DNA of 64,000 nt from the NCBI GenBank assembly GCA_019358875.1, contig JAHHIF010000022.1, positions 1-64,000 on the forward strand. The letters run 5' to 3'. Source of the stretch: Symplocastrum torsivum CPER-KK1. GTDB lineage: Bacteria > Cyanobacteriota > Cyanobacteriia > Cyanobacteriales > Coleofasciculaceae. A program made the translations under genes and the position numbers. Within the stretch, counting starts at the first letter, position 1. Every line of letters starts with the position of its first letter. The notes under the pieces were generated by a model, which saw only the letters and a list, made by a program, of their open reading frames with translations, ran no database searches and was not told the DNA's origin. Shown here one piece after another: positions 1-64,000 of this stretch.

Positions 1-401
1 TCATCTAACTCTTGGAGCTGTTTTTCTTTATTCTGACTTTCCCTATAGTGTTTTTGCTACAAGGAGAGCTTTAATTTTATCATTGTCTTCTTTTTGTTTG
101 TTTACATCTCAAATGAAAATTCTATATATAGCAGTCAAGCTGATAGTTCAGGCAAGACCCAGAGTGTCTAAATCGTCGCAAAGCTAGCCATACCAATACT
201 TTTGGAAGTTGCGCGAATCTAAAAATGAGGCGAGAGACTTCAAACCCTTGTCTAATCAAGAATACCGTCCTAAATTGCAGTGTGCGATGAAAAACACCCA
301 CCCACTCGCGCACCCAACTGTGAAGTCGCCAGGAAAAATTGCGATCGCTCATCCCTTGCCATCCGTTAAATTAAAGTTGGCTAACCTCCAACCAAAGAAT
401 T
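1..401. other. Intergenic leader, no gene seen
   Basis: No open frame here reads like a protein; the minus-strand frame at 122-352 is rich in Arg, Phe and Trp and has no recognisable motif. A HIP1 octamer GCGATCGC lies at 341-348. The end of this stretch is the leader of the comF-like gene. Confidence 0.6.
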
Positions 402-1079
402 ATGGCAACTGGAATTCAGAAACTCAAAAATGGTCTACTGGCTCTTTTTCTGAAGTCCAATTGTCCCCTATGCGATCGCCCCGCAGACATCGAAGTGTGT
501 GAATACTGTCAGCGGCAATTGCTACGCTGTCAGCTTAAAACACCAAGCAACTTGTGGCAAGGTGAATTACCAGTCTTTGTCTGGGGAAGTTATAGCGGTA
601 CCTTGAAACAAGCGATCGCTTCCCTAAAATACAACAACCAACCTCAACTAGCACGTCCATTAGGTCACTGGCTAGGGCAAGCATGGCTCAAATCACCCGC
701 CGCTACCCAGGTAAAAAAGTTGACAGTAGTTCCAATTCCCCTGCACCCAACCAAGCTACAACAACGCGGCTACAACCAAGCAGAACTGGTTGCCCAAAGC
801 TTTTGCCAATTCACTGGTTACAAAGAGCAACCACAGGGTTTAGAACGAGTTCGTTCCACCGAGGCGCAGTTTGGTTTATCTGTCAAAGAGCGAGAGCAAA
901 ACCTTGCGGATGCCTTTGTAATTGATAAACGCTTAGCCCAACATCCACCAAGCGCACCTGTACTATTAGTCGATGATATCTACACGACAGGAGCAACCGT
1001 CTGCTCAGCCGCTCAAGCCTTCCGAAAAGCAGGAATACCTGTATATGGAGTAGTTGCGATCGCAACCTCCAAAAAATAA
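402..1079 (+). CDS. comF: ComF family phosphoribosyltransferase-like protein
   Basis: 225 aa, normal for ComFC/GntX proteins. The N-terminus has two CxxC pairs (Cys21/Cys24 and Cys33/Cys36), the zinc-ribbon-like part of the family. The C-terminal half is a type I phosphoribosyltransferase fold, with the PRPP-binding loop LLVDDIYTTGATV near residues 188-200 and the family motif PLHPTKLQQRGYNQAE near 112. In other bacteria ComF assists uptake of single-stranded DNA; the cyanobacterial role is probably natural competence, but this is by family. It stands alone, with no other competence gene next to it. The ATG at 402 places the cysteine pairs at the expected distance from the N-terminus. Confidence 0.88.
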   Translation: MATGIQKLKNGLLALFLKSNCPLCDRPADIEVCEYCQRQLLRCQLKTPSNLWQGELPVFVWGSYSGTLKQAIASLKYNNQPQLARPLGHWLGQAWLKSPAATQVKKLTVVPIPLHPTKLQQRGYNQAELVAQSFCQFTGYKEQPQGLERVRSTEAQFGLSVKEREQNLADAFVIDKRLAQHPPSAPVLLVDDIYTTGATVCSAAQAFRKAGIPVYGVVAIATSKK

Positions 1080-1206
1080 TACGTCCTGACCAAGTTAAGC
1101 CAAATGGCACTGAGTTAAGGGATATGAAGGATATAGGGGAGTACTTTCTTCCCCACCTTCCCCATCTCTCCTGAAGTTTCAACAGGCAATTTAGATGTGT
1201 GACAGC

Positions 1207-2247
1207 TTACTCCCCCTTCCCCTCAAACTCTTCCAGCAACGTCTGCAACGCCGTTTTCATCTCATCAATACTTGTTGTTGCTGTACCAAATTGACGTACA
1301 ACAATACTTGCCGCTAAATTGCCCAAAACTGCCGCTTCCCAAAACGACGCTCCCATGCACAAACTCAAGGTCAGCGCTGCCACAACAGTATCTCCAGCAC
1401 CCGTAACATCAAAAACATCAGTACGATTGAACGCTGGAATGTGATGCTCAGCACCACTGCGGTCAAATAGACTCATTCCCTCATCGCCACGAGTAATTAG
1501 AATTTGTTGAGCCTGCGTCAGTGCTAATAAATCTTGACCCGCTTTTGTAAGAGTTTGAGGATTTTTAATCGCATATCCTACGGCTTGCTCCGCCTCCGGT
1601 AGATTTGGCGTAAATACCCCAGCAGTGCGATAGCGTCCCAAATTCTTTTGAGCATCGACCACTGTCAGAGGGTGTGACAACGCCGCTTCTATGACTGGTG
1701 CGGTGAGGACACCATCCCCATAATCAGAACAAACCACCGCATCGACTGTATCCAACTGCTGTCGAATCTCATCCGCTAGCTGTAACTGCACATCTGAGTC
1801 TGGCAAATCATCCGATTTCCGATCTACCCGCACAATCTGCTGAGTTACTGACTGACGTGCATGACCAGCAATTCGAGTTTTAGTTACCGTTGGTCGGTCT
1901 GGGTCAATTAAGATTGCCCTAGTATCAATGCCAGCCACTTCAAAAATTTGCCGCAGAACTTCGCCTTGGCTATCCTTCCCAACCAATCCGGCAACTTTCA
2001 CCTTCGCGCCTAGCTTCGCAAGGTTATAGACAGCATTTGCTCCACCCCCAGGCGTTTGTCTAGTGGTTTCATGGCGGATAATTAACACAGGAGCCTCTCT
2101 GGAAATGCGCTCGACTTGACCTGTTAGAAATTCATCGAGAGTCAAGTCACCAACAACCAACACCCGTGCTTGGGAAAAGCGATCGAGTAACCCAAATAAA
2201 CGCTCCGCTGAGGCAACTAGCTGATTTGTGAAAGAAGATTCAGGCAT
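1207..2247 (-). CDS. PfkB-family sugar kinase, HldE/RfaE kinase-domain type
   Basis: 346 aa. The protein aligns by eye to the N-terminal kinase domain of HldE (D-glycero-beta-D-manno-heptose-7-phosphate kinase): VLVVGDLTLDEF near the start, the PfkB signature PGGGANAVYNLAKLGAKV around residue 66, and the anion-hole/catalytic motif DVTGAGDTVVAALTL near residue 282, where the Asp of GAGD is the catalytic base. There is no second cytidylyl/adenylyltransferase domain, so it is a kinase-only form. Predicted to phosphorylate a heptose or related sugar phosphate for LPS core or a nucleotide-sugar; the substrate is not shown by sequence. Start ATG at 2247. It is transcribed on the same strand as the TonB-like gene but 151 bp downstream, probably separately. 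Confidence 0.82.
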   Translation of the reverse strand: MPESSFTNQLVASAERLFGLLDRFSQARVLVVGDLTLDEFLTGQVERISREAPVLIIRHETTRQTPGGGANAVYNLAKLGAKVKVAGLVGKDSQGEVLRQIFEVAGIDTRAILIDPDRPTVTKTRIAGHARQSVTQQIVRVDRKSDDLPDSDVQLQLADEIRQQLDTVDAVVCSDYGDGVLTAPVIEAALSHPLTVVDAQKNLGRYRTAGVFTPNLPEAEQAVGYAIKNPQTLTKAGQDLLALTQAQQILITRGDEGMSLFDRSGAEHHIPAFNRTDVFDVTGAGDTVVAALTLSLCMGASFWEAAVLGNLAASIVVRQFGTATTSIDEMKTALQTLLEEFEGKGE

Positions 2248-2319
2248 AGACTAAGGATAGACAAGAGAAGCAAAACACCAAGGCTCCATTATCCAATCTT
2301 GTGAGCTAGGTGTCTCGTC

Positions 2320-2366
2320 TACCAATGAGCCGGAGCAGGCTTCTCGACTGACTTCTCTCATTGGTA
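2320..2366. terminator. Inverted repeat between TonB-like and heptose-kinase-like genes
   Basis: TACCAATGAG (2320-2329) and its exact complement CTCATTGGTA (2357-2366) can form a 10-bp stem with a 27-nt loop just downstream of the TonB-like stop. No strong T-tract follows on the minus strand, so it could be a processing or attenuation hairpin rather than a classical terminator. Confidence 0.45.
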
Positions 2367-2398
2367 ATTAGAGGTTTTTCAGTTGGAAGTTCCTAATC

Positions 2399-3835
2399 TC
2401 ACTCGTCAGGTGAGTTTTCGGGTCTAGGTGAGTTTTGAGGCTCAGGGGAATTCTGTCGCTCATTTGGGTTTTCGGGTCTAGGTGAGTTTTGAGGCTCAGG
2501 GGAATTCTGTCGCTCATTTGAGTTTTCGGGCTTAGGTGAGTTTTGAGGCTCAGGGGAATTTTGCCGCTCATTTGAGTTTTCGGGTCTAGGTGAGTTTTGA
2601 GGCTCAGGGGAATTCTGCCGCTCATTTGAACGTTCAGTAGACCTCAAAGCTGGGCAAATTTCTTTGCTGTATTCAAAGCTGGTATACACCTGGTAAAGCT
2701 TTGGCGCACCCGTTACATTTCTGAAACTGCGGGAACTAATTTCCTGGCTAGCTTGCTGATTGAAAATCTGGTAACCTGCACTCCGAATTAAGTCTATCTG
2801 TGCTGTTTTCCCACTAGCATCTACCAAAACATTATGGACAGCCGTGCCTTCTAGCTGCTTCAAGCAGGCGGCTTTGGGATAAGTCCCCTCGCGACGTTGG
2901 ATTTCCGGCTCTGCCTGCTGCACCTTTGCCCGTGAAGCAACATCATTTCTCATGGCTTCAGCCGACGTGGTATTACTACTGTCCGGTCTGAGGCTCTGCT
3001 GGATCTGCCGAATGTCTTGCACCCGCTGGGCGATTAGTGTTTGCGTCCGTGATGTTCCAGGTGTTTGTGTTGCTGGAGTGTTGGAAGGTGCTGGTGGTGT
3101 AGGGCCATTAGCCGCCACAGTTGTTTGCGTTGGGCTAGTGGGTGTTGAAGACGGTTGGGGTATAGGTTGTTGAGAGGTGGGCGGTTGAGGTGGTGGTGGC
3201 GTGGGTGTAGTCGGCAGGAACACTGGTGGTGTAGCCGTTGTTGTATCAGGAAAACTTGGGAATGGTGGTAGGGGAGCAGCAGGAAGACCACCGGGCAATG
3301 AGCGTGGTTGGATAGGAGTTACTGGCAGTGACGTGGCTCGGTTAGTCCTAGTCCATATAGGACTATTACGAACAGGAAACTTTATGCGGCTTGGCTGTCG
3401 GCTGAATGATGGTAGCGGTGAAAAAGAAAACCTATTGCTTGTTGATGAGCGGGAGGTTGACCGTGGGGAGGTTGAGGGTAAAGAGCTTAGCGGGAAGTTG
3501 TAGAGAGACGAATCTTTAGGAAGAGGTGGTAAGGAAGATAGAGTTGGCGGTAAGGATTCTAGCGGTTGGATTTGAGTAGAAACCGCTGGTGGTAGCGGAG
3601 GTGGCGAAAGCTGGGGTAAACGACTCTGTTCTTGTGGGCTTAATTGCGTCAGTTGAACAGTTCGTCGTGACGGTGACTTTTCACGGGAGAAACTCGGTAA
3701 ATAAGGAAGTGATAGTCCCACTACTACATGGATACCGATAGATGCCATCACAGCAATACTCGTCGGTTGACTCAGTTTTTCAGGGACGCTTTTTATTAGG
3801 TTAGGGAAGCTTTTAGTAAAGGAAGCGTAAGACAT
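2399..3835 (-). CDS. TonB-like proline-rich energy-transducer protein with repeat tail
   Basis: 478 aa. A short cytoplasmic N-terminus is followed by one membrane segment (about residues 27-46, IAVMASIGIHVVVGLSLPYL), then a long Pro/Ser/Thr-rich periplasmic spacer (about 50-290), then a TonB-C-like domain (about 310-395: YPKAACLKQLEGTAVHNVLV, then SAGYQIFNQQA). This is the TonB layout, used to couple inner-membrane energy to outer-membrane receptors. No ExbB/ExbD or TonB-dependent receptor is nearby, so a TonB role is inferred; envelope-spanning structural function is possible. The last ~75 residues are an 18-residue repeat with core ERQNSPEPQNSPRPEN, beyond where normal TonB proteins end. 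The start ATG at 3835 puts the membrane segment near the N-terminus as expected. Confidence 0.78.
   Translation of the reverse strand: MSYASFTKSFPNLIKSVPEKLSQPTSIAVMASIGIHVVVGLSLPYLPSFSREKSPSRRTVQLTQLSPQEQSRLPQLSPPPLPPAVSTQIQPLESLPPTLSSLPPLPKDSSLYNFPLSSLPSTSPRSTSRSSTSNRFSFSPLPSFSRQPSRIKFPVRNSPIWTRTNRATSLPVTPIQPRSLPGGLPAAPLPPFPSFPDTTTATPPVFLPTTPTPPPPQPPTSQQPIPQPSSTPTSPTQTTVAANGPTPPAPSNTPATQTPGTSRTQTLIAQRVQDIRQIQQSLRPDSSNTTSAEAMRNDVASRAKVQQAEPEIQRREGTYPKAACLKQLEGTAVHNVLVDASGKTAQIDLIRSAGYQIFNQQASQEISSRSFRNVTGAPKLYQVYTSFEYSKEICPALRSTERSNERQNSPEPQNSPRPENSNERQNSPEPQNSPKPENSNERQNSPEPQNSPRPENPNERQNSPEPQNSPRPENSPDE
2412..2627. repeat. 54-bp minisatellite, four copies, in the TonB-like gene 3' end
   Basis: Four near-identical 54-bp units start at 2412, 2466, 2520 and 2574. 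Each encodes an 18-residue Pro/Gln/Asn/Glu-rich unit on the minus strand. Because 54 is a multiple of three, copy-number change keeps the frame. A second minus-strand frame is also open through the array for the same reason, and is a shadow. Confidence 0.95.
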
Positions 3836-4052
3836 AGCAAGTACAGTTCACTCCGCTGCATCAAGAGCAGACTATTAGGTTCAGACAGTTTAAAGATGTA
3901 TCAGCTTGGATCGCCAGTTGATTTTTAATGATAGACGAGAGTTCTTTTAAAACAGGAGAGTTAAGTTGACAGTTTTTGAGTTGGTCGCATAAAGCTGGCA
4001 GACTCAGACTGAAGTCTCAGAAGTTCCGTCAAATCACTTGGCTTGATTTAAT

Positions 4053-4781
4053 TTAACGATCGCCTTGGGCAATTTTTACAATAAGCAGGGAAAAATAAGG
4101 CAGTTTTAGGGTAGGGCGATCGCGTAAATCTTGATAAATCACTTGCTCTGGTCGTGTAGCTCGCTCCACAATAAACGCAGTTTCCAGCAACCCATGCCGA
4201 TGTAGCACCTTCCAAACCTCTTCATAGACCGAACTCACCTTCATGAGTACCACAACATCTGCCCAAGCCAAAATTGTTTCCAGTTCCCCCACATTATAGA
4301 GAGCCGGAAGCACCACGAGACGTTGGTCACGCACCGTCAAGGGCATTTTTAACGCTGATGCGGCTGCCATCGGAGAACAGACTCCTGGTACTGTCTGGAC
4401 ATTACACTCAGGATATAACTGTTGTAGTGTCTCGGCTAAGTAAGTAAATGTGCTGTAAAAACTGACATCCCCTTCACAGACAAACGCCACATCTTGACCG
4501 CGCTGAAGATGTTGCCAAACTTGCTCGGCTGCGACTTGCCATGCTTGAGTCAGTAGGGCAATATCCTGCACATAAGGAAAGCTCAATGCCAACTGCACCT
4601 GCTCTTTCCCCAACCATTCTTCCACAATCTGCTGCGCTATACCTGGTTTACCATGAACTCCAGCCGGAAAAGCTACTACAGGTGATTGCTTCAGGAGACG
4701 CAGCCCTTTGAGGGTAATCAATTCAGAGTCACCTGGCCCAACACTAATACCGTAGAGGGTGCCAACTTGCGCGATCGTCAC
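4053..4781 (-). CDS. cobI: Precorrin-2 C20-methyltransferase
   Basis: 242 aa, usual length for CobI/CbiL. Transfers a methyl group from SAM to C-20 of precorrin-2 in cobalamin (vitamin B12) synthesis, in the cytoplasm. Family motifs are visible: GTLYGISVGPGDSELITLKG at residues 7-26 (SAM-dependent tetrapyrrole methylase P-loop-like GxGxGD region), FVCEGDVSFYSTF near 99, and VPGVCSPMAAAS near 131. The start is a GTG at 4781, seven residues before the conserved motif. No other cob gene lies in the window, which fits the scattered B12 genes of cyanobacteria. Confidence 0.93.
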   Translation of the reverse strand: MTIAQVGTLYGISVGPGDSELITLKGLRLLKQSPVVAFPAGVHGKPGIAQQIVEEWLGKEQVQLALSFPYVQDIALLTQAWQVAAEQVWQHLQRGQDVAFVCEGDVSFYSTFTYLAETLQQLYPECNVQTVPGVCSPMAAASALKMPLTVRDQRLVVLPALYNVGELETILAWADVVVLMKVSSVYEEVWKVLHRHGLLETAFIVERATRPEQVIYQDLRDRPTLKLPYFSLLIVKIAQGDR

Positions 4782-4842
4782 TTTATAAATTTGGTTTAAT
4801 AATTAGCAGCTTCGGACTGTCAATCCAGAATCTAAATCCAAA

Positions 4843-5544
4843 ATGCCATTGCCGACTGTCATTCTACCAGGCTATTTTGCAGGGGCGATTGAGTATCGTC
4901 TCTTAGAACAATCTCTACAAAAATTAGGGTTCCCTACTGTTACCGTACCCTTACGGCAGCAGGATTGGTTTCCAACGGTCGGGGGTCGCTCAATGGTACC
5001 AATTTTGCGGAAAATTGACCAAACCGTCAAGCAACTGCGTGAGCAATACAACGCTCCTAAGGTCAACCTAATTGGTCACTCAGCAGGTGGCTGGATTGCG
5101 CGGATTTACCTAGGAGAAAAGCCCTACGACATCCACAACGATGTTACAGAGTCAGCAGGTTTATGGCACGCTTACCCTTACGTGACAACGCTGGTAACCT
5201 TAGGAACACCCCATATTAGTCAAGAGCGTTGGACAAAACGCAATCTAGATTTTGTGAAAATCAATTATCCAGGTGCTTTTTACCCAGATGTTCGCTACGT
5301 TTGTGTCGCAGGTAAGGCAATCTATGGTGAACGACGCTTAGGACGTTGGTTAGCTTACAGCAGTTATAAGCTCACTTGCGGAAACGGTAACTGTTGGGGA
5401 GATGGGATAACGCCGATTGAAGCCGCTCATTTGGTTGGGGCAACGAATCTCACCCTGGACGGAGTGCTGCATTCACCTAGAAGAGCAGGCATTTGGTATG
5501 GTTCACCTGAAGCAATGGAGGCTTGGGTGCGTTATTTAGCATGA
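4843..5544 (+). CDS. Alpha/beta-hydrolase, lipase/PGAP1-like
   Basis: 233 aa. Begins with VILPGYFAGAIEYRLLEQSL, the strand and oxyanion part of a lipase fold. The nucleophile elbow is GHSAGG (Ser about residue 80, in LIGHSAGGWIARIYLGE), and VTLGTPH near residue 126 is typical of triacylglycerol-lipase/PGAP1-like proteins. A C-terminal His (VLHSPRRAG near 212) probably completes the triad, with an Asp such as in WGDGITP. No signal peptide is seen, so it should act in the cytoplasm or at a membrane; the ester substrate is unknown. It is divergent from cobI with only 61 bp between starts, so the promoters must overlap. Confidence 0.83.
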   Translation: MPLPTVILPGYFAGAIEYRLLEQSLQKLGFPTVTVPLRQQDWFPTVGGRSMVPILRKIDQTVKQLREQYNAPKVNLIGHSAGGWIARIYLGEKPYDIHNDVTESAGLWHAYPYVTTLVTLGTPHISQERWTKRNLDFVKINYPGAFYPDVRYVCVAGKAIYGERRLGRWLAYSSYKLTCGNGNCWGDGITPIEAAHLVGATNLTLDGVLHSPRRAGIWYGSPEAMEAWVRYLA

Positions 5545-5994
5545 CGTAGGGGAAGTAGAGGAAGCAGGGGAAGATTCTACGGGGATAGTGATTTCTGCTC
5601 TATCACACCAATTCCCAATTCCAAATTCCCACTCCCTCTAATTACCTACGCTTCAAGGGCAATGCCATGCTGGGATTCTGATTGCTTTTTATTATGAGCC
5701 GACGGCGGGCGGTGCTTACAATTCTTTAAGAGCGATCGCGCTTGCCGTTATCCATCTTGGTGGACTACTGCTGCAAGAATGGGAAGCCAAGCCTCTCCAA
5801 AGTAGACTTAGCAGAAATCTTTTCAGTTTCCGAAGTGTCCGAACCAGAAAAATCAGTTGTAACTAGGAGTTCGGGTAGGTAAGTTTAGCCTCAAACCGTC
5901 TCCAAATTTTCTACCGTCCTCTCATTCTGAATATTGCCTGTATTCAGGGTAGACTTCGGCTCAAATACATGAGCCAGAGCTACATCTAGATGGG
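5545..5994. other. Convergent intergenic region
   Basis: About 450 bp between the lipase-like gene and the antiporter stop. It contains A/G-rich and CCAATTCC-type low-complexity runs at about 5545-5640 (the same family of short repeats as elsewhere in the window) and a HIP1 octamer near 5732. I see no coding sequence, tRNA or convincing terminator. Confidence 0.5.
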
Positions 5995-7935
5995 TTAACT
6001 CGGAGTAGGTGGCTGCAACACTTCCTCAATAGCCGTTGCTGAGACAGGCGCAGAAATAGGCACCTCCTCCACTTCCGGTAGCCTCTCTAATGCCAATCGA
6101 GATGAAGGACTCGCACCGGATAAGCGCTTTAGGAGTTTTGGTCTAGGATCGTGCAGCAGGTAGATAATTTGGTCTCCCGGCTGCCAATCCTCAGAGGCGG
6201 ATACAATCTGAAAATTAGCCTCTCGTTCCACCAGTAAGGGCAGAAGTTCTCCAGAGCGAATTAAGGCTTTTAAATGCGCCCGTTGAAAGGCAAATTCTGG
6301 TTCTTTGAGTGCCGTTTTGCCTAGCTTCACTTGCCCCTCATTGAGGTACTGGTTCCAGGATTTGATCGGGAGTTGGGGAACAAAAGCCTGATTAACTTTA
6401 GTTTTGTTGTTCGTTGGATTTGCTTGGGGGTCACGAGAAAACACGGCTAAAACTCGTGGTGGCTGAAACTCTTCAACTGCTCGTTGAGCTAAAACCAGGT
6501 TCACTTCACCATTATTGGTCATTGCCAAGAACGTTCCCATAGAGTCAAGCCCTGCCTCTTCGAGAACGTCGATATCTAAACCACTACTTTGGAACACGCG
6601 CAAATTTTCTTGCTCCGCTTTTTCGCACGCTTCCGGATCAGTGTCGATGAGTACCACAGATTCTCCTCGCTCCTGAAACAGACGGCCAATCAGACGACTT
6701 AAGGGATTACAACCGATAATAACGGCACCCGTGGCTCCAGCGCTCCGATTAATTTGTAACCAGTTGGCAACCCAGCGAGCGGTTAGTCCTTGCAAAAAAA
6801 CGGTCAGCATAATGGTCAGGAAAACCAGCGCCTTAATCGAGTCTCCCCCATTAATCCCCCGTTCAGTGAGGAGAATGGCAAACAAGGAAGCAACAGAAGC
6901 GCTGACAATTCCTTTAGGGGCAACCCAGGACAAAAACAACTTCTGTCGCCAATTCAGCCCACTGTTCCAGGTACATAAGGCAATACTGATGGGACGCACC
7001 ACAAACATCAGCACTAAAACTGTGAAAAGGCTACCCCAGCCCAAGGCAAAGATACTGGCAATTGACAAGTCTGCTGAGAGCAGAATGAACAACACTGAGA
7101 CACCAAGGACTGTTAATTGCCCTTTGAAGCGCCGTAGCAAGCGTTCTTCAGGTAGGGCAGAGGAGCCAACAACAAGCCCCGCAATAACTGTTGCCATCAG
7201 TCCAGATTCGCTACGAATCATTTGCGCCAAGCCAAACAAACCCCATAGTCCTGCCAGCACGACCAGGTTTTTGAGTTCTTCTGAAATAAAGTCGGCACGT
7301 TTGAGAATCAAGCCCAGTAACCAACCACCAACGGCACCAATTGCCCCACCAATACCAAGGCGGAGAGTTAGACCAATAATGGAATCTGAAAGACTAACAT
7401 GGCTGTTCACAATCGTATCAAGCACGACAACAGCAAGAATCGCCCCTACTGGGTCAACTAAAACGCCTTCTCCTTCCAAAATCGTTGCCACCTGCCGATC
7501 AACTTGCACCTGTTTTAGCAGAGGACCAATGACAGTTGGACCGGTGACAACGACTAACGCTGCATAAAGAAAGGCAATTGGCCAAGGAAATTCACCCAAC
7601 CAGTGGGCTGCCATCCCACCCCCTAGCAGCGTAATCAGCGTGCCTAGGGTAACCAAGTTCCTGAGACTACCAGAAACTTTCCCTAATTCTCGCAGTTCTA
7701 GGTTTAGCCCTCCTTCAAACAAAATGACGGCAACAGAGAGGGCAACAATCACTTCCAGTCCGACTCCCAGTGCCTGGGGGTGCAATAAACCAAAGCCATC
7801 GGGTCCCAAGAGTATCCCAAATATTAGCAGGAAGACGATACTGGGAACTTTGAAGTATTCAGCGATTACCTGGGCACTAATCCCGGCGAGGACGGTGATG
7901 ACCATCTGTAGGGTTAATTCAAATGATCCTTCCAT
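5995..7935 (-). CDS. CPA1/NhaP-type cation:proton antiporter with C-terminal TrkA-N domain
   Basis: 646 aa. Residues 1-390 hold about 12-13 hydrophobic segments of a Na+(K+)/H+ exchanger, with the motifs LFEGGLNLELREL near 72, VVVTGPTVIGPLLKQ near 127 and EGEGVLVDPVGAILAVVV near 153, the acidic pair region of the ion path. Residues 400-520 form a Rossmann TrkA-N/RCK domain (AVIIGCNPLSRLIGRLFQE; VVLIDTDPEACEKAE), and 520-620 a TrkA-C-like domain, suggesting gating by nucleotide or ligand. A role in salt or pH homeostasis at the plasma or thylakoid membrane is inferred from the family. The ATG at 7935 begins a few residues before the first membrane segment. The 278-aa plus-strand frame inside it (6731-7567) is a shadow. 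Confidence 0.92.
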   Translation of the reverse strand: MEGSFELTLQMVITVLAGISAQVIAEYFKVPSIVFLLIFGILLGPDGFGLLHPQALGVGLEVIVALSVAVILFEGGLNLELRELGKVSGSLRNLVTLGTLITLLGGGMAAHWLGEFPWPIAFLYAALVVVTGPTVIGPLLKQVQVDRQVATILEGEGVLVDPVGAILAVVVLDTIVNSHVSLSDSIIGLTLRLGIGGAIGAVGGWLLGLILKRADFISEELKNLVVLAGLWGLFGLAQMIRSESGLMATVIAGLVVGSSALPEERLLRRFKGQLTVLGVSVLFILLSADLSIASIFALGWGSLFTVLVLMFVVRPISIALCTWNSGLNWRQKLFLSWVAPKGIVSASVASLFAILLTERGINGGDSIKALVFLTIMLTVFLQGLTARWVANWLQINRSAGATGAVIIGCNPLSRLIGRLFQERGESVVLIDTDPEACEKAEQENLRVFQSSGLDIDVLEEAGLDSMGTFLAMTNNGEVNLVLAQRAVEEFQPPRVLAVFSRDPQANPTNNKTKVNQAFVPQLPIKSWNQYLNEGQVKLGKTALKEPEFAFQRAHLKALIRSGELLPLLVEREANFQIVSASEDWQPGDQIIYLLHDPRPKLLKRLSGASPSSRLALERLPEVEEVPISAPVSATAIEEVLQPPTPS

Positions 7936-8602
7936 ATGCGTAAGTGTCGCAGGTGATCCACTCAGGTCTAGAGGCTTGATGTTCTGTGTTTAGGAACCTG
8001 AGGGGGTTGTTAAGCAAGTTGAACGAAGGCAAATAATCTGTTAACTCGAAACGTGTGAGATGCTTCATAGATAGCGTAAATCTTTCAAGACTTCCAGGTA
8101 TTGATACCACCAGGTGGAGAAACTAGCGTTAGTACATTACTAGTCATGTCTGGTAGGAGTTCAAGCTTAATAAGCCTGAAAGTAACCCTGCATCTGTTAA
8201 TAAACTAGCTTGGTTCATTGTGATGATCTACAAAAAAAATTTCAAAATAAAATTTTGAAAACGAAATTAAATCATGAATCATGCTGGGTATTTTAGCATC
8301 TGGGTTTCAACCAGCCCCTCAAAAGAGGTGTTAGCTGGTAGAACTCGCTAAGAACAGGAAAATTGGCTTGTGTGTAATTGATGTAATTGGTAGTTCACAA
8401 TTTCCAGGAAACACTAAGAAGAATGCGAAAGCTGCATAATTACCCCGTAATCGGGACTCGACCGCACCTTAGTCAATGAATTTCTCATACATAATTGGAA
8501 AGTCACCTTTGAAAAGCGTACCGCTGCTGCGAACAACTTTAAAGATGAGTAGCAGATCGGATTAGCACGCTGTTGTGAACTGGCAACGAGCAACAATCGG
8601 AA
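7936..8602. other. Divergent intergenic region
   Basis: About 670 bp between the antiporter and GT39 starts. No plausible gene. An A/T-rich hairpin lies at 8240-8260: TTTCAAAAT, a 3-nt loop, then ATTTTGAAA, a perfect 9-bp stem. It faces both promoters and may be an operator or a terminator remnant. Confidence 0.5.
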
Positions 8603-8614
8603 TTGTTGGTAAAG

Positions 8615-10231
8615 ATGGAACGTCAAACTTTTACCTGGGGACTCTCAGGGAGTAAAATTCGCAGAACGGAACGTTGGATTGAGGGGCTGTGGCTGTTGGG
8701 ATTACTTCTGGCAGCGTTGCTCTTGTTTAGTGTTAATTTAGCTACTGTACCATTGCAAGATTGGCGCGAAGGAACAATTGCGCTGGTTGCTCGTGAAATT
8801 GCTACGGTATCGATGGAGTCTTGGCAATGGCTTTATCCAAAGCTTGATGGTAAACCTTATCTAGAAGAGGCACCCTTGCTCCCTTCTTTGATTGCTGGGG
8901 CATACAAGCTTGGTGGTTTTAATGAGTGGACGACACGCTTACCTGGGGCGATTCTGAGCGCTTTTTCAGTACCACTCCTGTATAGTATTGGTCGAGAACT
9001 CTTCCCCTCGCGTCAGAGCGCAATTTTTTCTGGTTTAATTTATCTCACCTTCTTACCACTGGCTTGTACTGGGCGCTTTGCGATCGCAGATGGAACAGCC
9101 CTGTGTTTTGTACTGTTGATGATGTGGTGCATTTTGCGATCGCGTCGTGACTTTCGCACTTCACTCGGCGCGGGTATTGGCTTAAGCTTAATTTGCTTTA
9201 CCAAAGGAATCTTACTTGGGCTTTTAATCCTTGCGATCGCACTCTTGTTTCTTTGTTGGGATACTCCTAGACTGCTTAAGTCGGGTTATTGGTGGTTGGG
9301 CTTGCTCCTTGGCAGTGTACCTGTAGCAGCTTGGTATGCGGGGGGACTGCTGCAATACGGAGAGAGTTTTCTGACGATAGGCATTGACAGCCAATCTCTA
9401 CAGCGCCTTTTGTCACCTATAGAGGGGCAAAGTAGCGCTCCCTGGTACGACTTAGGGGAAACTTTACTATTCTCCGCCCCATGGTTACTGTTTTGGCCTT
9501 ATGGGTTACGGTTGGCTTGGGAACATCGCAATTGGGGCTGGGCAAAACTGGTGCTGATTTGGACTAGTGTTTATGTTTTTGCGATCACACTAACGTTGAT
9601 TAAACTGCCCTGGTATAGTTTACCGATTTACCCGGCATTAGCCCTAGCTGGTGGCGCTCAACTGGCTGAAGTCTGGAATTGGCCAAGTCGCAAATCATAT
9701 CCCCGAATATGGAGTTTGGGCTTGATGCTCTTGGCTCTTGGTGCGGTCGGAATTAGTATTTACTTTGGGATTCGGGGAAGTAGCGATCGCTCTTTAGCCG
9801 TCATTTTTGCCTCACTAGCCTTGACAATGGCAATGGCGGCAGTCTTAGTAGCACGACGTGACCTGCAATTTATATTAATTTTGTTCTGGGGCACGTATAT
9901 CTCGCTGCTGCTTTTTATGACTTCTCCCTATTGGGTGTGGCAATTAAAAGCTGCCTATCCGGTTACAGATATTGGGGCAATACTCAGGCTTCGCACACCT
10001 GAGAGTCAGCTCATTTATGCATCCTTCCCTTCAGAACGTCCTGCACTCAAATTTTATAGCGATCGCCAAGTTATTCCTGCCTCCAATTCTGAACTCAAAC
10101 AGCATTGGGAGCAAGATAAACAACCCTATTTATTACTGGACATCAATACTTTCAACCAGTTGGATTTAGAGCCAGGTCAAAAAATTGCTACTGCGATCGG
10201 TTGGGTCTTGATTACTAAAGATAGCAATTAA
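8615..10231 (+). CDS. GT39/ArnT-like membrane glycosyltransferase
   Basis: 538 aa from the ATG at 8615; an upstream in-frame TTG at 8603 adds only four residues and is less likely. About 10-12 membrane segments. The first lumenal loop contains DWREGTIALVAREI and YLEEAPLLPSLIAGAYKLGG, which match the acidic catalytic loop of GT39/ArnT proteins; TTRLPGAILSAFSVPLLYSI and ELFPSRQSAIFSGLIYLTF follow as in that family. It should transfer a sugar from a polyprenyl-phosphate donor to a lipid or protein on the periplasmic side. Acceptor and donor are unknown. It is not in an obvious operon. Confidence 0.86.
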   Translation: MERQTFTWGLSGSKIRRTERWIEGLWLLGLLLAALLLFSVNLATVPLQDWREGTIALVAREIATVSMESWQWLYPKLDGKPYLEEAPLLPSLIAGAYKLGGFNEWTTRLPGAILSAFSVPLLYSIGRELFPSRQSAIFSGLIYLTFLPLACTGRFAIADGTALCFVLLMMWCILRSRRDFRTSLGAGIGLSLICFTKGILLGLLILAIALLFLCWDTPRLLKSGYWWLGLLLGSVPVAAWYAGGLLQYGESFLTIGIDSQSLQRLLSPIEGQSSAPWYDLGETLLFSAPWLLFWPYGLRLAWEHRNWGWAKLVLIWTSVYVFAITLTLIKLPWYSLPIYPALALAGGAQLAEVWNWPSRKSYPRIWSLGLMLLALGAVGISIYFGIRGSSDRSLAVIFASLALTMAMAAVLVARRDLQFILILFWGTYISLLLFMTSPYWVWQLKAAYPVTDIGAILRLRTPESQLIYASFPSERPALKFYSDRQVIPASNSELKQHWEQDKQPYLLLDINTFNQLDLEPGQKIATAIGWVLITKDSN

Positions 10232-10319
10232 CAAGAGCCGACGAGAAATCCCTATTAGTCATGAAGGCGGGTTTATCGAAGCGTCGCGAGTTTAGCAACA
10301 ACGGCACGCTTTGGGGATG

Positions 10320-10411
10320 ATAGTCGGAGAAACCTCCGTCCCTCCGGCTTCCCCCTTGAAGCCAGAAACCGCCTACGCCGTAAGGCACTGGCGGTAGTTC
10401 ATCCTTCAATC
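10320..10411. repeat. Cluster of short stem-loops ending in GTAGTTCATCC
   Basis: Between the convergent GT39 and ABC1 genes there are several adjacent palindromes: GGAGAAACCTCC, GGCTTC-CCCCTT-GAAGCC (about 10349-10366), and a CTACGCC...GGCGGTAG arm pair. The block ends in GTAGTTCATCC. Such structured ends, with a GTAGTTCA-type tail, are seen at the right ends of IS200/IS605-group elements in cyanobacteria, so this may be a decayed transposon end. No tnpA or tnpB coding sequence remains. It could also simply be a bidirectional terminator. Confidence 0.4.
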
Positions 10412-10449
10412 CCCACTAACCCTAGTCTCCTGCCCTTACAGCTAGATTC

Positions 10450-12567
10450 CTAAATCACAGCCGCAGGCGGCAAAATTAACTTCGGGGCTGGGGCAGTCTT
10501 CGGCTTGCTACCATTTTTTGCAGCATCTTGAGCGGCATCCTTGAGTAAAGCCTCGCGAATCATCCGCGCAATCACTCGTTGCGCTAAACCACCCGCAATT
10601 TTTTGCCCCATCCGCTGAGTTTCTGGCTTCATTAGCAGTTGAGGAATTACGGGTACTAGCTGCATCGGGTCAAAGCCAGGAGTTTCTTTCAAAATCTCCC
10701 AAATCCGCTTGATATGCTCCGCACTCTGCGCTTCCTCTACAGTTGTCACGGTTGTACGCTTCTGTGCCAATCCCAAACGTTCACGTAGGGAGTAGGAAAC
10801 ATTATCCAATGTCCGACGCCCGTAGGTATCGATCGCCTTCACAACTTCCTCCACCAACTGCTCTCGGATAAACGCACCGCGTTCAGAGAAGAGAAACTCT
10901 AGCGTCTGATTCAGTACTTGATTGAGGTCGTAATCGGAACTGCTGCCAGCATTCCGTAACAAATTCTCTAGACGGTTCCAGCGGAAACGACCATCTTTAA
11001 AGAGCAAGTCCTTCAATGAAGCACGTAATTGTGGTGAAGGGTCAGTCAACAGGCGTTTAGCCACGTAGGGATAAGCTTTCGAGAGTACCTTGAATTCCGG
11101 ATCGACATTAATTGCAATCCCTTCTAAGGTGACCAAGGAACGAATAATCAGTGCATAGTAGGCAGGGACTCGGAAGGGATACTCGTACATCAACGCCGAC
11201 AACTGGTCAGTAATGCTCTTAAAGTTGAGTTCCGCAACACTTGCTCCCAAAGCATCACTAAAGACATTTGCCAGGGCGGGAATGATTGGTGTCAAATCGG
11301 TATCTGGGGTTAGAAATTCCAGATTCACGTAGTCGCGTGCCAAGCCGGCAAAGTCACGATTGACTAAATGGACAACCGCCTCAATCAAACCGTAGCGTTG
11401 GTATGGCTTAACTTCGCTCATCATGCCAAAGTCAAGGTAAGCTAGCTTCCCCTCAGGTGTTGCCAGTAGATTACCAGGATGAGGATCAGCGTGGAAGAAT
11501 CCATGTTCTAACAACTGCCGCAAGGAACACTGCACCCCCATATTGATTAGATGCCTTGCATCAATCCCTTGCTCCTTAATTGCTACCATATTGGTCAGCT
11601 TTACGCCCGTTATCCACTCCATTGTCAGGACACGCCGTCCTGTATATTCCCAGTAGATTCGCGGCACGTAAATATCTTCGAGGTGACCGTAAAGCTTGGA
11701 AAAACGCTCAGCATTACGTCCTTCTAGGGTGTAGTCCATTTCTTCAAAGATGCGGGTGGCAAATTCATCCATAATTGCCACCAAGTCGCTACGCACCTGC
11801 TTGAAGTTCTTTTGTACCCAAATAGCTAGGCTACGCAGGATGTAGACATCTAGGGCGATACGACGAGCAAGTCCTGGTCGTTGCACCTTTACGGCTACTG
11901 TTTCACCTGTCTTGAGCTTGCCTTTATAGACTTGTCCAAGCGAAGCGGCAGCTACAGGTTGAGGGGTAAGTTCAGCATAAATCTGATCAGGGCGACCGCC
12001 TAATTCTTCTTCTATAAATTGGTACGCCAGTTCATTGGGAAAGGGTGGCAATTGATCTTGTAGCAGTGTCAACTCTTCCAAGAAGACGGTTGGGACTAAG
12101 TCCGGTCGTGTTGAGAGTGCCTGACCGACTTTAATGTAAGCGGGCCCCAATTTGGTTAAGATTTTCCGTAGTTGAATCGCTCGATGCCGCTGATTTCGCT
12201 CAGTGCGACCTAAAACGCCATCCAGCCATAGATTCAGGGCAAAGCCAATTGATGGTAAGACAATGTTGAGAAAGCGCCCTAAGACTTGGAACGGTGCCTT
12301 ACGGTACTTCGCCATAATTGCGACAGGGTCATAACGCAGTACTTCTGTCTGCAAGACAGGTACTGTCTCCACTGACGCTTCGGCTGGCACCGATGTCGGG
12401 CTTAACTCATACTCAACGGCGATCGCATCTGGCACAACGCTCCCGTTAACTGGGAGCTTTGCTTCATACGTCATCGATTCTGCTTGCCTTTGCACCTGGC
12501 TCGACTCTTCCACCACGGCTCTTGAGTCTATTTCAGGGGAGGCAGGGGAAACTGTTTTAACATTCAT
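10450..12567 (-). CDS. ABC1/AarF (UbiB)-family atypical kinase
   Basis: 705 aa, long for the family because of an extra ~100-residue N-terminus rich in Glu/Ser/Val and a ~200-residue C-terminal extension. Diagnostic motifs are KVGQALSTRPDLVP (the KxGQ signature, about residue 146), AAASLGQVYKGKL (Ala-rich loop in place of the Gly loop), VAVKVQRPG (catalytic Lys), HADPHPGNLL and LAYLDFGMM (about 370, Asp of DFG). In plants and cyanobacteria these proteins (ABC1K) act in plastoquinone/tocopherol metabolism and stress response at thylakoids; the exact role here is inferred. The C-terminal hydrophobic stretch (IPQLLMKPETQ onward) is helical. Divergent from recN with ~395 bp between starts. Confidence 0.9.
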   Translation of the reverse strand: MNVKTVSPASPEIDSRAVVEESSQVQRQAESMTYEAKLPVNGSVVPDAIAVEYELSPTSVPAEASVETVPVLQTEVLRYDPVAIMAKYRKAPFQVLGRFLNIVLPSIGFALNLWLDGVLGRTERNQRHRAIQLRKILTKLGPAYIKVGQALSTRPDLVPTVFLEELTLLQDQLPPFPNELAYQFIEEELGGRPDQIYAELTPQPVAAASLGQVYKGKLKTGETVAVKVQRPGLARRIALDVYILRSLAIWVQKNFKQVRSDLVAIMDEFATRIFEEMDYTLEGRNAERFSKLYGHLEDIYVPRIYWEYTGRRVLTMEWITGVKLTNMVAIKEQGIDARHLINMGVQCSLRQLLEHGFFHADPHPGNLLATPEGKLAYLDFGMMSEVKPYQRYGLIEAVVHLVNRDFAGLARDYVNLEFLTPDTDLTPIIPALANVFSDALGASVAELNFKSITDQLSALMYEYPFRVPAYYALIIRSLVTLEGIAINVDPEFKVLSKAYPYVAKRLLTDPSPQLRASLKDLLFKDGRFRWNRLENLLRNAGSSSDYDLNQVLNQTLEFLFSERGAFIREQLVEEVVKAIDTYGRRTLDNVSYSLRERLGLAQKRTTVTTVEEAQSAEHIKRIWEILKETPGFDPMQLVPVIPQLLMKPETQRMGQKIAGGLAQRVIARMIREALLKDAAQDAAKNGSKPKTAPAPKLILPPAAVI

Positions 12568-12962
12568 ATTGGTTAGGGACCGACAGGAGCGACTCTGTAA
12601 AGTATTGTAACAATAACTGTTATGGGCACTATAAAACCCGATTTACCTTCGTTGGGACGACTTCCAGTTCCTTGCTTTTACCATTGAGCAGAACGAGTCA
12701 CTCTGGCGTTCAACATCTTGACACTAAATCTACACTGGTTTTTGGTAGCAACTACAACTCTCATTGGCTCAACTGCCACTATTTCCTATAAATATTTACT
12801 TAAGTTGATGTCGATCGCCTCTTCCCTCTAGGTGAATTTTGTATCCCGCTCACTCTATTTACTGATTACAAAGATTGGCAAGAGTTGGCTCAAACGGCTA
12901 TTTGTCAAATTCTAGATTCGTTAGTTCTGACCCGTCCGCCTCACATAAATGTCTAAATTGCC
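12568..12962. other. Divergent promoter region of ABC1 kinase and recN
   Basis: About 395 bp without a gene. A short palindrome TAACA-ATAAC-TGTTA lies near 12606-12620, close to the ABC1 start. No other recognisable signal. Confidence 0.45.
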
Positions 12963-14771
12963 ATGCTACTTTCTTTACGAATTCATAACTTTGCCTTAAT
13001 CGACAAACTAGAACTAGAATTTGGGGTTGGTCTGAATGTCCTAACTGGCGAAACGGGTGCTGGAAAGTCGATTATTTTGGACGCGATTGATGTCGCTTTG
13101 GGTGGCAAAGTCAGCAATCGGCTGATTCGGAGTGGAACAGAACGCGCCTCGGTAGAAGCCACGTTTCGGGCTGATTCTGCGTTGATTGCCTGGTTGAGTG
13201 AGCAGGAGATTGACTTGCTAGATGAAGCGGATTTAGTTTGTAGCCGGGAGATTGCCGTTAATCAAGGAAGCCTCCGATCGCGATCGCGAGTCAATGGTGT
13301 ATTGGTCAACCGCCAGTTGATGGAAAGGCTACGTGAGCGTTTGGTAGAAATCACCGCTCAAGGTCAAACTGTGCAACTCATGGCACCTGCACTCCAACGA
13401 GGACTACTTGACCTTTACGGCGGTTCTTCCCTCATCCAGCAACGCGATCGCGTTGCCTCAGCCTATATGGCTAGCCAAGAAGCCTCGAAAGCCTTGGAGA
13501 AGCGGCGGCAATCTGAGCAACAACGCTTGCAACGACTCGATTGGTTAGAATACCAAACTCAAGAACTGAGTACTGTTCACCTGAATGATCCCGATGAACT
13601 GGAACATCTTGAACAAGAACGCCAGCGTTTGAGCCATGTTGTCGAACTTCAGCAGCAGAGTTACTTGGTGTATCAAGCACTCTATCAAAATGACGGGGGA
13701 GCGTCGGCGTGTGCTGATTTATTGGCAGAAGCGGAAGCCAACTTGAGTGATATGGTGCGCTACGACAGCCAATTGCAATCAGTGCTGGACATGGTTAGTG
13801 CCGCACTGGCGCAGGTAGTAGAAGCCAGTCATGAAATTAATGCTTATGGGGATGGACTGGAAACTGATCCCCAACGTTTACAAGAAGTAGAAGATCGAAT
13901 TCAGGCACTTAAACAAATTTGCCGTAAATATGGCCCAACCCTTGCCGATGCGATCGCACACTATGAGAAACTCCAGGCGGAACTGGCAGAACTCGGTGGT
14001 GAAGGTCAATCGCTAGAAGATCTAGAAGCCACCTATTCGCTATGTCAGGAAAGCTTAACTCGTGAATGTACCCAGCTAACGCAGTTACGCCGCACGGCAG
14101 CTGAAAAATTGGAAAAACGCTTGGTCGAGGAACTAAGGCCACTGGCAATGGAAAAGGTGAAGTTTCAAGTTGCGATCGCACCAATGCCGCCTTCGGGTGC
14201 GGGTGGTGACCAAGTCACCTTTTACTTCTCTCCTAACCCTGGAGAACCTCTACAACCCCTTTCTGCAACCGCTTCGGGTGGAGAAATGAGCCGCTTTTTG
14301 CTAGCGTTAAAGGCTTGTTTCTCAAATACTACGGGCGCATGGGGAACCCTGATTTTTGATGAAATTGATGTGGGAGTTTCCGGTCGCGTCGCACAAGCGA
14401 TCGCCCAAAAGCTAAACCAACTCAGTCATCAACATCAAGTCCTCTGTGTCACTCACCAACCCTTAATTGCCGCGATGGCAGATCGGCACTTCCGAGTCGA
14501 TAAACAGGTCATTGACCAACCGCTTGTACTCACCTCGAAAAAACGCGCCTCCAGTAAAGGTAATGGTAACGGCAAAGCCAGTCCTGAAGTGGAAGAGCAA
14601 CTCCCATTAGAACTTCCTGACATTCGTACCGTTGTCCGAGTCAGCCTTCTCGACAATCTCTCCCATCGTCGCGATGAAATTGCTCAACTTGCGGGTGGAC
14701 AGTCGGCTCAAGAAGCGATGACATTTGCCGAATCTCTCCTGGAAAAAGCACAACATATCAAGTCGGTTTGA
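12963..14771 (+). CDS. recN: DNA repair protein RecN
   Basis: 602 aa, slightly longer than typical RecN (~550) because of a Lys/Gly/Asn-rich insert before the last 60 residues. SMC-like ATPase for double-strand break repair. N-terminus MLLSLRIHNFALIDKLELEF, Walker A GETGAGKS near residue 30, coiled-coil arms at about 160-380 with a short hinge, then the ABC signature TASGGEMSRFLLALK near 437, Walker B LIFDEIDVGVSG near 462 and the H-loop VTHQPLIAAMADRHF near 495. The insert at about 525-550 (KKRASSKGNGNGKASPEVEE) falls in a surface region and does not break a motif. The ATG at 12963 is directly before the conserved N-terminus. Confidence 0.96.
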   Translation: MLLSLRIHNFALIDKLELEFGVGLNVLTGETGAGKSIILDAIDVALGGKVSNRLIRSGTERASVEATFRADSALIAWLSEQEIDLLDEADLVCSREIAVNQGSLRSRSRVNGVLVNRQLMERLRERLVEITAQGQTVQLMAPALQRGLLDLYGGSSLIQQRDRVASAYMASQEASKALEKRRQSEQQRLQRLDWLEYQTQELSTVHLNDPDELEHLEQERQRLSHVVELQQQSYLVYQALYQNDGGASACADLLAEAEANLSDMVRYDSQLQSVLDMVSAALAQVVEASHEINAYGDGLETDPQRLQEVEDRIQALKQICRKYGPTLADAIAHYEKLQAELAELGGEGQSLEDLEATYSLCQESLTRECTQLTQLRRTAAEKLEKRLVEELRPLAMEKVKFQVAIAPMPPSGAGGDQVTFYFSPNPGEPLQPLSATASGGEMSRFLLALKACFSNTTGAWGTLIFDEIDVGVSGRVAQAIAQKLNQLSHQHQVLCVTHQPLIAAMADRHFRVDKQVIDQPLVLTSKKRASSKGNGNGKASPEVEEQLPLELPDIRTVVRVSLLDNLSHRRDEIAQLAGGQSAQEAMTFAESLLEKAQHIKSV

Positions 14772-14856
14772 GTGCTTCGTAGATAATTTTGCCGCTTTTT
14801 GTTCAGTGGCAAAGGGCAACAGACAGAGAATAGACCTGTCTTGAAAGTCGGGAACA

Positions 14857-14876
14857 GGGAATGGGGAATGGGGAAC
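14857..14876. repeat. Heptamer repeat GGGAATG (STRR type)
   Basis: GGGAATG occurs as about three direct copies downstream of recN. Short tandem heptamers of this kind (STRRs) are common between genes of filamentous cyanobacteria. Confidence 0.7.
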
Positions 14877-14926
14877 TCCCGTTAATGTCCTAACATTTGT
14901 GGCTACTGCTATAGCTCTCAACAAAT

Positions 14927-14950
14927 AACCAACAACCAACAACCAACAAC
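14927..14950. repeat. Heptamer repeat AACCAAC (STRR type)
   Basis: Three perfect AACCAAC copies followed by AAC. It lies 50 bp from the GGGAATG array but has an unrelated unit. Confidence 0.8.
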
Positions 14951-15168
14951 GACCTGCTATGCTACACTCTTCGTTTACCCCAATTCACAAAACAGACTAC
15001 TAGTTGTCAACGCCCAATCCTTAGACTCTCGTGAGTTTTCGTTCTCTTATACTACCCAAGAGGATATAGTCTAGAATTGGCTCACAAGGCACAGTAAGTC
15101 TTAGTAATAAATCTATAAAATATTATTCTGCGTGTGCCAGAAAAGTTCTCTGAACCCAAAATAGAGAT

Positions 15169-17793
15169 ATGAAAGCTGCATCTTCCCGTCCGTCTGGTTT
15201 GGATTATCGTGAGACTATTGATATTTCCGCCGAGTCCGAAGACCAGAGTGGGCACGAACAACAGCAATCCTCTGCCAGTGCCTTAACCACAACAAAGGGA
15301 ACGTTTTCTGCATTTCTTGCTCCCTTAACTCAGGATACTTTCAGACAAGTCGTCACGGAAGTAGAAGGCAAGCTTGGAGTTGTCAATCAAACTCTGTCCA
15401 TGCTGGATAGCTTGCTGGATGCACAGGGTTTTGATGCCATCCTTGATGAAATGCTGCGTTCTATCGCCGCAAAAACAGGGGAACTCTTGGGTGCCGATCG
15501 CACAACTATTTTTGTAAAGGATGAAGACAGGAATGAGCTTTGGTCGATTGTTGCCAAAGACAAGGGGGGCGGTTCCTTAGAAATTCGTATTCCAGCCGAT
15601 CACGGTAGTATTGCCGCTGATGTGGCGATCACTAAGCAAGTTATTAATATTCCCTACGATCTTTTTGATGATCCGCGCTCGGCTGGAGCTAAAGAGCAAT
15701 ACGAGAGAACTGGATATCGTACCTATACAATGTTGGCTCTACCTCTGTTAAACGAGCACGGAGATTTAGTTGCCGTTGTCCAACTACTCAATAAATTAAA
15801 GCCGACTCTCAACCCAAACGCTCCCCTGGAAGAAAAAATTGAGCGAAATGGTTTCACAACTGAAGATGAAAGGGTTTTTGAGGACTTTGCCCCTTCGATT
15901 CAACTGATTATGGAGTCGTCGCGATCGCTGCGACGAGCAACCCAAAGACAACAAGCAGCTCAAGCTCTTATATCGGCAACGAACTCACTCAGCAAAAGTA
16001 GCCTGGATCTGCAAGAAACCCTTAACAAGGTTATGGATGAGGCGAAGCAACTGATGAATGCTCATCGCAGTACGCTGTGGCTAATTGACCATGATCGCAA
16101 TGATCTATGGACAAAAATTCCGATTGAAGGCACTTTAAAAGAACTCCGCCTCCCACTTGATATGAACTCCTTTGCAGGTCAAGTGGCGCATACAGGAGAG
16201 CCAGTGAACATTGGGTTCGATTTGTATAACCACCCCAACTCAGAAACGTCCAAGCAAACCGATCAAAAAACGCACTATCGTACTTGCAGTATGTTGTGTA
16301 TGCCAGTGTTTAATGCTGATACAGAGTTGATTGGTGTGACACAACTAATCAACAAAAAGAAGCAGGGTGAATTTCCAGAATATGATCCGGCTAGCTGGCC
16401 GGAAGCCCCAGAGTGCTGGAGAGCAAGCTTCAATCGGACTGATCAAGAGTTCATGGAGGCGTTTAATATTCAAGCAGGTGTCGCCCTGCAAAATGCGAAG
16501 TTGTTCGATACGGTGAAACAACAGGAGCAAATGCAACGTGATATCTTACGCAGTCTCTCCGATGGAGTAATCTCTACAGATAAAGAAGGGAAGATTATTG
16601 CGGTAAATGAGAGCGCGAAGGAATTACTAGGCTTAGATGAACGAGTCCGGCTAGAAGGAGAACTGATTAGTGAAATTCTCCGAATTGAGGACAAAGACAA
16701 AAAAGATGACAATAAGTTTGTTCAATGGTTCAATAACGCTTTACTTGGAAAAGACCCTAGAACACGTCAGCAATACTATCCTGATCAAACGTTGTTATCG
16801 AGAGGAAATGAGCAACAACGGAGTGTTAACTTATCGCTAAACACGATCGCCGATGCCGCTGACAATACTAAAGTCCGAGGGGCTTTGGTAGTCATGGAAG
16901 ACATCAGTGATGAGAAGCGGCTCAAGAGTACAATGTACCGCTACATGACCCAAGAGCTAGCAGAAGAATTGCTGAGGCTAGATGATGCCAAACTAGGAGG
17001 CGATCGCAAAGAAGTTTCAATTTTATTCTCCGATATTCGCAGCTACACCGCTTTAACGGAAAGCCTAGAAGCCGAAGAAGTGGTGGGAATGCTCAACGAG
17101 TATTTTGAGTCAATGGTTGAGGCAATTTTTAAATACAAAGGCACCCTTGACAAGTACATTGGTGATGCAATTATGGCGGTTTTTGGCTCACCCCTACCGC
17201 TCAAAGACCATGCGTGGAGAGCCGTGCAAACGTCCTTAGAAATGCGCTATCGCCTCCTGGACTTTAATAACCGTCGCCTCGCTGACAACAAGATACCAAT
17301 CCGAATTGGCATTGGCATTAACTCAGACAGTGTGATTAGCGGCAATATTGGTTCTAGTAAACGCATGGAGTTTACGGCGATTGGTGACGGGGTGAATTTG
17401 GGTTCTCGTCTCGAAAGTGCCAGCAAGCAATACGGCTGTGACATCATTATTAGCGAATCTACCTATAAACCCTGTGCTAACCAGATATTGGTGCGCGAAC
17501 TTGACAAAATTGTGGTGAAGGGCAAGACCCAACCTGTATCGATTTATGAACTGATTGGGCTAAGCTCTGACGCTATGTCTGATCAGAAGCAGATGGTGAT
17601 TGAACACTATCACAAAGGACGTGAGCTTTATCTCAATCGCGACTTTGCCTTTGCGATTGGTGAGTTTGCTCAAGTGCTGAAATTTGACCCCAATGATAAA
17701 CCTGCTGATATGCACCTAGCACGTTGTCAGCACTGGCTCAAAACACCCCCACCGGATAGTTGGGATGGTGCTTGGACTTTGACGGAGAAGTAA
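15169..17793 (+). CDS. cyaB: Class III adenylyl cyclase, CyaB1-like (GAF-GAF-PAS-CHD-TPR)
   Basis: 874 aa. Order of domains: unstructured N-terminus (1-75), GAF-A (~80-245), GAF-B (~270-440), PAS (~455-575), cyclase catalytic domain (~610-795), C-terminal TPR-like part (~808-860). This is the layout and length of Anabaena CyaB1, whose GAF domains bind cAMP. The catalytic domain keeps the first metal Asp in LFSDIRSYTALTES, the substrate Lys and second metal Asp in DKYIGDAIMAVFG, and Thr in place of the usual purine-binding Asp in FTAIGDGVNLGSRLE, the class IIIb pattern. A soluble, cytoplasmic cAMP producer is predicted. GAF-B has NKxnFD-like elements (PVNIGFDLYNHPN; GAF-A has VINIPYDLFDDPR), fitting cyclic-nucleotide-binding GAFs. 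Start ATG 15169. Confidence 0.92.
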   Translation: MKAASSRPSGLDYRETIDISAESEDQSGHEQQQSSASALTTTKGTFSAFLAPLTQDTFRQVVTEVEGKLGVVNQTLSMLDSLLDAQGFDAILDEMLRSIAAKTGELLGADRTTIFVKDEDRNELWSIVAKDKGGGSLEIRIPADHGSIAADVAITKQVINIPYDLFDDPRSAGAKEQYERTGYRTYTMLALPLLNEHGDLVAVVQLLNKLKPTLNPNAPLEEKIERNGFTTEDERVFEDFAPSIQLIMESSRSLRRATQRQQAAQALISATNSLSKSSLDLQETLNKVMDEAKQLMNAHRSTLWLIDHDRNDLWTKIPIEGTLKELRLPLDMNSFAGQVAHTGEPVNIGFDLYNHPNSETSKQTDQKTHYRTCSMLCMPVFNADTELIGVTQLINKKKQGEFPEYDPASWPEAPECWRASFNRTDQEFMEAFNIQAGVALQNAKLFDTVKQQEQMQRDILRSLSDGVISTDKEGKIIAVNESAKELLGLDERVRLEGELISEILRIEDKDKKDDNKFVQWFNNALLGKDPRTRQQYYPDQTLLSRGNEQQRSVNLSLNTIADAADNTKVRGALVVMEDISDEKRLKSTMYRYMTQELAEELLRLDDAKLGGDRKEVSILFSDIRSYTALTESLEAEEVVGMLNEYFESMVEAIFKYKGTLDKYIGDAIMAVFGSPLPLKDHAWRAVQTSLEMRYRLLDFNNRRLADNKIPIRIGIGINSDSVISGNIGSSKRMEFTAIGDGVNLGSRLESASKQYGCDIIISESTYKPCANQILVRELDKIVVKGKTQPVSIYELIGLSSDAMSDQKQMVIEHYHKGRELYLNRDFAFAIGEFAQVLKFDPNDKPADMHLARCQHWLKTPPPDSWDGAWTLTEK

Positions 17794-17967
17794 GTAAGCT
17801 GATCGGCATTTAAATTTAATATTGAATAAGCGTAACTTTTTGTTAACTGTAGACGCTAACGCCGACGGGGAGCAAGGCAGAATTGAGTGGCTAGCTTCGT
17901 TGATGTATTGTTTTGCTCTCATTCCCTAGTCGCTTCGCGTCAGGGTGACTTCCCTCTCGTGTCTGTT

Positions 17968-17991
17968 AAAAGCCCGCTTCGGTGGGCTTTT
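17968..17991 (+). terminator. Rho-independent-type terminator downstream of the CyaB-like gene
   Basis: AAAGCCCGC-TTCG-GTGGGCTTTT forms a GC-rich stem closed by a TTCG tetraloop and ends in a T-run. It lies about 175 bp after the cyclase stop and can work on either strand. Confidence 0.75.
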
Positions 17992-18508
17992 GGGCTGGTA
18001 AATTAAACGCGATCGCGATTGCCAGAAACTCAGGCATAAACATGAAGCATGAGATCAATTAATTATCAAAAAGCGCCCCAGATTCGATGGCAGCTTCTAT
18101 ATTGGTATAGATTACTCATTAAAATGCCAGTTTAGGATTAGCGAGCTTCTGCCAACCAGAGAGAAAAGCTAAGGTATATCTTTTTGAACGTTTGTATTGT
18201 CCAGCCACTGTCATCTACTCATGCGAACGTTGGTTAGGAGGCATCTAACCGAAGAGGTGGGTTGGGTTGCAAATCTGAGAAGTCTGGCTATCTACCGAGA
18301 TTTATCTGTTAACAGCAACGTTTAGTCTGTCCAAGGCGGACGTACCTAGGGTGAAACCCAAAAATAATTAACGTAGTCTACAGCAGTAAGGAAAAGTCAG
18401 GGAGCTATGTGAGCCAGATCATTGCCTAGGGAAGCCGTAACGTATCTAATTGCTGTAGTAACGTGGTACTGAGGACAGTTCTTGCCAATTTTTGTTATTT
18501 AGTTGTGA
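17992..18508. other. Intergenic region upstream of the CHASE2 kinase
   Basis: About 515 bp after the terminator. It holds a HIP1-type octamer near 18010 and a partial CRP-like half-site (TGTGA-N6-TCATT at 18408-18423), too weak to call. No gene seen. Confidence 0.45.
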
Positions 18509-20854
18509 GTGGTCAGATCCGTGAAAGTAACGAGTGGGGACTTAACTCAAACCTCAGAACTCAAAGCTCCAGTGAAGCATCAAGGCAACGTTCGGACAAA
18601 GCTTTCTACAGCATGGTCGCAGGTAAAGCGCCTTAGTAGTTCTCAGTTGGGTCGTCCAGCATTGCTAGCAAGTCTGACCGTTACTGGCTTATTGCTTTTT
18701 GCTCGGTATCAAAGCTGGCTAGAGCCTTGGGAACTCAGTGCGTATGATCGGCTGCTACAGTTACGACCAGCCTTACCACCAGACCCACGCCTCCTAGTCG
18801 TGACGATTACTGAAGCGGATATTCAGTCTCAGGAGAAGTGGCCGTTGACTGATGCCGTAGTGAATCAGCTTCTGACCAAGCTGGAGCAATATGAACCAAC
18901 TGTCATTGGCTTGGATATCTATCGAGATTTCCCGCAGCAACCCGGAAATGGCGAGTTATCTGCCAAGCTGCAAAAGAGCGATCACATCATCCCTGTCTGT
19001 AAAATCAGTGATGCTGAAACTCCAGGTACTCCTCCTCCTCCCTCAGTTCCTGTAGAGCGTGTTGGCTTTGCCGATATTGCGATCGATCCGAATGGCATTG
19101 TCCGACGGGGGCTATTATTTCTCGAACCCCCCGATTCCTCTCGCTGTAGTAGTCCATCTTCCTTCAGCTTTCAGCTAGCTCAAAAATACCTAGAGACAAA
19201 GGGAATTCAACCCGAACTGACCAAGGACAAGGAGCCGCAGCTAAAGTTTGGCAACATCGTCTTCAAAAAGCTATCACCTACTGATGGTGGCTACCAAAAT
19301 GCGGATTCTGGTGGCTACCAAATTTTATTAAATTATCGTTCTTCTAATACTAACTCCCTAGCTCAGAGCGTTACTTTAACTGACGTTCTGAACAATCGAA
19401 TTGATGCTAGCTGGGTGAAAAACCGTATTGTCCTTATCGGAGTGACTGCACCCAGTATTGATGATGCCTTTTTCACGCCATACAGTTCCCAAGAGCGACT
19501 CCTACGGAAAATGCCAGGAGTTGTCGTGCATGGACAAATCGTCAGTCAACTTCTGAGTGCCGTACTCGATGGGCGACCTCTATTCTGGTTTTGGTCTGAT
19601 TGGGTAGAGGGCTTGTGGATTTTTGGCTGGTCACTAGTTGGCGGTGTTCTAGTACTCGTCATCCGTCACCCTGGACGGCTAGTGTTGGTAGAGCTGGGGG
19701 CGCTTGGTCTTTTACTTGGAACATCGGTACTACTATTTTTGGGATCGGGATGGATACCCGTCGTTGCTCCTATCCTAGGGTTAATTGCATCTGGTACGAG
19801 CGTTCTTGCTTACAGTGCTTACCAGCGTCACCAAGAACTCGAAGAGAGTGCAAAGAAAGCTCAGGAACAGAAAGAGAATATTGCACTTTTGGAAGCGCTC
19901 TTGAAGGAGAGAGGCCCTACTCTTCCCACAACTGAACCCGATGAGTCCTTGACTAAAACAACAGCACTACCGCCTGATGAAGAGACAGATACTGCGGTTT
20001 GGCCTCAAGGGAATGAAGCGATTGTTGAGCCACTAAGACCACGCCCAAGGATCACTCATCTGCTACAAGGACGCTATGAAAAAAACCGTGTTTTGGCTTC
20101 TGGTGGATTTGGTTTAACGTATATTGCTAAAGATACCCAGCGACCCGGTAGTCCCGAATGTGTAGTTAAGCAGTTGAGACCAGCGCGTCAAGATGAGCGA
20201 TTTCTCCAAGTTGCTAGACGATTATTTGCCACTGAGGCAGAAATTTTAGAAAAGCTGGGTACTCATCCTCAAATTCCGCGACTGTTGGCTTATTTTGAGG
20301 AAAATAACGAATTCTACTTAGTCCAAGAATATATTGAAGGCGAACCGATTACTGAGGAAATGCCAGTGGACAAGAGACTTCCAGAGCCACAAGTTGTGGA
20401 TTTAGTCAATGGAGTCTTAAAAATTCTTACTTTTGTCCACGAGCATAGTGTGATTCACCGGGATATCAAACCCGGTAACATTATGCGTCGCAAAACTGAC
20501 GGTCAACTTGTTTTAATTGACTTTGGGGCGGTGAAGCATATTCAACCGCAACAAGAGGGAGAAACGGTTGCCATTGGTACACGCGGTTACGCGCCACCAG
20601 AGCAATATGCTGGGCACCCAAATTTTAGTAGTGATATTTATGCACTAGGCATGATTGGAATTCAAGCTCTTACGGGTATTGCAACTTACCAATTGCCAAT
20701 TTCCCAGGAAACAGGCGATGTAAGTTGGCGGCATTTAGCAAATGTTAGTGATGAATTTGCCCAGATTTTAGAGAAGATGGTGCGCTACAACTTTGTTGCA
20801 AGATACAACTCTGCTACGGCGGTAATAGAGGATTTAAAGACGCTTCGCTATTAG
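18509..20854 (+). CDS. CHASE2-domain Ser/Thr protein kinase
   Basis: 781 aa. One membrane segment (~47-68), a periplasmic CHASE2 sensor (~80-345, including PRLLVVTITEADIQ and NRIVLIGVTAPSIDDAFFTP), three further membrane segments (~358-435), a short coiled coil, and a cytoplasmic kinase (~515-781). Kinase motifs are intact: LASGGFGLTYIAKDT (Gly loop), VVKQLRP (Lys), VIHRDIKPGNIMRR (~648, catalytic loop), VLIDFGAVKH (DFG) and GTRGYAPPEQYAG (P+1 loop, typical of cyanobacterial Pkn2-type kinases). It should sense an extracytoplasmic cue and phosphorylate Ser/Thr targets; both are unknown. The start is GTG; GTG at 18521 is an alternative four codons later. Confidence 0.93.
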   Translation: MVRSVKVTSGDLTQTSELKAPVKHQGNVRTKLSTAWSQVKRLSSSQLGRPALLASLTVTGLLLFARYQSWLEPWELSAYDRLLQLRPALPPDPRLLVVTITEADIQSQEKWPLTDAVVNQLLTKLEQYEPTVIGLDIYRDFPQQPGNGELSAKLQKSDHIIPVCKISDAETPGTPPPPSVPVERVGFADIAIDPNGIVRRGLLFLEPPDSSRCSSPSSFSFQLAQKYLETKGIQPELTKDKEPQLKFGNIVFKKLSPTDGGYQNADSGGYQILLNYRSSNTNSLAQSVTLTDVLNNRIDASWVKNRIVLIGVTAPSIDDAFFTPYSSQERLLRKMPGVVVHGQIVSQLLSAVLDGRPLFWFWSDWVEGLWIFGWSLVGGVLVLVIRHPGRLVLVELGALGLLLGTSVLLFLGSGWIPVVAPILGLIASGTSVLAYSAYQRHQELEESAKKAQEQKENIALLEALLKERGPTLPTTEPDESLTKTTALPPDEETDTAVWPQGNEAIVEPLRPRPRITHLLQGRYEKNRVLASGGFGLTYIAKDTQRPGSPECVVKQLRPARQDERFLQVARRLFATEAEILEKLGTHPQIPRLLAYFEENNEFYLVQEYIEGEPITEEMPVDKRLPEPQVVDLVNGVLKILTFVHEHSVIHRDIKPGNIMRRKTDGQLVLIDFGAVKHIQPQQEGETVAIGTRGYAPPEQYAGHPNFSSDIYALGMIGIQALTGIATYQLPISQETGDVSWRHLANVSDEFAQILEKMVRYNFVARYNSATAVIEDLKTLRY

Positions 20855-20999
20855 GGTGCTAAATCTTTAAATTAGAAAGTTTGTTATAGCAGTTCCCAGT
20901 TAAATGAGGTACAGCTAAAAGCTTTGAAACAGCGTTGGAGTCAGGAAAACAAAAAAGCTGATGGCTGATAGTTAACAGCTTTCTGCTATAACTCGTTTC

Positions 21000-21036
21000 T
21001 GTTGACTGTTGACCTGAAAGCGATCAACAGTCAACA
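21000..21036. terminator. 13-bp perfect inverted repeat between convergent genes
   Basis: TGTTGACTGTTGA (21000-21012), 11-nt loop, TCAACAGTCAACA (21024-21036). It lies between the CHASE2 kinase stop and the glucan phosphorylase stop, where a shared bidirectional terminator is expected, although T-tracts are weak. Confidence 0.55.
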
Positions 21037-21049
21037 AAGCGTTAGCGAC

Positions 21050-23647
21050 CTATGCCCAGAGTACTAAACCTGGCTCATAGGGGCTGGAGAGATTTTCATG
21101 TTTAGGCAACACCCGTAAAGACAGACCTTGTAAACCACTGCTACTGTAGATGACATCGGCTGTATAAACACTCCGTTGATGTTCATCAGTACCTTGATAA
21201 TTCATCACAGTTGGCAACCCGTTAACAATCTGTCCATCGGCATTGACAGAACCTTGGTAGAGTTCCACTTGGATATCATCAGGGGTTAGTCCGGCTAAAT
21301 TAATCAAGGTTTTGACAGCGACTGCTTGATTAACCATCAATTCAGGTGGTGCAGTGATGTCAACATCTTCAATCTTGATGTCGTACCAGCGTTCAAATAG
21401 CCGTCGCTTCCAACTCGCTAATTCCTTCGCAGGTGTGTAGGCATTAGTCGTCATTGTAAAGTAGCGATCGCTTGCTGGGAAATACCCACGCACTGAGTAA
21501 TCCCTGAGCATCCGTGCTGTGTTAAAGTACGGCGTGTTCAGCTTGATGGCATCTTTCATCTTCGCCACCCAGCCTCTGGGAATCTCTTCACTATCGCGAT
21601 TATAGAACAAGGGGACAACTTCCTTCTCTAGCAAGTCGTAGAGAGCGTTAGCTTCCACCTCATCTTCATAATCTGGGTCATCATAGGTTTCCCCATGACC
21701 GATCGGCCAACCTGTGCGAACATAATCCGCCTCATCCCACCAGCCATCTAAAATGCTGACATTGGGCAGACCATTCATTGATGCCTTCATGCCAGAGGTT
21801 CCCGATGCCTCTCTGGGACGGCGAGGTGTGTTCAACCAGATATCACAACCCGCAACCATGAACCGCGCCAGATAGATATCGTAGTCCGGTACAAAAACCA
21901 CCTGGTCACCAATTCCTGCTTCTCGGATTTGGTGAATGATTTGACGGATTAAATCTTTCCCCGGCATATCCTTGGGATGGGCTTTGCCAGCAATCACAAA
22001 CTGTAATTGCCGATCTTTATTGGCCCGCATGATTTTCTTAATCCGTTCTATGTCCCGCATGAACAAGTTCGCCCGCTTGTAAGTGGCAAAGCGACGGGCA
22101 AAGCCAATTGTCAAGACACCAGGGTCAAGGACTTCTTGAGCGTGAGCAACTTCGGCTGGACTTGCACCGCGATCGCGTAGGTGCTTTTGTAAGTGTTCCC
22201 GCACATACACAACCATCTCTGAGCGACAACGCTCGTGATTGCGCCACAACTCCTCATCAGGAATTGAGCCAACCCGATCCCACAACGGGTCTTCAGCACC
22301 TTTCTCTGACCAGCTAGGACCTAAATAGCGGTCATAAAGCTCTTGGTTGGGCTTCGCTACCACGCTACGAGCATGGACTCCATTCGTAATCGCGGTAATC
22401 GGCACTTCTACCAAGGGTAGGTTCTCCCACAGCCCTTGGAACATCACCCGTGACACTTCCCCGTGTAACTGGCTAACCCCGTTGATAAAGCTAGCGGTCT
22501 TGATCGCTAGTGCTGCCATGCTAAAGGGCGATGCCAAGTTACTAATATCTTCTCGCCCCAGTGCTAAGAATTCCTCTCTCGACAAGCCAAAGATGTTGGC
22601 GTAGTGTCCAACGTAGTACATCGCCTTATCTGGGGGGAACAGGTCAAACCCTGCCGAGACAGGCGTATGAGTGGTGAAAAGCTGCGTAGCTTGTGCTACC
22701 TGTTTAGCTTCTGCAAAGCTCAACCCCTCGTCCTGAATTAGCTTGCGGATGCGCTCTAGAATCAAGAATGCCGAGTGACCTTCATTTAGGTGATAGACCG
22801 TCGGTTTGATTCCTAAAGCTTGCAGGGCGCGAACACCCCCAATCCCCAGCATCATTTCCTGATGAATCCGCATATCCAAGTCACCGCCATACAAGTGGTC
22901 AGTGATGTCATGGTCATAGGGATTGTTAGGTTCAATATTTGTGTCAAGTAGATACAAGGGAACCGTTCCCACTTGTACACGCCAGATGCGGGCATAAACT
23001 GTCCGACCTGGATAATCTACCTCAATCCGTAGCTCTGAACCATCAGGATTGCGCTCCAGATGCAGCGGCATATTGTAGAAGTCATTAATCGGGTAGCGTT
23101 CCTGCTGCCAGCCATCAGCATTGAGATACTGGGCAAAATAGCCTTCTTGGTACAGCAAGCCAACTGCTACTAGGGGCAAACCCAAGTCAGATGCTGATTT
23201 AAGATGGTCACCTGCAAGAACGCCTAAGCCACCAGAGTAGATGGGCAAGCAATCGACTAGACCAAACTCAGCACAGAAATAGGCGAAGCATTCTTGAGGT
23301 TTGCCACTGACCTCTTCTGAGGCTACCGATTGACTGCTGCCTAACCCACGCTGCTTGCGATACCATGTCCGTTCTTTGAGATACTCGTCTAATTGTCTGG
23401 AGGCTCGTTCCATTTGGGCAAGAAAGCCATCGTCCTCAGCCACTTCCTGGAGCCGCGCTTGGCTAATTGTTCCCAGCATTAACACAGGGTTGTGGCGGCT
23501 GGACTCCCATAGGTCGCGGTCTAGGCGTCGGAATAAATCTTTAGTTTCGACGTTCCAATCCCAATGCAGATTGTAAGCCAGCTTCCGTAAGGGTTGGAGC
23601 TGATCGGGCAAAAAGGGAGAGACGTTGAAGGTGCGAATCGGCTGCAT
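21050..23647 (-). CDS. glgP: Alpha-glucan (maltodextrin/glycogen) phosphorylase, DUF3417 type
   Basis: 865 aa from ATG 23647; a TTG at 23665 would add six residues (MEFCRS) and is unlikely. The N-terminal ~110 residues are the DUF3417 module (PFLPDQLQPLRKLAYNLHWDW) of the compact alpha-glucan phosphorylase family, distinct from the classic E. coli MalP/GlgP type. Visible signatures: YFCAEFGLVDCLPIYSGGLG, VYHLNEGHSAFL, TTHTPVSAGFD, and the pyridoxal-phosphate region EASGTSGMKASMNG with the Lys that binds PLP. It releases glucose-1-phosphate from glycogen or maltodextrin in the cytoplasm. Monocistronic, convergent with the CHASE2 kinase. Confidence 0.94.
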   Translation of the reverse strand: MQPIRTFNVSPFLPDQLQPLRKLAYNLHWDWNVETKDLFRRLDRDLWESSRHNPVLMLGTISQARLQEVAEDDGFLAQMERASRQLDEYLKERTWYRKQRGLGSSQSVASEEVSGKPQECFAYFCAEFGLVDCLPIYSGGLGVLAGDHLKSASDLGLPLVAVGLLYQEGYFAQYLNADGWQQERYPINDFYNMPLHLERNPDGSELRIEVDYPGRTVYARIWRVQVGTVPLYLLDTNIEPNNPYDHDITDHLYGGDLDMRIHQEMMLGIGGVRALQALGIKPTVYHLNEGHSAFLILERIRKLIQDEGLSFAEAKQVAQATQLFTTHTPVSAGFDLFPPDKAMYYVGHYANIFGLSREEFLALGREDISNLASPFSMAALAIKTASFINGVSQLHGEVSRVMFQGLWENLPLVEVPITAITNGVHARSVVAKPNQELYDRYLGPSWSEKGAEDPLWDRVGSIPDEELWRNHERCRSEMVVYVREHLQKHLRDRGASPAEVAHAQEVLDPGVLTIGFARRFATYKRANLFMRDIERIKKIMRANKDRQLQFVIAGKAHPKDMPGKDLIRQIIHQIREAGIGDQVVFVPDYDIYLARFMVAGCDIWLNTPRRPREASGTSGMKASMNGLPNVSILDGWWDEADYVRTGWPIGHGETYDDPDYEDEVEANALYDLLEKEVVPLFYNRDSEEIPRGWVAKMKDAIKLNTPYFNTARMLRDYSVRGYFPASDRYFTMTTNAYTPAKELASWKRRLFERWYDIKIEDVDITAPPELMVNQAVAVKTLINLAGLTPDDIQVELYQGSVNADGQIVNGLPTVMNYQGTDEHQRSVYTADVIYSSSGLQGLSLRVLPKHENLSSPYEPGLVLWA

Positions 23648-24218
23648 AGAGCGACAAAATTCCAAGTCTTACACGGATTATATTGTGTACCTAGTTCTGC
23701 CCAAAGTGGGACACATTTAATACTGTTTTAGTTAACAATTGCGACAAACCTTAAAATAGTGCTGTTGTGGCTAACTATTATCTGCCCTGGCTAGGGGTCA
23801 AGGGGAGATCAGTTTGGGGATTGAAACAAGGAGCGATCGCCTTAGTCGGTTTCCTTGAGCAATTACATACATTCCAGGGGTTTGCCAGCGAGAGACTTAT
23901 CGAAAATTTGCAGGCTAAGAAAGAATTCTCGGTTGCCCCCTCTTATTTTGTCTTTAACGCAGGCTGTTAATGGATGGGGTCAAATAGCGACTTTACCTTG
24001 ATTACAGCCTATAGTTCGTCTGGAACGTCTTGGAACATTAGTACGTCATAGCCAGTATTAGTCTAGTGGATACAGCAACCAGCATTTTTTGAGGTTTTGT
24101 TGGTCTTGGCGTACTCTCTAAGCCAAAAAGGCAACCACCTTTCGGTATGATTATGAGAGTTGTTGCATTTTGTAATGCATAAGACATTCAGCTCTTCATA
24201 ACTTTGGGAGATACCACT
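23648..24218. other. Divergent region upstream of glgP and psbI
   Basis: About 570 bp. A 67-codon plus-strand frame at 23767-23970 starts with GTG and has no protein-like features, so I do not call it. A palindrome TGCATT-TTGT-AATGCA at 24164-24179 lies about 40 bp before psbI and may be part of its promoter/leader. Confidence 0.45.
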
Positions 24219-24335
24219 ATGCTGACCCTCAAAATTGTTGTCTATATCGTTGTTAGTATCTTTGTTGGCTTATTCGTGTTTGGCTTTTTGTCAAACGATC
24301 CATCTCGTAACCCTAAGCGACGGGATTTAGAGTAA
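24219..24335 (+). CDS. psbI: Photosystem II reaction centre protein I (PsbI)
   Basis: 38 aa, too short for usual ORF cut-offs. The peptide starts [20 protein letters not shown] and ends [14 protein letters not shown], matching PsbI in length, the single N-terminal membrane helix and the charged stromal tail with the RNPKR motif. PsbI is a subunit of photosystem II next to D1 and CP43, in the thylakoid membrane, and helps early assembly. The start ATG at 24219 follows GGGAG (24206-24210) at good spacing. A GC-rich hairpin follows 30 bp after the stop. Confidence 0.97.
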
Positions 24336-24367
24336 ACTAGCGTTCGCTTCATCCTTTAGTTTATTGA

Positions 24368-24389
24368 AGGGCGAGGCGTGCCTCGCCCT
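24368..24389 (+). terminator. GC-rich hairpin downstream of psbI
   Basis: AGGGCGAGGC-GT-GCCTCGCCCT is a perfect 10-bp stem with a 2-base spacer. No T-run follows, so it could end psbI transcription incompletely or protect the short mRNA from exonucleases, with read-through to the next gene. Confidence 0.65.
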
Positions 24390-24456
24390 GAAGAGTTTCA
24401 GTGCGGGGAAAAGGGCACGTCTCGGATCTGTCCCTTCGACTCCTTACTGTTGAAAG

Positions 24457-27027
24457 ATGCCTCAACCAGTTCAGCCGCCTGAGATACCTGCAATTATTGA
24501 ATTCGTCACCTTTGAGGATGAAGTACAACTTAATAAGTTCTCCCTTGAACCCTCGGCAACGATACCAAGCCGAACACTTCCAGCAGGGGTACTCGCTACA
24601 CCAACCCCCCCAGAAACATTCGCACCAGAGTCGAGTTCATTGAGGGTTGAAAGAAGTGCTAGCTTGCTGGGTTCTCGGATTTCTGCCAATCATTCCTCAC
24701 TACCTGTAGCCGTTGAACCAAGTGGACAAGCACAAGTTAGGGAGAGTTCTGTCCCAACTTCTCCGTCAACCGACCAACTCCTAACTGCCTCACCATCCTT
24801 GGAACATGGCGAAGCGGAAGAAAAGTCTTCTATCCTAACGTCGGAGGCTCCTAACGTAGTAACGACGGACTCCAATGCTTCTAATCTAGCTAGTGAGCAA
24901 CCGTCTACAACGACTTCCCTGACACCATCAGACACAACGTCTAATACTTACGAAGTTGCCCCAAACGTTAAGCGTCTGATCACTCAAGAACGTGGTGGAT
25001 TAGTTAGAGAATTTGAGTTTACTGTGCCTACAGAGACAGAGACTCAACCCTCGCCCAATGAGGACGTTACACCAGCACCAGATGAGGGTGAGGATGAGGA
25101 TGAGGTTGAAGATGAGGCACCTCCTCCACTTCCTGCAAGCCCTGATGCGACTACCACGCCAACTACACCATTTGGCACAGGTGGTGTGATTGAACTGACA
25201 GCAGATCAGCAGGAGTATGATGAACAGCGACAAGTCATTACAGCAACGGGTAATGTCATCTTACGGTTTCGGGAAGCCTTACTCGATGCTGACCGTGTTG
25301 AAGTGAATTTGCCAAATCGCATTATCGTTGCTGAGGGTAATGTTGCTCTCACAAGAGGAGAGCAGGTACTACGGGGTGAACGGTTTGAATATTATTTTGT
25401 TCAAGATAGTGGTGTCATCCTAAATGCTAGTGGCGAACTGTATACACCGACATCAGGCACTGATTTTGACATTTTTGCCCCGGCTGATGGCAGTACTGGT
25501 ACTGTAGTTAACCGCCCTGTAAGCGATCGCATTACGAGCAACCAACCCCTAGGGGGAATTACCAATCTACAGGGTTACTCCTTCTCAGTCGGGGCAGGCA
25601 GTGAAATCAGCAACGTGGCGACACCACAAACTGGAGGAACTATAACCCAGTTTCGTTATATTGCCGACCGAGTTGACTTCGAGGGTTCAGAAGCGATCGC
25701 CACAAATGTCCGGATTACCAATGACCCCTTTTCTCCGCCAGAATTGGAGTTACGAGCAGATACAGCGCGGTTTAGGCGGGTTGAGCCATTAGTGGATGAA
25801 ATTGTTGCTTCCCGACCTCGCTTGGTATTTGATCAGGGCTTAGAGCTACCAACATTCCGCAATCGTGTCGTGATTGACCGTCGTGAACGGGAACCCGCTT
25901 TATTTAACTTTGGGTTTGATAGCGAAGATCGCGGTGGCTTGTTTGTCGAGCGTACTTTTGAGATCGTCAACACTCCAACGGTGCGATTTAATGTCACGCC
26001 ACAGTACTTTCTTCAGAAAGCAGTCTTTGAAGAGGGTGTTGTTGACCCTTCTGTCTTTGGTGTGAGAGCGCGAGTTAACGCAACTCTAAGTCCTCGGACA
26101 ACTGTTGTAGGAACAGGTATCCTTACCAGTTTCAATCTAGGTGAGTTAGAAGATGAACTCCGCGCCAGTGTTCGACTACAACAGGGGATTGACATTATTA
26201 ATCTCCCTCATACCTTAAGTCTGGAATACAGCTATCGCAATCGCCTCTTCAATGGCACCCTTGGTGAGCAAACTGTTCAAAGTAGTCTAGGTGCCGTCCT
26301 CTCTTCGCCTAACATCCCGGTGGGCAACACGGGTGTTAACCTGTCGTATCAGGTAGGCGCTCAGTATATCAATGCTGACACTGACCGACTAGACTTGCTC
26401 GAACCAATTCGGGAAAACGACCGAGTCAGCTTGGGACGCTATCAAGGTGTTGTCTCCTTGAGTAAGGGTTTTTTGCTTTGGCAGGGTGAAGGCTTACCCG
26501 CTACTCCCACAGAAGGATTAAGATACACCCCAGCACCTGTAGTTCCCTACTTGTCACTGAGTACAGACCTCACAGGTGTGGTTAGTGCCTATAGCAACGG
26601 TGAGACGCAGGAATCCCTCAGTGGAACCATTGGACTAGTCGGGCAAATTGGACATTTTTCCAAGCCTTTTCTAGACTACACAGGCTTTAATATCAGCTAC
26701 TCCCAGGTTGTGCGTAGTGGCTTATCACCCTTCCTCTTTGACCGAGATGCTGATACTAGCGTACTTTCCGGAGGCATCACCCAACAGATTTACGGTCCAT
26801 TCCGAGCAGGTTTTCAGACATCAATCAGCTTAGACAACAATGAGCAAATCAGTACAGATTACTTTTTAGAATATAGCCGTCGTACTTACAACGTCCTCCT
26901 GCGTTTTAACCCAGTTTTAGGACTTGGTTCCCTTAGCCTACGGATTAACGACTTTAACTGGACAGGTAATCCAGGTTCATTTAGCGGTGCAGATGTTCGC
27001 CCTGTTGTACAGGGAGTCACCCGCTAA
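24457..27027 (+). CDS. DUF3769 / LptD-like outer-membrane LPS assembly protein
   Basis: 856 aa. N-terminal ~210 residues are low-complexity Pro/Ser/Thr and a Glu/Asp stretch (DEGEDEDEVEDEA). Residues ~245-300 read as an OstA/LptA-like beta-jellyroll (GVIELTADQQEYDEQRQVIT, then NRIIVAEGNVALTRGEQVLR). The C-terminal ~450 residues have alternating polar/hydrophobic strands ending in LRINDFNWTGNPGSF, consistent with a beta-barrel. I place it with the cyanobacterial DUF3769 family, which takes the LptD role. An in-frame stop at 24451 rules out upstream extension, and no signal peptide is visible at the N-terminus MPQPVQPPEIPAIIEF, which is odd for an outer-membrane protein. Confidence 0.83.
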   Translation: MPQPVQPPEIPAIIEFVTFEDEVQLNKFSLEPSATIPSRTLPAGVLATPTPPETFAPESSSLRVERSASLLGSRISANHSSLPVAVEPSGQAQVRESSVPTSPSTDQLLTASPSLEHGEAEEKSSILTSEAPNVVTTDSNASNLASEQPSTTTSLTPSDTTSNTYEVAPNVKRLITQERGGLVREFEFTVPTETETQPSPNEDVTPAPDEGEDEDEVEDEAPPPLPASPDATTTPTTPFGTGGVIELTADQQEYDEQRQVITATGNVILRFREALLDADRVEVNLPNRIIVAEGNVALTRGEQVLRGERFEYYFVQDSGVILNASGELYTPTSGTDFDIFAPADGSTGTVVNRPVSDRITSNQPLGGITNLQGYSFSVGAGSEISNVATPQTGGTITQFRYIADRVDFEGSEAIATNVRITNDPFSPPELELRADTARFRRVEPLVDEIVASRPRLVFDQGLELPTFRNRVVIDRREREPALFNFGFDSEDRGGLFVERTFEIVNTPTVRFNVTPQYFLQKAVFEEGVVDPSVFGVRARVNATLSPRTTVVGTGILTSFNLGELEDELRASVRLQQGIDIINLPHTLSLEYSYRNRLFNGTLGEQTVQSSLGAVLSSPNIPVGNTGVNLSYQVGAQYINADTDRLDLLEPIRENDRVSLGRYQGVVSLSKGFLLWQGEGLPATPTEGLRYTPAPVVPYLSLSTDLTGVVSAYSNGETQESLSGTIGLVGQIGHFSKPFLDYTGFNISYSQVVRSGLSPFLFDRDADTSVLSGGITQQIYGPFRAGFQTSISLDNNEQISTDYFLEYSRRTYNVLLRFNPVLGLGSLSLRINDFNWTGNPGSFSGADVRPVVQGVTR

Positions 27028-27353
27028 CTTAAGCATCGTATAAAAAATACTCTTGGGCTTTTCCAGTTTCTGACTCGTGTCAGTTGCCAGGAGTCAGTTT
27101 TTTGGACTATTCACTACTGACTACTGACAAATAATCTCTAGCAAAAGGCAGAGGATAGAAGGCAGAAGGCAGAAGAGATGCATATTGACGTGTCAAGGTT
27201 TCAGTAGTTGGCGAGAGTCAAGAGTAGCCTTAGCGACACCAGGCTTCAAGGTGTTAGGAGAGAAAGATGTTCCTTCCTTCGTTATCCGCATTACGCACCG
27301 CCTACATCACGTTATGTAGACGGCACTAGAACCTGTAGAGATAGATCAAAAAT
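27028..27353. other. Convergent intergenic region with GGCAGAA repeats
   Basis: About 325 bp. It contains imperfect GGCAGAA/GGCAGAG heptamers at about 27146-27177, the same unit family as at 37919-37941 and near 51650. No gene seen. Confidence 0.5.
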
Positions 27354-28250
27354 TCAGTTTGTTGGCACAACAAATACTGGAATTGTTGGTTCTTGAGAAG
27401 GTGGAGGGGGTAGGGTTTGAGGGCTAGTGGTAGGCGTATCTCCTGGAACAACTGGCTCAGCTTGTTGTGGTGTTGTCGGTACTACGAACACAGGGGTTCC
27501 GGAGCGTTGAGCAGGTGCAGGCGGTAGAGGTTGTGGTCTGGTGGCAGGACTACCTACTTCAGGAGGAGTTGTTCCAGCTTGTGGCTTGGTGAAAATTAAT
27601 TCCCTTACAGGTTCCGATATCGGGTCTGATGGTAGAGGTTGAGGACTAGGAGGTAGCGCTTGAGGGTTGGAAGGGTTGGGAATAGATTCGCGAGTATAGG
27701 GAGTGGCTGAATCATTGGTGAGATAGACGTGACCTAAAGCTTTGCCTTGGTAGGTTCTCTTGGTAAACCGCCAACCTGGATTGAGAAAAATTTTCTCAAA
27801 GCCATCACCTAGACCCATTGTTCTGCCAATTTCAATTTCTGGAGCTTTACGGTCTGTACGGTGAGTGCCAACCAGCAGCAATTCTCCGTTACGCTCAACA
27901 AGCCTAATGAGGTACTGTAAGCCCATATCTTCCCCATTCATACGGATCGAATAGCCGTTGCTATCTGTTTTGCGATCGCATATGCCAGTGAAGTTAAAAT
28001 TCAAAAGAAGAGGGTCTACACTAACTGGATTACTGCCGCTTTCACTCCAGCAGGGCTGTTTGCTTGAGATTTGTTCGATGATTAAGAGTTGATTTTTGTT
28101 TTCGCCGTAGGGGGCAGCTACAGCAATGAGATTATTTTGGTCGAGTTCTATGTTGTCAAAGGTGGCAGCCGTTGTCGGATTCAATGCCCCTACGCTTAAG
28201 AATGAAGCTGTAGTGAGTGCAGCGACTTGGAGCCATCGTAAAGTATTCAT
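27354..28250 (-). CDS. Secreted protein, DUF3747-like, with Pro-rich C-terminus
   Basis: 298 aa. A clear signal peptide (MNTLRWLQVAALTTASFLSVGA, cleavage near ALNPTTAA/A) is followed by a ~150-residue globular part beginning ATFDNIELDQNNLIAVAAPY, with Cys residues at PCW and GICDRKT that could pair, then a ~120-residue tail of Pro-, Thr- and Gln-rich sequence. The globular part resembles the DUF3747 family of cyanobacterial exported proteins; the tail contains two diverged copies of an ~40-residue segment (VFVVPTTPQQAEPV and VFVVPTN). Function unknown; probably periplasmic or surface-linked. Monocistronic. Confidence 0.75.
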   Translation of the reverse strand: MNTLRWLQVAALTTASFLSVGALNPTTAATFDNIELDQNNLIAVAAPYGENKNQLLIIEQISSKQPCWSESGSNPVSVDPLLLNFNFTGICDRKTDSNGYSIRMNGEDMGLQYLIRLVERNGELLLVGTHRTDRKAPEIEIGRTMGLGDGFEKIFLNPGWRFTKRTYQGKALGHVYLTNDSATPYTRESIPNPSNPQALPPSPQPLPSDPISEPVRELIFTKPQAGTTPPEVGSPATRPQPLPPAPAQRSGTPVFVVPTTPQQAEPVVPGDTPTTSPQTLPPPPSQEPTIPVFVVPTN

Positions 28251-28359
28251 GATTCAAGCAATTAGACTAATTCTTGTAGTTTAAGTAGACGCTTATCGAG
28301 CAATTTAGCTCCCTTTTTTTGAGATTTTCCATTTTAGAGTTTTATGTAGGAATCAAAAT

Positions 28360-31300
28360 TTAGGGAGAATCGTTTGGGAGCGGTTTAACCAAAAAAGTAA
28401 GAACAGTCTCATCAACACCCTTGAGTTCAAGAGGACTGAACCTAGTGATTGCGTCATCTTCTAGATAATCTGCCACGGCGGCTGAGACAAGAATAGAATT
28501 CGGTTTGGCGGCTTCTTGCAGGCGTGAGGCAATATTCACAGAAGGACCAATCGCTGTATAGTCTGACCGTTCTGCGCCTCCGAACATTCCTACGACAGCC
28601 GTTCCCTGATGAATCCCACAACGAAATTGCACGGGTGGAGGACCATTTCCACCAACAATTCCTTGTGCTTGCCAGCGTTCGTTGAGCTTATCTAGGGAAC
28701 GAAGCATTTGCCGCGCTGCTCCAATTGCCCGTCGTACCTGCTCATTCGGTGTCAGTTCCTCTGGGGCACCGAAAATTGCTAAGATTCCATCTCCCATGAA
28801 CTTATCAACGGTGCCGCCATTATCAAACACGGCATGAGTCATAGATTCTAGGTACTCATTGAGCAACTCAGCGACACGACGCGATCGCAAGGTGTTCGCT
28901 AACTTGGTAAAGCCAACAATATCACTAAATAACGTCGTGATTAAGCGAGGTTCCGGACGCAAATCCAGCGATAGTTCACCCCTTGCCGCTTTCTCCACCA
29001 TTGCAGGTGGTAAGAAGCGTTTTAGCACTGACTCTGTTAGATAAGTATTCAGTTCAATCACTCGTTGCTCATTTTCCTGAAGTGCTAACAGATTCCGGAC
29101 TTCTGCCAACAATTCCCGGTCATTGAAGGGTTTAGAGAGATAAGCATCCGCTCCCTCCTCTGTACCCTCAATTCGTGTTGCTTCATCAGCTCTGGCGGTG
29201 AGTAGGATAATTGGGGTGCCTCTCAACTCCTCTGAGCCACGAATTAGGCGAATTAAATCTAACCCCGATACTAAAGGCATCATCAAGTCCGTAATAATCA
29301 GGCGAGGACGATGCTTCTCGGTCATCCGGAATCCTTCATCCCCATTGTGAGCTAGCCAAACTTGATAACCCGTTTGACGTAGGATGCGAGATACATAGTT
29401 CCGTAAATCTGCGTTATCGTCTACTACCAAGATGCTCGCTTGGCGATTCGAGATTGGGGATGAAGAAGATGGGCTGAGTTCCTGTGCAGTTTCCCCCTCC
29501 TCACTCAGGCTCTGGGTTCCCTCATCTTCAAAGGATAATTCAGCTTCTAGATCAGCTAATTCTACAGCAGCGCGACTAGACTGAATTTCTATGGGGACTT
29601 CCAGTACTTGCTCCAGTGGCAGGTGGGATGTACCTATCTGTAACCAAACGGTGAAAGTCGTGCCTTCTGAGTAAACCGACTCCACAGAAATTTGACCACC
29701 ATGAAGTTCCACCAGTTCTTTCACTAAGGCAAGTCCTAAACCACTGCCTTCATGACTTCGATTCAGTGACCCTTCTGCCTGTCGGAAGCGCTCAAACAAG
29801 TGAGGAATTTGTTCTTTACGAATGCCAATGCCTGTGTCTATAACCTGCATCCGTACATGGTCACCTGCGGGTTCTACCTTAAGAGTGATACTTCCGCCAG
29901 CATTGGTAAATTTCATGGCATTTGACAGCAGGTTATAAAGCACCTTGTCAAATTTTTCCATATCTAGATAAACTGACCCACAAGGTGTTAGTTGGGTCGA
30001 GATGGATATGTTTTTTTTCTCACAATAAGGTCGAAAGGTTTCAACAATTTGGTTAACAAATTTGACTAAGTTACAGGGACGGAAGCTGGCTTGCATCCGA
30101 CCTGCATCGAGTCGCTGGATATCAAGTAACTGATTGACTAACCGCAATAAACGTCGAGAATTCCGTAGAGCGATCGCACTTTGTTCGTAGGGTAAATCTT
30201 TGTGTTGCTCCACAACGGACTCTAGCGGACCAATCATCAAGGTTAGAGGTGTCCGGAATTCGTGAGAAACATTTTGGAAAAACTCCGTCTTCTGTCGGTC
30301 TAATTCCAGCAACCGCTCTGCTTGCTGACGAGTTTTCTGATAGAGTCGTGACTGTTGAACTGCGATCGCGGCTTGTGCCGCAACGGCTTGTGCTAAATCA
30401 ATTTCTGACGAGAGCCACTGGCGAGGTTTGTAGATTTGGCGCAGCGTAATGCTACCAATAATTTTGCCCAAGCCTCGTCCCGACGTTCCTGGTGTCGATA
30501 CTACATCATAAGCACTATCGCTAGCACTAATACTATCGCTATCGGAAAGCAACGGTACCACTAATAGTGCCCGTGCTGGCTGCCGCAGGGGTAAGTCAAA
30601 TCCATTCATTTCTGGAGAGACTGCCAAGTCATTGATCACCACTGGCTGCTGCGTAGTCACAAGCTGCTGTAATACTGGATTCCCAGCAATGGGAACAATC
30701 GACTGAGGCAATTGACCTGAAGGAATGGGATGATTGGGAGAAAAAGGGGCAGAGTGATTATTCCCTCCGCTTTTTTCTGAGGTTAGTGCTGCGTGTACCC
30801 AAGGAATACCGTTTTCACTGGTGGGATCATCTGCCCATCTTTGGATTTCTCCATCTGGCTCAGTTCCTAAGACTTGTGCTGATTTTCCGTCATACAAGCC
30901 AACACATTGAACAAACTCATCCTCTTCTCGCCATAGAGAAAGGGCACAACCGTCAACCTGTAGTGCTTGTCCTAATCCTTGAGTAATTGCCGTGAAGATT
31001 TTTTGCGGATCTAGTGTTGAGCGAATCGCTGTTGTGATGGTGTTGACAAGTGCCTGTCGAGTTGCCAAAGCGCGAAGCTGCTCATAGGCTCGTGCTTGGG
31101 AAAGGGCGAGAGCGGCTTGATCGGCAACCATGACCACTAACTGTATTTCGTCATTTTGCCAAACATAAGGCTCCCCGCATTGATGCAAGGCTAGCACCGC
31201 CACCAACTCCTGTTGACTAATCAGGGGTACCACTAAGCTTGAGCGGATATCTGCTTGCTGATAAGCGATCGCACGTTGTCGAATTTCTGAGCTGTCATCT

Positions 31301-32130
31301 GCAAAGCGCTCATCGGTGAAGACATCGTTGATCACTTCAACGTCCTGAGTTTCCCATACGGTCTGTTCTAACGATGAGGGGTAAGGAGATTGAAGATTAG
31401 GAATTGGCGGTTGGGATGATGTGGATGAGCTATTTTTCTCATTTTTTATTCCCTCATCTGTAGTCCCTTGTTCCTTTTCTCCATTCTCAGAATGCAGTGA
31501 GACTTGATTTTTCTGGTAAACGAACCATTGATCAACTAATCGCTCATCTTGGAAAGGACGCAGAAGGCAGATATCGACCTCCATGAGATGACCCACTGTT
31601 TCAACAATCCGTTGTAGGATTTCCTGTAGAGGAGAGCCACCACTTCCCCCATACTGGGCGTTGCGAATTGTATTAGTAACAGTATTTAGGAGTGATTCTC
31701 GGCGAAGCGCTCGACACAGTTCTGCTGTACGAACCTTGAGAACGTTATGGGTATCCATGGCTTGCCGCACCACGGCTCTAAGTTCATCAGCATTCCAAGG
31801 TTTAGTGACGTACTTGAATACCTTACCGGAGTTGATGGCTTCTACCAGGTCTTCAACATCGGTGTAGCCAGTCAGGATAATTCGGATAATATCCGGGTAT
31901 TGAGTCGCGGTAAGGCTCAGAAACTCAGTGCCGCTCATTAATGGCATACGCTGATCAGAGATGATTACCGCTACATCTCCTTCGTTTGCCAAAATCTCTA
32001 AGGCAGCAGGCCCGTTGTCTGCTCTCAAGACTCTGTACTCTCGATGGAAAGTCCGATAGAGCAAGTCAAGGTTATCTGGTTCGTCATCGACAACCAGAAG
32101 TTTGGGCCTAATAGTTTCTTGGGATCTCAT
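28360..32130 (-). CDS. cyaC: CyaC-like hybrid sensor kinase/adenylyl cyclase (REC-GAF-GAF-HK-REC-CHD)
   Basis: 1256 aa from the ATG at 32130, which has a strong AGGAG 8 nt upstream; the in-frame ATG at 32178 would add 16 unlike residues. Order: REC1 (~8-125, phospho-Asp59 in VIISDQRMPLMSG), GAF (~170-360), GAF (~365-590), HisKA (~610-680, His in NVSHEFRTPLTL), HATPase (~710-830, DTGIGI, GSGLGLALVKEL), REC2 (~895-1010, LIITDLMMPLVSG), class III cyclase (~1045-1250). The cyclase keeps LFSDIVGFTKLA, KFMGDGILAIFG and the Thr of DYTAIGPSVNIASRL. The layout matches CyaC of Spirulina/Anabaena, in which phosphorelay controls cAMP production. Soluble; no membrane segment. Confidence 0.93.
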   Translation of the reverse strand: MRSQETIRPKLLVVDDEPDNLDLLYRTFHREYRVLRADNGPAALEILANEGDVAVIISDQRMPLMSGTEFLSLTATQYPDIIRIILTGYTDVEDLVEAINSGKVFKYVTKPWNADELRAVVRQAMDTHNVLKVRTAELCRALRRESLLNTVTNTIRNAQYGGSGGSPLQEILQRIVETVGHLMEVDICLLRPFQDERLVDQWFVYQKNQVSLHSENGEKEQGTTDEGIKNEKNSSSTSSQPPIPNLQSPYPSSLEQTVWETQDVEVINDVFTDERFADDSSEIRQRAIAYQQADIRSSLVVPLISQQELVAVLALHQCGEPYVWQNDEIQLVVMVADQAALALSQARAYEQLRALATRQALVNTITTAIRSTLDPQKIFTAITQGLGQALQVDGCALSLWREEDEFVQCVGLYDGKSAQVLGTEPDGEIQRWADDPTSENGIPWVHAALTSEKSGGNNHSAPFSPNHPIPSGQLPQSIVPIAGNPVLQQLVTTQQPVVINDLAVSPEMNGFDLPLRQPARALLVVPLLSDSDSISASDSAYDVVSTPGTSGRGLGKIIGSITLRQIYKPRQWLSSEIDLAQAVAAQAAIAVQQSRLYQKTRQQAERLLELDRQKTEFFQNVSHEFRTPLTLMIGPLESVVEQHKDLPYEQSAIALRNSRRLLRLVNQLLDIQRLDAGRMQASFRPCNLVKFVNQIVETFRPYCEKKNISISTQLTPCGSVYLDMEKFDKVLYNLLSNAMKFTNAGGSITLKVEPAGDHVRMQVIDTGIGIRKEQIPHLFERFRQAEGSLNRSHEGSGLGLALVKELVELHGGQISVESVYSEGTTFTVWLQIGTSHLPLEQVLEVPIEIQSSRAAVELADLEAELSFEDEGTQSLSEEGETAQELSPSSSSPISNRQASILVVDDNADLRNYVSRILRQTGYQVWLAHNGDEGFRMTEKHRPRLIITDLMMPLVSGLDLIRLIRGSEELRGTPIILLTARADEATRIEGTEEGADAYLSKPFNDRELLAEVRNLLALQENEQRVIELNTYLTESVLKRFLPPAMVEKAARGELSLDLRPEPRLITTLFSDIVGFTKLANTLRSRRVAELLNEYLESMTHAVFDNGGTVDKFMGDGILAIFGAPEELTPNEQVRRAIGAARQMLRSLDKLNERWQAQGIVGGNGPPPVQFRCGIHQGTAVVGMFGGAERSDYTAIGPSVNIASRLQEAAKPNSILVSAAVADYLEDDAITRFSPLELKGVDETVLTFLVKPLPNDSP

Positions 32131-33249
32131 GCACCGCTCTCCTGCTGCCAGGGTTTGTCGGATAAAAACAGTCTGCACACTTTTGACAGATTCTCTTCTT
32201 TTTAGGATGGCTGACTCGGTGAGCCAGTACGACTAGGGTCAGTAGTCCTTAGAGGCGGTTTATGCCAGACTTTCTGGCTTGTTCCGAGAGACTCCGGATT
32301 TGTAGGTTATTGGTTGTGCACCCCAATTAATCTTAATTTTTGTTTTCCAGTATGGTTATATACTTTGGCAAAAGTGATGGGAGAGAGGTAGCAATTGTCA
32401 TCTGTTGTTTTCTAGCTCAAGGGCGAGGTTTCTTTTGCTGTGATTTAGGCAAACGCTAAACGTGAGGCTTAGTTCCGGCGATCGCACTTTGAGTGAGAGC
32501 AACAGTAGATAAACCTTACACCCCTCACCTTCCAACTCGTAAAACTGCACTTGCAGCTATGTTAGTTCTTTACGTTTGCCCACTGGAAAATTGCTTCTAA
32601 GGTTTTGGTGTGCTAACCCGTGCCGACTGCTTTGATCACCGTTATAAACCCTGCTCTTCTTACACTAGTAGTGAAATCAGGCTGTTAGAAACATACTTTC
32701 ATGATCTTCAGCCATCCGGACGATGGGTAATTTGATGCTGTGTCTTGGGTATTGGTTATTCGATGCACTTTGTACAATACTATCCTTGTTCCGCTCCGAA
32801 AGCATTGAGACGGGAGCTTTGGTGAAAAATGGCACCCTGAAAAACGCACAGTTGTTGTAAAATCGCCTGACAGACTTCTGTTGCCTTCTAAAGATTCATG
32901 AGGGTTGGTTGTTAGTTCAGGGCATTGCCTGTCGCTTCTATAGCGTGTCTCTACCAGCAGCTAGTGTCTGTAAAACGCTCTGCTGATGGAAACTCCTGCT
33001 TTTGATATGAGAGTAAAATTTAGATGCATCGCATGAGTTTTCTGGAAAATCTTAGTCCTAAGACTCCGAGCTAAGTACAAACCAGCAAGCTTGAACTCTC
33101 GGCTATTGGCTCACCAGTCTTTTGCCTCTCCAGTTGATTAGAGGCTGAATGCTTATGTTGCTCAAGCGATTTCTCACTGACATTTGTAAATTTTTGATAC
33201 TTTGTTTGTATTCAACGTTTTCAATTGTTTTATCTAGTCAAATATTTTT
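32131..33249. other. Long intergenic region, about 1.1 kb
   Basis: The longest gene-free stretch here, between the divergent CyaC-like and GNAT genes. I find no plausible protein, tRNA or tandem repeat; a HIP1-like copy is near 32479. Part of it (about 32930-33000) has several complementary segments, such as CAGCAG...CTGCTG, and could encode a structured RNA, but nothing matches a family I know. Confidence 0.45.
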
Positions 33250-33891
33250 GTGGTTGTGAACCTCTGCTTCTCTTTCTTAACGTCCTACCAACCTACTGCT
33301 GCGAGTCAGGATGCCTTAGCTGCTGATGCATCCCACTTCACGATTCGTACAGCTCAAGTTCAAGATCTAGCTAGTCTGGCAGAAATGTTGACGGATAGCT
33401 TTCACTCTCGAAGCGGGATTATGGGTTGGGCTTACCCGGTGTTGCGATTAGGAATCTACGAAGATTTACGCAATCGACTTCGCTCAACGGCACCTCACTA
33501 TGTCTGTTTAGTTGCCCTTGCTGTTATTTCTGGTGTCGGTGGTACCCGTGAGGAGCTAGCAGGCACTGTAGAAATTGCGCTTCGCTCTCCTTCTTCCTGG
33601 CAACCCCGTCGCTCTCAGTATCCTTACATCTCTAACCTGGCAGTGAGCAAGTCGTGTCGGCGGCGGGGAGTAGCCAAGCAATTGCTCTTGGCTTGTGAGC
33701 AAACAGCTGTAGATTGGGGTTTTCCAGATATCTATCTCCATGTGCTGGAAAATAACCATCAGGCACGGCAACTTTATCTCAAGGCTGGATATCAACTGCA
33801 CCAGATTGAGCCTAGCTATGGTGCATGGCTCTTAGGGCATCCTAAACGCTTGTTATTACAAAAGCACCTAAGTACTACTCCAAACTCGTGA
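33250..33891 (+). CDS. GNAT-family N-acetyltransferase
   Basis: 213 aa. After a ~28-residue N-terminal part comes the GNAT fold: FTIRTAQVQDLASLAEML (~31-48), then the acetyl-CoA-binding motif A (YISNLAVSKSCRRRGVAKQL, about 126-145, with RRRGVA) and motif B (YLHVLENNHQARQLYLKAGY, about 161-180). It should transfer an acetyl group from acetyl-CoA to an amine, perhaps a protein N-terminus (RimI-like), but the substrate is not shown. The start is GTG at 33250; downstream alternatives are few, and the first ~25 residues may not be translated. Monocistronic. Confidence 0.85.
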   Translation: MVVNLCFSFLTSYQPTAASQDALAADASHFTIRTAQVQDLASLAEMLTDSFHSRSGIMGWAYPVLRLGIYEDLRNRLRSTAPHYVCLVALAVISGVGGTREELAGTVEIALRSPSSWQPRRSQYPYISNLAVSKSCRRRGVAKQLLLACEQTAVDWGFPDIYLHVLENNHQARQLYLKAGYQLHQIEPSYGAWLLGHPKRLLLQKHLSTTPNS

Positions 33892-34300
33892 AAATTTGTT
33901 GAATCTGATACAAAATAGGATTGAATCAATGAAGAGAAGAAGAAAAAGGAGCTGAATAAATAAGGAAGATTGCAAGTCTGTGTTTCCACTTGCAGCTTTA
34001 CAATTGCTTTAAAAACTTCCTCTTTTATAATGTCTTAACAATTGGATAGGCTAATCTTAACAGTAGAATCTACTGAACACAATCTTTCATGCACCTAAGC
34101 TACATGCCATAAAATAGAGTAACAAAGCTGACGAGCAATGATACTGAGCTGAGGCAAGTTTGTCGTGATGATTGCAAACAGATGGTAGACTAATTCTCTC
34201 TTCTTGTACGTCCTCAAGAACTTACCCCAATTGAGTTCGTCAGTTGTGCTTTCAGTCTGGGTGTTTCCCTACTCGGAGAAATTAAGCAACACGAGTTGAG
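33892..34300. other. Intergenic region
   Basis: About 410 bp with no recognised gene. A purine-rich stretch lies right after the GNAT stop (about 33930-33970). Confidence 0.4.
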
Positions 34301-34891
34301 ATGGATAGCGAGAATAAACAGCGTTGCCAGACAGCTCTTTATGAAGAGGAGGTTCTTGCCCGCAGTACAGGTTTCGCCAACTCTCAAGGCTATGGTGGCA
34401 TGAATCAGGAAAGCCTGAACCCCCGCAAGGATCAGATTCAAGACTCACAGGCATCAAGAATCCTGGCACAGCTGCACGACAAACAGCTGTTGATTGTTAA
34501 TAGTCGGCGTCGCAACGGCTTAATTCTTTATAAGCGACATCATGCTGAATTTGCAGGACCTGGGGCAGCTGTAGGAGGCGTTTTTGATCTAGATTGCCAG
34601 CGAGTGTTGCCAGTTGGGAATCTCTCGTTGATTACCCCTGAATCACCGGATGAGCGACAGCGAGCTTATTTGATTCGGCGGCAGTGGATTAATCTGACTA
34701 AAAAGATTACAGAGAAGTCTGTGCCCTTAGAACGTGCTCAGATGATTCTCAATCAGTTTGATAATTACTTTGACTCTGAAACCATTGCCCAGTTGCCAGA
34801 TGAAGCCTTCGCGCTGTTGGTAGGTGTTTTACCCCATACGATTGGGAAGGTGCGTAACACGGCTGACCGTGTGGATGTCATTGAGACTTAG
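34301..34891 (+). CDS. Conserved-looking protein of unknown function
   Basis: 196 aa. I do not recognise the family with certainty. The first ~45 residues are polar and probably disordered. The rest looks folded: SRRRNGLILYKRHHAEFAGP, then an LPVGNLSLITPE loop, then three amphipathic helices (YLIRRQWINLTKKITE; LERAQMILNQFDNYF; LPDEAFALLVGVLPHTIG). No enzyme motif, signal peptide or membrane segment. It lies upstream of hpsL on the same strand, 313 bp away, so it is not clearly in that operon. A relationship to the cyanobacterial PatU-type differentiation proteins crossed my mind but I cannot support it from the sequence. Confidence 0.7.
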   Translation: MDSENKQRCQTALYEEEVLARSTGFANSQGYGGMNQESLNPRKDQIQDSQASRILAQLHDKQLLIVNSRRRNGLILYKRHHAEFAGPGAAVGGVFDLDCQRVLPVGNLSLITPESPDERQRAYLIRRQWINLTKKITEKSVPLERAQMILNQFDNYFDSETIAQLPDEAFALLVGVLPHTIGKVRNTADRVDVIET

Positions 34892-35204
34892 GATCATGGA
34901 TTGATTGACCTCCAATTCCTTGGGTAGGGACAGGGCATGTGATGGCTCTAAAGGTTTTAATTTTTGTAAATTATTTAACCCCATATTCCCAAGTAGGCGC
35001 TCTGTGAGTACAAAAACTAACAGAGCAACAAATGAGGGTTTTGCTTTCTCAAAGACCTCATGCCTACGAAAGAGCGCATTTGTCAAGTCCTAAAACGTGT
35101 GGAAATTTTGGTGATGGTCATGGGAGTGCGTCTGCTGGTCTACACTTTGGCGAGAGCAACAGTGTGAGCGCTACATCTAAGGCAGGAAATGACTTACAAA
35201 AGTA
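34892..35204. other. Intergenic region upstream of hpsL
   Basis: About 310 bp. A 7-bp hairpin GCTCTGT (34999-35005) / ACAGAGC (35020-35026) lies 110 bp after the preceding stop and may be a weak terminator. Nothing else is clear. Confidence 0.4.
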
Positions 35205-36866
35205 ATGCCAAAACTTAAGTCAAAGAAGAAAGTCAAAAAACATTTAAAGAGCGACTCAACTCTAAGCTTAAAGGAACGTTTAGCCAAAAAGCGGAAGGCA
35301 CAGATAGCACGTAAGGAACTGATTCAATTCCTAACAATCAGTGTCTTCCTTGCGGCGGTTCTTGGTATCGTACTCAGTCTAGTTGTGGGTTTAAAAGCAG
35401 GTGTTGCTGCCCTTGCAATCCCATGTCTAGGCTTCGCTTATAAGTATCCCCGTCAAGCACTTTGGTTTTTTCTTTTTTATCTCCCGATTAATGGCACTGT
35501 TACCTACTGGGTAGGTGGAGGAAATGCTGTATTTCAACTCGCTAAAGATGCTTTTTATCTTCCCGCCCTCATTGCCTTAATTCAGCAGTGCCAGCGCAAA
35601 AAGCAACCAATCCTAATTCCCAAAAAGTTGATGACTACTTTGGGTATTCTCTTAGGGTTATCTGTCCTAACGTTGCTTTTTGTCAATGGGTCTTTACAGT
35701 TGTCTGGCAGTGAAGAGGGAAAAACATTTTTTCAGGGCATTTTAGGTCTTAAAGTTTTAATTGGATATGTTCCCCTAATATTCTGTGCTTACTACCTAAT
35801 TGAGACTAAAAAGCACTTGCTCTTTTGCACTCGACTGCATCTAGTAATGGCAATTGCTTGCTGTGTCCTGGGCTTAATGCAGTACTTTATGCTCGTTACA
35901 GGTGTATGTGCTGGCACTGATCATCTTTCTGGAGCTGATTTATTTAAAGCAACGCTAGAGGCTAAATGTTTTGTCGGTGGGGCTTTAGTTTATAGCCCCT
36001 CACAAGATATAATCCGCTTGCCAGGAACATTTGTTTCTCCTTGGCACTGGGCTTGGTTCCTCATTGCTAATAGTGCTTTAACATTTGCAAGTGCCTTTAA
36101 TGACCCTTCTCTCTTCTGGCGAACTGGTGGTTTAGTTGGCATGGCATTAGTCTTTATTAACGCTGTAATTTCGGGTCAGAGAATTGCCCTTGTTTTAGTA
36201 CCAATTGTTATTGCCATCTTGCTGATTCTTACAGGACAGGTGGCGAATCTTAAACGGTTTTTGCCAATTGGGTTAGGACTCGCTCTGGTGCTAGGAATTG
36301 CCGCAACAACTAATCCAACGATTGTTCAGGAGCGCTGGGATAGTACAGTCAGTCGTTGGGAAGCTTCACCCCCCCACGCCTTTATCTTGGGGCAATTTGA
36401 TTGGGCAATTAATGAAAAGCCAGGGTTGTTAGGAAAAGGTTTAGGACGAGCAACGAATTCTACTCGAATCTTTGGTGAAACGAAGCTTGTTGAAACGTTC
36501 CACCCGAAACTCCTCTATGAAATCGGTCTTTTGGGTTTGTTGGCATTCCTAGCTTTCGTGACGCACTTAACGATGATTACGTTTAAGGAGTATCGCTCTG
36601 TCCGGGACAAAAGCTTACGCAGCTTTAGTTCAAGTTTTTGGGTGTTTGTCCTGATTATCAGTTACTTTCCCTATTGGTATCCTTTGGATACAGACCCAGT
36701 TGCTGTTTATTACTGGTTTTTTGCAGGCGTAATTTTAAAGTTGCCAGAAATAGACCGCCAAGAGCTGGAAAAGCTCAGATTGGTAGAGGAGAATGAGCTT
36801 CAACCGAAAAAGAAGCGAAAAAGCAAAACATCTAGAAAGCAGACTGTTGCCAAACTATCTTCGTAA
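35205..36866 (+). CDS. hpsL: O-antigen-ligase-like polysaccharide protein HpsL
   Basis: 553 aa. A highly basic N-terminus (MPKLKSKKKVKKHLK, then LSLKERLAKKRKAQIARKE) precedes 10-12 membrane segments; a long loop before the last segments contains the Wzy/WaaL-like region (LGKGLGRATNSTRIFGE, then VETFHPKLLYEIGLLGLL). Segments such as YPRQALWFFLFYLPINGTVT and GGNAVFQLAKDAFYLPALIA match my memory of HpsL from the Nostoc hormogonium polysaccharide locus. It would polymerise or ligate the polysaccharide needed for gliding. The C-terminus is again very basic. It precedes hpsN, the same pairing as in that locus, although the pilin-like hps genes are absent here. Confidence 0.85.
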   Translation: MPKLKSKKKVKKHLKSDSTLSLKERLAKKRKAQIARKELIQFLTISVFLAAVLGIVLSLVVGLKAGVAALAIPCLGFAYKYPRQALWFFLFYLPINGTVTYWVGGGNAVFQLAKDAFYLPALIALIQQCQRKKQPILIPKKLMTTLGILLGLSVLTLLFVNGSLQLSGSEEGKTFFQGILGLKVLIGYVPLIFCAYYLIETKKHLLFCTRLHLVMAIACCVLGLMQYFMLVTGVCAGTDHLSGADLFKATLEAKCFVGGALVYSPSQDIIRLPGTFVSPWHWAWFLIANSALTFASAFNDPSLFWRTGGLVGMALVFINAVISGQRIALVLVPIVIAILLILTGQVANLKRFLPIGLGLALVLGIAATTNPTIVQERWDSTVSRWEASPPHAFILGQFDWAINEKPGLLGKGLGRATNSTRIFGETKLVETFHPKLLYEIGLLGLLAFLAFVTHLTMITFKEYRSVRDKSLRSFSSSFWVFVLIISYFPYWYPLDTDPVAVYYWFFAGVILKLPEIDRQELEKLRLVEENELQPKKKRKSKTSRKQTVAKLSS

Positions 36867-36888
36867 CAATTACCAACGCAAAACAACT

Positions 36889-37950
36889 GTGCAGTGCCCT
36901 TTAATCTCAGTAATTATCCCTACTTACGGGCGAGAAGAACCGCTGCGGGATACCCTTGAAGACGTGTTAAAGCAAGACTATCCAGCTTTTGAAATTCTGG
37001 TAGTTGATCAAACCCCAACGCACCAACCTCAAACTCAAGCCTATTTGGAGCAACTGGCTGACGAAGGTAAGATTCGCTGGTTCCGTGTTGACTGGGCAAG
37101 TTTACCTGGTGCAAGAAATTATGGGGTAGGGAAGGCATCAGGGGAAATTGTTCTTTTTATTGATGATGACGTTCAAATGCCAGCAGGATGTTTAAAAGCT
37201 CATGCGAGTAACTACCACCGTGAGGACGTTGGGGCAGTTGCAGGGCGAGTATTTGACCGGATGAAGCTGACAGAAAAAGGGGACTGGCAAGTGGGCAAAC
37301 CTCTTCCTGACTCTCAATCCCTAACCCCTAATCCCGAATTCCAAATTGAGGATTTGCCGCCAGAGGCGATGGATGCTGGAATTGCTTGGTACTACATTGA
37401 CTTAGTACATACTGTGAAGCCCCAGCGCGTCATCTCGGCAAGAGGCTGCAATATGTCCTTTCGCCGTGAAATTTTTACGAAGTATGGGCTGCAATTCGAT
37501 GAGCGGTTTCGGGGAAGCGCAGTGCGGGAGGAGTCGGATTTTTGTCTACGGTTACGTGGCACAGGATACCAAATTTGGTATGACCCTGATGCCTATTTAG
37601 TACATTTGGGAGAGGAGACAGGTGGCTGTCATGATATTAGTACGCGATCGCTTCAATACCAACTGACTTTCTACCACAATCACTTCCTGATGGGGCTGAA
37701 AAACCTTACCGTCCGTGAGCAGCTACGTCTGTATAGTCGTCTATTTGACTGCCACGTTCTAGGGCATCCTCCTTGCTACAAAAGTGGTTCTCCTATCAAA
37801 ATCATCAGTCGCGCTGGTTTCTATATCTTGGGCTTTCTTAACGCTCAAGCTACTCTCATCAAATCCATTTGGGATAGTGGTCAAGTCTACACTCAACAAG
37901 ATGCTAACTACAGCAAAAGGCAGAGGGCAGAGGGCAGAAGGCTTTTATGA
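36889..37950 (+). CDS. hpsN: Family 2 glycosyltransferase HpsN
   Basis: 353 aa from the GTG at 36889, giving VQCPLISVIIPTYGREEPL at the N-terminus, the natural start of a GT-A fold. The frame is open further upstream to an ATG at 36793, but that would overlap hpsL by 74 bp and give a basic leader unlike GT2 proteins. Motifs: LISVIIPTYGREEPLRDTL, VLKQDYPAFEILVVDQTPT, WASLPGARNYGVGKASGEIV, then the metal motif FIDDDVQMP (DxD-like) and RGCNMSFRREIFTKYG. It should add a sugar to the hormogonium polysaccharide. Coupled to hpsL (22 bp gap). The last residues QRAEGRRLL come from a GGCAGAG heptamer array that supplies the gene's 3' end. Confidence 0.87.
   Translation: MQCPLISVIIPTYGREEPLRDTLEDVLKQDYPAFEILVVDQTPTHQPQTQAYLEQLADEGKIRWFRVDWASLPGARNYGVGKASGEIVLFIDDDVQMPAGCLKAHASNYHREDVGAVAGRVFDRMKLTEKGDWQVGKPLPDSQSLTPNPEFQIEDLPPEAMDAGIAWYYIDLVHTVKPQRVISARGCNMSFRREIFTKYGLQFDERFRGSAVREESDFCLRLRGTGYQIWYDPDAYLVHLGEETGGCHDISTRSLQYQLTFYHNHFLMGLKNLTVREQLRLYSRLFDCHVLGHPPCYKSGSPIKIISRAGFYILGFLNAQATLIKSIWDSGQVYTQQDANYSKRQRAEGRRLL
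37919..37941. repeat. Heptamer repeat GGCAGAG inside the hpsN 3' end
   Basis: Two GGCAGAG units and one GGCAGAA, then GG, directly before the hpsN stop at 37948-37950. The array is translated and makes an arginine-rich tail. The same unit recurs near 27150 and 51650. Confidence 0.8.
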
Positions 37951-38005
37951 ATAAGGATTTTCAGCCATTCCTTGTGAGCGATAGCGCCTGGTGTCTAATC
38001 TCCAA

Positions 38006-39070
38006 TTAAGATGAGGCACGAGCGGCTTGAGCAAGGATTTTGACGAGTTGTACTAACTGCGGCTTGTCAAATGCTTGAACAATTGCCTTAGCGGCGGATT
38101 TAGGTTCTACAGTAATCGTTATCTGTTTAGGAGTAGTCGCTGGTGGGGTGACGGGTGGTTTCTCTTGTGACTTACTAGAGGTGGCGCTGGCAGGTGTTGC
38201 CGCCGTAAGTTTCTGTAAGGCTGGACTCAACGTCAAGGCACTACTGTTTCCTGCTTGTAGTTGATCACTGGCTGTTTTAAGTTCCTTAATCACCACTGGT
38301 GCTAACGCTTGAAATGAGTTTTTTGGATTGGCGATCGCTTTATAGGAAACTTGTATTAGCCGCTTCCAATCTTCATTTCCTGTCTCAAGTTGCACTAGGC
38401 GCTTGCACAATATCTGAAGTTTTTGACGACTGGCTGGACTGTCTTGTTGTTTAAACAACTGCAACATCTGTTTGAGGATTTCCATGACTTGGGAGGCAAA
38501 GTTAGGAGAACTTTTCCCTTGAGTTTTCTCTTGCTTGAGTGAAGGTGTTGGACTTGCTGCTGTTGCAGGTTCATCAGCGCCAGTCACCTGCCGATTGAGG
38601 TAACTTTGCAACTGGCTAAAGCTGGGTTCTGCGGCTTGCACCGTTTTGTTGGCTTCCTCTTCCCTTAAACCAAACGGGCTTTGTAGCTGTTCAATTAAGT
38701 CTTTTAGGGTATCGTATCCCCGCAAAAACAACGTCTCTAGTTGTTGGTCAACATTAATGGGATGTTCTTTGAGAATCTTGAAAGAATCCTCTAGTCGATG
38801 AGCTGTCTTTTGAATACTGCCAAAGCCCAGCATTGCAGCACCTCCTTTGACAGAGTGGGCGGCGCGAAACATTTCATTCACTCGCTCCGGTTCTTTTACA
38901 ACCGAGGGCAAATCTAATAGCCCTTTCTCAAGGGTTTCCAAGTGTTCTTTAGCTTCTTCAATGAAATAGCCTAAAATTCTTTGCTGGTTTCCCGCATCCA
39001 CGGCAGTTTCCCCTGTCAGATCGTTGTGTGTACTCAGGCTTGCAAGGACTACCCTGGTTGATGTTAGCAC
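38006..39070 (-). CDS. Hpt-domain phosphotransfer protein
   Basis: 354 aa. The N-terminal third is an Hpt four-helix domain (~25-125): ILGYFIEEAKEHLETLEKGL, then MFRAAHSVKGGAAMLGFGSI with the phospho-accepting His of HSVKGG near residue 73. The middle and C-terminal parts are helical, Gln- and Lys-rich and Pro/Thr-linked (AATPASATSSK; VTPPATTPK), with no kinase, receiver or CheW domain. It resembles a CheA-like P1 domain on its own and could pass phosphate between a hybrid kinase and a response regulator. The start is GTG at 39070. It is separate from the large hybrid kinase at 41-46 kb, but could be a partner. Confidence 0.85.
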   Translation of the reverse strand: MLTSTRVVLASLSTHNDLTGETAVDAGNQQRILGYFIEEAKEHLETLEKGLLDLPSVVKEPERVNEMFRAAHSVKGGAAMLGFGSIQKTAHRLEDSFKILKEHPINVDQQLETLFLRGYDTLKDLIEQLQSPFGLREEEANKTVQAAEPSFSQLQSYLNRQVTGADEPATAASPTPSLKQEKTQGKSSPNFASQVMEILKQMLQLFKQQDSPASRQKLQILCKRLVQLETGNEDWKRLIQVSYKAIANPKNSFQALAPVVIKELKTASDQLQAGNSSALTLSPALQKLTAATPASATSSKSQEKPPVTPPATTPKQITITVEPKSAAKAIVQAFDKPQLVQLVKILAQAARASS

Positions 39071-39188
39071 TGAACACGATCAAGCAAATGGATTGCCAAC
39101 TCTACCAGTAAGACTCTTTTTTTAGAGTAGACACCATACGCGATCGCGCACAACGAAGGAATGAAAATTTCCTCCTCTGCCTCCCTTA

Positions 39189-39515
39189 TTGCCCCTGCTA
39201 TTTCAACTTAGCGGAAAAAAGCAACGCGCTTGCTCTCATATCGAACAAAAAACCTCAGCTTCGGCAAGTTCAGAATCACCTCTAACTCCTGCTCAAGCTC
39301 AACGATTCTCCCGTGACTTGGTTCCATCTAGATCCCAAAATTTTTTCCAAGAAGGACAAGAGAGGCTGGAAAGAGAAATTCTTCTTCTGCGTCAGAGACA
39401 ACGTTCGGAGCAAGAACCTATTCTCAAGGTTAGAAGCAATAATGACATTGATCAGCTTCCCCAAGCAGATATCGAATCTCTTCCTTCTTTGTTAGCGCTC
39501 GATCAAGAGTTCTAA
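39189..39515 (+). CDS. Possible small hypothetical protein
   Basis: 108 aa from a TTG start. The middle has a plausible amphipathic/coiled helix ([20 protein letters not shown]), then an acidic tail ([20 protein letters not shown]). There is no ribosome-binding site that decides the start, and no family I recognise. It ends 4 bp into the pyrB 3' end on the opposite strand. Composition is protein-like but evidence is thin. Confidence 0.35.
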
Positions 39516-40513
39516 GCGGTTATTGAAGTTTTGCCGCTTCCCATTAAGTACAACAGCGCCATCCGCACCGCAACACCGCTCGTTACTTGCTGGGAAATCA
39601 AGCTAAATTGAGGGTCATCCATTAAATCAGATGTGATTTCTACTCCACGATTTACGGGGCCTGGATGCAGAACTTTGACATCAGGGTGGCAGAGTTTTAA
39701 GCGATCGCGTGTAATCCCATAACGCTGATGATATTCTCGCAAACTCGGCAACAGATGCGCTGTCATCCGTTCCTTTTGCAAGCGTAAGGTCATCACAAAA
39801 TCAGCATCTTTTAATGCCGGTTCGATCTCCCAGTGGATGAATAACTCTCCAGGTCTACCAGTAACACTCTGGGCAAACAATTGAGGCACTAGAGTCGGGG
39901 GACCCGCTAAATGTACCTTGGCACCTGTAGCTGTAAGGCTCCAAATATTAGAACGAGCGACTCGTGAGTGTAGAATATCCCCAACAATTGCAATTTTCTT
40001 ACCCACCAGTAGTTCTAAGCGAGGGTGTTCAACGTCTATAAGAGAACAGATAGTAAATAAATCCAGCAACCCTTGAGACGGATGTTCGTGTTGACCATCA
40101 CCTGCATTGAGGACACCAACCCGAACGCCAAGTCGATCCATCTCAAACGCGATCGCCTGCGGTACCCCTGCCTCTCGATGGCGAATCACCATCATATCGG
40201 TTCCCATTGCCAGATACGTCTTCGCGGTATCGAGAATCGTTTCACCTTTCGTGAGAGATGATGTTCCTGGCGTAAAGTTAAGAACGTCTGCTGACAAGCG
40301 CTTTGCTGCCAGTTCAAAACTGCTACGGGTGCGGGTAGAGGGTTCAAAAAACAAATTAGCAACCATCTGACCTTGCAACGTAGGTACTTTTTTTGTCCGC
40401 CGTGAGAGTACCTCTCGAAAACTAGCAGCGGTTTGCAACACTGTGTCGTATTCAGTGGGAGCAAAATCCGCGAGGGAGAGAATATGGCGGCGAGTCCAGG
40501 TAGTTGTAGCCAT
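39512..40513 (-). CDS. pyrB: Aspartate carbamoyltransferase catalytic subunit
   Basis: 333 aa from the ATG at 40513; the TTG two codons earlier is unlikely. Condenses carbamoyl phosphate with aspartate, the first committed step of pyrimidine synthesis. Signatures: [13 protein letters not shown] (~51-63, carbamoyl-phosphate binding), [13 protein letters not shown] (~105), [17 protein letters not shown] (~130) and [13 protein letters not shown] (~286). Length is usual for the single-subunit bacterial form; no pyrI regulatory subunit is next to it. The leader just upstream carries an AGTCAGG heptamer array within 6 bp of the start codon, and no strong Shine-Dalgarno sequence is visible. Confidence 0.96.
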
Positions 40514-40518
40514 GCACA

Positions 40519-40544
40519 AGTCAGGAGTCAGGAGTCAGGAGTCA
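40519..40544. repeat. Heptamer repeat AGTCAGG immediately upstream of pyrB
   Basis: Three perfect AGTCAGG copies plus AGTCA. On the pyrB strand this reads TGACTCC repeats ending six bases before the ATG, so it occupies the place where a ribosome-binding site would be. Confidence 0.85.
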
Positions 40545-41037
40545 AATTTCAGCGTTGTCTCCTGTCTTGAAAATAGGTGAGAGGAGACAGGTGGTAGGGC
40601 AGAGGGAATTTTCCTCTTTCGTTGTGAGCGATCGCTCATGGTGCCTAGCTTGAAAAACGCTGAATTCTGAATTCTAACCGCTGAAGGATTATCTCGATAC
40701 TAACTTCAAAGTGACTGAGATCAAACAGACCAAGGTGAACAAGCCTATTGATCTAGTCACAAAATCAGCATAACTACAGCCAGAACAGGAGTTAAGGGAA
40801 TTACCTTTTGAAAAGGCGCGATCGCATCCATCCTATACAGAGGCTATATCCAGGGGTTACTCTATTGGCTTTTTAGTTCGTAAGAAAGAAAATTTTAAAA
40901 AATCTTTATCAATTAGTAGTTTCTTTAATCACTTATCAAATAGTCTGCTCTTCCTTATTCTAGGAGTTCCTACACTTTTCGATGCTCCTAAACTAAGGAA
41001 TCTCACGATCCGGAATCTGCCTAAAAATCCTTGAAAA
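40545..41037. other. Divergent region upstream of pyrB and the hybrid kinase
   Basis: About 490 bp. HIP1-like octamers occur near 40628 and 40819. No gene or clear operator seen; a T/A-rich stretch at 40880-40960 could carry the kinase promoter. Confidence 0.4.
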
Positions 41038-44000
41038 ATGGGCTACTTACCGGAAACGCATATGAAGCTAAAGACAAAGTTTATTTCAGGTTTTTTGGGT
41101 ATTGCCTCACTGGTAGCCGTATTGGGTATTATTAATATTCAAACAAAAAAAATTGTTGATGAACAGTTTAATAAAATTACTGAAAGCACAACTCGGCAGC
41201 TCATTGCCTTGGATCAGGTCAAAGTTGCTTCTGTAACAATCGCTTCTGAAATATACGACTATGCAGTAATCAAAAATGAATCAAGCTACATCAATCCTAA
41301 AAGCAAAGTTGCAGCAACACTACAAGAAAACAGAAACCAAGAAAAAGAAGCCTTTCAGAAAGCAGTAGAAAATCTAGATCAATCATTAGAAAATTTGCAA
41401 AGGTTTTCTAAAACCTCTCAAACACAAGATGTTCATAAAAGGCTTTTAGAACTCAGATTACCGCTTACAGAAACGGGACAAAAAATTATAGATTTAAAGG
41501 AAGCAAAACTTAAAGGAGAAAATATTCTCCGTCAAAAACAAGAGTTTGAGCAAGCTGAAGCACAATTTATAGAGATAGTTGATCAGGCGATCGCACTCAA
41601 CATGGAAGCCCTTGAGCGTGAGAATCAGACAGCTAACCGTAATTCCACCTATTCTCTAATTATCAATCTAACCTCTTTCACGCTAGGGGTTGCTATAGCA
41701 ATTATTTTTGGCGTTCTCTTAGCAAATAAAATCACTAAACCCCTCACAAAGCTCAAAGATGCCGCCACTAAAATCGGAGAAGGAGATTTTGATATTCAAG
41801 TCGATATAAAAACTAGAGATGAGTTGAAGATTCTAGGGGATGCCTTCAACCATATGACCAAAAAGCTACAAGAAACAACTGTCTCTAAATCTTATCTCGA
41901 TAATATCATCAGCTCTTTAAGTGATGCCCTAATAGTCCTTACTAAAAATAGCACTATTGAAAGCTTTAACGAAGCGACATTATTTCTGTCAGGCTATGAG
42001 CGCAATGAGTTGCGTAATCAGCCATTAACTATCTTTTTTAGAGAAAATAATTTCTTGGCTTATTTAGAAGCCAATGGCTCAGACCAAAGTGGCTTCCTCG
42101 GAAGACGAGAAACAATTTTCTATGCCAAAGATGGTCGGGAAATTCCCGTATCTGTAACCGGATCAGTCATGGAAAACGGGGCGGGTAAGATTCAGGGAAT
42201 CGTCTGTTTAGTACAGGATATATCAGCCCGCAAACAAGCAGAGGAGGCGCTACGCCGACAAGCTCTGATGTTTGAAACCATTTATGATGGCATCATCCTC
42301 ACCGATTTGGCAGGTCGTATCCTCGACTGGAACCCAGCGGCTGAGCGGATATTCGGGTATGAAAAAGCTGAGATGTTAGGCAAAACCTTTGGAGTTGTCT
42401 ACCAGCCGGAAGAAGCAACAGTGCTGACTCAGCAGATGATTTATGGCTTGATGAGTGAGGGACGCTGGACTAGGGAGATTCAGTTTACCCATAAAGAAGG
42501 TACTGAAGGAGTCTGTGAAACAGTTGTCGTACCGCTACGGGATGATCAGGGTCAACCCATCGCGGCGATTGGAGTCAACCGCGACATTACCGAGCGCAAG
42601 CAGTACGAAAATAAATTGGTCGAAGCACGAGAATCTGCTGTTGAAGCCGCACGGGTAAAAGCTCAATTCTTAGCAAACATGAGTCACGAAATCCGCACTC
42701 CGATGAATGGGGTGATGGGTATGAGTGAATTACTCCTAAGCACTGAACTTACGGCTCGACAACTAGACTTTGTAAAGACATTGCAAGTAAGCGGAGAGCA
42801 TTTGTTGAGGGTCATTAACGATATTCTTGACTTCTCCAAACTCGAAGCTGGGGAAATGCGGCTGGATACCGATGAGCTTAACTTAAACCGCTGCTTAGAA
42901 GAAGTATTGGATTTGTGTAGTCCCCAGGCTGATGCCAAGGATTTAGAACTGGCGCTTTTGGTCGATACTGAAGTGCCACGACAACTTTTGGGGGATGCAG
43001 GTCGTTTGCGGCAGGTTCTCACCAATCTAGTGGGAAATTCGATCAAATTCACTGGCGCGGGAGAAGTTGTGATTCATGTGTCTGTCAACAGTCAGTCGGA
43101 CGACGAGGAACAGGCGCAATTACGGTTTGCCGTCAAAGATACAGGCATTGGCATTGTTCCAGAAGAGCAAACCAAGCTATTCCAAGCCTTCTCACAAGTC
43201 GATGCTTCCACAACTCGCAGATATGGCGGTACCGGATTAGGTTTAGCAATTTGCAAGCAACTTGTGGAGATGATGGGAGGTGAAATTGGTGTAGAAAGTG
43301 AACCTGGAGTCGGCTCTACGTTCTGGTTCACGGCTACTTTTACTAAGGTGGCTGTTGACTCTACCAAAGAAGTAACTGAACGGGTTTCTAGCAACGTACA
43401 AACGTCTCCTGAAACCTTGACAGGGAAGAGGGTGTTGGTCGTGGACGATCGCCCAATCAATCGCCAAATTGTGCAGTATCAGTTAAGTGCCAAGGGAATG
43501 GAAGTGGATGAAGCGGATAACGGCATTATTGCGCTGAATGCCTTGCAAGCCGCTGCTGAAGCTGGAAAACCCTATGATGTCGCGCTGCTGGACATGAAAA
43601 TGCCCAAAATCGACGGTTCAACCTTAGGACGACTAATTCTCTCGGAACCGGATTGGGCACAGACGAAATTAGTGTTGATGACTTCTATTCATGCAGGGGA
43701 TTCGGCTCAACCGCTTCTCAGAAGCGGGTTTTCTGATTATTTAGTTAAGCCAGTGAAAGAATCCCAACTCGTGGAGTCTTTGCTAAAGGTGCTGGCGACT
43801 GAAGAACCGTTGTTAGCCAGCAATACTTTGTCCTCAGGGAATGAAGGTGCCAACCCTGTAGGACAAAGCAAAAGTTTGAAAATTCTCTTAGTGGAAGATA
43901 CTCCGATTAACTTGAAATTAGTACGGCATCAGGTGCAAATATTAGGTCATCAATCAGATGCGGCGGAGAATGGTCAACAAGCTCTTGACAAATTGGCTAA

Positions 44001-46392
44001 AAACCAATATGACATCGTGCTGATGGATTGCCAGATGCCTGTGATGGATGGCTACACGGCAACACGAGCTTTACGCCAACGAGAAGGGACAGAGCATCAT
44101 ACCATCGTGATTGGGATGACCGCTTATGCGATGCAGGGCGATCGCGAAAAGTGTCTGGAAGCGGGTATGGATGACTACCTTAGTAAACCCGTGATGGTAA
44201 AGAACTTGGCACCAGTGCTGGAGCGATGGTCAGCCACACTTAAGAAAGACTCCCACGAAGAAACAAGCGAGACTGATACTCTCAGCCCTATCGATCTCGA
44301 TCCTGGCGTAGATATCGTTGATTGGGTTCGTCTCAAGGAAATCTCAGAGGGAGATTCTGCCTTTCAACTGGAACTGGTACAAGGATTTATCAAAGAGGGA
44401 GGCAGCTTCATTGCCCAAGCTAAACAAGCCCTAGTCGATGAAGATTGGAACACTCTAGGGAATAAAGCTCACCAAATCAAAGGTGCAAGTGCCTCGGTAG
44501 CTGTGCAAGTGATGCCAGAGGTAGCGCGTCAACTCCGTAATGAGGCACTAGGCAACAATCGGGGAAATGCAGCTAAGTTAATCAGCCAGTTGGAGCAAAT
44601 CTTAGAGCGGCTCAAAGGGCATATCGAGGTAAATCCAACGTTAGCTAAGGATTCGCGATCGACTAAGGAACTGGCAATTGAGGAAGTATTGCCCGTCCTC
44701 AGCAAGACCTTTTTAGAAGAAGGCAACTCCAATCAAACACAACGAACAAGCCTAAAGATTCTATTAGTAGAAGATACTCCCATTAACCTGAAATTAGTAC
44801 AGCATCAGGTACGCCTCTTAGGTCACCAATGGAATTCAGCCGAGAATGGTCAACAAGCGCTTGAGAAATTAGCCCAGGACGACTACGACATCGTGCTGAT
44901 GGATTGCCAAATGCCAGTGATGGATGGCTATCAGGCAACACAATTTTTGCGTCGCCGAGAAGGTTCAAGCTGTCATACTGTGGTGATTGGGATGACTGCT
45001 TTTGCCATGCCAGGCGATCGCGAAAAGTGTTTGGAGGCTGGCATGGATGACTACCTCAGTAAGCCTGTGTTGGTGAAAGAATTGAGAGAGATGCTGGAGC
45101 GCTGGTCGTCTGTGAGGGCAGAATTGCCCCGACTAGGGAGGAAGCCTGAAAGCCATGCAGTTATCGATCCTGCCTTAGACCCAGTGGATTGGGTTCGCCT
45201 GAAGGAGATTTCTGCGGGAGAGCCTGCCTTTCAACTGGAACTGGTGCAAGGGTTTATCAAAGAGGGAGCAACCTTCATCAACCAAGCTAAGGAAGCACTA
45301 GCGACTAAAGATTGGGTTACTCTAGCTAACAAAGCTCACCAAATCAAAGGTGCAAGTGCCTCGGTTGCGGTGCAATTAATGTCAGAAATAGCAGCTAACC
45401 TTTATAGTCAAGCCAAAGCCACTGATTACGAAGGTAGTCTTGAGTTCGTTACCCAGTTAGAGCTAATCCTAGAGCGGCTCAAAAGGCATATAGACATCAA
45501 TTCGATTTCAGTTGAGGACTTACGAGCGCCTAAGGAGCTGACATCGATAGTGCCGTCGTCAGGCATCAGCAGTCAGTCTTCAATGAAACAATCCTCAAAT
45601 CCCGATCCAGAACAAAGCACAAGTCTGAATATTCTGTTAGTGGAAGATACTCCGATTAACTTGAAATTAGTGCGGCATCAGGTGCAACTGTTAGGTCATC
45701 AATCAGATGCAGCGGAGAATGGCCAACAAGCCCTTGACAAGTTAGCACACAACCACTATGACATCGTGCTGATGGATTGCCAGATGCCCGTGATGGACGG
45801 CTATACTGCGACGCGAGCTTTACGCCTACGAGAAGGAACAGACCGTCATACTGTAGTAATTGGGATGACGGCTTATGCGATGCAGGGCGATCGCGAAAAG
45901 TGTCTGGAGGCTGGCATGGACGACTACCTCAGTAAACCCGTGATGATTAAAGACTTGAAAGCCATGCTAGAGCGATGGTCATTCGTAGTCAAAAGGGACT
46001 CACACAAACAAAAAAGTAAGTCCGACCAAACCAGCATCGCTCCTGCCTCAGATCCAGTAGATTGGACTCACTTACAGGAAATCTCTATGGCAGACCCTGA
46101 CTTCCAGCTAGAACTGGTGAAAGGATTTGTCAAAGATGGGAAAAACTTGCTAGCTGAGGCAAAGCAAGCTCTGGCAGCTAAAGACTGGGTTACCCTAGCA
46201 AACAAAGCGCATCAAATCAAAGGTGCAAGTGCCTCGGTCGCCGTGCAAGCAATGTCAGAAGCCGCTGATCACCTACATGATCGAGCAGAAGCTAACAATC
46301 CGGAAGGTGTCTTTGAGTTAGTCACCCAGTTAGAGCAAATCCTTGAGCGGATTGAAGTATCTGTAGAGAGAAAAAAGCTCACTATTGGTTGA
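41038..46392 (+). CDS. Membrane hybrid histidine kinase with four receiver and three Hpt domains
   Basis: 1784 aa. Membrane segment 1 at ~15-35, extracytoplasmic helical sensor ~36-205, segment 2 ~208-230, HAMP ~231-285, PAS ~288-400, PAS ~405-520, HisKA (His550 in [15 protein letters not shown]), HATPase (~655-775; [21 protein letters not shown]), REC1 (~798-915, Asp852). Then three REC-HPT cassettes: REC2 Asp997 + Hpt His1145, REC3 Asp1289 + Hpt His1434, REC4 Asp1580 + Hpt His1725. Each Hpt has [16 protein letters not shown]; each REC has [11 protein letters not shown] and SKPV. All phospho-sites are present, so the cassettes could be active. The cassettes repeat every ~875 bp. Start ATG 41038; ATG 41062 ([11 protein letters not shown]) is equally plausible. 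Confidence 0.95.
43872..46360. repeat. Three tandem REC-HPT cassettes, about 875 bp apart
   Basis: Units begin at about 43872, 44749 and 45623. Long stretches keep the same DNA words, not just residues (for example the GTGGAAGATACTCC region at each unit start and AAAGGTGCAAGTGCCTCGGT in each Hpt), which points to fairly recent in-frame duplication. Units 1 and 3 look closer to each other in the receiver part (both RALRx[16 protein letters not shown]) than to unit 2. Confidence 0.9.
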
Positions 46393-46795
46393 AAGGATTT
46401 CAGAACGGACTTCGCGTTGTGCCAGTTGCGTAAGTCCTGTTGGTCAAACGCTAACTGATAAGCCACTAATCAGGGGCATCAGCGCCTGGCAGATTTCAAT
46501 TTGATGGCTGAAGGATTATTTCGATACTAGCTGCAAGGCATCCGACAGTTCAACACGTCCGTCCTGAGTAATCATAAACCCCCCCCTATCACCCCCGCAC
46601 TGGGAGAGAAACTCTCTAAGCGCTCACAAATCTACTACTGCCAGTGGGTGGAGTTCGATCCATATAAATCCATAAAAATCCTTACTGATATCCCTCCCGG
46701 TCATCAGTAAATCAATAGTAGCCCCTAAAAATTCAATCTTCAACAGAGGTAAGTATTCAGGGCAACTTTGAATTTAAATAAAAGTTTTTCAAACT
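46393..46795. other. Intergenic region upstream of the GerMN lipoprotein
   Basis: About 400 bp. A C-rich run lies at about 46575-46600, and CACTGG...CCAGTG arms near 46600-46645 could pair. No gene seen. Confidence 0.4.
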
Positions 46796-47449
46796 ATGAA
46801 CCGCCTCAAAAACTATTTCATCCCTCTTATTGGTGGAGTATTCATTCTCAGTCTTAGTAGTTGTACCTCTCCCCCAACTGTTGAAAGTGACAACGCTAAC
46901 TTACCGACTCCTGCAACGACTAACACACCCTTACCCAATCAGCTTGATTCAACCCCCGCACCAGTTGAGAGTCAAACACCTGTTGCTAGTCAGCCTGATT
47001 CAATTCCCGCCACTCCCGCTCCAGTTCAGCAACAAAAGCCTGTTACTAGCCAGCCCTTCGCAACTGGGGCTAAGACTACTACCGCCCAAGCTCAGAACAC
47101 AATCAGCCTTAACATCTATCAAGCTGACAGCCAGTGCCAAACTCTAGTACCCGAAAAGATAGCGGTGCCAGCGGGTAGTTCCGTGGATGCTGCTGTCGGA
47201 AAAGTTTTGGAAAAAGCGAGTTCTGGTGATTTTGATTTAGCGGGATATCGCGTCAACGTTAATTCTAAAAGTGGTGTCGCCACTGTGGATTTACGCCTTG
47301 CACCTAACGCACAGCGACAATTTCTCTCCCTCTCTACCTGTGAACAGTTTGCTCTTTTTGGTAGCTTACGGAAAACCCTAGTTGATAACGCACAACTGAA
47401 AATTAAAGATGTCCGCTTCACAGAGCAAGGACAAGACCTTGAGCTTTAG
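46796..47449 (+). CDS. GerMN-domain lipoprotein
   Basis: 217 aa. Lipoprotein signal peptide MNRLKNYFIPLIGGVFILSL with a lipobox ending LSSC (Cys23), so it should be anchored to a membrane after export. Residues ~24-100 form a Pro/Thr/Gln-rich linker with repeated PVxSQP-type elements (PVESQTPVASQPDS, then QKPVTSQPF). Residues ~105-217 match the GerMN domain: NIYQADSQCQTLVPEKIAVP, SGVATVDLRLAP, FALFGSLRKTLVDN. GerMN domains occur in sporulation proteins and in cell-wall-linked proteins of other bacteria; here it probably binds or monitors the envelope. Function unproven. Convergent with the glycosylase gene, whose stop abuts. Confidence 0.88.
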   Translation: MNRLKNYFIPLIGGVFILSLSSCTSPPTVESDNANLPTPATTNTPLPNQLDSTPAPVESQTPVASQPDSIPATPAPVQQQKPVTSQPFATGAKTTTAQAQNTISLNIYQADSQCQTLVPEKIAVPAGSSVDAAVGKVLEKASSGDFDLAGYRVNVNSKSGVATVDLRLAPNAQRQFLSLSTCEQFALFGSLRKTLVDNAQLKIKDVRFTEQGQDLEL

Positions 47450-48046
47450 TTAGAGCTTAGAAACCGCTTGGCAGTTGTTCAAATACCATCGCCAAGGTAA
47501 ATCAGCCCCTTTCGTTAAGCCAATCCGAGTAGTTTGGATGAGGTCAGCTTGAAACTGGGGATGACGATGTTCTAACCACAAGGGTTCACCCAGTTCCAGC
47601 ACTTGACCATTGAGGCTCCGGTCAATTTGCAGGACGCGACAAAGCTTACCGGGTCCAGCGGCAATTCGATAGGGTTTTAGTGGTTCACGCAGCGTTACCC
47701 AACTAGGGACAGCGTCTAATTTCAAAGCGCGAATCAAAACAGCACTGGGAACTTCATCCAGATCTGTGACAATGTTTAGGCAGTAGTAAATGCCGTAAAT
47801 TAAATAGACATAAGTACGCCCCGCTGGCCCAAACATCACCAAATTGCGTTCTGTCCGACTCCGATAAGCATGACAGGCGGGGTCATTAGGGCTATAGGCT
47901 TCGGTTTCTACAATCATTCCCCGTAGTCGTGTTCCATCAGGGAGTTGACGCACTAAAGTGCAACCGATTAGGTCAGGAGCAACCTCAGTAGATGGACGGG
48001 CAAGCCAGTTCGGCTCTACAATTTGAGCAGATATGTGAAGATTCAT
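47450..48046 (-). CDS. mpg: DNA-3-methyladenine glycosylase (AAG/MPG family)
   Basis: 198 aa, typical for the AAG family. Removes alkylated or deaminated purines, starting base-excision repair. Signatures: GMIVETEAYSPNDPACHAYR (~43-62, with catalytic Glu in ETEAY), RTYVYLIYGIYYCLNIV (~78-94, with the intercalating Tyr) and AAGPGKLCRVLQID (~130-143). The ATG at 48046 gives a short, normal N-terminus. Its stop is directly at the GerMN stop (tail-to-tail), and it diverges from a tiny membrane-protein gene. Confidence 0.94.
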   Translation of the reverse strand: MNLHISAQIVEPNWLARPSTEVAPDLIGCTLVRQLPDGTRLRGMIVETEAYSPNDPACHAYRSRTERNLVMFGPAGRTYVYLIYGIYYCLNIVTDLDEVPSAVLIRALKLDAVPSWVTLREPLKPYRIAAGPGKLCRVLQIDRSLNGQVLELGEPLWLEHRHPQFQADLIQTTRIGLTKGADLPWRWYLNNCQAVSKL

Positions 48047-48100
48047 TATTAACTGAAATTTAAGCGTCGGCTGAACAATCGAAAAGGAGGTTCAAAACAA

Positions 48101-48223
48101 ATGGATGTCAAACTAGTTCTAGTGGTCTTAACAGTCGTTTTTACCGTATCTGCCCTAGTTTTTGGTACTAAAAACGGATTTTACGATTCCGACAACTATC
48201 ACGGTAACGGTTCTGCCCACTAA
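48101..48223 (+). CDS. Small single-helix membrane protein, Psb35-related (tentative)
   Basis: 40 aa, below usual ORF limits: starts MDVKLVLVVLTVVFTVSALV, then FGTKNGFYDSDNYHGNGSAH. One N-terminal membrane helix and a polar, Gly/His/Asn-rich tail. A perfect AAGGAGG sits at 48084-48090, 10 nt before the ATG, a much better ribosome site than most genes here have, which argues that it is real. The size, helix and GNGSAH tail fit small photosystem II-associated proteins, perhaps the Psb35-related group (CP47 assembly), but I cannot confirm this. Divergent from the glycosylase gene (54 bp between starts). Confidence 0.75.
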   Translation: MDVKLVLVVLTVVFTVSALVFGTKNGFYDSDNYHGNGSAH

Positions 48224-48374
48224 ACCCGCTCACTCTAGCTCAGCCGTCAGCCAATAGCTCTCAGCACACCGCTGTCTGTAGTCGTTAGTCAAAGCTAACT
48301 TGATGGTTATCGCAGACGACCACCAAAAGCTGATGGTTAATGGCTGATTGTTGTTCGCTAATTTCTGACAACTC

Positions 48375-50012
48375 ATGACCAATCAACGCCCAGTGGCATC
48401 CGATTCCGAGGATGACCGATTAACCTGTTTTCCCTATGGTGTCGGTCATAGCGAGGAAGGAGTTTGTTTGCTAGTGCAGATGGGACCACACCGTGTCCTC
48501 CTTGACTGTGGGCTAACTGATATTAATGCTCTACAAGCCGAAGGCAATCCACCAGCCGATTTAGTACTCTGTAGCCACGCTCATGCTGATCATGCTCAGG
48601 GGTTACTGGCTCTTCATGAAGCTTTCCCACAGTTGCCAGTCTATGCTAGCGAGGTGACAACTCAGTTGTTGCCACTAAATTGGCAGGAGTTTGCCCCGGA
48701 GGAAATCCCGAAATTTTGTCATGCTTTGCCTTGGCGATCGCCTGTTGAATTCCGTGAGGGACTGAGTGCGGAATTGTTTCCTGCTGGACATCTGCCTGGA
48801 GCAGCGGCGTTGTTACTGACTTATACCACTCCCCGTCGTAGCTATCGCCTACTTTATACGGGTGACTTTTTCCTATCTAATTCACGGCTAGTTGAGGGAT
48901 TGTCCGTTGAATCTCTTAGAGGCATTCAGCTAGATGTCCTAATTGTTGAAGGCAGTTACGGTACAGCGCGACATCCTCACCGACGGCAGCAAGAAAATCA
49001 GTTAGTGGAGCGTATCGGAAAAGCGATCGCACAGCAAAATTCCGTTCTACTACCAGTTCCCACTTTGGGTTTGGGTCAAGAAATTCTCATGCTCCTGCGG
49101 AGTCATCACCACTTTACTGGGCGTAACTTAGATATTTGGGTGGATGGCAGCGTTGCCACGGGTTGTGATGCTTATTTGGAACTTTTGCCTCACTTCCCTA
49201 CCTCAGTTCAAAATTTTGCCCGCCATCAACCCTTGTTTTGGGATGAGCGGGTGCGTCCGCGTGTGCGTCGGCTAGATTCAGAGCAGCGAAATTCTCTGGG
49301 TTCGTCTCCCTGTATTATCCTCACAGATGAAATGGCTGATTTGAGTAAATACAGCGCCATAAGCTCTGGTTCACTTGTTATATTAAGACCCGAACAACCC
49401 AGATATTCTCTAAAAACTGATGATTCTGAACTAAAAAGTAGTGAAACTTACCTTCTCGCCCAACATGGCGATCGCTTAGGAACGACTCAGCTAATTCATA
49501 ATCTCCGTCCGCAGCACGTTGTTTTTGTCCACGGTTCTCCAACCTACCTATCTGACTTAACTGGCTTGGAAGAGCTACAAAATCGCTACCAACTCCATTC
49601 GCCCTCAGCAGGAACATTGGTAGAACTCCCAATTGGGGAGATGTTTGTCCAACCCGCACCACCATCCGATTCCAACTATGAAGGTGAGTTGAACGAACTA
49701 GGAACGGTTGTAACGATCACTCTACCCGACGCGATCGCTGCTGACCCTCGTTGGCAAAATTTTGCTGACACTGGCTTAGTGGAAGCTCGATGGCAGGGAG
49801 AAGACTTGGTGTTACGGGGATTGTCGCAACGAGAATTGCTCAGCCAGGGTAGCAATGCCAAAGTCCCAATAAATATCGACTGCTGTGGCAACTGCCGCTT
49901 TCAACGCGGTCAACGCTGCTGGAACCCCGCTTCTCCCTTGTATGGTTTTAAGGTGACACCAGAAGGTTATTGTCCTGTCTTTGAACAAGCTGAATCCCCA
50001 CCAGAAAATTAA
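48375..50012 (+). CDS. MBL-fold metallo-hydrolase, beta-CASP/RNase-like
   Basis: 545 aa. Metal site: HRVLLDCGLTDINAL and LVLCSHAHADHAQGLLALHE (HxHxDH, ~70), then FPAGHLPGAAALLLTY (His ~139) and YTGDFFLSNSRL (Asp ~163). The insert ~190-380 contains LIVEGSYGTARH and LLPVPTLGLGQEILMLLRSH, consistent with a beta-CASP-like domain of nucleases such as CPSF-73-like proteins, and HVVFVHGSPTYL carries a further His. The last ~45 residues hold a Cys-rich end, CCGNCRFQRGQRCW then GYCPVF, a probable metal-binding knuckle outside the usual fold. It may process RNA; the substrate is unknown. Preceded by a 150-bp gap after the small membrane protein. Confidence 0.88.
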   Translation: MTNQRPVASDSEDDRLTCFPYGVGHSEEGVCLLVQMGPHRVLLDCGLTDINALQAEGNPPADLVLCSHAHADHAQGLLALHEAFPQLPVYASEVTTQLLPLNWQEFAPEEIPKFCHALPWRSPVEFREGLSAELFPAGHLPGAAALLLTYTTPRRSYRLLYTGDFFLSNSRLVEGLSVESLRGIQLDVLIVEGSYGTARHPHRRQQENQLVERIGKAIAQQNSVLLPVPTLGLGQEILMLLRSHHHFTGRNLDIWVDGSVATGCDAYLELLPHFPTSVQNFARHQPLFWDERVRPRVRRLDSEQRNSLGSSPCIILTDEMADLSKYSAISSGSLVILRPEQPRYSLKTDDSELKSSETYLLAQHGDRLGTTQLIHNLRPQHVVFVHGSPTYLSDLTGLEELQNRYQLHSPSAGTLVELPIGEMFVQPAPPSDSNYEGELNELGTVVTITLPDAIAADPRWQNFADTGLVEARWQGEDLVLRGLSQRELLSQGSNAKVPINIDCCGNCRFQRGQRCWNPASPLYGFKVTPEGYCPVFEQAESPPEN

Positions 50013-50126
50013 GCGTGTACCGCAATAGTTACTGTACATACCAGATAGCTATCAGCTAAGTGATCAGTTGTCAGAATTCTTCTCCAACAACTAACCACTA
50101 ACAACCAACAACAAACTTAACTCAGC

Positions 50127-50438
50127 TTAGTCTTGATTCAAATCTTGGGAGCGTGGATGAATTTGTTCGGCTTCGGGGCAGTCATCAGACACTAAGGGTT
50201 CGGCATGTCCTCTGGGTACAGAAGCGAGTTTCTGAGTCACGGAACCGATACTTTCCAGACGAACCATTTCTTCCCAAGAACTCAGTTCGTCTTCTTCATC
50301 AGTTTCATAACGGATTGTCACTAGATCTCCTTCTATATCAACAATGCGGGCGCGTTCAATCCAACGTTGCTGATCCCGCAAGAAAACACACACCTCACGA
50401 CCATCGCAACAAAGTTGATAAATCTTGCGGTGTAGCAT
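50127..50438 (-). CDS. Small conserved cyanobacterial protein (DUF6679-like)
   Basis: 103 aa from the ATG at 50438, giving MLHRKIYQLCCDGREVCVFL at the start, preceded by AGGAG with a 9-nt spacer. The body reads WIERARIVDIEGDLVTIRYE, then EEDELSSWEEMVRLESIGSV, i.e. a compact beta-rich, acidic domain with a polar tail. I recall this as a cyanobacteria-specific hypothetical family, perhaps DUF6679; function unknown. The frame is open upstream to 50687 (83 more residues, also protein-like: PLTRKNHTQLTPRQVHKE), so an extended form cannot be excluded. Confidence 0.7.
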   Translation of the reverse strand: MLHRKIYQLCCDGREVCVFLRDQQRWIERARIVDIEGDLVTIRYETDEEDELSSWEEMVRLESIGSVTQKLASVPRGHAEPLVSDDCPEAEQIHPRSQDLNQD

Positions 50439-51206
50439 ATTTGGGTTCTCCTGAGCAGATAACTCTTCCAATACTTGTGAAACCAGTTGTTCCTTTTCCA
50501 AGAACACGGCTTCCTTGTGAACTTGACGTGGGGTTAACTGGGTGTGATTCTTCCGCGTCAAAGGAAAGACACCGCCATGATGTTCCGCTTTAACGCTTAA
50601 AAGTTTATCTTGCATCCAGCAGCAATCTTGAGAGTAAATTGACAGTACCTTCAACGGTAGAAAGCAACCTTTTACATCCTCATACAAGTGCGTAGATAGT
50701 CAATAAAACTCGGAGCAAGGCAATGGTGGAGAGCAATTTGCCCTGTGAGCAGATGAGGGACTTTGGGTAATCGATGCATCGGCAGAGGGCCGAAGCGGGT
50801 GAAGGCATAAATGAATTCCGCCATTGCGACTAGCGCATCTCTTTACCAGGGCGACAATCCTGGTCTACTGGTTAGGATGTGGGTGCCTGAAGTTCCAGAC
50901 ATTGCTATTGTGACATACTCCTTGCTTTAACGGCTGAGGGCAAGGGTAGAGAATATGTAATTTACATTGTCACAGTTTACTACCCTTAAGAACAGGATAG
51001 TGTTTATCTTTAGCAAATTTGGTTACTTACGGGCGTGTCAATTTTTTTCTCAACGTCACACTTTTTGAAATCCCTGTAATGTCATCAACGCTACAGTTTT
51101 CTTTAGACAACCCAGCACGCAGGGTAAACAGAGGCTTTTGCGCTTACGAAGTGCGAACAAGGGGCGCTACTGAATAGGACTTATCTCTAAAATTTTGTTA
51201 CGGGTG
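50439..51206. other. Intergenic region between two small genes
   Basis: About 770 bp. The first 250 bp may encode an N-terminal extension of the preceding small gene. A CCAGG-GCGACAAT-CCTGG hairpin lies near 50847-50864. The rest shows no recognised gene; 50990-51150 is A/T-rich. Confidence 0.4.
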
Positions 51207-51473
51207 TCAACGACCACTAGGCATTAATTGGCTTATTGCGCTAGTGTTACGCGCTTCTCGCTCAATCTGACCTGAATTAACAGCCTCATAGAGGACTGTC
51301 AGAGCTTCTAAGTCTGATGCTTCATAGCCCTTCATTTCGAGAACCTGGCGAATTAAGCCTTCAGAAGCCACACTAAGGCAACCTGTTCTAAAAGCTGACT
51401 CTACGAGCGTGCGAATCATGAAACCAGCGCGTTGATATAAGGGATTTATACTAATCTCCAATATTTCCGGCAT
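51207..51473 (-). CDS. Small conserved-looking protein next to a CRP-type site
   Basis: 88 aa from the ATG at 51473 (MPEILEISINPLYQRAGFMI); a TTG at 51497 would add eight residues. It is predicted all-helical: LVESAFRTGCLSVASEGLIR, QVLEMKGYEASDLEALTVLY. No membrane segment, cysteine cluster or enzyme motif; I do not know the family. Its main interest is the perfect cAMP-receptor-protein-type palindrome centred about 60 bp upstream of the ATG. Confidence 0.65.
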   Translation of the reverse strand: MPEILEISINPLYQRAGFMIRTLVESAFRTGCLSVASEGLIRQVLEMKGYEASDLEALTVLYEAVNSGQIEREARNTSAISQLMPSGR

Positions 51474-51524
51474 CTGGAAATTGATTTGTGTCAGCAAATT
51501 GTTGTGATTTTTAACACTTATTAT

Positions 51525-51540
51525 TGTGACTTAGGTCACA
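51525..51540. promoter_or_regulatory. Perfect CRP-type binding site (TGTGA-N6-TCACA)
   Basis: TGTGACTTAGGTCACA: both arms are exact matches to the cAMP receptor protein consensus as used by cyanobacterial SyCRP1-type regulators. It lies 28-52 bp upstream of the possible start codons of the small minus-strand gene and about 330 bp before the epimerase-like gene. I found no second perfect copy between genes in the window. Confidence 0.7.
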
Positions 51541-51867
51541 CTTATGGAAAGGAGTAGTTGTTTGTCTCGCCCATAGGTGGTTTTGAGCTATTGCAACCAA
51601 TGTGAAAGCTGAGACTTCGACTGGTATAGCAAAAGGCTCTTATGCACAGGGCAGAGGGCAGAAGGGTTTTTACTACTATGTGGTCGTTTGGGTTTTTAAA
51701 TCTTTCCTAACCTTTATGGCTACAGCTATAGTTCTACGGTTGTTCCTACTAGCGTAGAAACCTAAGTGTTAAGCCTTCATAAACAGAGCAGTGGTTTTTC
51801 AACAAGAGTTTGTTAAAGTTCTGGTGCGAAGACTAAATTGTTAACCCTTGACGAGGTAAAAATACCT

Positions 51868-52737
51868 GTGTTTGTGATCGCTCGAAAGCAGCAACAATAC
51901 GAAACCTACATACTCACTGACGAAAACGCTCAGTCTCGTCTGGAAGTCGTTCCGGAACGCGGCGGCATTATCACAAGCTGGAGTCTCCAAAGCCAAGATA
52001 TTCTCTATCTTGATGGCGATCGCTTTGCGGACTCTAGCTTGAGCGTTCGGGGCGGCATCCCTATCCTCTTCCCCATCTGCGGCAACTTACCCGATAACAC
52101 TTACACTCACAACGGCAAACAATACACGCTTAAACAGCATGGCTTTGCTCGTGACTTACCTTGGGAAGTCACCGAGCAAATAACTAATGACCTCGTAAGC
52201 CTTACCCTTGTCCTCAATAGCAACAACCAAACTCGTGCTGTTTATCCCTTCGACTTCCAAGTAGCCTTTACCTACGAACTCAAGGGCAATACCTTAGAAA
52301 TTCGGCAACGCTACACAAACCACTCAGCTGAGCCGATGCCCTTCTCGACGGGTCTTCATCCCTACTTCTTTACCTCTGACAAGACCCGATTAGAGTTTGA
52401 TATCCCTGCCTCCAAGTATCAAAATCAGACTACCAAAGAAGTCCATCCCTTCCCCGGCAGCTTTGATTTGAGCCAAGATGAGATTGATGTTGCGTTTCGT
52501 CAAGTTAGCGCTAATTTTACAAGTGCTACGGATACGGGACGAGGGTTCAAAGTCACACTCAGTTACAGCGACCTGTACTCTACCCTCGTTTTCTGGACTG
52601 TTAAGGGTAAAGACTACTACTGCCTAGAACCCTGGAGCGCTCCTCGAAACTCTCTCAACACGGGAGAGCATCTCACCGAACTGTCACCTGGAGCCAGTTG
52701 TGAGGCATCTGTTCACCTGAATGTGACTTTTTTTTGA
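51868..52737 (+). CDS. Aldose-1-epimerase-like (galactose mutarotase fold) protein
   Basis: 289 aa from the GTG at 51868 (VFVIARKQQQYETYILTD), where a GAGG element lies about 11 nt upstream; the frame is open to a TTG at 51838 (10 more residues). Contains RLEVVPERGGIITSW, LYLDGDRFADSSLSVRGGIP, FPICGNLPDNTYTHNGKQ, QHGFARDLPWEV and PFSTGLHPYFFTSD (catalytic His of LHPYF near 170), the pattern of D-hexose-6-phosphate or aldose epimerases. Catalyses interconversion of sugar anomers; the sugar is unknown. A tRNA-Lys gene follows 70 bp later. Confidence 0.88.
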   Translation: MFVIARKQQQYETYILTDENAQSRLEVVPERGGIITSWSLQSQDILYLDGDRFADSSLSVRGGIPILFPICGNLPDNTYTHNGKQYTLKQHGFARDLPWEVTEQITNDLVSLTLVLNSNNQTRAVYPFDFQVAFTYELKGNTLEIRQRYTNHSAEPMPFSTGLHPYFFTSDKTRLEFDIPASKYQNQTTKEVHPFPGSFDLSQDEIDVAFRQVSANFTSATDTGRGFKVTLSYSDLYSTLVFWTVKGKDYYCLEPWSAPRNSLNTGEHLTELSPGASCEASVHLNVTFF

Positions 52738-52807
52738 AACGTTGGTTACATTTTCGATTTATTTGTGGTAACTTAGAAAACGGTGGATTTATTGAGTTCA
52801 CCTCTTC

Positions 52808-52879
<72 letters not shown>

Positions 52880-53043
52880 TACAAGTCATAGCAAACGATT
52901 ATTAGACCTATAAAAGAGGCTTATCTCAAAATCAATAGAGATAATTTCCTATAAATCGAAAAATATCTTAAGATTATCCTAAGAATTAAACTTGTCTAGA
53001 AATAACTAGCTGACAACTAAACCAAAAGTTAGGAGGACTATTT

Positions 53044-54123
53044 ATGGCGCTCGTACCTATGCGGCTGCTGCTGGAACACGCGGCTGAAAACGGCTACGGC
53101 ATTCCAGCATATAACGTCAACAACATGGAGCAGATCCTGTCAATTATGCAGGCTGCGGAAGAAGCAAATAGCCCAGTGATCTTACAAGCTTCTCGTGGTG
53201 CCCGCAGCTACGCAGGCGAATATTTCTTGCGCCATCTGGTTCTGGCGGCGGTAGAAACCTACCCTCATATCCCGATTGCCATGCACCAAGACCACGGCAA
53301 TAGTCCATCGACTTGCTACTCAGCAATTCGCCACGGTTTTACTAGCGTCATGATGGACGGCTCTTTGGAAGCGGATGCCAAGACTCCATCTAGCTACGAA
53401 TACAACGTTGAAGTCACTCGTAAAGTTGTAGAAGTCGCTCATGCAGTCGGCGTTAGTGTCGAAGGCGAACTAGGATGCTTGGGTTCTCTGGAAACTGGCG
53501 CTGGGGAAGCGGAAGATGGTCACGGTTTTGAAGGTACTCTCTCTCACGACCAACTGTTGACCGACCCTGATGAAGCCGTTGACTTCGTTGAACAGACTGG
53601 TGTAGATGCCCTCGCTGTTGCGATTGGCACTAGCCACGGCGCTTACAAGTTCACCCGCAAACCCACGGGTGAAATTCTCGCTATTAGCCGGATTGAGGAA
53701 ATTCATCGCCGCCTGCCTAACACCCACTTGGTGATGCATGGTTCCTCCTCTGTGCCAGAAGACTTGCTTGCCCTCATCAACCAGTACGGCGGTAGCATTC
53801 CTGAAACCTACGGCGTGCCTGTTGAAGAAATTCAAAAAGGCATTAAGAGTGGTGTCCGTAAGGTCAACATCGACACAGATAACCGCTTGGCTATCACGGC
53901 TGCAATCCGTGAAGCCGCTGCGAAAGATCCATCTAACTTTGACCCACGTCACTTCATGAAGCCTTCTATCAAGTACATGAAGAATGTTTGCTTAGAGCGT
54001 TATCAGCAGTTTGGCACGGCTGGCAATGCAAGCAAGATTAAGCAGATGACTCTGGATGACTATGCGGCTAAGTATGCCAAAGGTGAATTAACTGCTGCTA
54101 CGAAAAAAGCTGTAACAGCTTAA
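53044..54123 (+). CDS. fba: Fructose-bisphosphate aldolase, class II
   Basis: 359 aa. Zinc-dependent aldolase for the Calvin cycle and glycolysis. Metal and active-site motifs are in order: [13 protein letters not shown] (~19), [20 protein letters not shown] (~79, catalytic Asp and Zn His), [32 protein letters not shown] (Zn His) and [13 protein letters not shown]. The ATG at 53044 follows AGGAGG at 53031-53036. Strong expression is likely. A good terminator follows at 54170. Confidence 0.97.
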
Positions 54124-54169
54124 TTTCTTGACTTGTAAGCCAACAAGCTAATTTGTATTGATGATTTGT

Positions 54170-54203
54170 TTGGGTAGCTTTGACAGCTACCCAATTTTTA
54201 TTT
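54170..54203 (+). terminator. Rho-independent terminator of fba
   Basis: TTGGGTAGCT (54170-54179), loop TTGAC, AGCTACCCAA (54185-54194), then TTTTTATTT: a 10-bp stem followed by a T-run, 47 bp after the fba stop. Confidence 0.9.
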
Positions 54204-54743
54204 CTTCTCTAGTAAAGTTTTAAAGCCTGTCTAGGGGCGATCGCTTATTTTGTTTGATAGTGATATTAAGCGATCACGCTTGAAATCTACTATTGCCAGC
54301 CAACGGTTAAAGAGTAGACTTGGATTCCAAGAAGAATGCTTCTAAAACTAGACAATAAAATCGGTTATTTGCAATACACAACTGCTTAATCTCAATGGCA
54401 ATACTCTACAATCCACGGCTAATGCCTTTAGGCAGATGATTGTCTCTGACCAAAGTAGTAAGCTTCAAATTAAGCAAGTCTAAGGTAACGAGGGCATTGC
54501 TAACGATAGGACAACAAGCTCTTAGTGCAGAAGCTCTGAGGGCTTTTTTATTTGAATTGCACAAGCTAAACCAAAAGTTTACCCCTGCATTGAACAGGGG
54601 TGAAGCCAACTAATAGGACAGCAAGCTCTTGTCTAAGAGTAGAAGCTTTTATAGGGCTGATCTCCTACCATACGACCTATGTCCAATTACATACTTTAGG
54701 ACTTACGCAAAATTATCCATCAAACGCTAGATGTAGTACTCCA
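54204..54743. other. Convergent intergenic region with short repeats
   Basis: About 540 bp between the fba terminator and the aspS stop. HIP1-like octamers at about 54239; no gene. A repeat/hairpin block is listed separately. Confidence 0.5.
54478..54665. repeat. Imperfect direct repeats with hairpins, possible transposon remnant
   Basis: TAGGACAACAAGCTCTT (54507-54523) and TAGGACAGCAAGCTCTT (54614-54630) are near-identical 17-mers followed by similar AGAAGCT...AGGGCT sequence. Between them ACCCCTG-CATTGAA-CAGGGGT (54581-54601) makes a 7-bp hairpin. In the second copy CTCTT-GTCT-AAGAG also folds. This looks like a decayed mobile or MITE-type element; no transposase is present. Confidence 0.5.
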
Positions 54744-56537
54744 TTATTCCTTTTCCTTTGGCTTGTAAGTAGAAGCAACGTGTAAGTCCTTCAACTGCTT
54801 GAGATCAACAGCCGCCGGAGCATCGGTCAAGAGACAGCGTGCTTGTTGCGTCTTCGGGAAAGCAATTACATCCCGAATTGACTCTTCGCCAGCAAGCAAC
54901 ATCACTAATCGGTCTAAGCCGAAGGCAAGCCCACCGTGGGGCGGTGTCCCGTACTCAAATGCCTCAAGCAGAAACCCGAACTTGTCGTAAGCTTCTTCCG
55001 GAGATAAGCCAATTGTTTCAAAAACTTGTTGCTGTAGTTCGGGTTTGAAAATTCGTAAACTACCCCCTCCAACTTCTAAACCGTTAAAAACTAAGTCGTA
55101 AGCTTGCGCTCGTGCCGTTTTCAGATCATTCAAATCATCGGGGTGAGGAGCTGTAAATGGGTGATGCAGTGCCTCTAGTCGCTTTTCCTCAGCATTCCAC
55201 TCAAACATTGGGAAATCGGTCACCCAGAGTAAGTTAATCTTATTTGGGTCAATTAGCCCCAATTCACGACCAATCACGCCGCGCAGTCGGTCTAGGGTTT
55301 TGTTAACAACGTCTGTAGGTCCTGCACCAAAGAGCAAGAGATGACCGGGTTTTGCCCCTGTGCGCTCTAGTAATTCCTGTTTTTGGGCTTCTGTTAGGTT
55401 GTCCTTAATTGCCCCAATCGTGTCGATTTCACCATCATCACGCACTCGAATGTAAGCAACACCCTTAGCACCCGCTTCACTGGCTTCTTTGAATAAGTCG
55501 CCACCTGGCTTTATCCGCACATTGGAAATGACATCATTTCCACCAGGGATTGGTAGAACTTTGACGGTACCACCAGCCGCAACAGCACCGGAGAAGACTT
55601 TGAAGCCAGAATCTTTTAGTAAATCAGAAACATTGACAAGTTCTAAAGCAAAGCGCGTGTCTGGTTTATCACTGCCGTAGCGTTCCATTGCTTCGGCGTA
55701 GGTGAGGCGAGGGAAGGGGCGTGAGATGTCAATGCCCTTGAGGGTTTTGAATATGTGACAGACTAACCCTTCATTTAGCTGGAGAATTTCCTCTTGAGAC
55801 ATGAAGCTCATTTCCATGTCTAGTTGAGTAAATTCTGGCTGCCTTTCGGCACGTAAGTCTTCATCCCGGAAGCAACGGACAATTTGATAGTAGCGGTCAA
55901 CTCCAGATACCATTAGCAATTGCTTGAAGAGTTGCGGGGATTGGGGCAAGGCGTACCACTGACCCGGATTGACACGAGAAGGGACAAGGTAGTCTCTGGC
56001 TCCTTCAGGGGTGGAGCGAGTGAGAACTGGCGTTTCGACTTCGATGAAGTTTTGCTCATCTTCCAAGTAACGGCGGATTGCTTTGACGACTTGGTGACGC
56101 AGTTGGAGGTTTTTGCTCATGCGATCGCGTCTCAAATCCAAGTACCGATACTTCAGGCGCAATTCTTCCCGCACTGGCTCTGTATCAGCGGTTGAAACTT
56201 GGAACGGTAGCTGCTTACGGACGCTATTGAGTAGCTCAATTTTGTCAGCGTAAACTTCGACTTCCCCAGTCGGGAGTTTAGGATTTAGTGAATCATCTGG
56301 ACGCGCCGTGACTCGCCCCGTCACTTTCACTACATATTCATTCCGGAGGGTTTCGGCATCATTGTAGGACTCTGGAGTGCGCTGGGGGTCACTGACAATC
56401 TGAATAATGCCAGTGCGATCGCGTAAATCTAAAAAAATCACACCCCCATGGTCGCGGCGACGGTCTATCCATCCACACAGGGTAACGGTCTCTCCAATCT
56501 GTTCCTTTCTGACTTCGCCGCAATAATAAGTTCGCAT
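54744..56537 (-). CDS. aspS: Aspartyl-tRNA synthetase
   Basis: 597 aa, normal for the bacterial type with a GAD insert. Charges tRNA-Asp (and perhaps tRNA-Asn) with aspartate. N-terminal OB-fold anticodon domain (~1-105: [20 protein letters not shown]), class II motif 1 region ([20 protein letters not shown]), [15 protein letters not shown] and [20 protein letters not shown] (motif 2), the GAD domain (~310-420) and motif 3 [15 protein letters not shown] (~545). The ATG at 56537 starts MRTYYCGEV, the expected N-terminus. Convergent with fba. Confidence 0.97.
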
Positions 56538-56828
56538 AGTTGCAAAAACACTAACTTCGGCTTGAGGATAGGGAATGCGTAAGCATCAAGCCTGAAGTCT
56601 ATAATAAGCGCCATTCGGCTCACTCAGCAGAACAGAATGTAAGTCAATAGTTAAAGCTCAACCAAAAAGCTGGTTGAGCGATCGGTTATTAAACCACACA
56701 ATGTGCATGCAAGGTTTAATGTTGCTATTCCCTAGCTAATCATTGAAATTTCAGATTGCCTCTCCTGGGGTTTTCAGCACATCCAGCTCAGGTTCGGCTT
56801 ACTCAGATGCTGTGGTAGCCGTAGCCGC

Positions 56829-57005
56829 TTATGAACCTGCTTCAGATTTGTCAACGTCGCTAACGCTATATTCTTTTGAAGCTTCGTAGTCCACATCAAA
56901 ATCCACTTCTGGTACTTTCTCTTTCCCTTCAACCATATTCTGAGCGGCTAACTCAGCTTCCTGTACATCAGTTTGCTTGGGATCTGGTTTCAGTTCCTCA
57001 GACAT
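56829..57005 (-). CDS. Small acidic protein of unknown function
   Basis: 58 aa from the ATG at 57005 (MSEELKPDPKQTDVQEAELA), with a good AGGAG at 57012-57016. Very acidic, no Cys or Trp, probably disordered; tail KEYSVSDVDKSEAGS. I do not recognise it. It diverges from the OCP-like gene with ~220 bp between starts, so both may share control. Confidence 0.65.
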   Translation of the reverse strand: MSEELKPDPKQTDVQEAELAAQNMVEGKEKVPEVDFDVDYEASKEYSVSDVDKSEAGS

Positions 57006-57227
57006 ATTCAACTCCTAATTTGTATTTTTTATATTAGCGACGCTAATTCTATCAGTAGCGATCCCCATTGCCTTAGTGTCTTAAGGCATATCTTTAACCT
57101 CTTCAGGAACAAAGTTTCCTTCAATATTGCTCCGATAAAGCAAACTCTCTCTCTTGGAGGGCGATTTCAAATAGTAAACTTTGATACTCCTAAGCTTGAA
57201 CACATTTACTTGCTTTGGAGAAGAATT

Positions 57228-57758
57228 ATGAATACTCAAGAAAGTGGTAGCTCTTCAACTCGTTCCGGAGATACCAAAAAAGTAGTAGAAGCGTTTGAAG
57301 GGCTAGGCACAGATGAAAAACTAGCGCTACTCTACTATGCTTATGAAAAAATGGGCGATTCAATCACGCCAGCTGCTCCTACTGCCACGTTCCCAGAACT
57401 GGCTCCTCGCTTACTAGGCGGAGAATTTTATGATATGTCTGATGATGATCAGCTAGCTGTAATGCGAGAGATTGTTAACCGGGAAGATACAGAGCTATCT
57501 CGTGCCTATGGGGCATTGACCGAAAACAATCAACTCGTTGTTTGGTATGCCTGGGCTGTGGCGATGGGAGATACCGTAGTAGATATGCCAAGCGATTATC
57601 AAGCTACCCAAACCATCAACGATGCCCTATCCCAAATTGAAGGACTAGAATTTGAGGCACAAATCTCAATGTTGCGAGAGATAGTAGGAAATATGGGTCA
57701 TAGCGACGTCAAGTCGATTCCTACTCAGGCAGAAACAGGGAAGACGGCAAGCTTATAA
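57228..57758 (+). CDS. Orange carotenoid protein N-terminal-domain homologue (HCP-like)
   Basis: 176 aa from the ATG at 57228 (GGAG seven bases upstream); longer in-frame starts back to 56973 are unsupported. The protein matches the helical N-terminal domain of OCP over its length: LALLYYAYEKMGDSITPAAP corresponds to the OCP segment with Trp41 and Tyr44; NREDTELSRAYGALTENNQL, LVVWYAWAVAMG (OCP Trp110 is kept) and MLREIVGNMG (OCP Arg155 is kept) follow. The residue at the Trp41 position is Tyr; the Tyr44 equivalent is kept. There is no C-terminal NTF2-like domain. It may bind a carotenoid, as in helical carotenoid proteins, or have lost binding. Confidence 0.82.
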   Translation: MNTQESGSSSTRSGDTKKVVEAFEGLGTDEKLALLYYAYEKMGDSITPAAPTATFPELAPRLLGGEFYDMSDDDQLAVMREIVNREDTELSRAYGALTENNQLVVWYAWAVAMGDTVVDMPSDYQATQTINDALSQIEGLEFEAQISMLREIVGNMGHSDVKSIPTQAETGKTASL

Positions 57759-58112
57759 CATTGCGTGTGACGTTGCTCGTCCTTGCTGTGTTGAGGGGCA
57801 GCTAGGGGAAAATTACCCCTACAGTTCTATTCTTTTGGCGTGCAATGCCAAAAAGTTGCACATCAGATTCTTATAAATCGAAAGAACTACTTGAGAAGTA
57901 ATTAATTAGGGGTTGCTGTTTAAGCGCCCTGTAAAATACTCGTAGATAGGAAGAGGTGTGATACTTGGTTCCCTGAAAGAGCCTGGTTGAACACTCTTTT
58001 TTCTATGCAGGCTATTTTAAAGCTGTAGATTGTGAGGGTGGATGATGCGAGATCAGCTAATGCTCCCACACGATGAACAATAGGGGAGTGTCAAATCAGG
58101 AGGATATGAGTT
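57759..58112. other. Intergenic region before the roadblock gene
   Basis: About 355 bp. TAGGGG-AAAATTA-CCCCTA (57803-57821) is a short hairpin 45 bp after the OCP-like stop and may be its terminator, though the T-run is poor. No gene seen. Confidence 0.5.
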
Positions 58113-58484
58113 ATGACAATCAATACAGCCAAGCTGGAGAGCATTCTCCAAAATTTCGTCACTGGCGCAAGTGATGTTCAGGGAGCCGCTCTTGTCTCTC
58201 CTGATGGACTTCCTCTAGCATCCAGCTTACCGAGCGAGATGGATGAAGAACGGGTATCCGCTATGTCAGCCGCCATGCTTTCTTTAGGTGAGCGCATTGG
58301 TAGCGAATTGTCTAGAGGCTTTCTTGATCGCATTTATGTTGAGGGTGATCAGGGCTATGGCATCCTCACTAACTGTGGCGAGTATGCCGTCTTACTCGTT
58401 TTAGCAAGCAAGGCGGCAAAACAGGGCGTGCTGATGTTGGAAATTAAGCGTGTAATTCCTGAGCTGAAGGCGGCTTTAAGCTGA
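58113..58484 (+). CDS. Roadblock/LC7-domain protein
   Basis: 123 aa, a single roadblock/LC7 domain. Features: LESILQNFVTGASDVQGAAL, VSPDGLPLASSLPSEMDEER, SAMSAAMLSLGERIGSELSR, RIYVEGDQGYGILTNCGEYA and LLVLASKAAKQGVLMLEIKR, the alternating helix-strand pattern of MglB-like GAP/partner proteins of small GTPases. Strong AGGAGG is at 58100-58105, before the ATG. It is followed by a long-loop terminator, then the PATAN/GTPase genes, which suggests a functional link even though it may be transcribed alone. Confidence 0.93.
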   Translation: MTINTAKLESILQNFVTGASDVQGAALVSPDGLPLASSLPSEMDEERVSAMSAAMLSLGERIGSELSRGFLDRIYVEGDQGYGILTNCGEYAVLLVLASKAAKQGVLMLEIKRVIPELKAALS

Positions 58485-58540
58485 GGTAGCTGATGATACT
58501 CAATCGCCCCTAACAGCACACTCTGTAATTTAATTAATTG

Positions 58541-58620
58541 AATTAAAGCCTTCTACTCCTCAAGCAAGCTGTGGTGCGTCTCGGACTACTTCACTTTCCA
58601 CCCATAGAAGGCTTAATTTT
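58541..58620 (+). terminator. Long-loop inverted repeat after the roadblock gene
   Basis: AAGCCTTCTA (58546-58555) pairs with TAGAAGGCTT (58605-58614), with a ~49-nt loop, followed by AATTTTTAA. Stem of 10 bp plus flanking A/T pairs. Probably ends roadblock transcription. Confidence 0.6.
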
Positions 58621-58976
58621 TAAACAATTCGATTCACAACTTCTTTATAGGTCTTGTGAACATTAGGCAACATCTGCGATGAGTTACTCTGAATTATTTT
58701 TGACTAATCTATCACTCGTATTATGTTGTTTTCTACAGTTTAGTTTTAAAACCGTTTTATCTGGTCAGTCTACTACTAGCTGACTCTTACTTCTGCGTCA
58801 ACCTTCGGAACGGGGTTTAATATTGTATGTTTAAGTTGTTATGATAGGAAAAATTTACTTTTTTCCTTGAAAAAGAAAAGTAACATAAAGTTAATAATTC
58901 TTCGTTTTTAGTTTGAAAATAGGTAGAGTATTCTCCTAATTTCAGATGACTTGTAGAGAAAGCAGCGGAATGAGTA
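58621..58976. other. Intergenic region before the first PATAN gene
   Basis: About 355 bp, A/T-rich, with no gene seen; probable promoter of the PATAN-GTPase pair. Confidence 0.4.
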
Positions 58977-59840
58977 ATGGCTATTACGAGTTGTTTAGCA
59001 GAATTTTCACTTCCAGAACTATTTCAATTTCTTGATCAAGGTAGCAAAACTGGTTTGTTGACCTTGCGGTTTCAGCCTGACAGTCAAAATCCAGAGAAAA
59101 AAATTCGTCATGCTCTAATGCATCAAGGTCGGATTGTTGCAGTGACCAATCGTCTTGACCACCAGTGCTTGCTGGCGATGATTTGTCAGCGAGGCTGGAT
59201 TAGCCCTGAGGTGCTGCGTGAGCAAGTGAATCGGTGTCCGGCGAATATACCGATTGGACTTTACTTAAAGACGCAGGGCTTTTTACAACCAGAGCAGTTG
59301 AGATTGCTGTTCCATGCTCAAGTGTTACAGCAAGTGTGTGCGTTGTTTAGGCTTCGAGATGCTCGGTTTAAGTTCGACTCTAAAGCCACGTTGCCAACAA
59401 CCGAAATGACGGGCTTGAGCCTTTCTGCTACCGAAGCGACGTTAATGGGTTTACGTGTGTTGCGAGACTGGAGGTCATTGGTGGACAAACTACCGGAACC
59501 AACTTCAGCCTTATCTAGGGTTGTTTTGGGTAAGCGTCACTTGCGGCTAGATTCTTTGGAAGGGCAAGTGTGGCAAATGGCGAATGGCTCACTTCCTCTA
59601 AATGCGATCGCGTCTCAACTTAAACAGTCTGTAGAAACGATTCAACAAACAGCCTTTCGGCTTATTAGTGTTGGTTTGGTTGCAGAAGTGCCAATCATCA
59701 CTCCCGTTCGCAGTAAAACTTCAGAAGAAGATGTTTTAGAGTCAGCTACCTTTGACACCGAAATGACCAAGGAAAACAATGGACAAGCCCTAAGCCAGTC
59801 CTTCGTACAAAGCTTGCTTGGTTTCTTGAGGAGCAAGTAA
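58977..59840 (+). CDS. PATAN/DUF4388-domain protein (first paralogue)
   Basis: 287 aa. N-terminal ~130 residues are the PATAN (DUF4388) domain known from PatA-type response regulators: CLAEFSLPELFQFLDQGSKT, GLLTLRFQPD, ALMHQGRIVAVTNRLDHQ, then LYLKTQGFLQPEQLRLLFHA and QVLQQVCALFRLRDARFKFD. The C-terminal half (~150-240) is helical (AIASQLKQSVETIQQTAFRL), winged-helix-like. No receiver domain. Such adaptors are thought to mediate protein contacts in cyanobacterial motility/phototaxis and differentiation signalling. The next gene, a GTPase, starts 2 nt after its stop. Confidence 0.88.
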   Translation: MAITSCLAEFSLPELFQFLDQGSKTGLLTLRFQPDSQNPEKKIRHALMHQGRIVAVTNRLDHQCLLAMICQRGWISPEVLREQVNRCPANIPIGLYLKTQGFLQPEQLRLLFHAQVLQQVCALFRLRDARFKFDSKATLPTTEMTGLSLSATEATLMGLRVLRDWRSLVDKLPEPTSALSRVVLGKRHLRLDSLEGQVWQMANGSLPLNAIASQLKQSVETIQQTAFRLISVGLVAEVPIITPVRSKTSEEDVLESATFDTEMTKENNGQALSQSFVQSLLGFLRSK

Positions 59841-59842
59841 AC

Positions 59843-60382
59843 GTGGAAATTATGCGTCTCGTTGTTACCGGCACTGTAGGTGCCGGTAAGTCAACGTTCA
59901 TTCGCTCAGTCAGTGAAATTGATGTCGTAGACACGGATCGTGTAGCCACAGATGAAACCGCGTCACTCAAGAAAAAAACAACCGTAGCCATGGACTTTGG
60001 GCGTTTGCAATTTGCACCAGGAATGGCAGTGCATTTATATGGAACGCCGGGACAGTCTCGGTTCGACTTCATGTGGGATATTCTGATTCGCCGCGCTCAC
60101 GCTTATATCCTCCTTATCGATGCCCATCGCCCTGGTGATTTTCGCGCTGGTCGCCGAATGCTCACCTTTATGAAACAGCGTACACAAATTCCCTTAGTGA
60201 TCGGTTTAACGCATATGGATTGTGAGGGAGCCTGGTCTGAGGAGAATGTCGCGATCGCGTTGGGCTTTGCTGACAAGAAGCACCGACCACCCTTTGTAAC
60301 GCTCAATGCTAATCAAAAAGATTCTGTAATTAGAGCATTGATTGTTCTAATGCAACACTTTATGCAAAGCTCAGTTATTTAA
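59843..60382 (+). CDS. Small Ras-like GTPase (MglA/Rup or COG2229 type)
   Basis: 179 aa. GTP-binding motifs: G1 LVVTGTVGAGKSTFIRS (P-loop), a switch I-like KKTTVAMDFGRLQF, G3 YGTPGQSRFDFMW and G4 LTHMDCEG, where the usual NKxD is THMD. No lipid-anchor cysteine or signal. These features fit the bacterial COG2229/Rup-type relatives of MglA. Start GTG 59843, two bases from the preceding stop, so translation is coupled to the PATAN gene; an ATG at 59852 is an alternative. The roadblock protein upstream could be its partner. Confidence 0.9.
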   Translation: MEIMRLVVTGTVGAGKSTFIRSVSEIDVVDTDRVATDETASLKKKTTVAMDFGRLQFAPGMAVHLYGTPGQSRFDFMWDILIRRAHAYILLIDAHRPGDFRAGRRMLTFMKQRTQIPLVIGLTHMDCEGAWSEENVAIALGFADKKHRPPFVTLNANQKDSVIRALIVLMQHFMQSSVI

Positions 60383-60810
60383 CTTTATATAAAATCTAAG
60401 CGCTTCCTTCTGTAATTACGTCAATAACGTAACAATATTAGCTAAATACAGTATCGCTGGTCACATTAATGACTTGTAATTACTACAAGACAAAGCATCT
60501 ATTTTACATAAGTTAAATTTCATCAATATCCTGTTATTTTAACTACGCATTCTGTAATTGCAATTACAACGGACTTCGCTAAGATAACTGAAACTTAATA
60601 ACGTTTACTTAGCAGGTCTCAAGGTATGCATCTGGATCTGGCGAACGAGCTACAGATTTCTATCGATAGATTGATTCAGGGGGTGTGGTAAGCAGTTTTA
60701 CAATAGATCCATGTTAAGGATTGTTAAGATGTTTCCAGTTTGCGTTGCATAGCTAGCTGAGTGCATCGTTGACTTCGCCCACTTGTTTTCTAGCCTCCCC
60801 TTAAACAACC
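60383..60810. other. Intergenic region before the second PATAN gene
   Basis: About 430 bp, A/T-rich. A 12-bp palindrome TCTATCGATAGA at 60659-60670 could be an operator. A 21-codon frame near 60625 is not called as a gene. Confidence 0.4.
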
Positions 60811-61671
60811 ATGACCATTTCAGGTGCTCTATCCGACTTCTCACTACCAGAAATCTTTCAATTAATTGAGAAAGGACACAAAACTGGGTTGCTGACTCTT
60901 CGTGCTTTGCCAGATGCCCAAGATACGCAAGCACAGTATTTTTACATTTGGGTGCGCGAAGGTCGTATTGTCGCCGCAGCCAACCGCTTAGACCAGCAAG
61001 GTTTAGTTTCACTGATTGCACAACGCCAGTGGGTTAGCGATCGCGTTTTTGATAAACTTGTTCACTGGTGCTGTCCCATTAGTGAACCCTTGGGTATGTA
61101 CCTCAAAGCTCAAGGCGTATTACAAGCCGAACAGCTTAAGCAGTTGTTCCAGATTCAGGTACTAAAGCAAGTCTGTGGCTTATTCCAACTCAAGGACGCT
61201 GAGTTTAAGTTTGAGCAGAATGTACACATACCACCGCGAGAGTTAACTGGCTTAAGTGTTCCAGCGACAGAGGCAGCACTGGTAGGACTGCGTGTGCTGC
61301 GTAACTGGGAAGCTTTAGCAGACAGACTGCCGGATGCAAACGAGGGTTTAGCGAGTACCATTGAGGGTCAACCCCATTATCGACTCAACGCTCAAGAGTG
61401 GCAAGTTTGGGAATACACGAAAGGTACAGTTTCGCTTTGGGTAATTGCTGAGCAACTGAGACTACCCGTTGAGACAGTTCAGCAGATTGCCTTCCGACTC
61501 ATCACACTGGGGATAGCTGAAGAAGTGCCTTTAGTGGTTAATACTAAAGTGAAACAAGCCGTTGAGCCACTCCCTTCACAGATTATTGATGAAGCTAAGC
61601 AAGAGAATGTTAGTAACTCTTTTGTACAAAATTTAGTGGGATTTTTGCGTAACAAAGTTCTAACACCGTAA
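60811..61671 (+). CDS. PATAN/DUF4388-domain protein (second paralogue)
   Basis: 286 aa, the same length and layout as the protein at 58977: ALSDFSLPEIFQLIEKGHKT, GLLTLRALPDAQD, REGRIVAAANRLDQQGLVS, LGMYLKAQGVLQAEQLKQLF, VCGLFQLKDAEFKFEQNVH, LTGLSVPATEAALVGLRVLR, and the same C-terminal end SFVQNLVGFLRNK (the first protein ends SFVQSLLGFLRSK). The two are tandem duplicates around the GTPase. The conserved C-terminal FVQ-L-GFLR tail in both suggests a shared binding partner. Separate promoter probable. Confidence 0.88.
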   Translation: MTISGALSDFSLPEIFQLIEKGHKTGLLTLRALPDAQDTQAQYFYIWVREGRIVAAANRLDQQGLVSLIAQRQWVSDRVFDKLVHWCCPISEPLGMYLKAQGVLQAEQLKQLFQIQVLKQVCGLFQLKDAEFKFEQNVHIPPRELTGLSVPATEAALVGLRVLRNWEALADRLPDANEGLASTIEGQPHYRLNAQEWQVWEYTKGTVSLWVIAEQLRLPVETVQQIAFRLITLGIAEEVPLVVNTKVKQAVEPLPSQIIDEAKQENVSNSFVQNLVGFLRNKVLTP

Positions 61672-61779
61672 AGTCTAAGTCGTTGTTGTTCATTGGTAAC
61701 TCAAGTAGCAAGTTAGCCAACCTAAGCCTAACTTCTGGCAGCTATCACTTCACTTCTACGATACTTTAAGTCTCTTTTT

Positions 61780-61810
61780 CCCAATTCCCAATTCCCAATT
61801 CCCAATTCCC
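61780..61810. repeat. Heptamer repeat CCCAATT (STRR type)
   Basis: Four perfect CCCAATT copies and a final CCC, between the second PATAN gene and the ABC genes. Confidence 0.9.
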
Positions 61811-61879
61811 AAAAACTCAGAACCTTGTACCTTACCCTTCCTCACCCTTTAGGAGAACCGCTATATAAAGTTTCTGTTC

Positions 61880-62641
61880 TTAGGAAACAGCAACCTGAGT
61901 CATTTCCTCTGGAGTGAGATGGGAATGTACTACTTCACCATCACGGAACCAGACAATGCGTCTCGTTAAACGTGCTACGTCTGGCTCGTGAGTTACCATA
62001 ACAACGGTAATGCCAGCTTGATTGAGTTCAGTAAAGATATCCATGACTTCAGCCGTCGTGTGAGAATCCAATGCTCCCGTTGGTTCATCGGCTAACAGTA
62101 AGACAGGTCGATTCACGATCGCGCGTGCGATCGCAACTCGCTGCTGTTGTCCTCCAGAAAGTTGGTTGGGTCTATTTTTCATCCGGTTTTCCAAGCCAAC
62201 TCGCTTCAAAGCCTGCATCGCGCGATCGCGTCGTTCACTAGCTGGAACTCCTGCATACACCATCGGTAACATCACATTTTCCAGCGCTGTTAATTGAGCC
62301 AACAGGTGAAATTGCTGGAAGACAAAGCCAATTTTAAGATTACGAATCCCTGCTAAATCAGCATCTACTAACCGAGAAACATCCACGTTATCCAAGTAGT
62401 AATGTCCTGATGTTGGTCGGTCAAGACAGCCGATAATATTCATTGCGGTAGACTTACCGGAACCCGAAGCTCCCATAATTGCACAGTACTCTCCCTGCTC
62501 AACCACCAGGCTGACTCCGTTGAGGGCACGAACTTCCGTATTTCCGATGCCGTAAACCTTGGAAACGTTCTCAATACGGATGATTATTGGTTTCCTTCCA
62601 GGACTGAAGTGGTCGGAGTAACGTTCAAGTTTATCTTGCAT
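61880..62641 (-). CDS. MacB-like ABC transporter ATPase
   Basis: 253 aa. Walker [10 protein letters not shown] (~57), Q-loop [20 protein letters not shown], signature [16 protein letters not shown] (~160), Walker [15 protein letters not shown] (~181) and H-loop [14 protein letters not shown]. This is the MacB/LolD class, whose members drive export of macrolides, peptides or lipoproteins across the envelope. The ATG at 62641 is 4 bp from the permease stop on the same strand, so the two are translated together. Substrate unknown. Confidence 0.93.
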
Positions 62642-62644
62642 AAT

Positions 62645-63952
62645 CTAAGAACTTCTAAGAGCAACAATCGGGTCAAGTTTCGCGGCTCGTTGCGCTGGCA
62701 CTACCCCAAAAAATAAGCCAATACCACCAGAAACCCCGACAGCCATCAGGATTGCCACAGGTGAAACACCCGCTTGCAACGGTGTCACAGCACCAACGAA
62801 GAGGACACCACCTACACCAATGAGTGTCCCCAGAACGCCACCTGCCGCTGAGAGAATCACAGCTTCAATCATGAACTGAACGAGAATATCTTGCTCTCTG
62901 GCACCGATCGCTTTTCGCAAGCCTATTTCCTGGGTACGCTCGGTGACGGAGACAAGCATAATATTCATTACACCGATGCCTCCGACAAAAAGGGAAATCG
63001 CCGCAATCGCCGTCAGCATCAACGTTAATGCGCCCGTAATCGTGCCAACAATCTGTAAAAGGTCTTCCTGCGCTCTCACGGTAAAGTCATCTTCGCCAGT
63101 GATTTTGTGCCGTAGCCGCAGCAAATTCTCAACCTGAAACCGAGCGGCAGTTGTGCTTTCAGGGTCTTTAGCGGAGATTGAGATGATACTGACTTCTAGC
63201 CCATAAGGAGAAGTTTGTCCAACAATGCGATTCGCTAGTGTTGTGATTGGGACAAACACCGTGTCATCCTGATTGTCTCCTAGGAAAGAACCTTTCGATT
63301 CCATGACACCGATGACCTGGAAGGAGACATTTTTAATTCGTAGCTGCTGACCAACCGGGTCAACATTACCAAACAGTCGCTCCGCAATATCTGGGCCCAA
63401 AGCGACAACTTGGTTATTTCGTCTCACATCTTGCTCGGAAATAAATCGTCCTTGGGCAACATCAAAGCTTCTAACTGAAAGATACTCTGGTGTCGTGCCG
63501 ACAACGGTCGTGCTAGTGTTTTTGTTGCGGTAAGTGATTAGCTGCCGAGAGCTGATCTGGGCAGCCACTTCTTTAACAGAAGGCACTTGAGTTGCGATCG
63601 CTTCTGCATCCTCTAGCACCAATGTCCTCGGCACCTCAAATGTTGTATTCCGGGTTTCTTGAGAGCCAGGAACAATAAATAAGACATTTGGACCAAGGGA
63701 CTCAAATTGCTCAGAGGCTAACTTCTGCGCTCCCTGTCCAATCCCCACCATCGCAATTACAGAAGCATTGCCAATAATAATACCCAGCATCGTCAGACTG
63801 CTACGAAGCTTATTCGCGACCAGCGTTGTCGCTGCCATCTTGACACTTTCAACAATGTCAATGCTTCTAGAGGGCGCAGTATATTGATAGCGTTGAGGCT
63901 TATCCAAGGAAGTTGATTTCTGAGATTGGTCGTTCGGCTCCTCAAGCTTCAC
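62645..63952 (-). CDS. MacB/FtsX-type ABC transporter permease
   Basis: 435 aa. Cytoplasmic N-terminus, first membrane segment at ~45-70 (RSSLTMLGIIIGNASVIAMV), large periplasmic MacB-PCD domain (~75-300, QGAQKLASEQFESLGPNVLF, GVMESKGSFLGDNQDDTVFV), then three C-terminal membrane segments (~310-430) ending in QRAAKLDPIVALRS, the FtsX signature. Start GTG at 63952 with AAGGAG eight bases upstream. Forms the export complex with the ATPase. A periplasmic adaptor (HlyD-like) would be expected upstream, beyond the end of the window. Confidence 0.93.
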   Translation of the reverse strand: MKLEEPNDQSQKSTSLDKPQRYQYTAPSRSIDIVESVKMAATTLVANKLRSSLTMLGIIIGNASVIAMVGIGQGAQKLASEQFESLGPNVLFIVPGSQETRNTTFEVPRTLVLEDAEAIATQVPSVKEVAAQISSRQLITYRNKNTSTTVVGTTPEYLSVRSFDVAQGRFISEQDVRRNNQVVALGPDIAERLFGNVDPVGQQLRIKNVSFQVIGVMESKGSFLGDNQDDTVFVPITTLANRIVGQTSPYGLEVSIISISAKDPESTTAARFQVENLLRLRHKITGEDDFTVRAQEDLLQIVGTITGALTLMLTAIAAISLFVGGIGVMNIMLVSVTERTQEIGLRKAIGAREQDILVQFMIEAVILSAAGGVLGTLIGVGGVLFVGAVTPLQAGVSPVAILMAVGVSGGIGLFFGVVPAQRAAKLDPIVALRSS

Positions 63953-64000
63953 TCGTTATTCTCCTTTTTCCTACGGTCTTCGGGCAAATCAATAAACACC

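Follow-up and report, generated by a model that had tools for sequence, protein, structure and literature searches.

The window, a 64,000-nucleotide stretch of Symplocastrum torsivum CPER-KK1 (contig JAHHIF010000022.1, positions 1 to 64,000), carries four open reading frames in a row at positions 58113-61671, all on the + strand, as are the features within them. The first (58113..58484) encodes a Roadblock/LC7 protein of 123 aa (Robl; Pfam PF03259, 2.7e-18), a putative GAP or sensor adaptor. The second (58977..59840) encodes PATAN1, a protein of 287 aa (PF14332, 3.7e-26) in which a PATAN/DUF4388 domain is followed by a winged helix, a linker, and a C-terminal helix. The winged-helix-like region of PATAN1 (59508..59693) is placed by alignment to PATAN2, and the C-terminal tail, SFVQSLLGFLRSK, lies at 59796..59837. 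The third (59843..60382) has a GTG start and encodes a small GTPase of 179 aa, assigned to the MglA type by its G1, G3, and G4 motifs and its position in the tree. The fourth (60811..61671) encodes PATAN2, a PATAN1 paralogue of 286 aa (PF14332, 1.7e-27). Its AlphaFold2 model contains a winged-helix domain (residues 179-240; 61345..61530), which also gives a weak HTH_47 match, and a C-terminal helix (residues 269-283; 61615..61659). Coordinates and Pfam matches agree with the initial annotation, which had placed a roadblock protein, a PATAN protein, a GTPase, and a PATAN paralogue in this order on one strand, and the 2-bp gap that it gave between PATAN1 and the GTPase is confirmed. Robl is separated from PATAN1 by 492 bp and the GTPase from PATAN2 by 428 bp; therefore, only PATAN1 and the GTPase look tightly coupled. 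Terminator and promoter scans gave results near chance level, and no PATAN1 copies were found on plasmids.

The GTPase matches ATP_bind_1 (5.8e-16) and Ras/Roc (~2e-5), and groups in the tree with the GTPases of related cyanobacterial gene cassettes. Its P-loop, GTVGAGKST (59870..59896), has the GxxxxGK[ST] form of MglA Groups 2-5. The G3 motif (60041..60055) reads GTPGQ in all 34 cyanobacterial members and lacks the DxxG aspartate; GTPGQ is the signature of Groups 2-5 (PMC4316618). Residues Thr46-Thr47 are invariant where Group 1 MglA has the G2 arginine, again as in Groups 2-5. The G4 motif is THMD (60209..60220). All 34 cyanobacterial members have [TS]HxD, with histidine for lysine, whereas Group 5 has [NT]KxD and the Chloroflexota/Aquificota relatives have NKQD (28/28), so the guanine specificity of the GTPase is not assured. 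Judged by these motifs, the GTPase falls with Groups 2-5 of the MglA family, and its G4 has the cyanobacterial form [TS]HxD. The initial annotation had called it "MglA/Rup-type"; the Rup half of that label falls, because in Rup proteins G3 keeps the aspartate of Ras and no MglB is coupled. Robl carries an Asp31-Gly32 pair in 34/34 cyanobacterial and 30/30 other members, a pair typically seen in the MglB partners of Groups 2-5 MglA (PMC4316618). Robl also adjoins the GTPase in the cassettes of other cyanobacteria. Cyanobacterial occurrence and an occasional PATAN neighbour are further points in common with Groups 2-5, and especially with Group 5.

Group 1, the polarity-switch MglA, requires G3 TVPGQ and the G2 arginine; both are absent, so membership in Group 1 is rejected, and the polarity switch initially proposed by analogy with Myxococcus xanthus MglA is not supported. 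This bears on an alternative reading, in which Robl and the GTPase would set pilus polarity, PATAN would dock on PilB, and hormogonium polysaccharide would be the linked output. PATAN-REC proteins are described as binding PilB1 in Synechocystis (cited in PMC9090330), type IV pili are under M. xanthus MglA control (PMC11580455), and HpsL and HpsN are encoded within the window. However, the PATAN proteins of motility, such as PatA and PixE, are PATAN-REC regulators, whereas those of the cassette have a winged helix and a C-terminal helix and no receiver domain, and the two hps genes are ~20 kb away, with no hps family beside the cassettes elsewhere. Neither the motility parallel nor the polysaccharide link drawn in the initial annotation is therefore supported. 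Moreover, pilus motility is common among cyanobacteria, and the cassette is missing from >90% of the sampled genomes (n=292). We consider a motility or polarity switch unlikely.

Of 12 loci of the window type sampled within the family, nine keep the order Robl-PATAN1-GTPase, indicating that the window arrangement is neither unique to this genome nor due to chance. The remaining three loci have no Robl match within the sequence stretch examined, and PATAN2 is next in row in 5/12. The GTPase is present in 21/22 genomes of the family, usually in three copies, and a two-locus layout recurs. In the present genome, the second locus contains protoglobins, a V4R-like gene, and two further GTPases; all four Robl proteins, both protoglobins, and all three GTPases of the genome are confined to the two loci. 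The window's own locus contains no globin, and no globin or V4R remnants were found in the window's intergenic gaps. The protoglobin, the V4R-like partner, and the second locus had been missed in the initial annotation.

Across the phylum, the GTPase occurs in 25 of 292 cyanobacterial genomes, a Robl orthologue in exactly those 25, and the globin in 24 of them (overlap p ~1e-36 for Robl and ~1e-31 for the globin, uncorrected for phylogeny). At cassette loci outside this genome, a protoglobin lies near the GTPase in 24/26 and PATAN in 26/26. These globin-bearing cassettes are spread over about ten families and often also encode a putative V4R/Bet3-fold protein. Gammaproteobacteria and Caldisericota, too, have globin genes linked to MglA. 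The protoglobins of the second locus match PF11563 above the cut-off and retain the proximal histidine, which is conserved in 31/32 globins. The cassette globin is an orthologue of Tlr1989 (PDB 8h17, 7e-84). Beyond the globin domain it has a conserved extension, TG....LF.RL, which suggests docking.

The globin could instead be a bystander, an NO/O2 scavenger linked by chance to a GTPase cassette that has another input. Two cyanobacterial cassettes lack a globin, and solitary globins lie away from any GTPase in several genomes, so that the globin must also serve without the GTPase. A chance association is nevertheless improbable in our estimate, given the linkage counts over about ten families, the recurrence in two other phyla, and the docking-like extension. 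We found no description of the globin cassette in the open-access literature, and the passages of PMC4316618 consulted name no globin or V4R-like partner for Groups 2-5. The bilin-binding BBAG globins that occur with V4R genes (PMC10151467) belong to a different globin family and cluster. The linkage of PATAN with MglA is itself already published; Makarova (2006) and Wuichet and Sogaard-Andersen (2014; PMC4316618) noted PATAN near MglA/MglB, so that "undescribed", as the cluster had been termed, does not apply to it. Taken as a whole, the initial interpretation is partly supported.

PATAN1 and PATAN2 share 49% identity over 288 residues, including the C-terminal tails (SFVQsLlGFLRsK and SFVQnLvGFLRnK, respectively). 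The common tail reported initially is thus real, and its reading as a dock for the same partner agrees with its conservation among the PATAN proteins of relatives. In the PATAN2 model (pLDDT 87.7), the tail forms a separate helix beyond a poorly ordered linker. Across phyla, a winged helix, a linker, and a C-terminal helix usually close the protein encoded directly upstream of such a GTPase, and actinobacterial CvnC is one example. A tail pattern, written after seeing examples, matches 62/72 immediate upstream partners of such GTPases and 83/1026 other proteins; the hydrophobic moment of the tail by itself separates Group 3 partners poorly from background. In hhalign comparisons, the C-terminus of non-cyanobacterial PATAN proteins scores 85% against the Group 3 partner and 55% against CvnC, and the Group 3 partner scores 71% against CvnC, with unrelated controls below 5%. 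Cyanobacterial PATAN C-termini alone score 32% against Group 3 (weak) and 1.9% against CvnC (no match), so the link to a GEF runs via the PATAN proteins of Chloroflexota/Aquificota. MfpC, the CvnC homologue, is reported as a GEF (cited via PMC13343842 and PMC13015309).

The winged helix predicted in PATAN2 also allows a different reading, in which it would bind DNA and the GTPase and globin would adjust gene expression, in many cases jointly with a two-component pair of the NarL type. A role in gene regulation was proposed by Wuichet for Group 3 (PMC4316618), and 11 loci have a histidine kinase and a NarL-type regulator next to the cassette; within the sample, these loci all seem to come from a single family. 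The pair is absent outside that family, however; the winged helix is short and placed ahead of a docking-like tail, and CvnC, seemingly of the same architecture, is described as a GEF and not as a DNA binder. Transcription control is therefore doubtful as the function of the module.

Our preferred reading, to which we give a probability of about 0.55, is that the window holds half of a cyanobacterial G-protein module, a globin-gated switch with PATAN as the GTPase partner. Most of the cyanobacteria with this module encode it as one cassette of protoglobin, often a putative V4R/Bet3-fold protein, Robl, GTPase, and PATAN, and in this family it is split over two loci. The analysis establishes gene content, linkage, co-occurrence, motifs, and predicted architecture; each biochemical step set out next, and the output, is an inference. 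The globin would bind haem through its proximal histidine, sense O2, NO, or redox state, and signal to the genetically linked Robl and GTPase. The roadblock dimer would act as GAP or adaptor of the GTPase, by analogy with MglB and MfpD. PATAN, adjacent to the GTPase and matched by profile to Group 3 partners and CvnC, may bind the GTPase directly as a GEF-like factor, an effector, or both, and touch the switch via its winged helix and C-terminal helix. The PATAN N-domain would relay the state to some target, type IV pilus ATPases being one candidate. The results suggest that a G-protein switch responsive to gas or redox state operates in some cyanobacteria. A broader claim is possible, if rather on the unlikely side: that cyanobacteria and some other bacteria have a gas-sensing pathway in which an unfused haem globin acts directly on a switch of roadblock protein and Ras-like GTPase, and that all MglA Group 2-5 systems have one winged-helix and C-terminal-helix partner family (PATAN, Group 3 partners, and CvnC) of exchange factors with interchangeable sensory N-domains.

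The module resembles the actinobacterial conservons/AGPS (CvnA-D; Mfp) in combining a roadblock protein with a small GTPase, in a sensor protein that feeds the G protein, and in a third protein, directly upstream of the GTPase, with a winged-helix-like region and a C-terminal helix. However, the order cvnA-cvnB-cvnC-cvnD does not apply: the core of the cyanobacterial module lacks a CvnA kinase, the sensor is a single-domain globin, and the third protein is a PATAN-domain protein matching DUF4388 rather than the short DUF742 protein CvnC. Group 3 MglA systems of beta- and gammaproteobacteria likewise have a C-terminal winged helix and tail, on a ~400-aa partner upstream of the GTPase, with Robl downstream and, in some, a protoglobin and a PAS protein, but the partner has a receiver-like N-domain in place of PATAN and G4 is mostly T[QR]xD. 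The cassette globin shares the protoglobin fold and proximal histidine with sensor single-domain globins such as Tlr1989 and with globin-coupled sensors such as HemAT; unlike the latter, it has no fused output domain, and its output would be the separate Robl/GTPase. SopA, considered as a PATAN precedent, has no known domain; PATAN in M. xanthus occurs in other, less conserved proteins.

For the V4R-like protein of the second locus, the Foldseek top 50 consist of H-NOX, Bet3/TRAPP, PoxR/MopR, BcsD, and guanylate cyclase, from a model with a pLDDT of only 56.8; its Pfam V4R match is only 0.11. A putative Bet3/V4R-fold protein encoded next to a small GTPase and a roadblock protein recalls eukaryotic TRAPP, whose Bet3-fold subunits act on Rab GTPases, a likeness in gene company that depends on the low-confidence model. 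No Foldseek match of the PATAN2 model has an E below 0.001. At E 0.04-0.8 the matches include FAM91A1 and GATOR1 winged-helix subunits, as a lead only.

We know of no upstream signal for most bacterial MglA-type G proteins, and of few for which an exchange factor has been reported. A conserved globin heading the cassette would be a concrete, testable input for such a protein. The common winged-helix and tail architecture is a candidate for the site that contacts the GTPase in a number of uncharacterised systems, which span at least five phyla. Thermosynechococcus, in which the entire cassette lies at one locus and the globin structure (Tlr1989) is solved, is open to genetics; in loci of this type, a hemerythrin gene follows PATAN.

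Four genes lie in a row on the plus strand of the window, each identified as an ORF and by domain search: Robl (58113-58484), PATAN1 (58977-59840), the small GTPase (59843-60382; GTG start), and PATAN2 (60811-61671). ORFs of the window and of the compared loci were called mechanically. The gap between PATAN1 and the GTPase gene is 2 bp, and the remaining gaps are 492 and 428 bp. PATAN1 and PATAN2 are 49% identical and have a C-terminal helix (the tail) in common. Directly upstream of the Robl gene, 57228-57758 encodes the N-terminal domain of orange carotenoid protein (Carot_N 2e-58) as a stand-alone protein, and a short tandem repeat, TTCCCAA, in four to five copies lies downstream of PATAN2 (61777-61812). 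Elsewhere in the window, the hormogonium polysaccharide equivalogs HpsL and HpsN overlap shortly (35205-37950), and a minus-strand gene for a protein with a CheA-like region adjoins them (38006-39070).

The window GTPase has a P-loop, GTPGQ at G3, and Thr-Thr at G2, and its roadblock partner contains an Asp-Gly pair. According to PMC4316618, the marks of MglA Groups 2-5 are a P-loop, GTPGQ at G3, Thr at G2, and an Asp-Gly roadblock partner; judged by sequence, the window GTPase carries them. Group 1 identity is ruled out by the lack of TVPGQ and of the G2 Arg, and Rup identity by the absence of the Rup marks. The cyanobacterial GTPases, the window protein among them, form one clade (100/97) in a 108-sequence tree. 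The G4 motif is [TS]HxD in 34/34 cyanobacterial members (window 60209-60220), with lysine replaced by histidine across the whole clade, whereas NKQD is seen in all 28 Chloroflexota/Aquificota relatives, and in actinobacteria Nx[WF]D predominates. Because of this difference, a Group 5 placement is insecure.

The cassette GTPase is present in 25 of the 292 cyanobacterial genomes (16 of 116 genera). At a cut-off of E below 1e-40, Robl orthologues occur in exactly the same 25 genomes, and the globin occurs in 24 of them plus two genomes without the GTPase; these co-occurrence statistics ignore phylogeny. All 26 loci compared have PATAN as a neighbour; 24 carry globin, and 10 a V4R-like protein. 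Common orders are globin-(V4R)-Robl-GTPase-PATAN and Robl-GTPase-PATAN-(V4R)-globin. The loci named here are the best 80 among the matches listed. The two genomes that have the globin but lack the GTPase (G245 and G103) look like carriers of decayed cassettes. Two loci appear decayed: PATAN is truncated and the GTPase absent in L155, and only the globin C-terminus remains in L157. In several genomes there is also a solitary second globin; in L149-L154, protoglobins of the same family stand alone with no GTPase nearby and the cassette elsewhere in the genome. In one family (L031-L042), a histidine kinase and a NarL-type regulator are encoded upstream of the cassette.

The cassette globin is a protoglobin (PF11563) orthologous to Tlr1989 (PDB 8h17; 7e-84), and the globin of locus L051 is identical to 8h17 across all 184 residues. 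The proximal His is kept in 31/32 globins, and a C-terminal extension past the globin domain, TG....LF.RL, is nearly invariant. Protoglobin genes also adjoin Group 3 GTPase genes in gammaproteobacteria (L101, L128, and L134) and a PATAN-GTPase pair in Caldisericota (L135), where the proximal His is apparently lost. In Thermosynechococcus-type cassettes, hemerythrin directly follows PATAN (at 9438-9863 in L049). In L101 (Methylobacter), a PAS protein is encoded downstream of the Group 3 GTPase-Robl-globin cluster, together with what may be a periplasmic binding protein (10535-11776). That several oxygen- or redox-type sensors surround one kind of GTPase is what mainly speaks for gas or redox as the input.

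In the AlphaFold2 model of PATAN2 (mean pLDDT 87.7), the PATAN domain precedes a winged helix at residues 179-240, and a further helix (269-283) follows after a poorly ordered linker. Proteins encoded directly upstream of such GTPases in several phyla usually end likewise: the tail pattern is matched by 62/72 of these partners, versus 83/1026 other proteins. A stricter tail pattern matches 25/34 cyanobacterial PATAN proteins, 20/27 other PATAN proteins, 12/27 non-PATAN partners, and 1/1026 background proteins; the patterns were devised after viewing examples, and the counts are descriptive. In profile comparisons, the Chloroflexota/Aquificota PATAN C-termini match the proteins encoded upstream of Group 3 GTPases at 85% and CvnC at 55%, and the Group 3 partners match CvnC at 71%, with controls below 5%. 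The cyanobacterial PATAN C-termini connect via other PATAN proteins (97.9%).

Every Robl, protoglobin, and cassette GTPase gene of the genome sits in the window locus or in a second locus, L004 (G000:C56:81000-88200), which encodes, besides three Robl and two GTPases, two protoglobins and a V4R-like protein. L004 contains no PATAN gene. The genome has six PATAN genes, two of them in the window. Three of the other four have a receiver-like C-terminal region (by eye), and none has the tail. The GTPase is present in 21/22 Coleofasciculaceae genomes, mostly in three copies. The Robl-PATAN1-GTPase order is kept in the family (Robl 89-98% identical), with PATAN2 in 5 of the 12 window-type loci fetched. 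The second locus recurs as globin-Robl-GTPase plus an additional GTPase, and V4R and Robl are often present as well. Because both loci recur in the family, the four-gene neighbourhood pointed out in the initial annotation is not unique to this genome.

We establish here the genes, their linkage, their motifs, and their predicted architecture, and infer all biochemical steps of the following mechanism. The globin would most likely provide input to the Robl/GTPase switch. Robl would most likely serve as a GAP or adaptor of the GTPase, and PATAN as its partner, either GEF-like or an effector, via the winged helix and tail. The CvnC homologue MfpC is reportedly a GEF (cited via PMC13343842 and PMC13015309), and the roadblock protein MfpD is reportedly a GAP. 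PATAN-REC proteins bind PilB1 in Synechocystis (cited in PMC9090330), so pilus control is a possible output, but the cassette PATAN proteins lack the REC domain. Both roadblock-GTPase systems and the proximity of PATAN to MglA have been described before. In a literature search confined largely to open-access papers, we find no paper that connects a globin to a roadblock protein and a GTPase in cyanobacteria; matches for globin plus PATAN are unrelated, and nothing about the function of Tlr1989 is found.

The V4R-like protein gives weak Pfam V4R matches only. The top 50 matches to its AlphaFold model (two-sequence input, pLDDT 56.8) are almost all H-NOX, Bet3/TRAPPC3, PoxR/MopR, or BcsD, suggesting that it probably adopts a V4R/Bet3-type fold.
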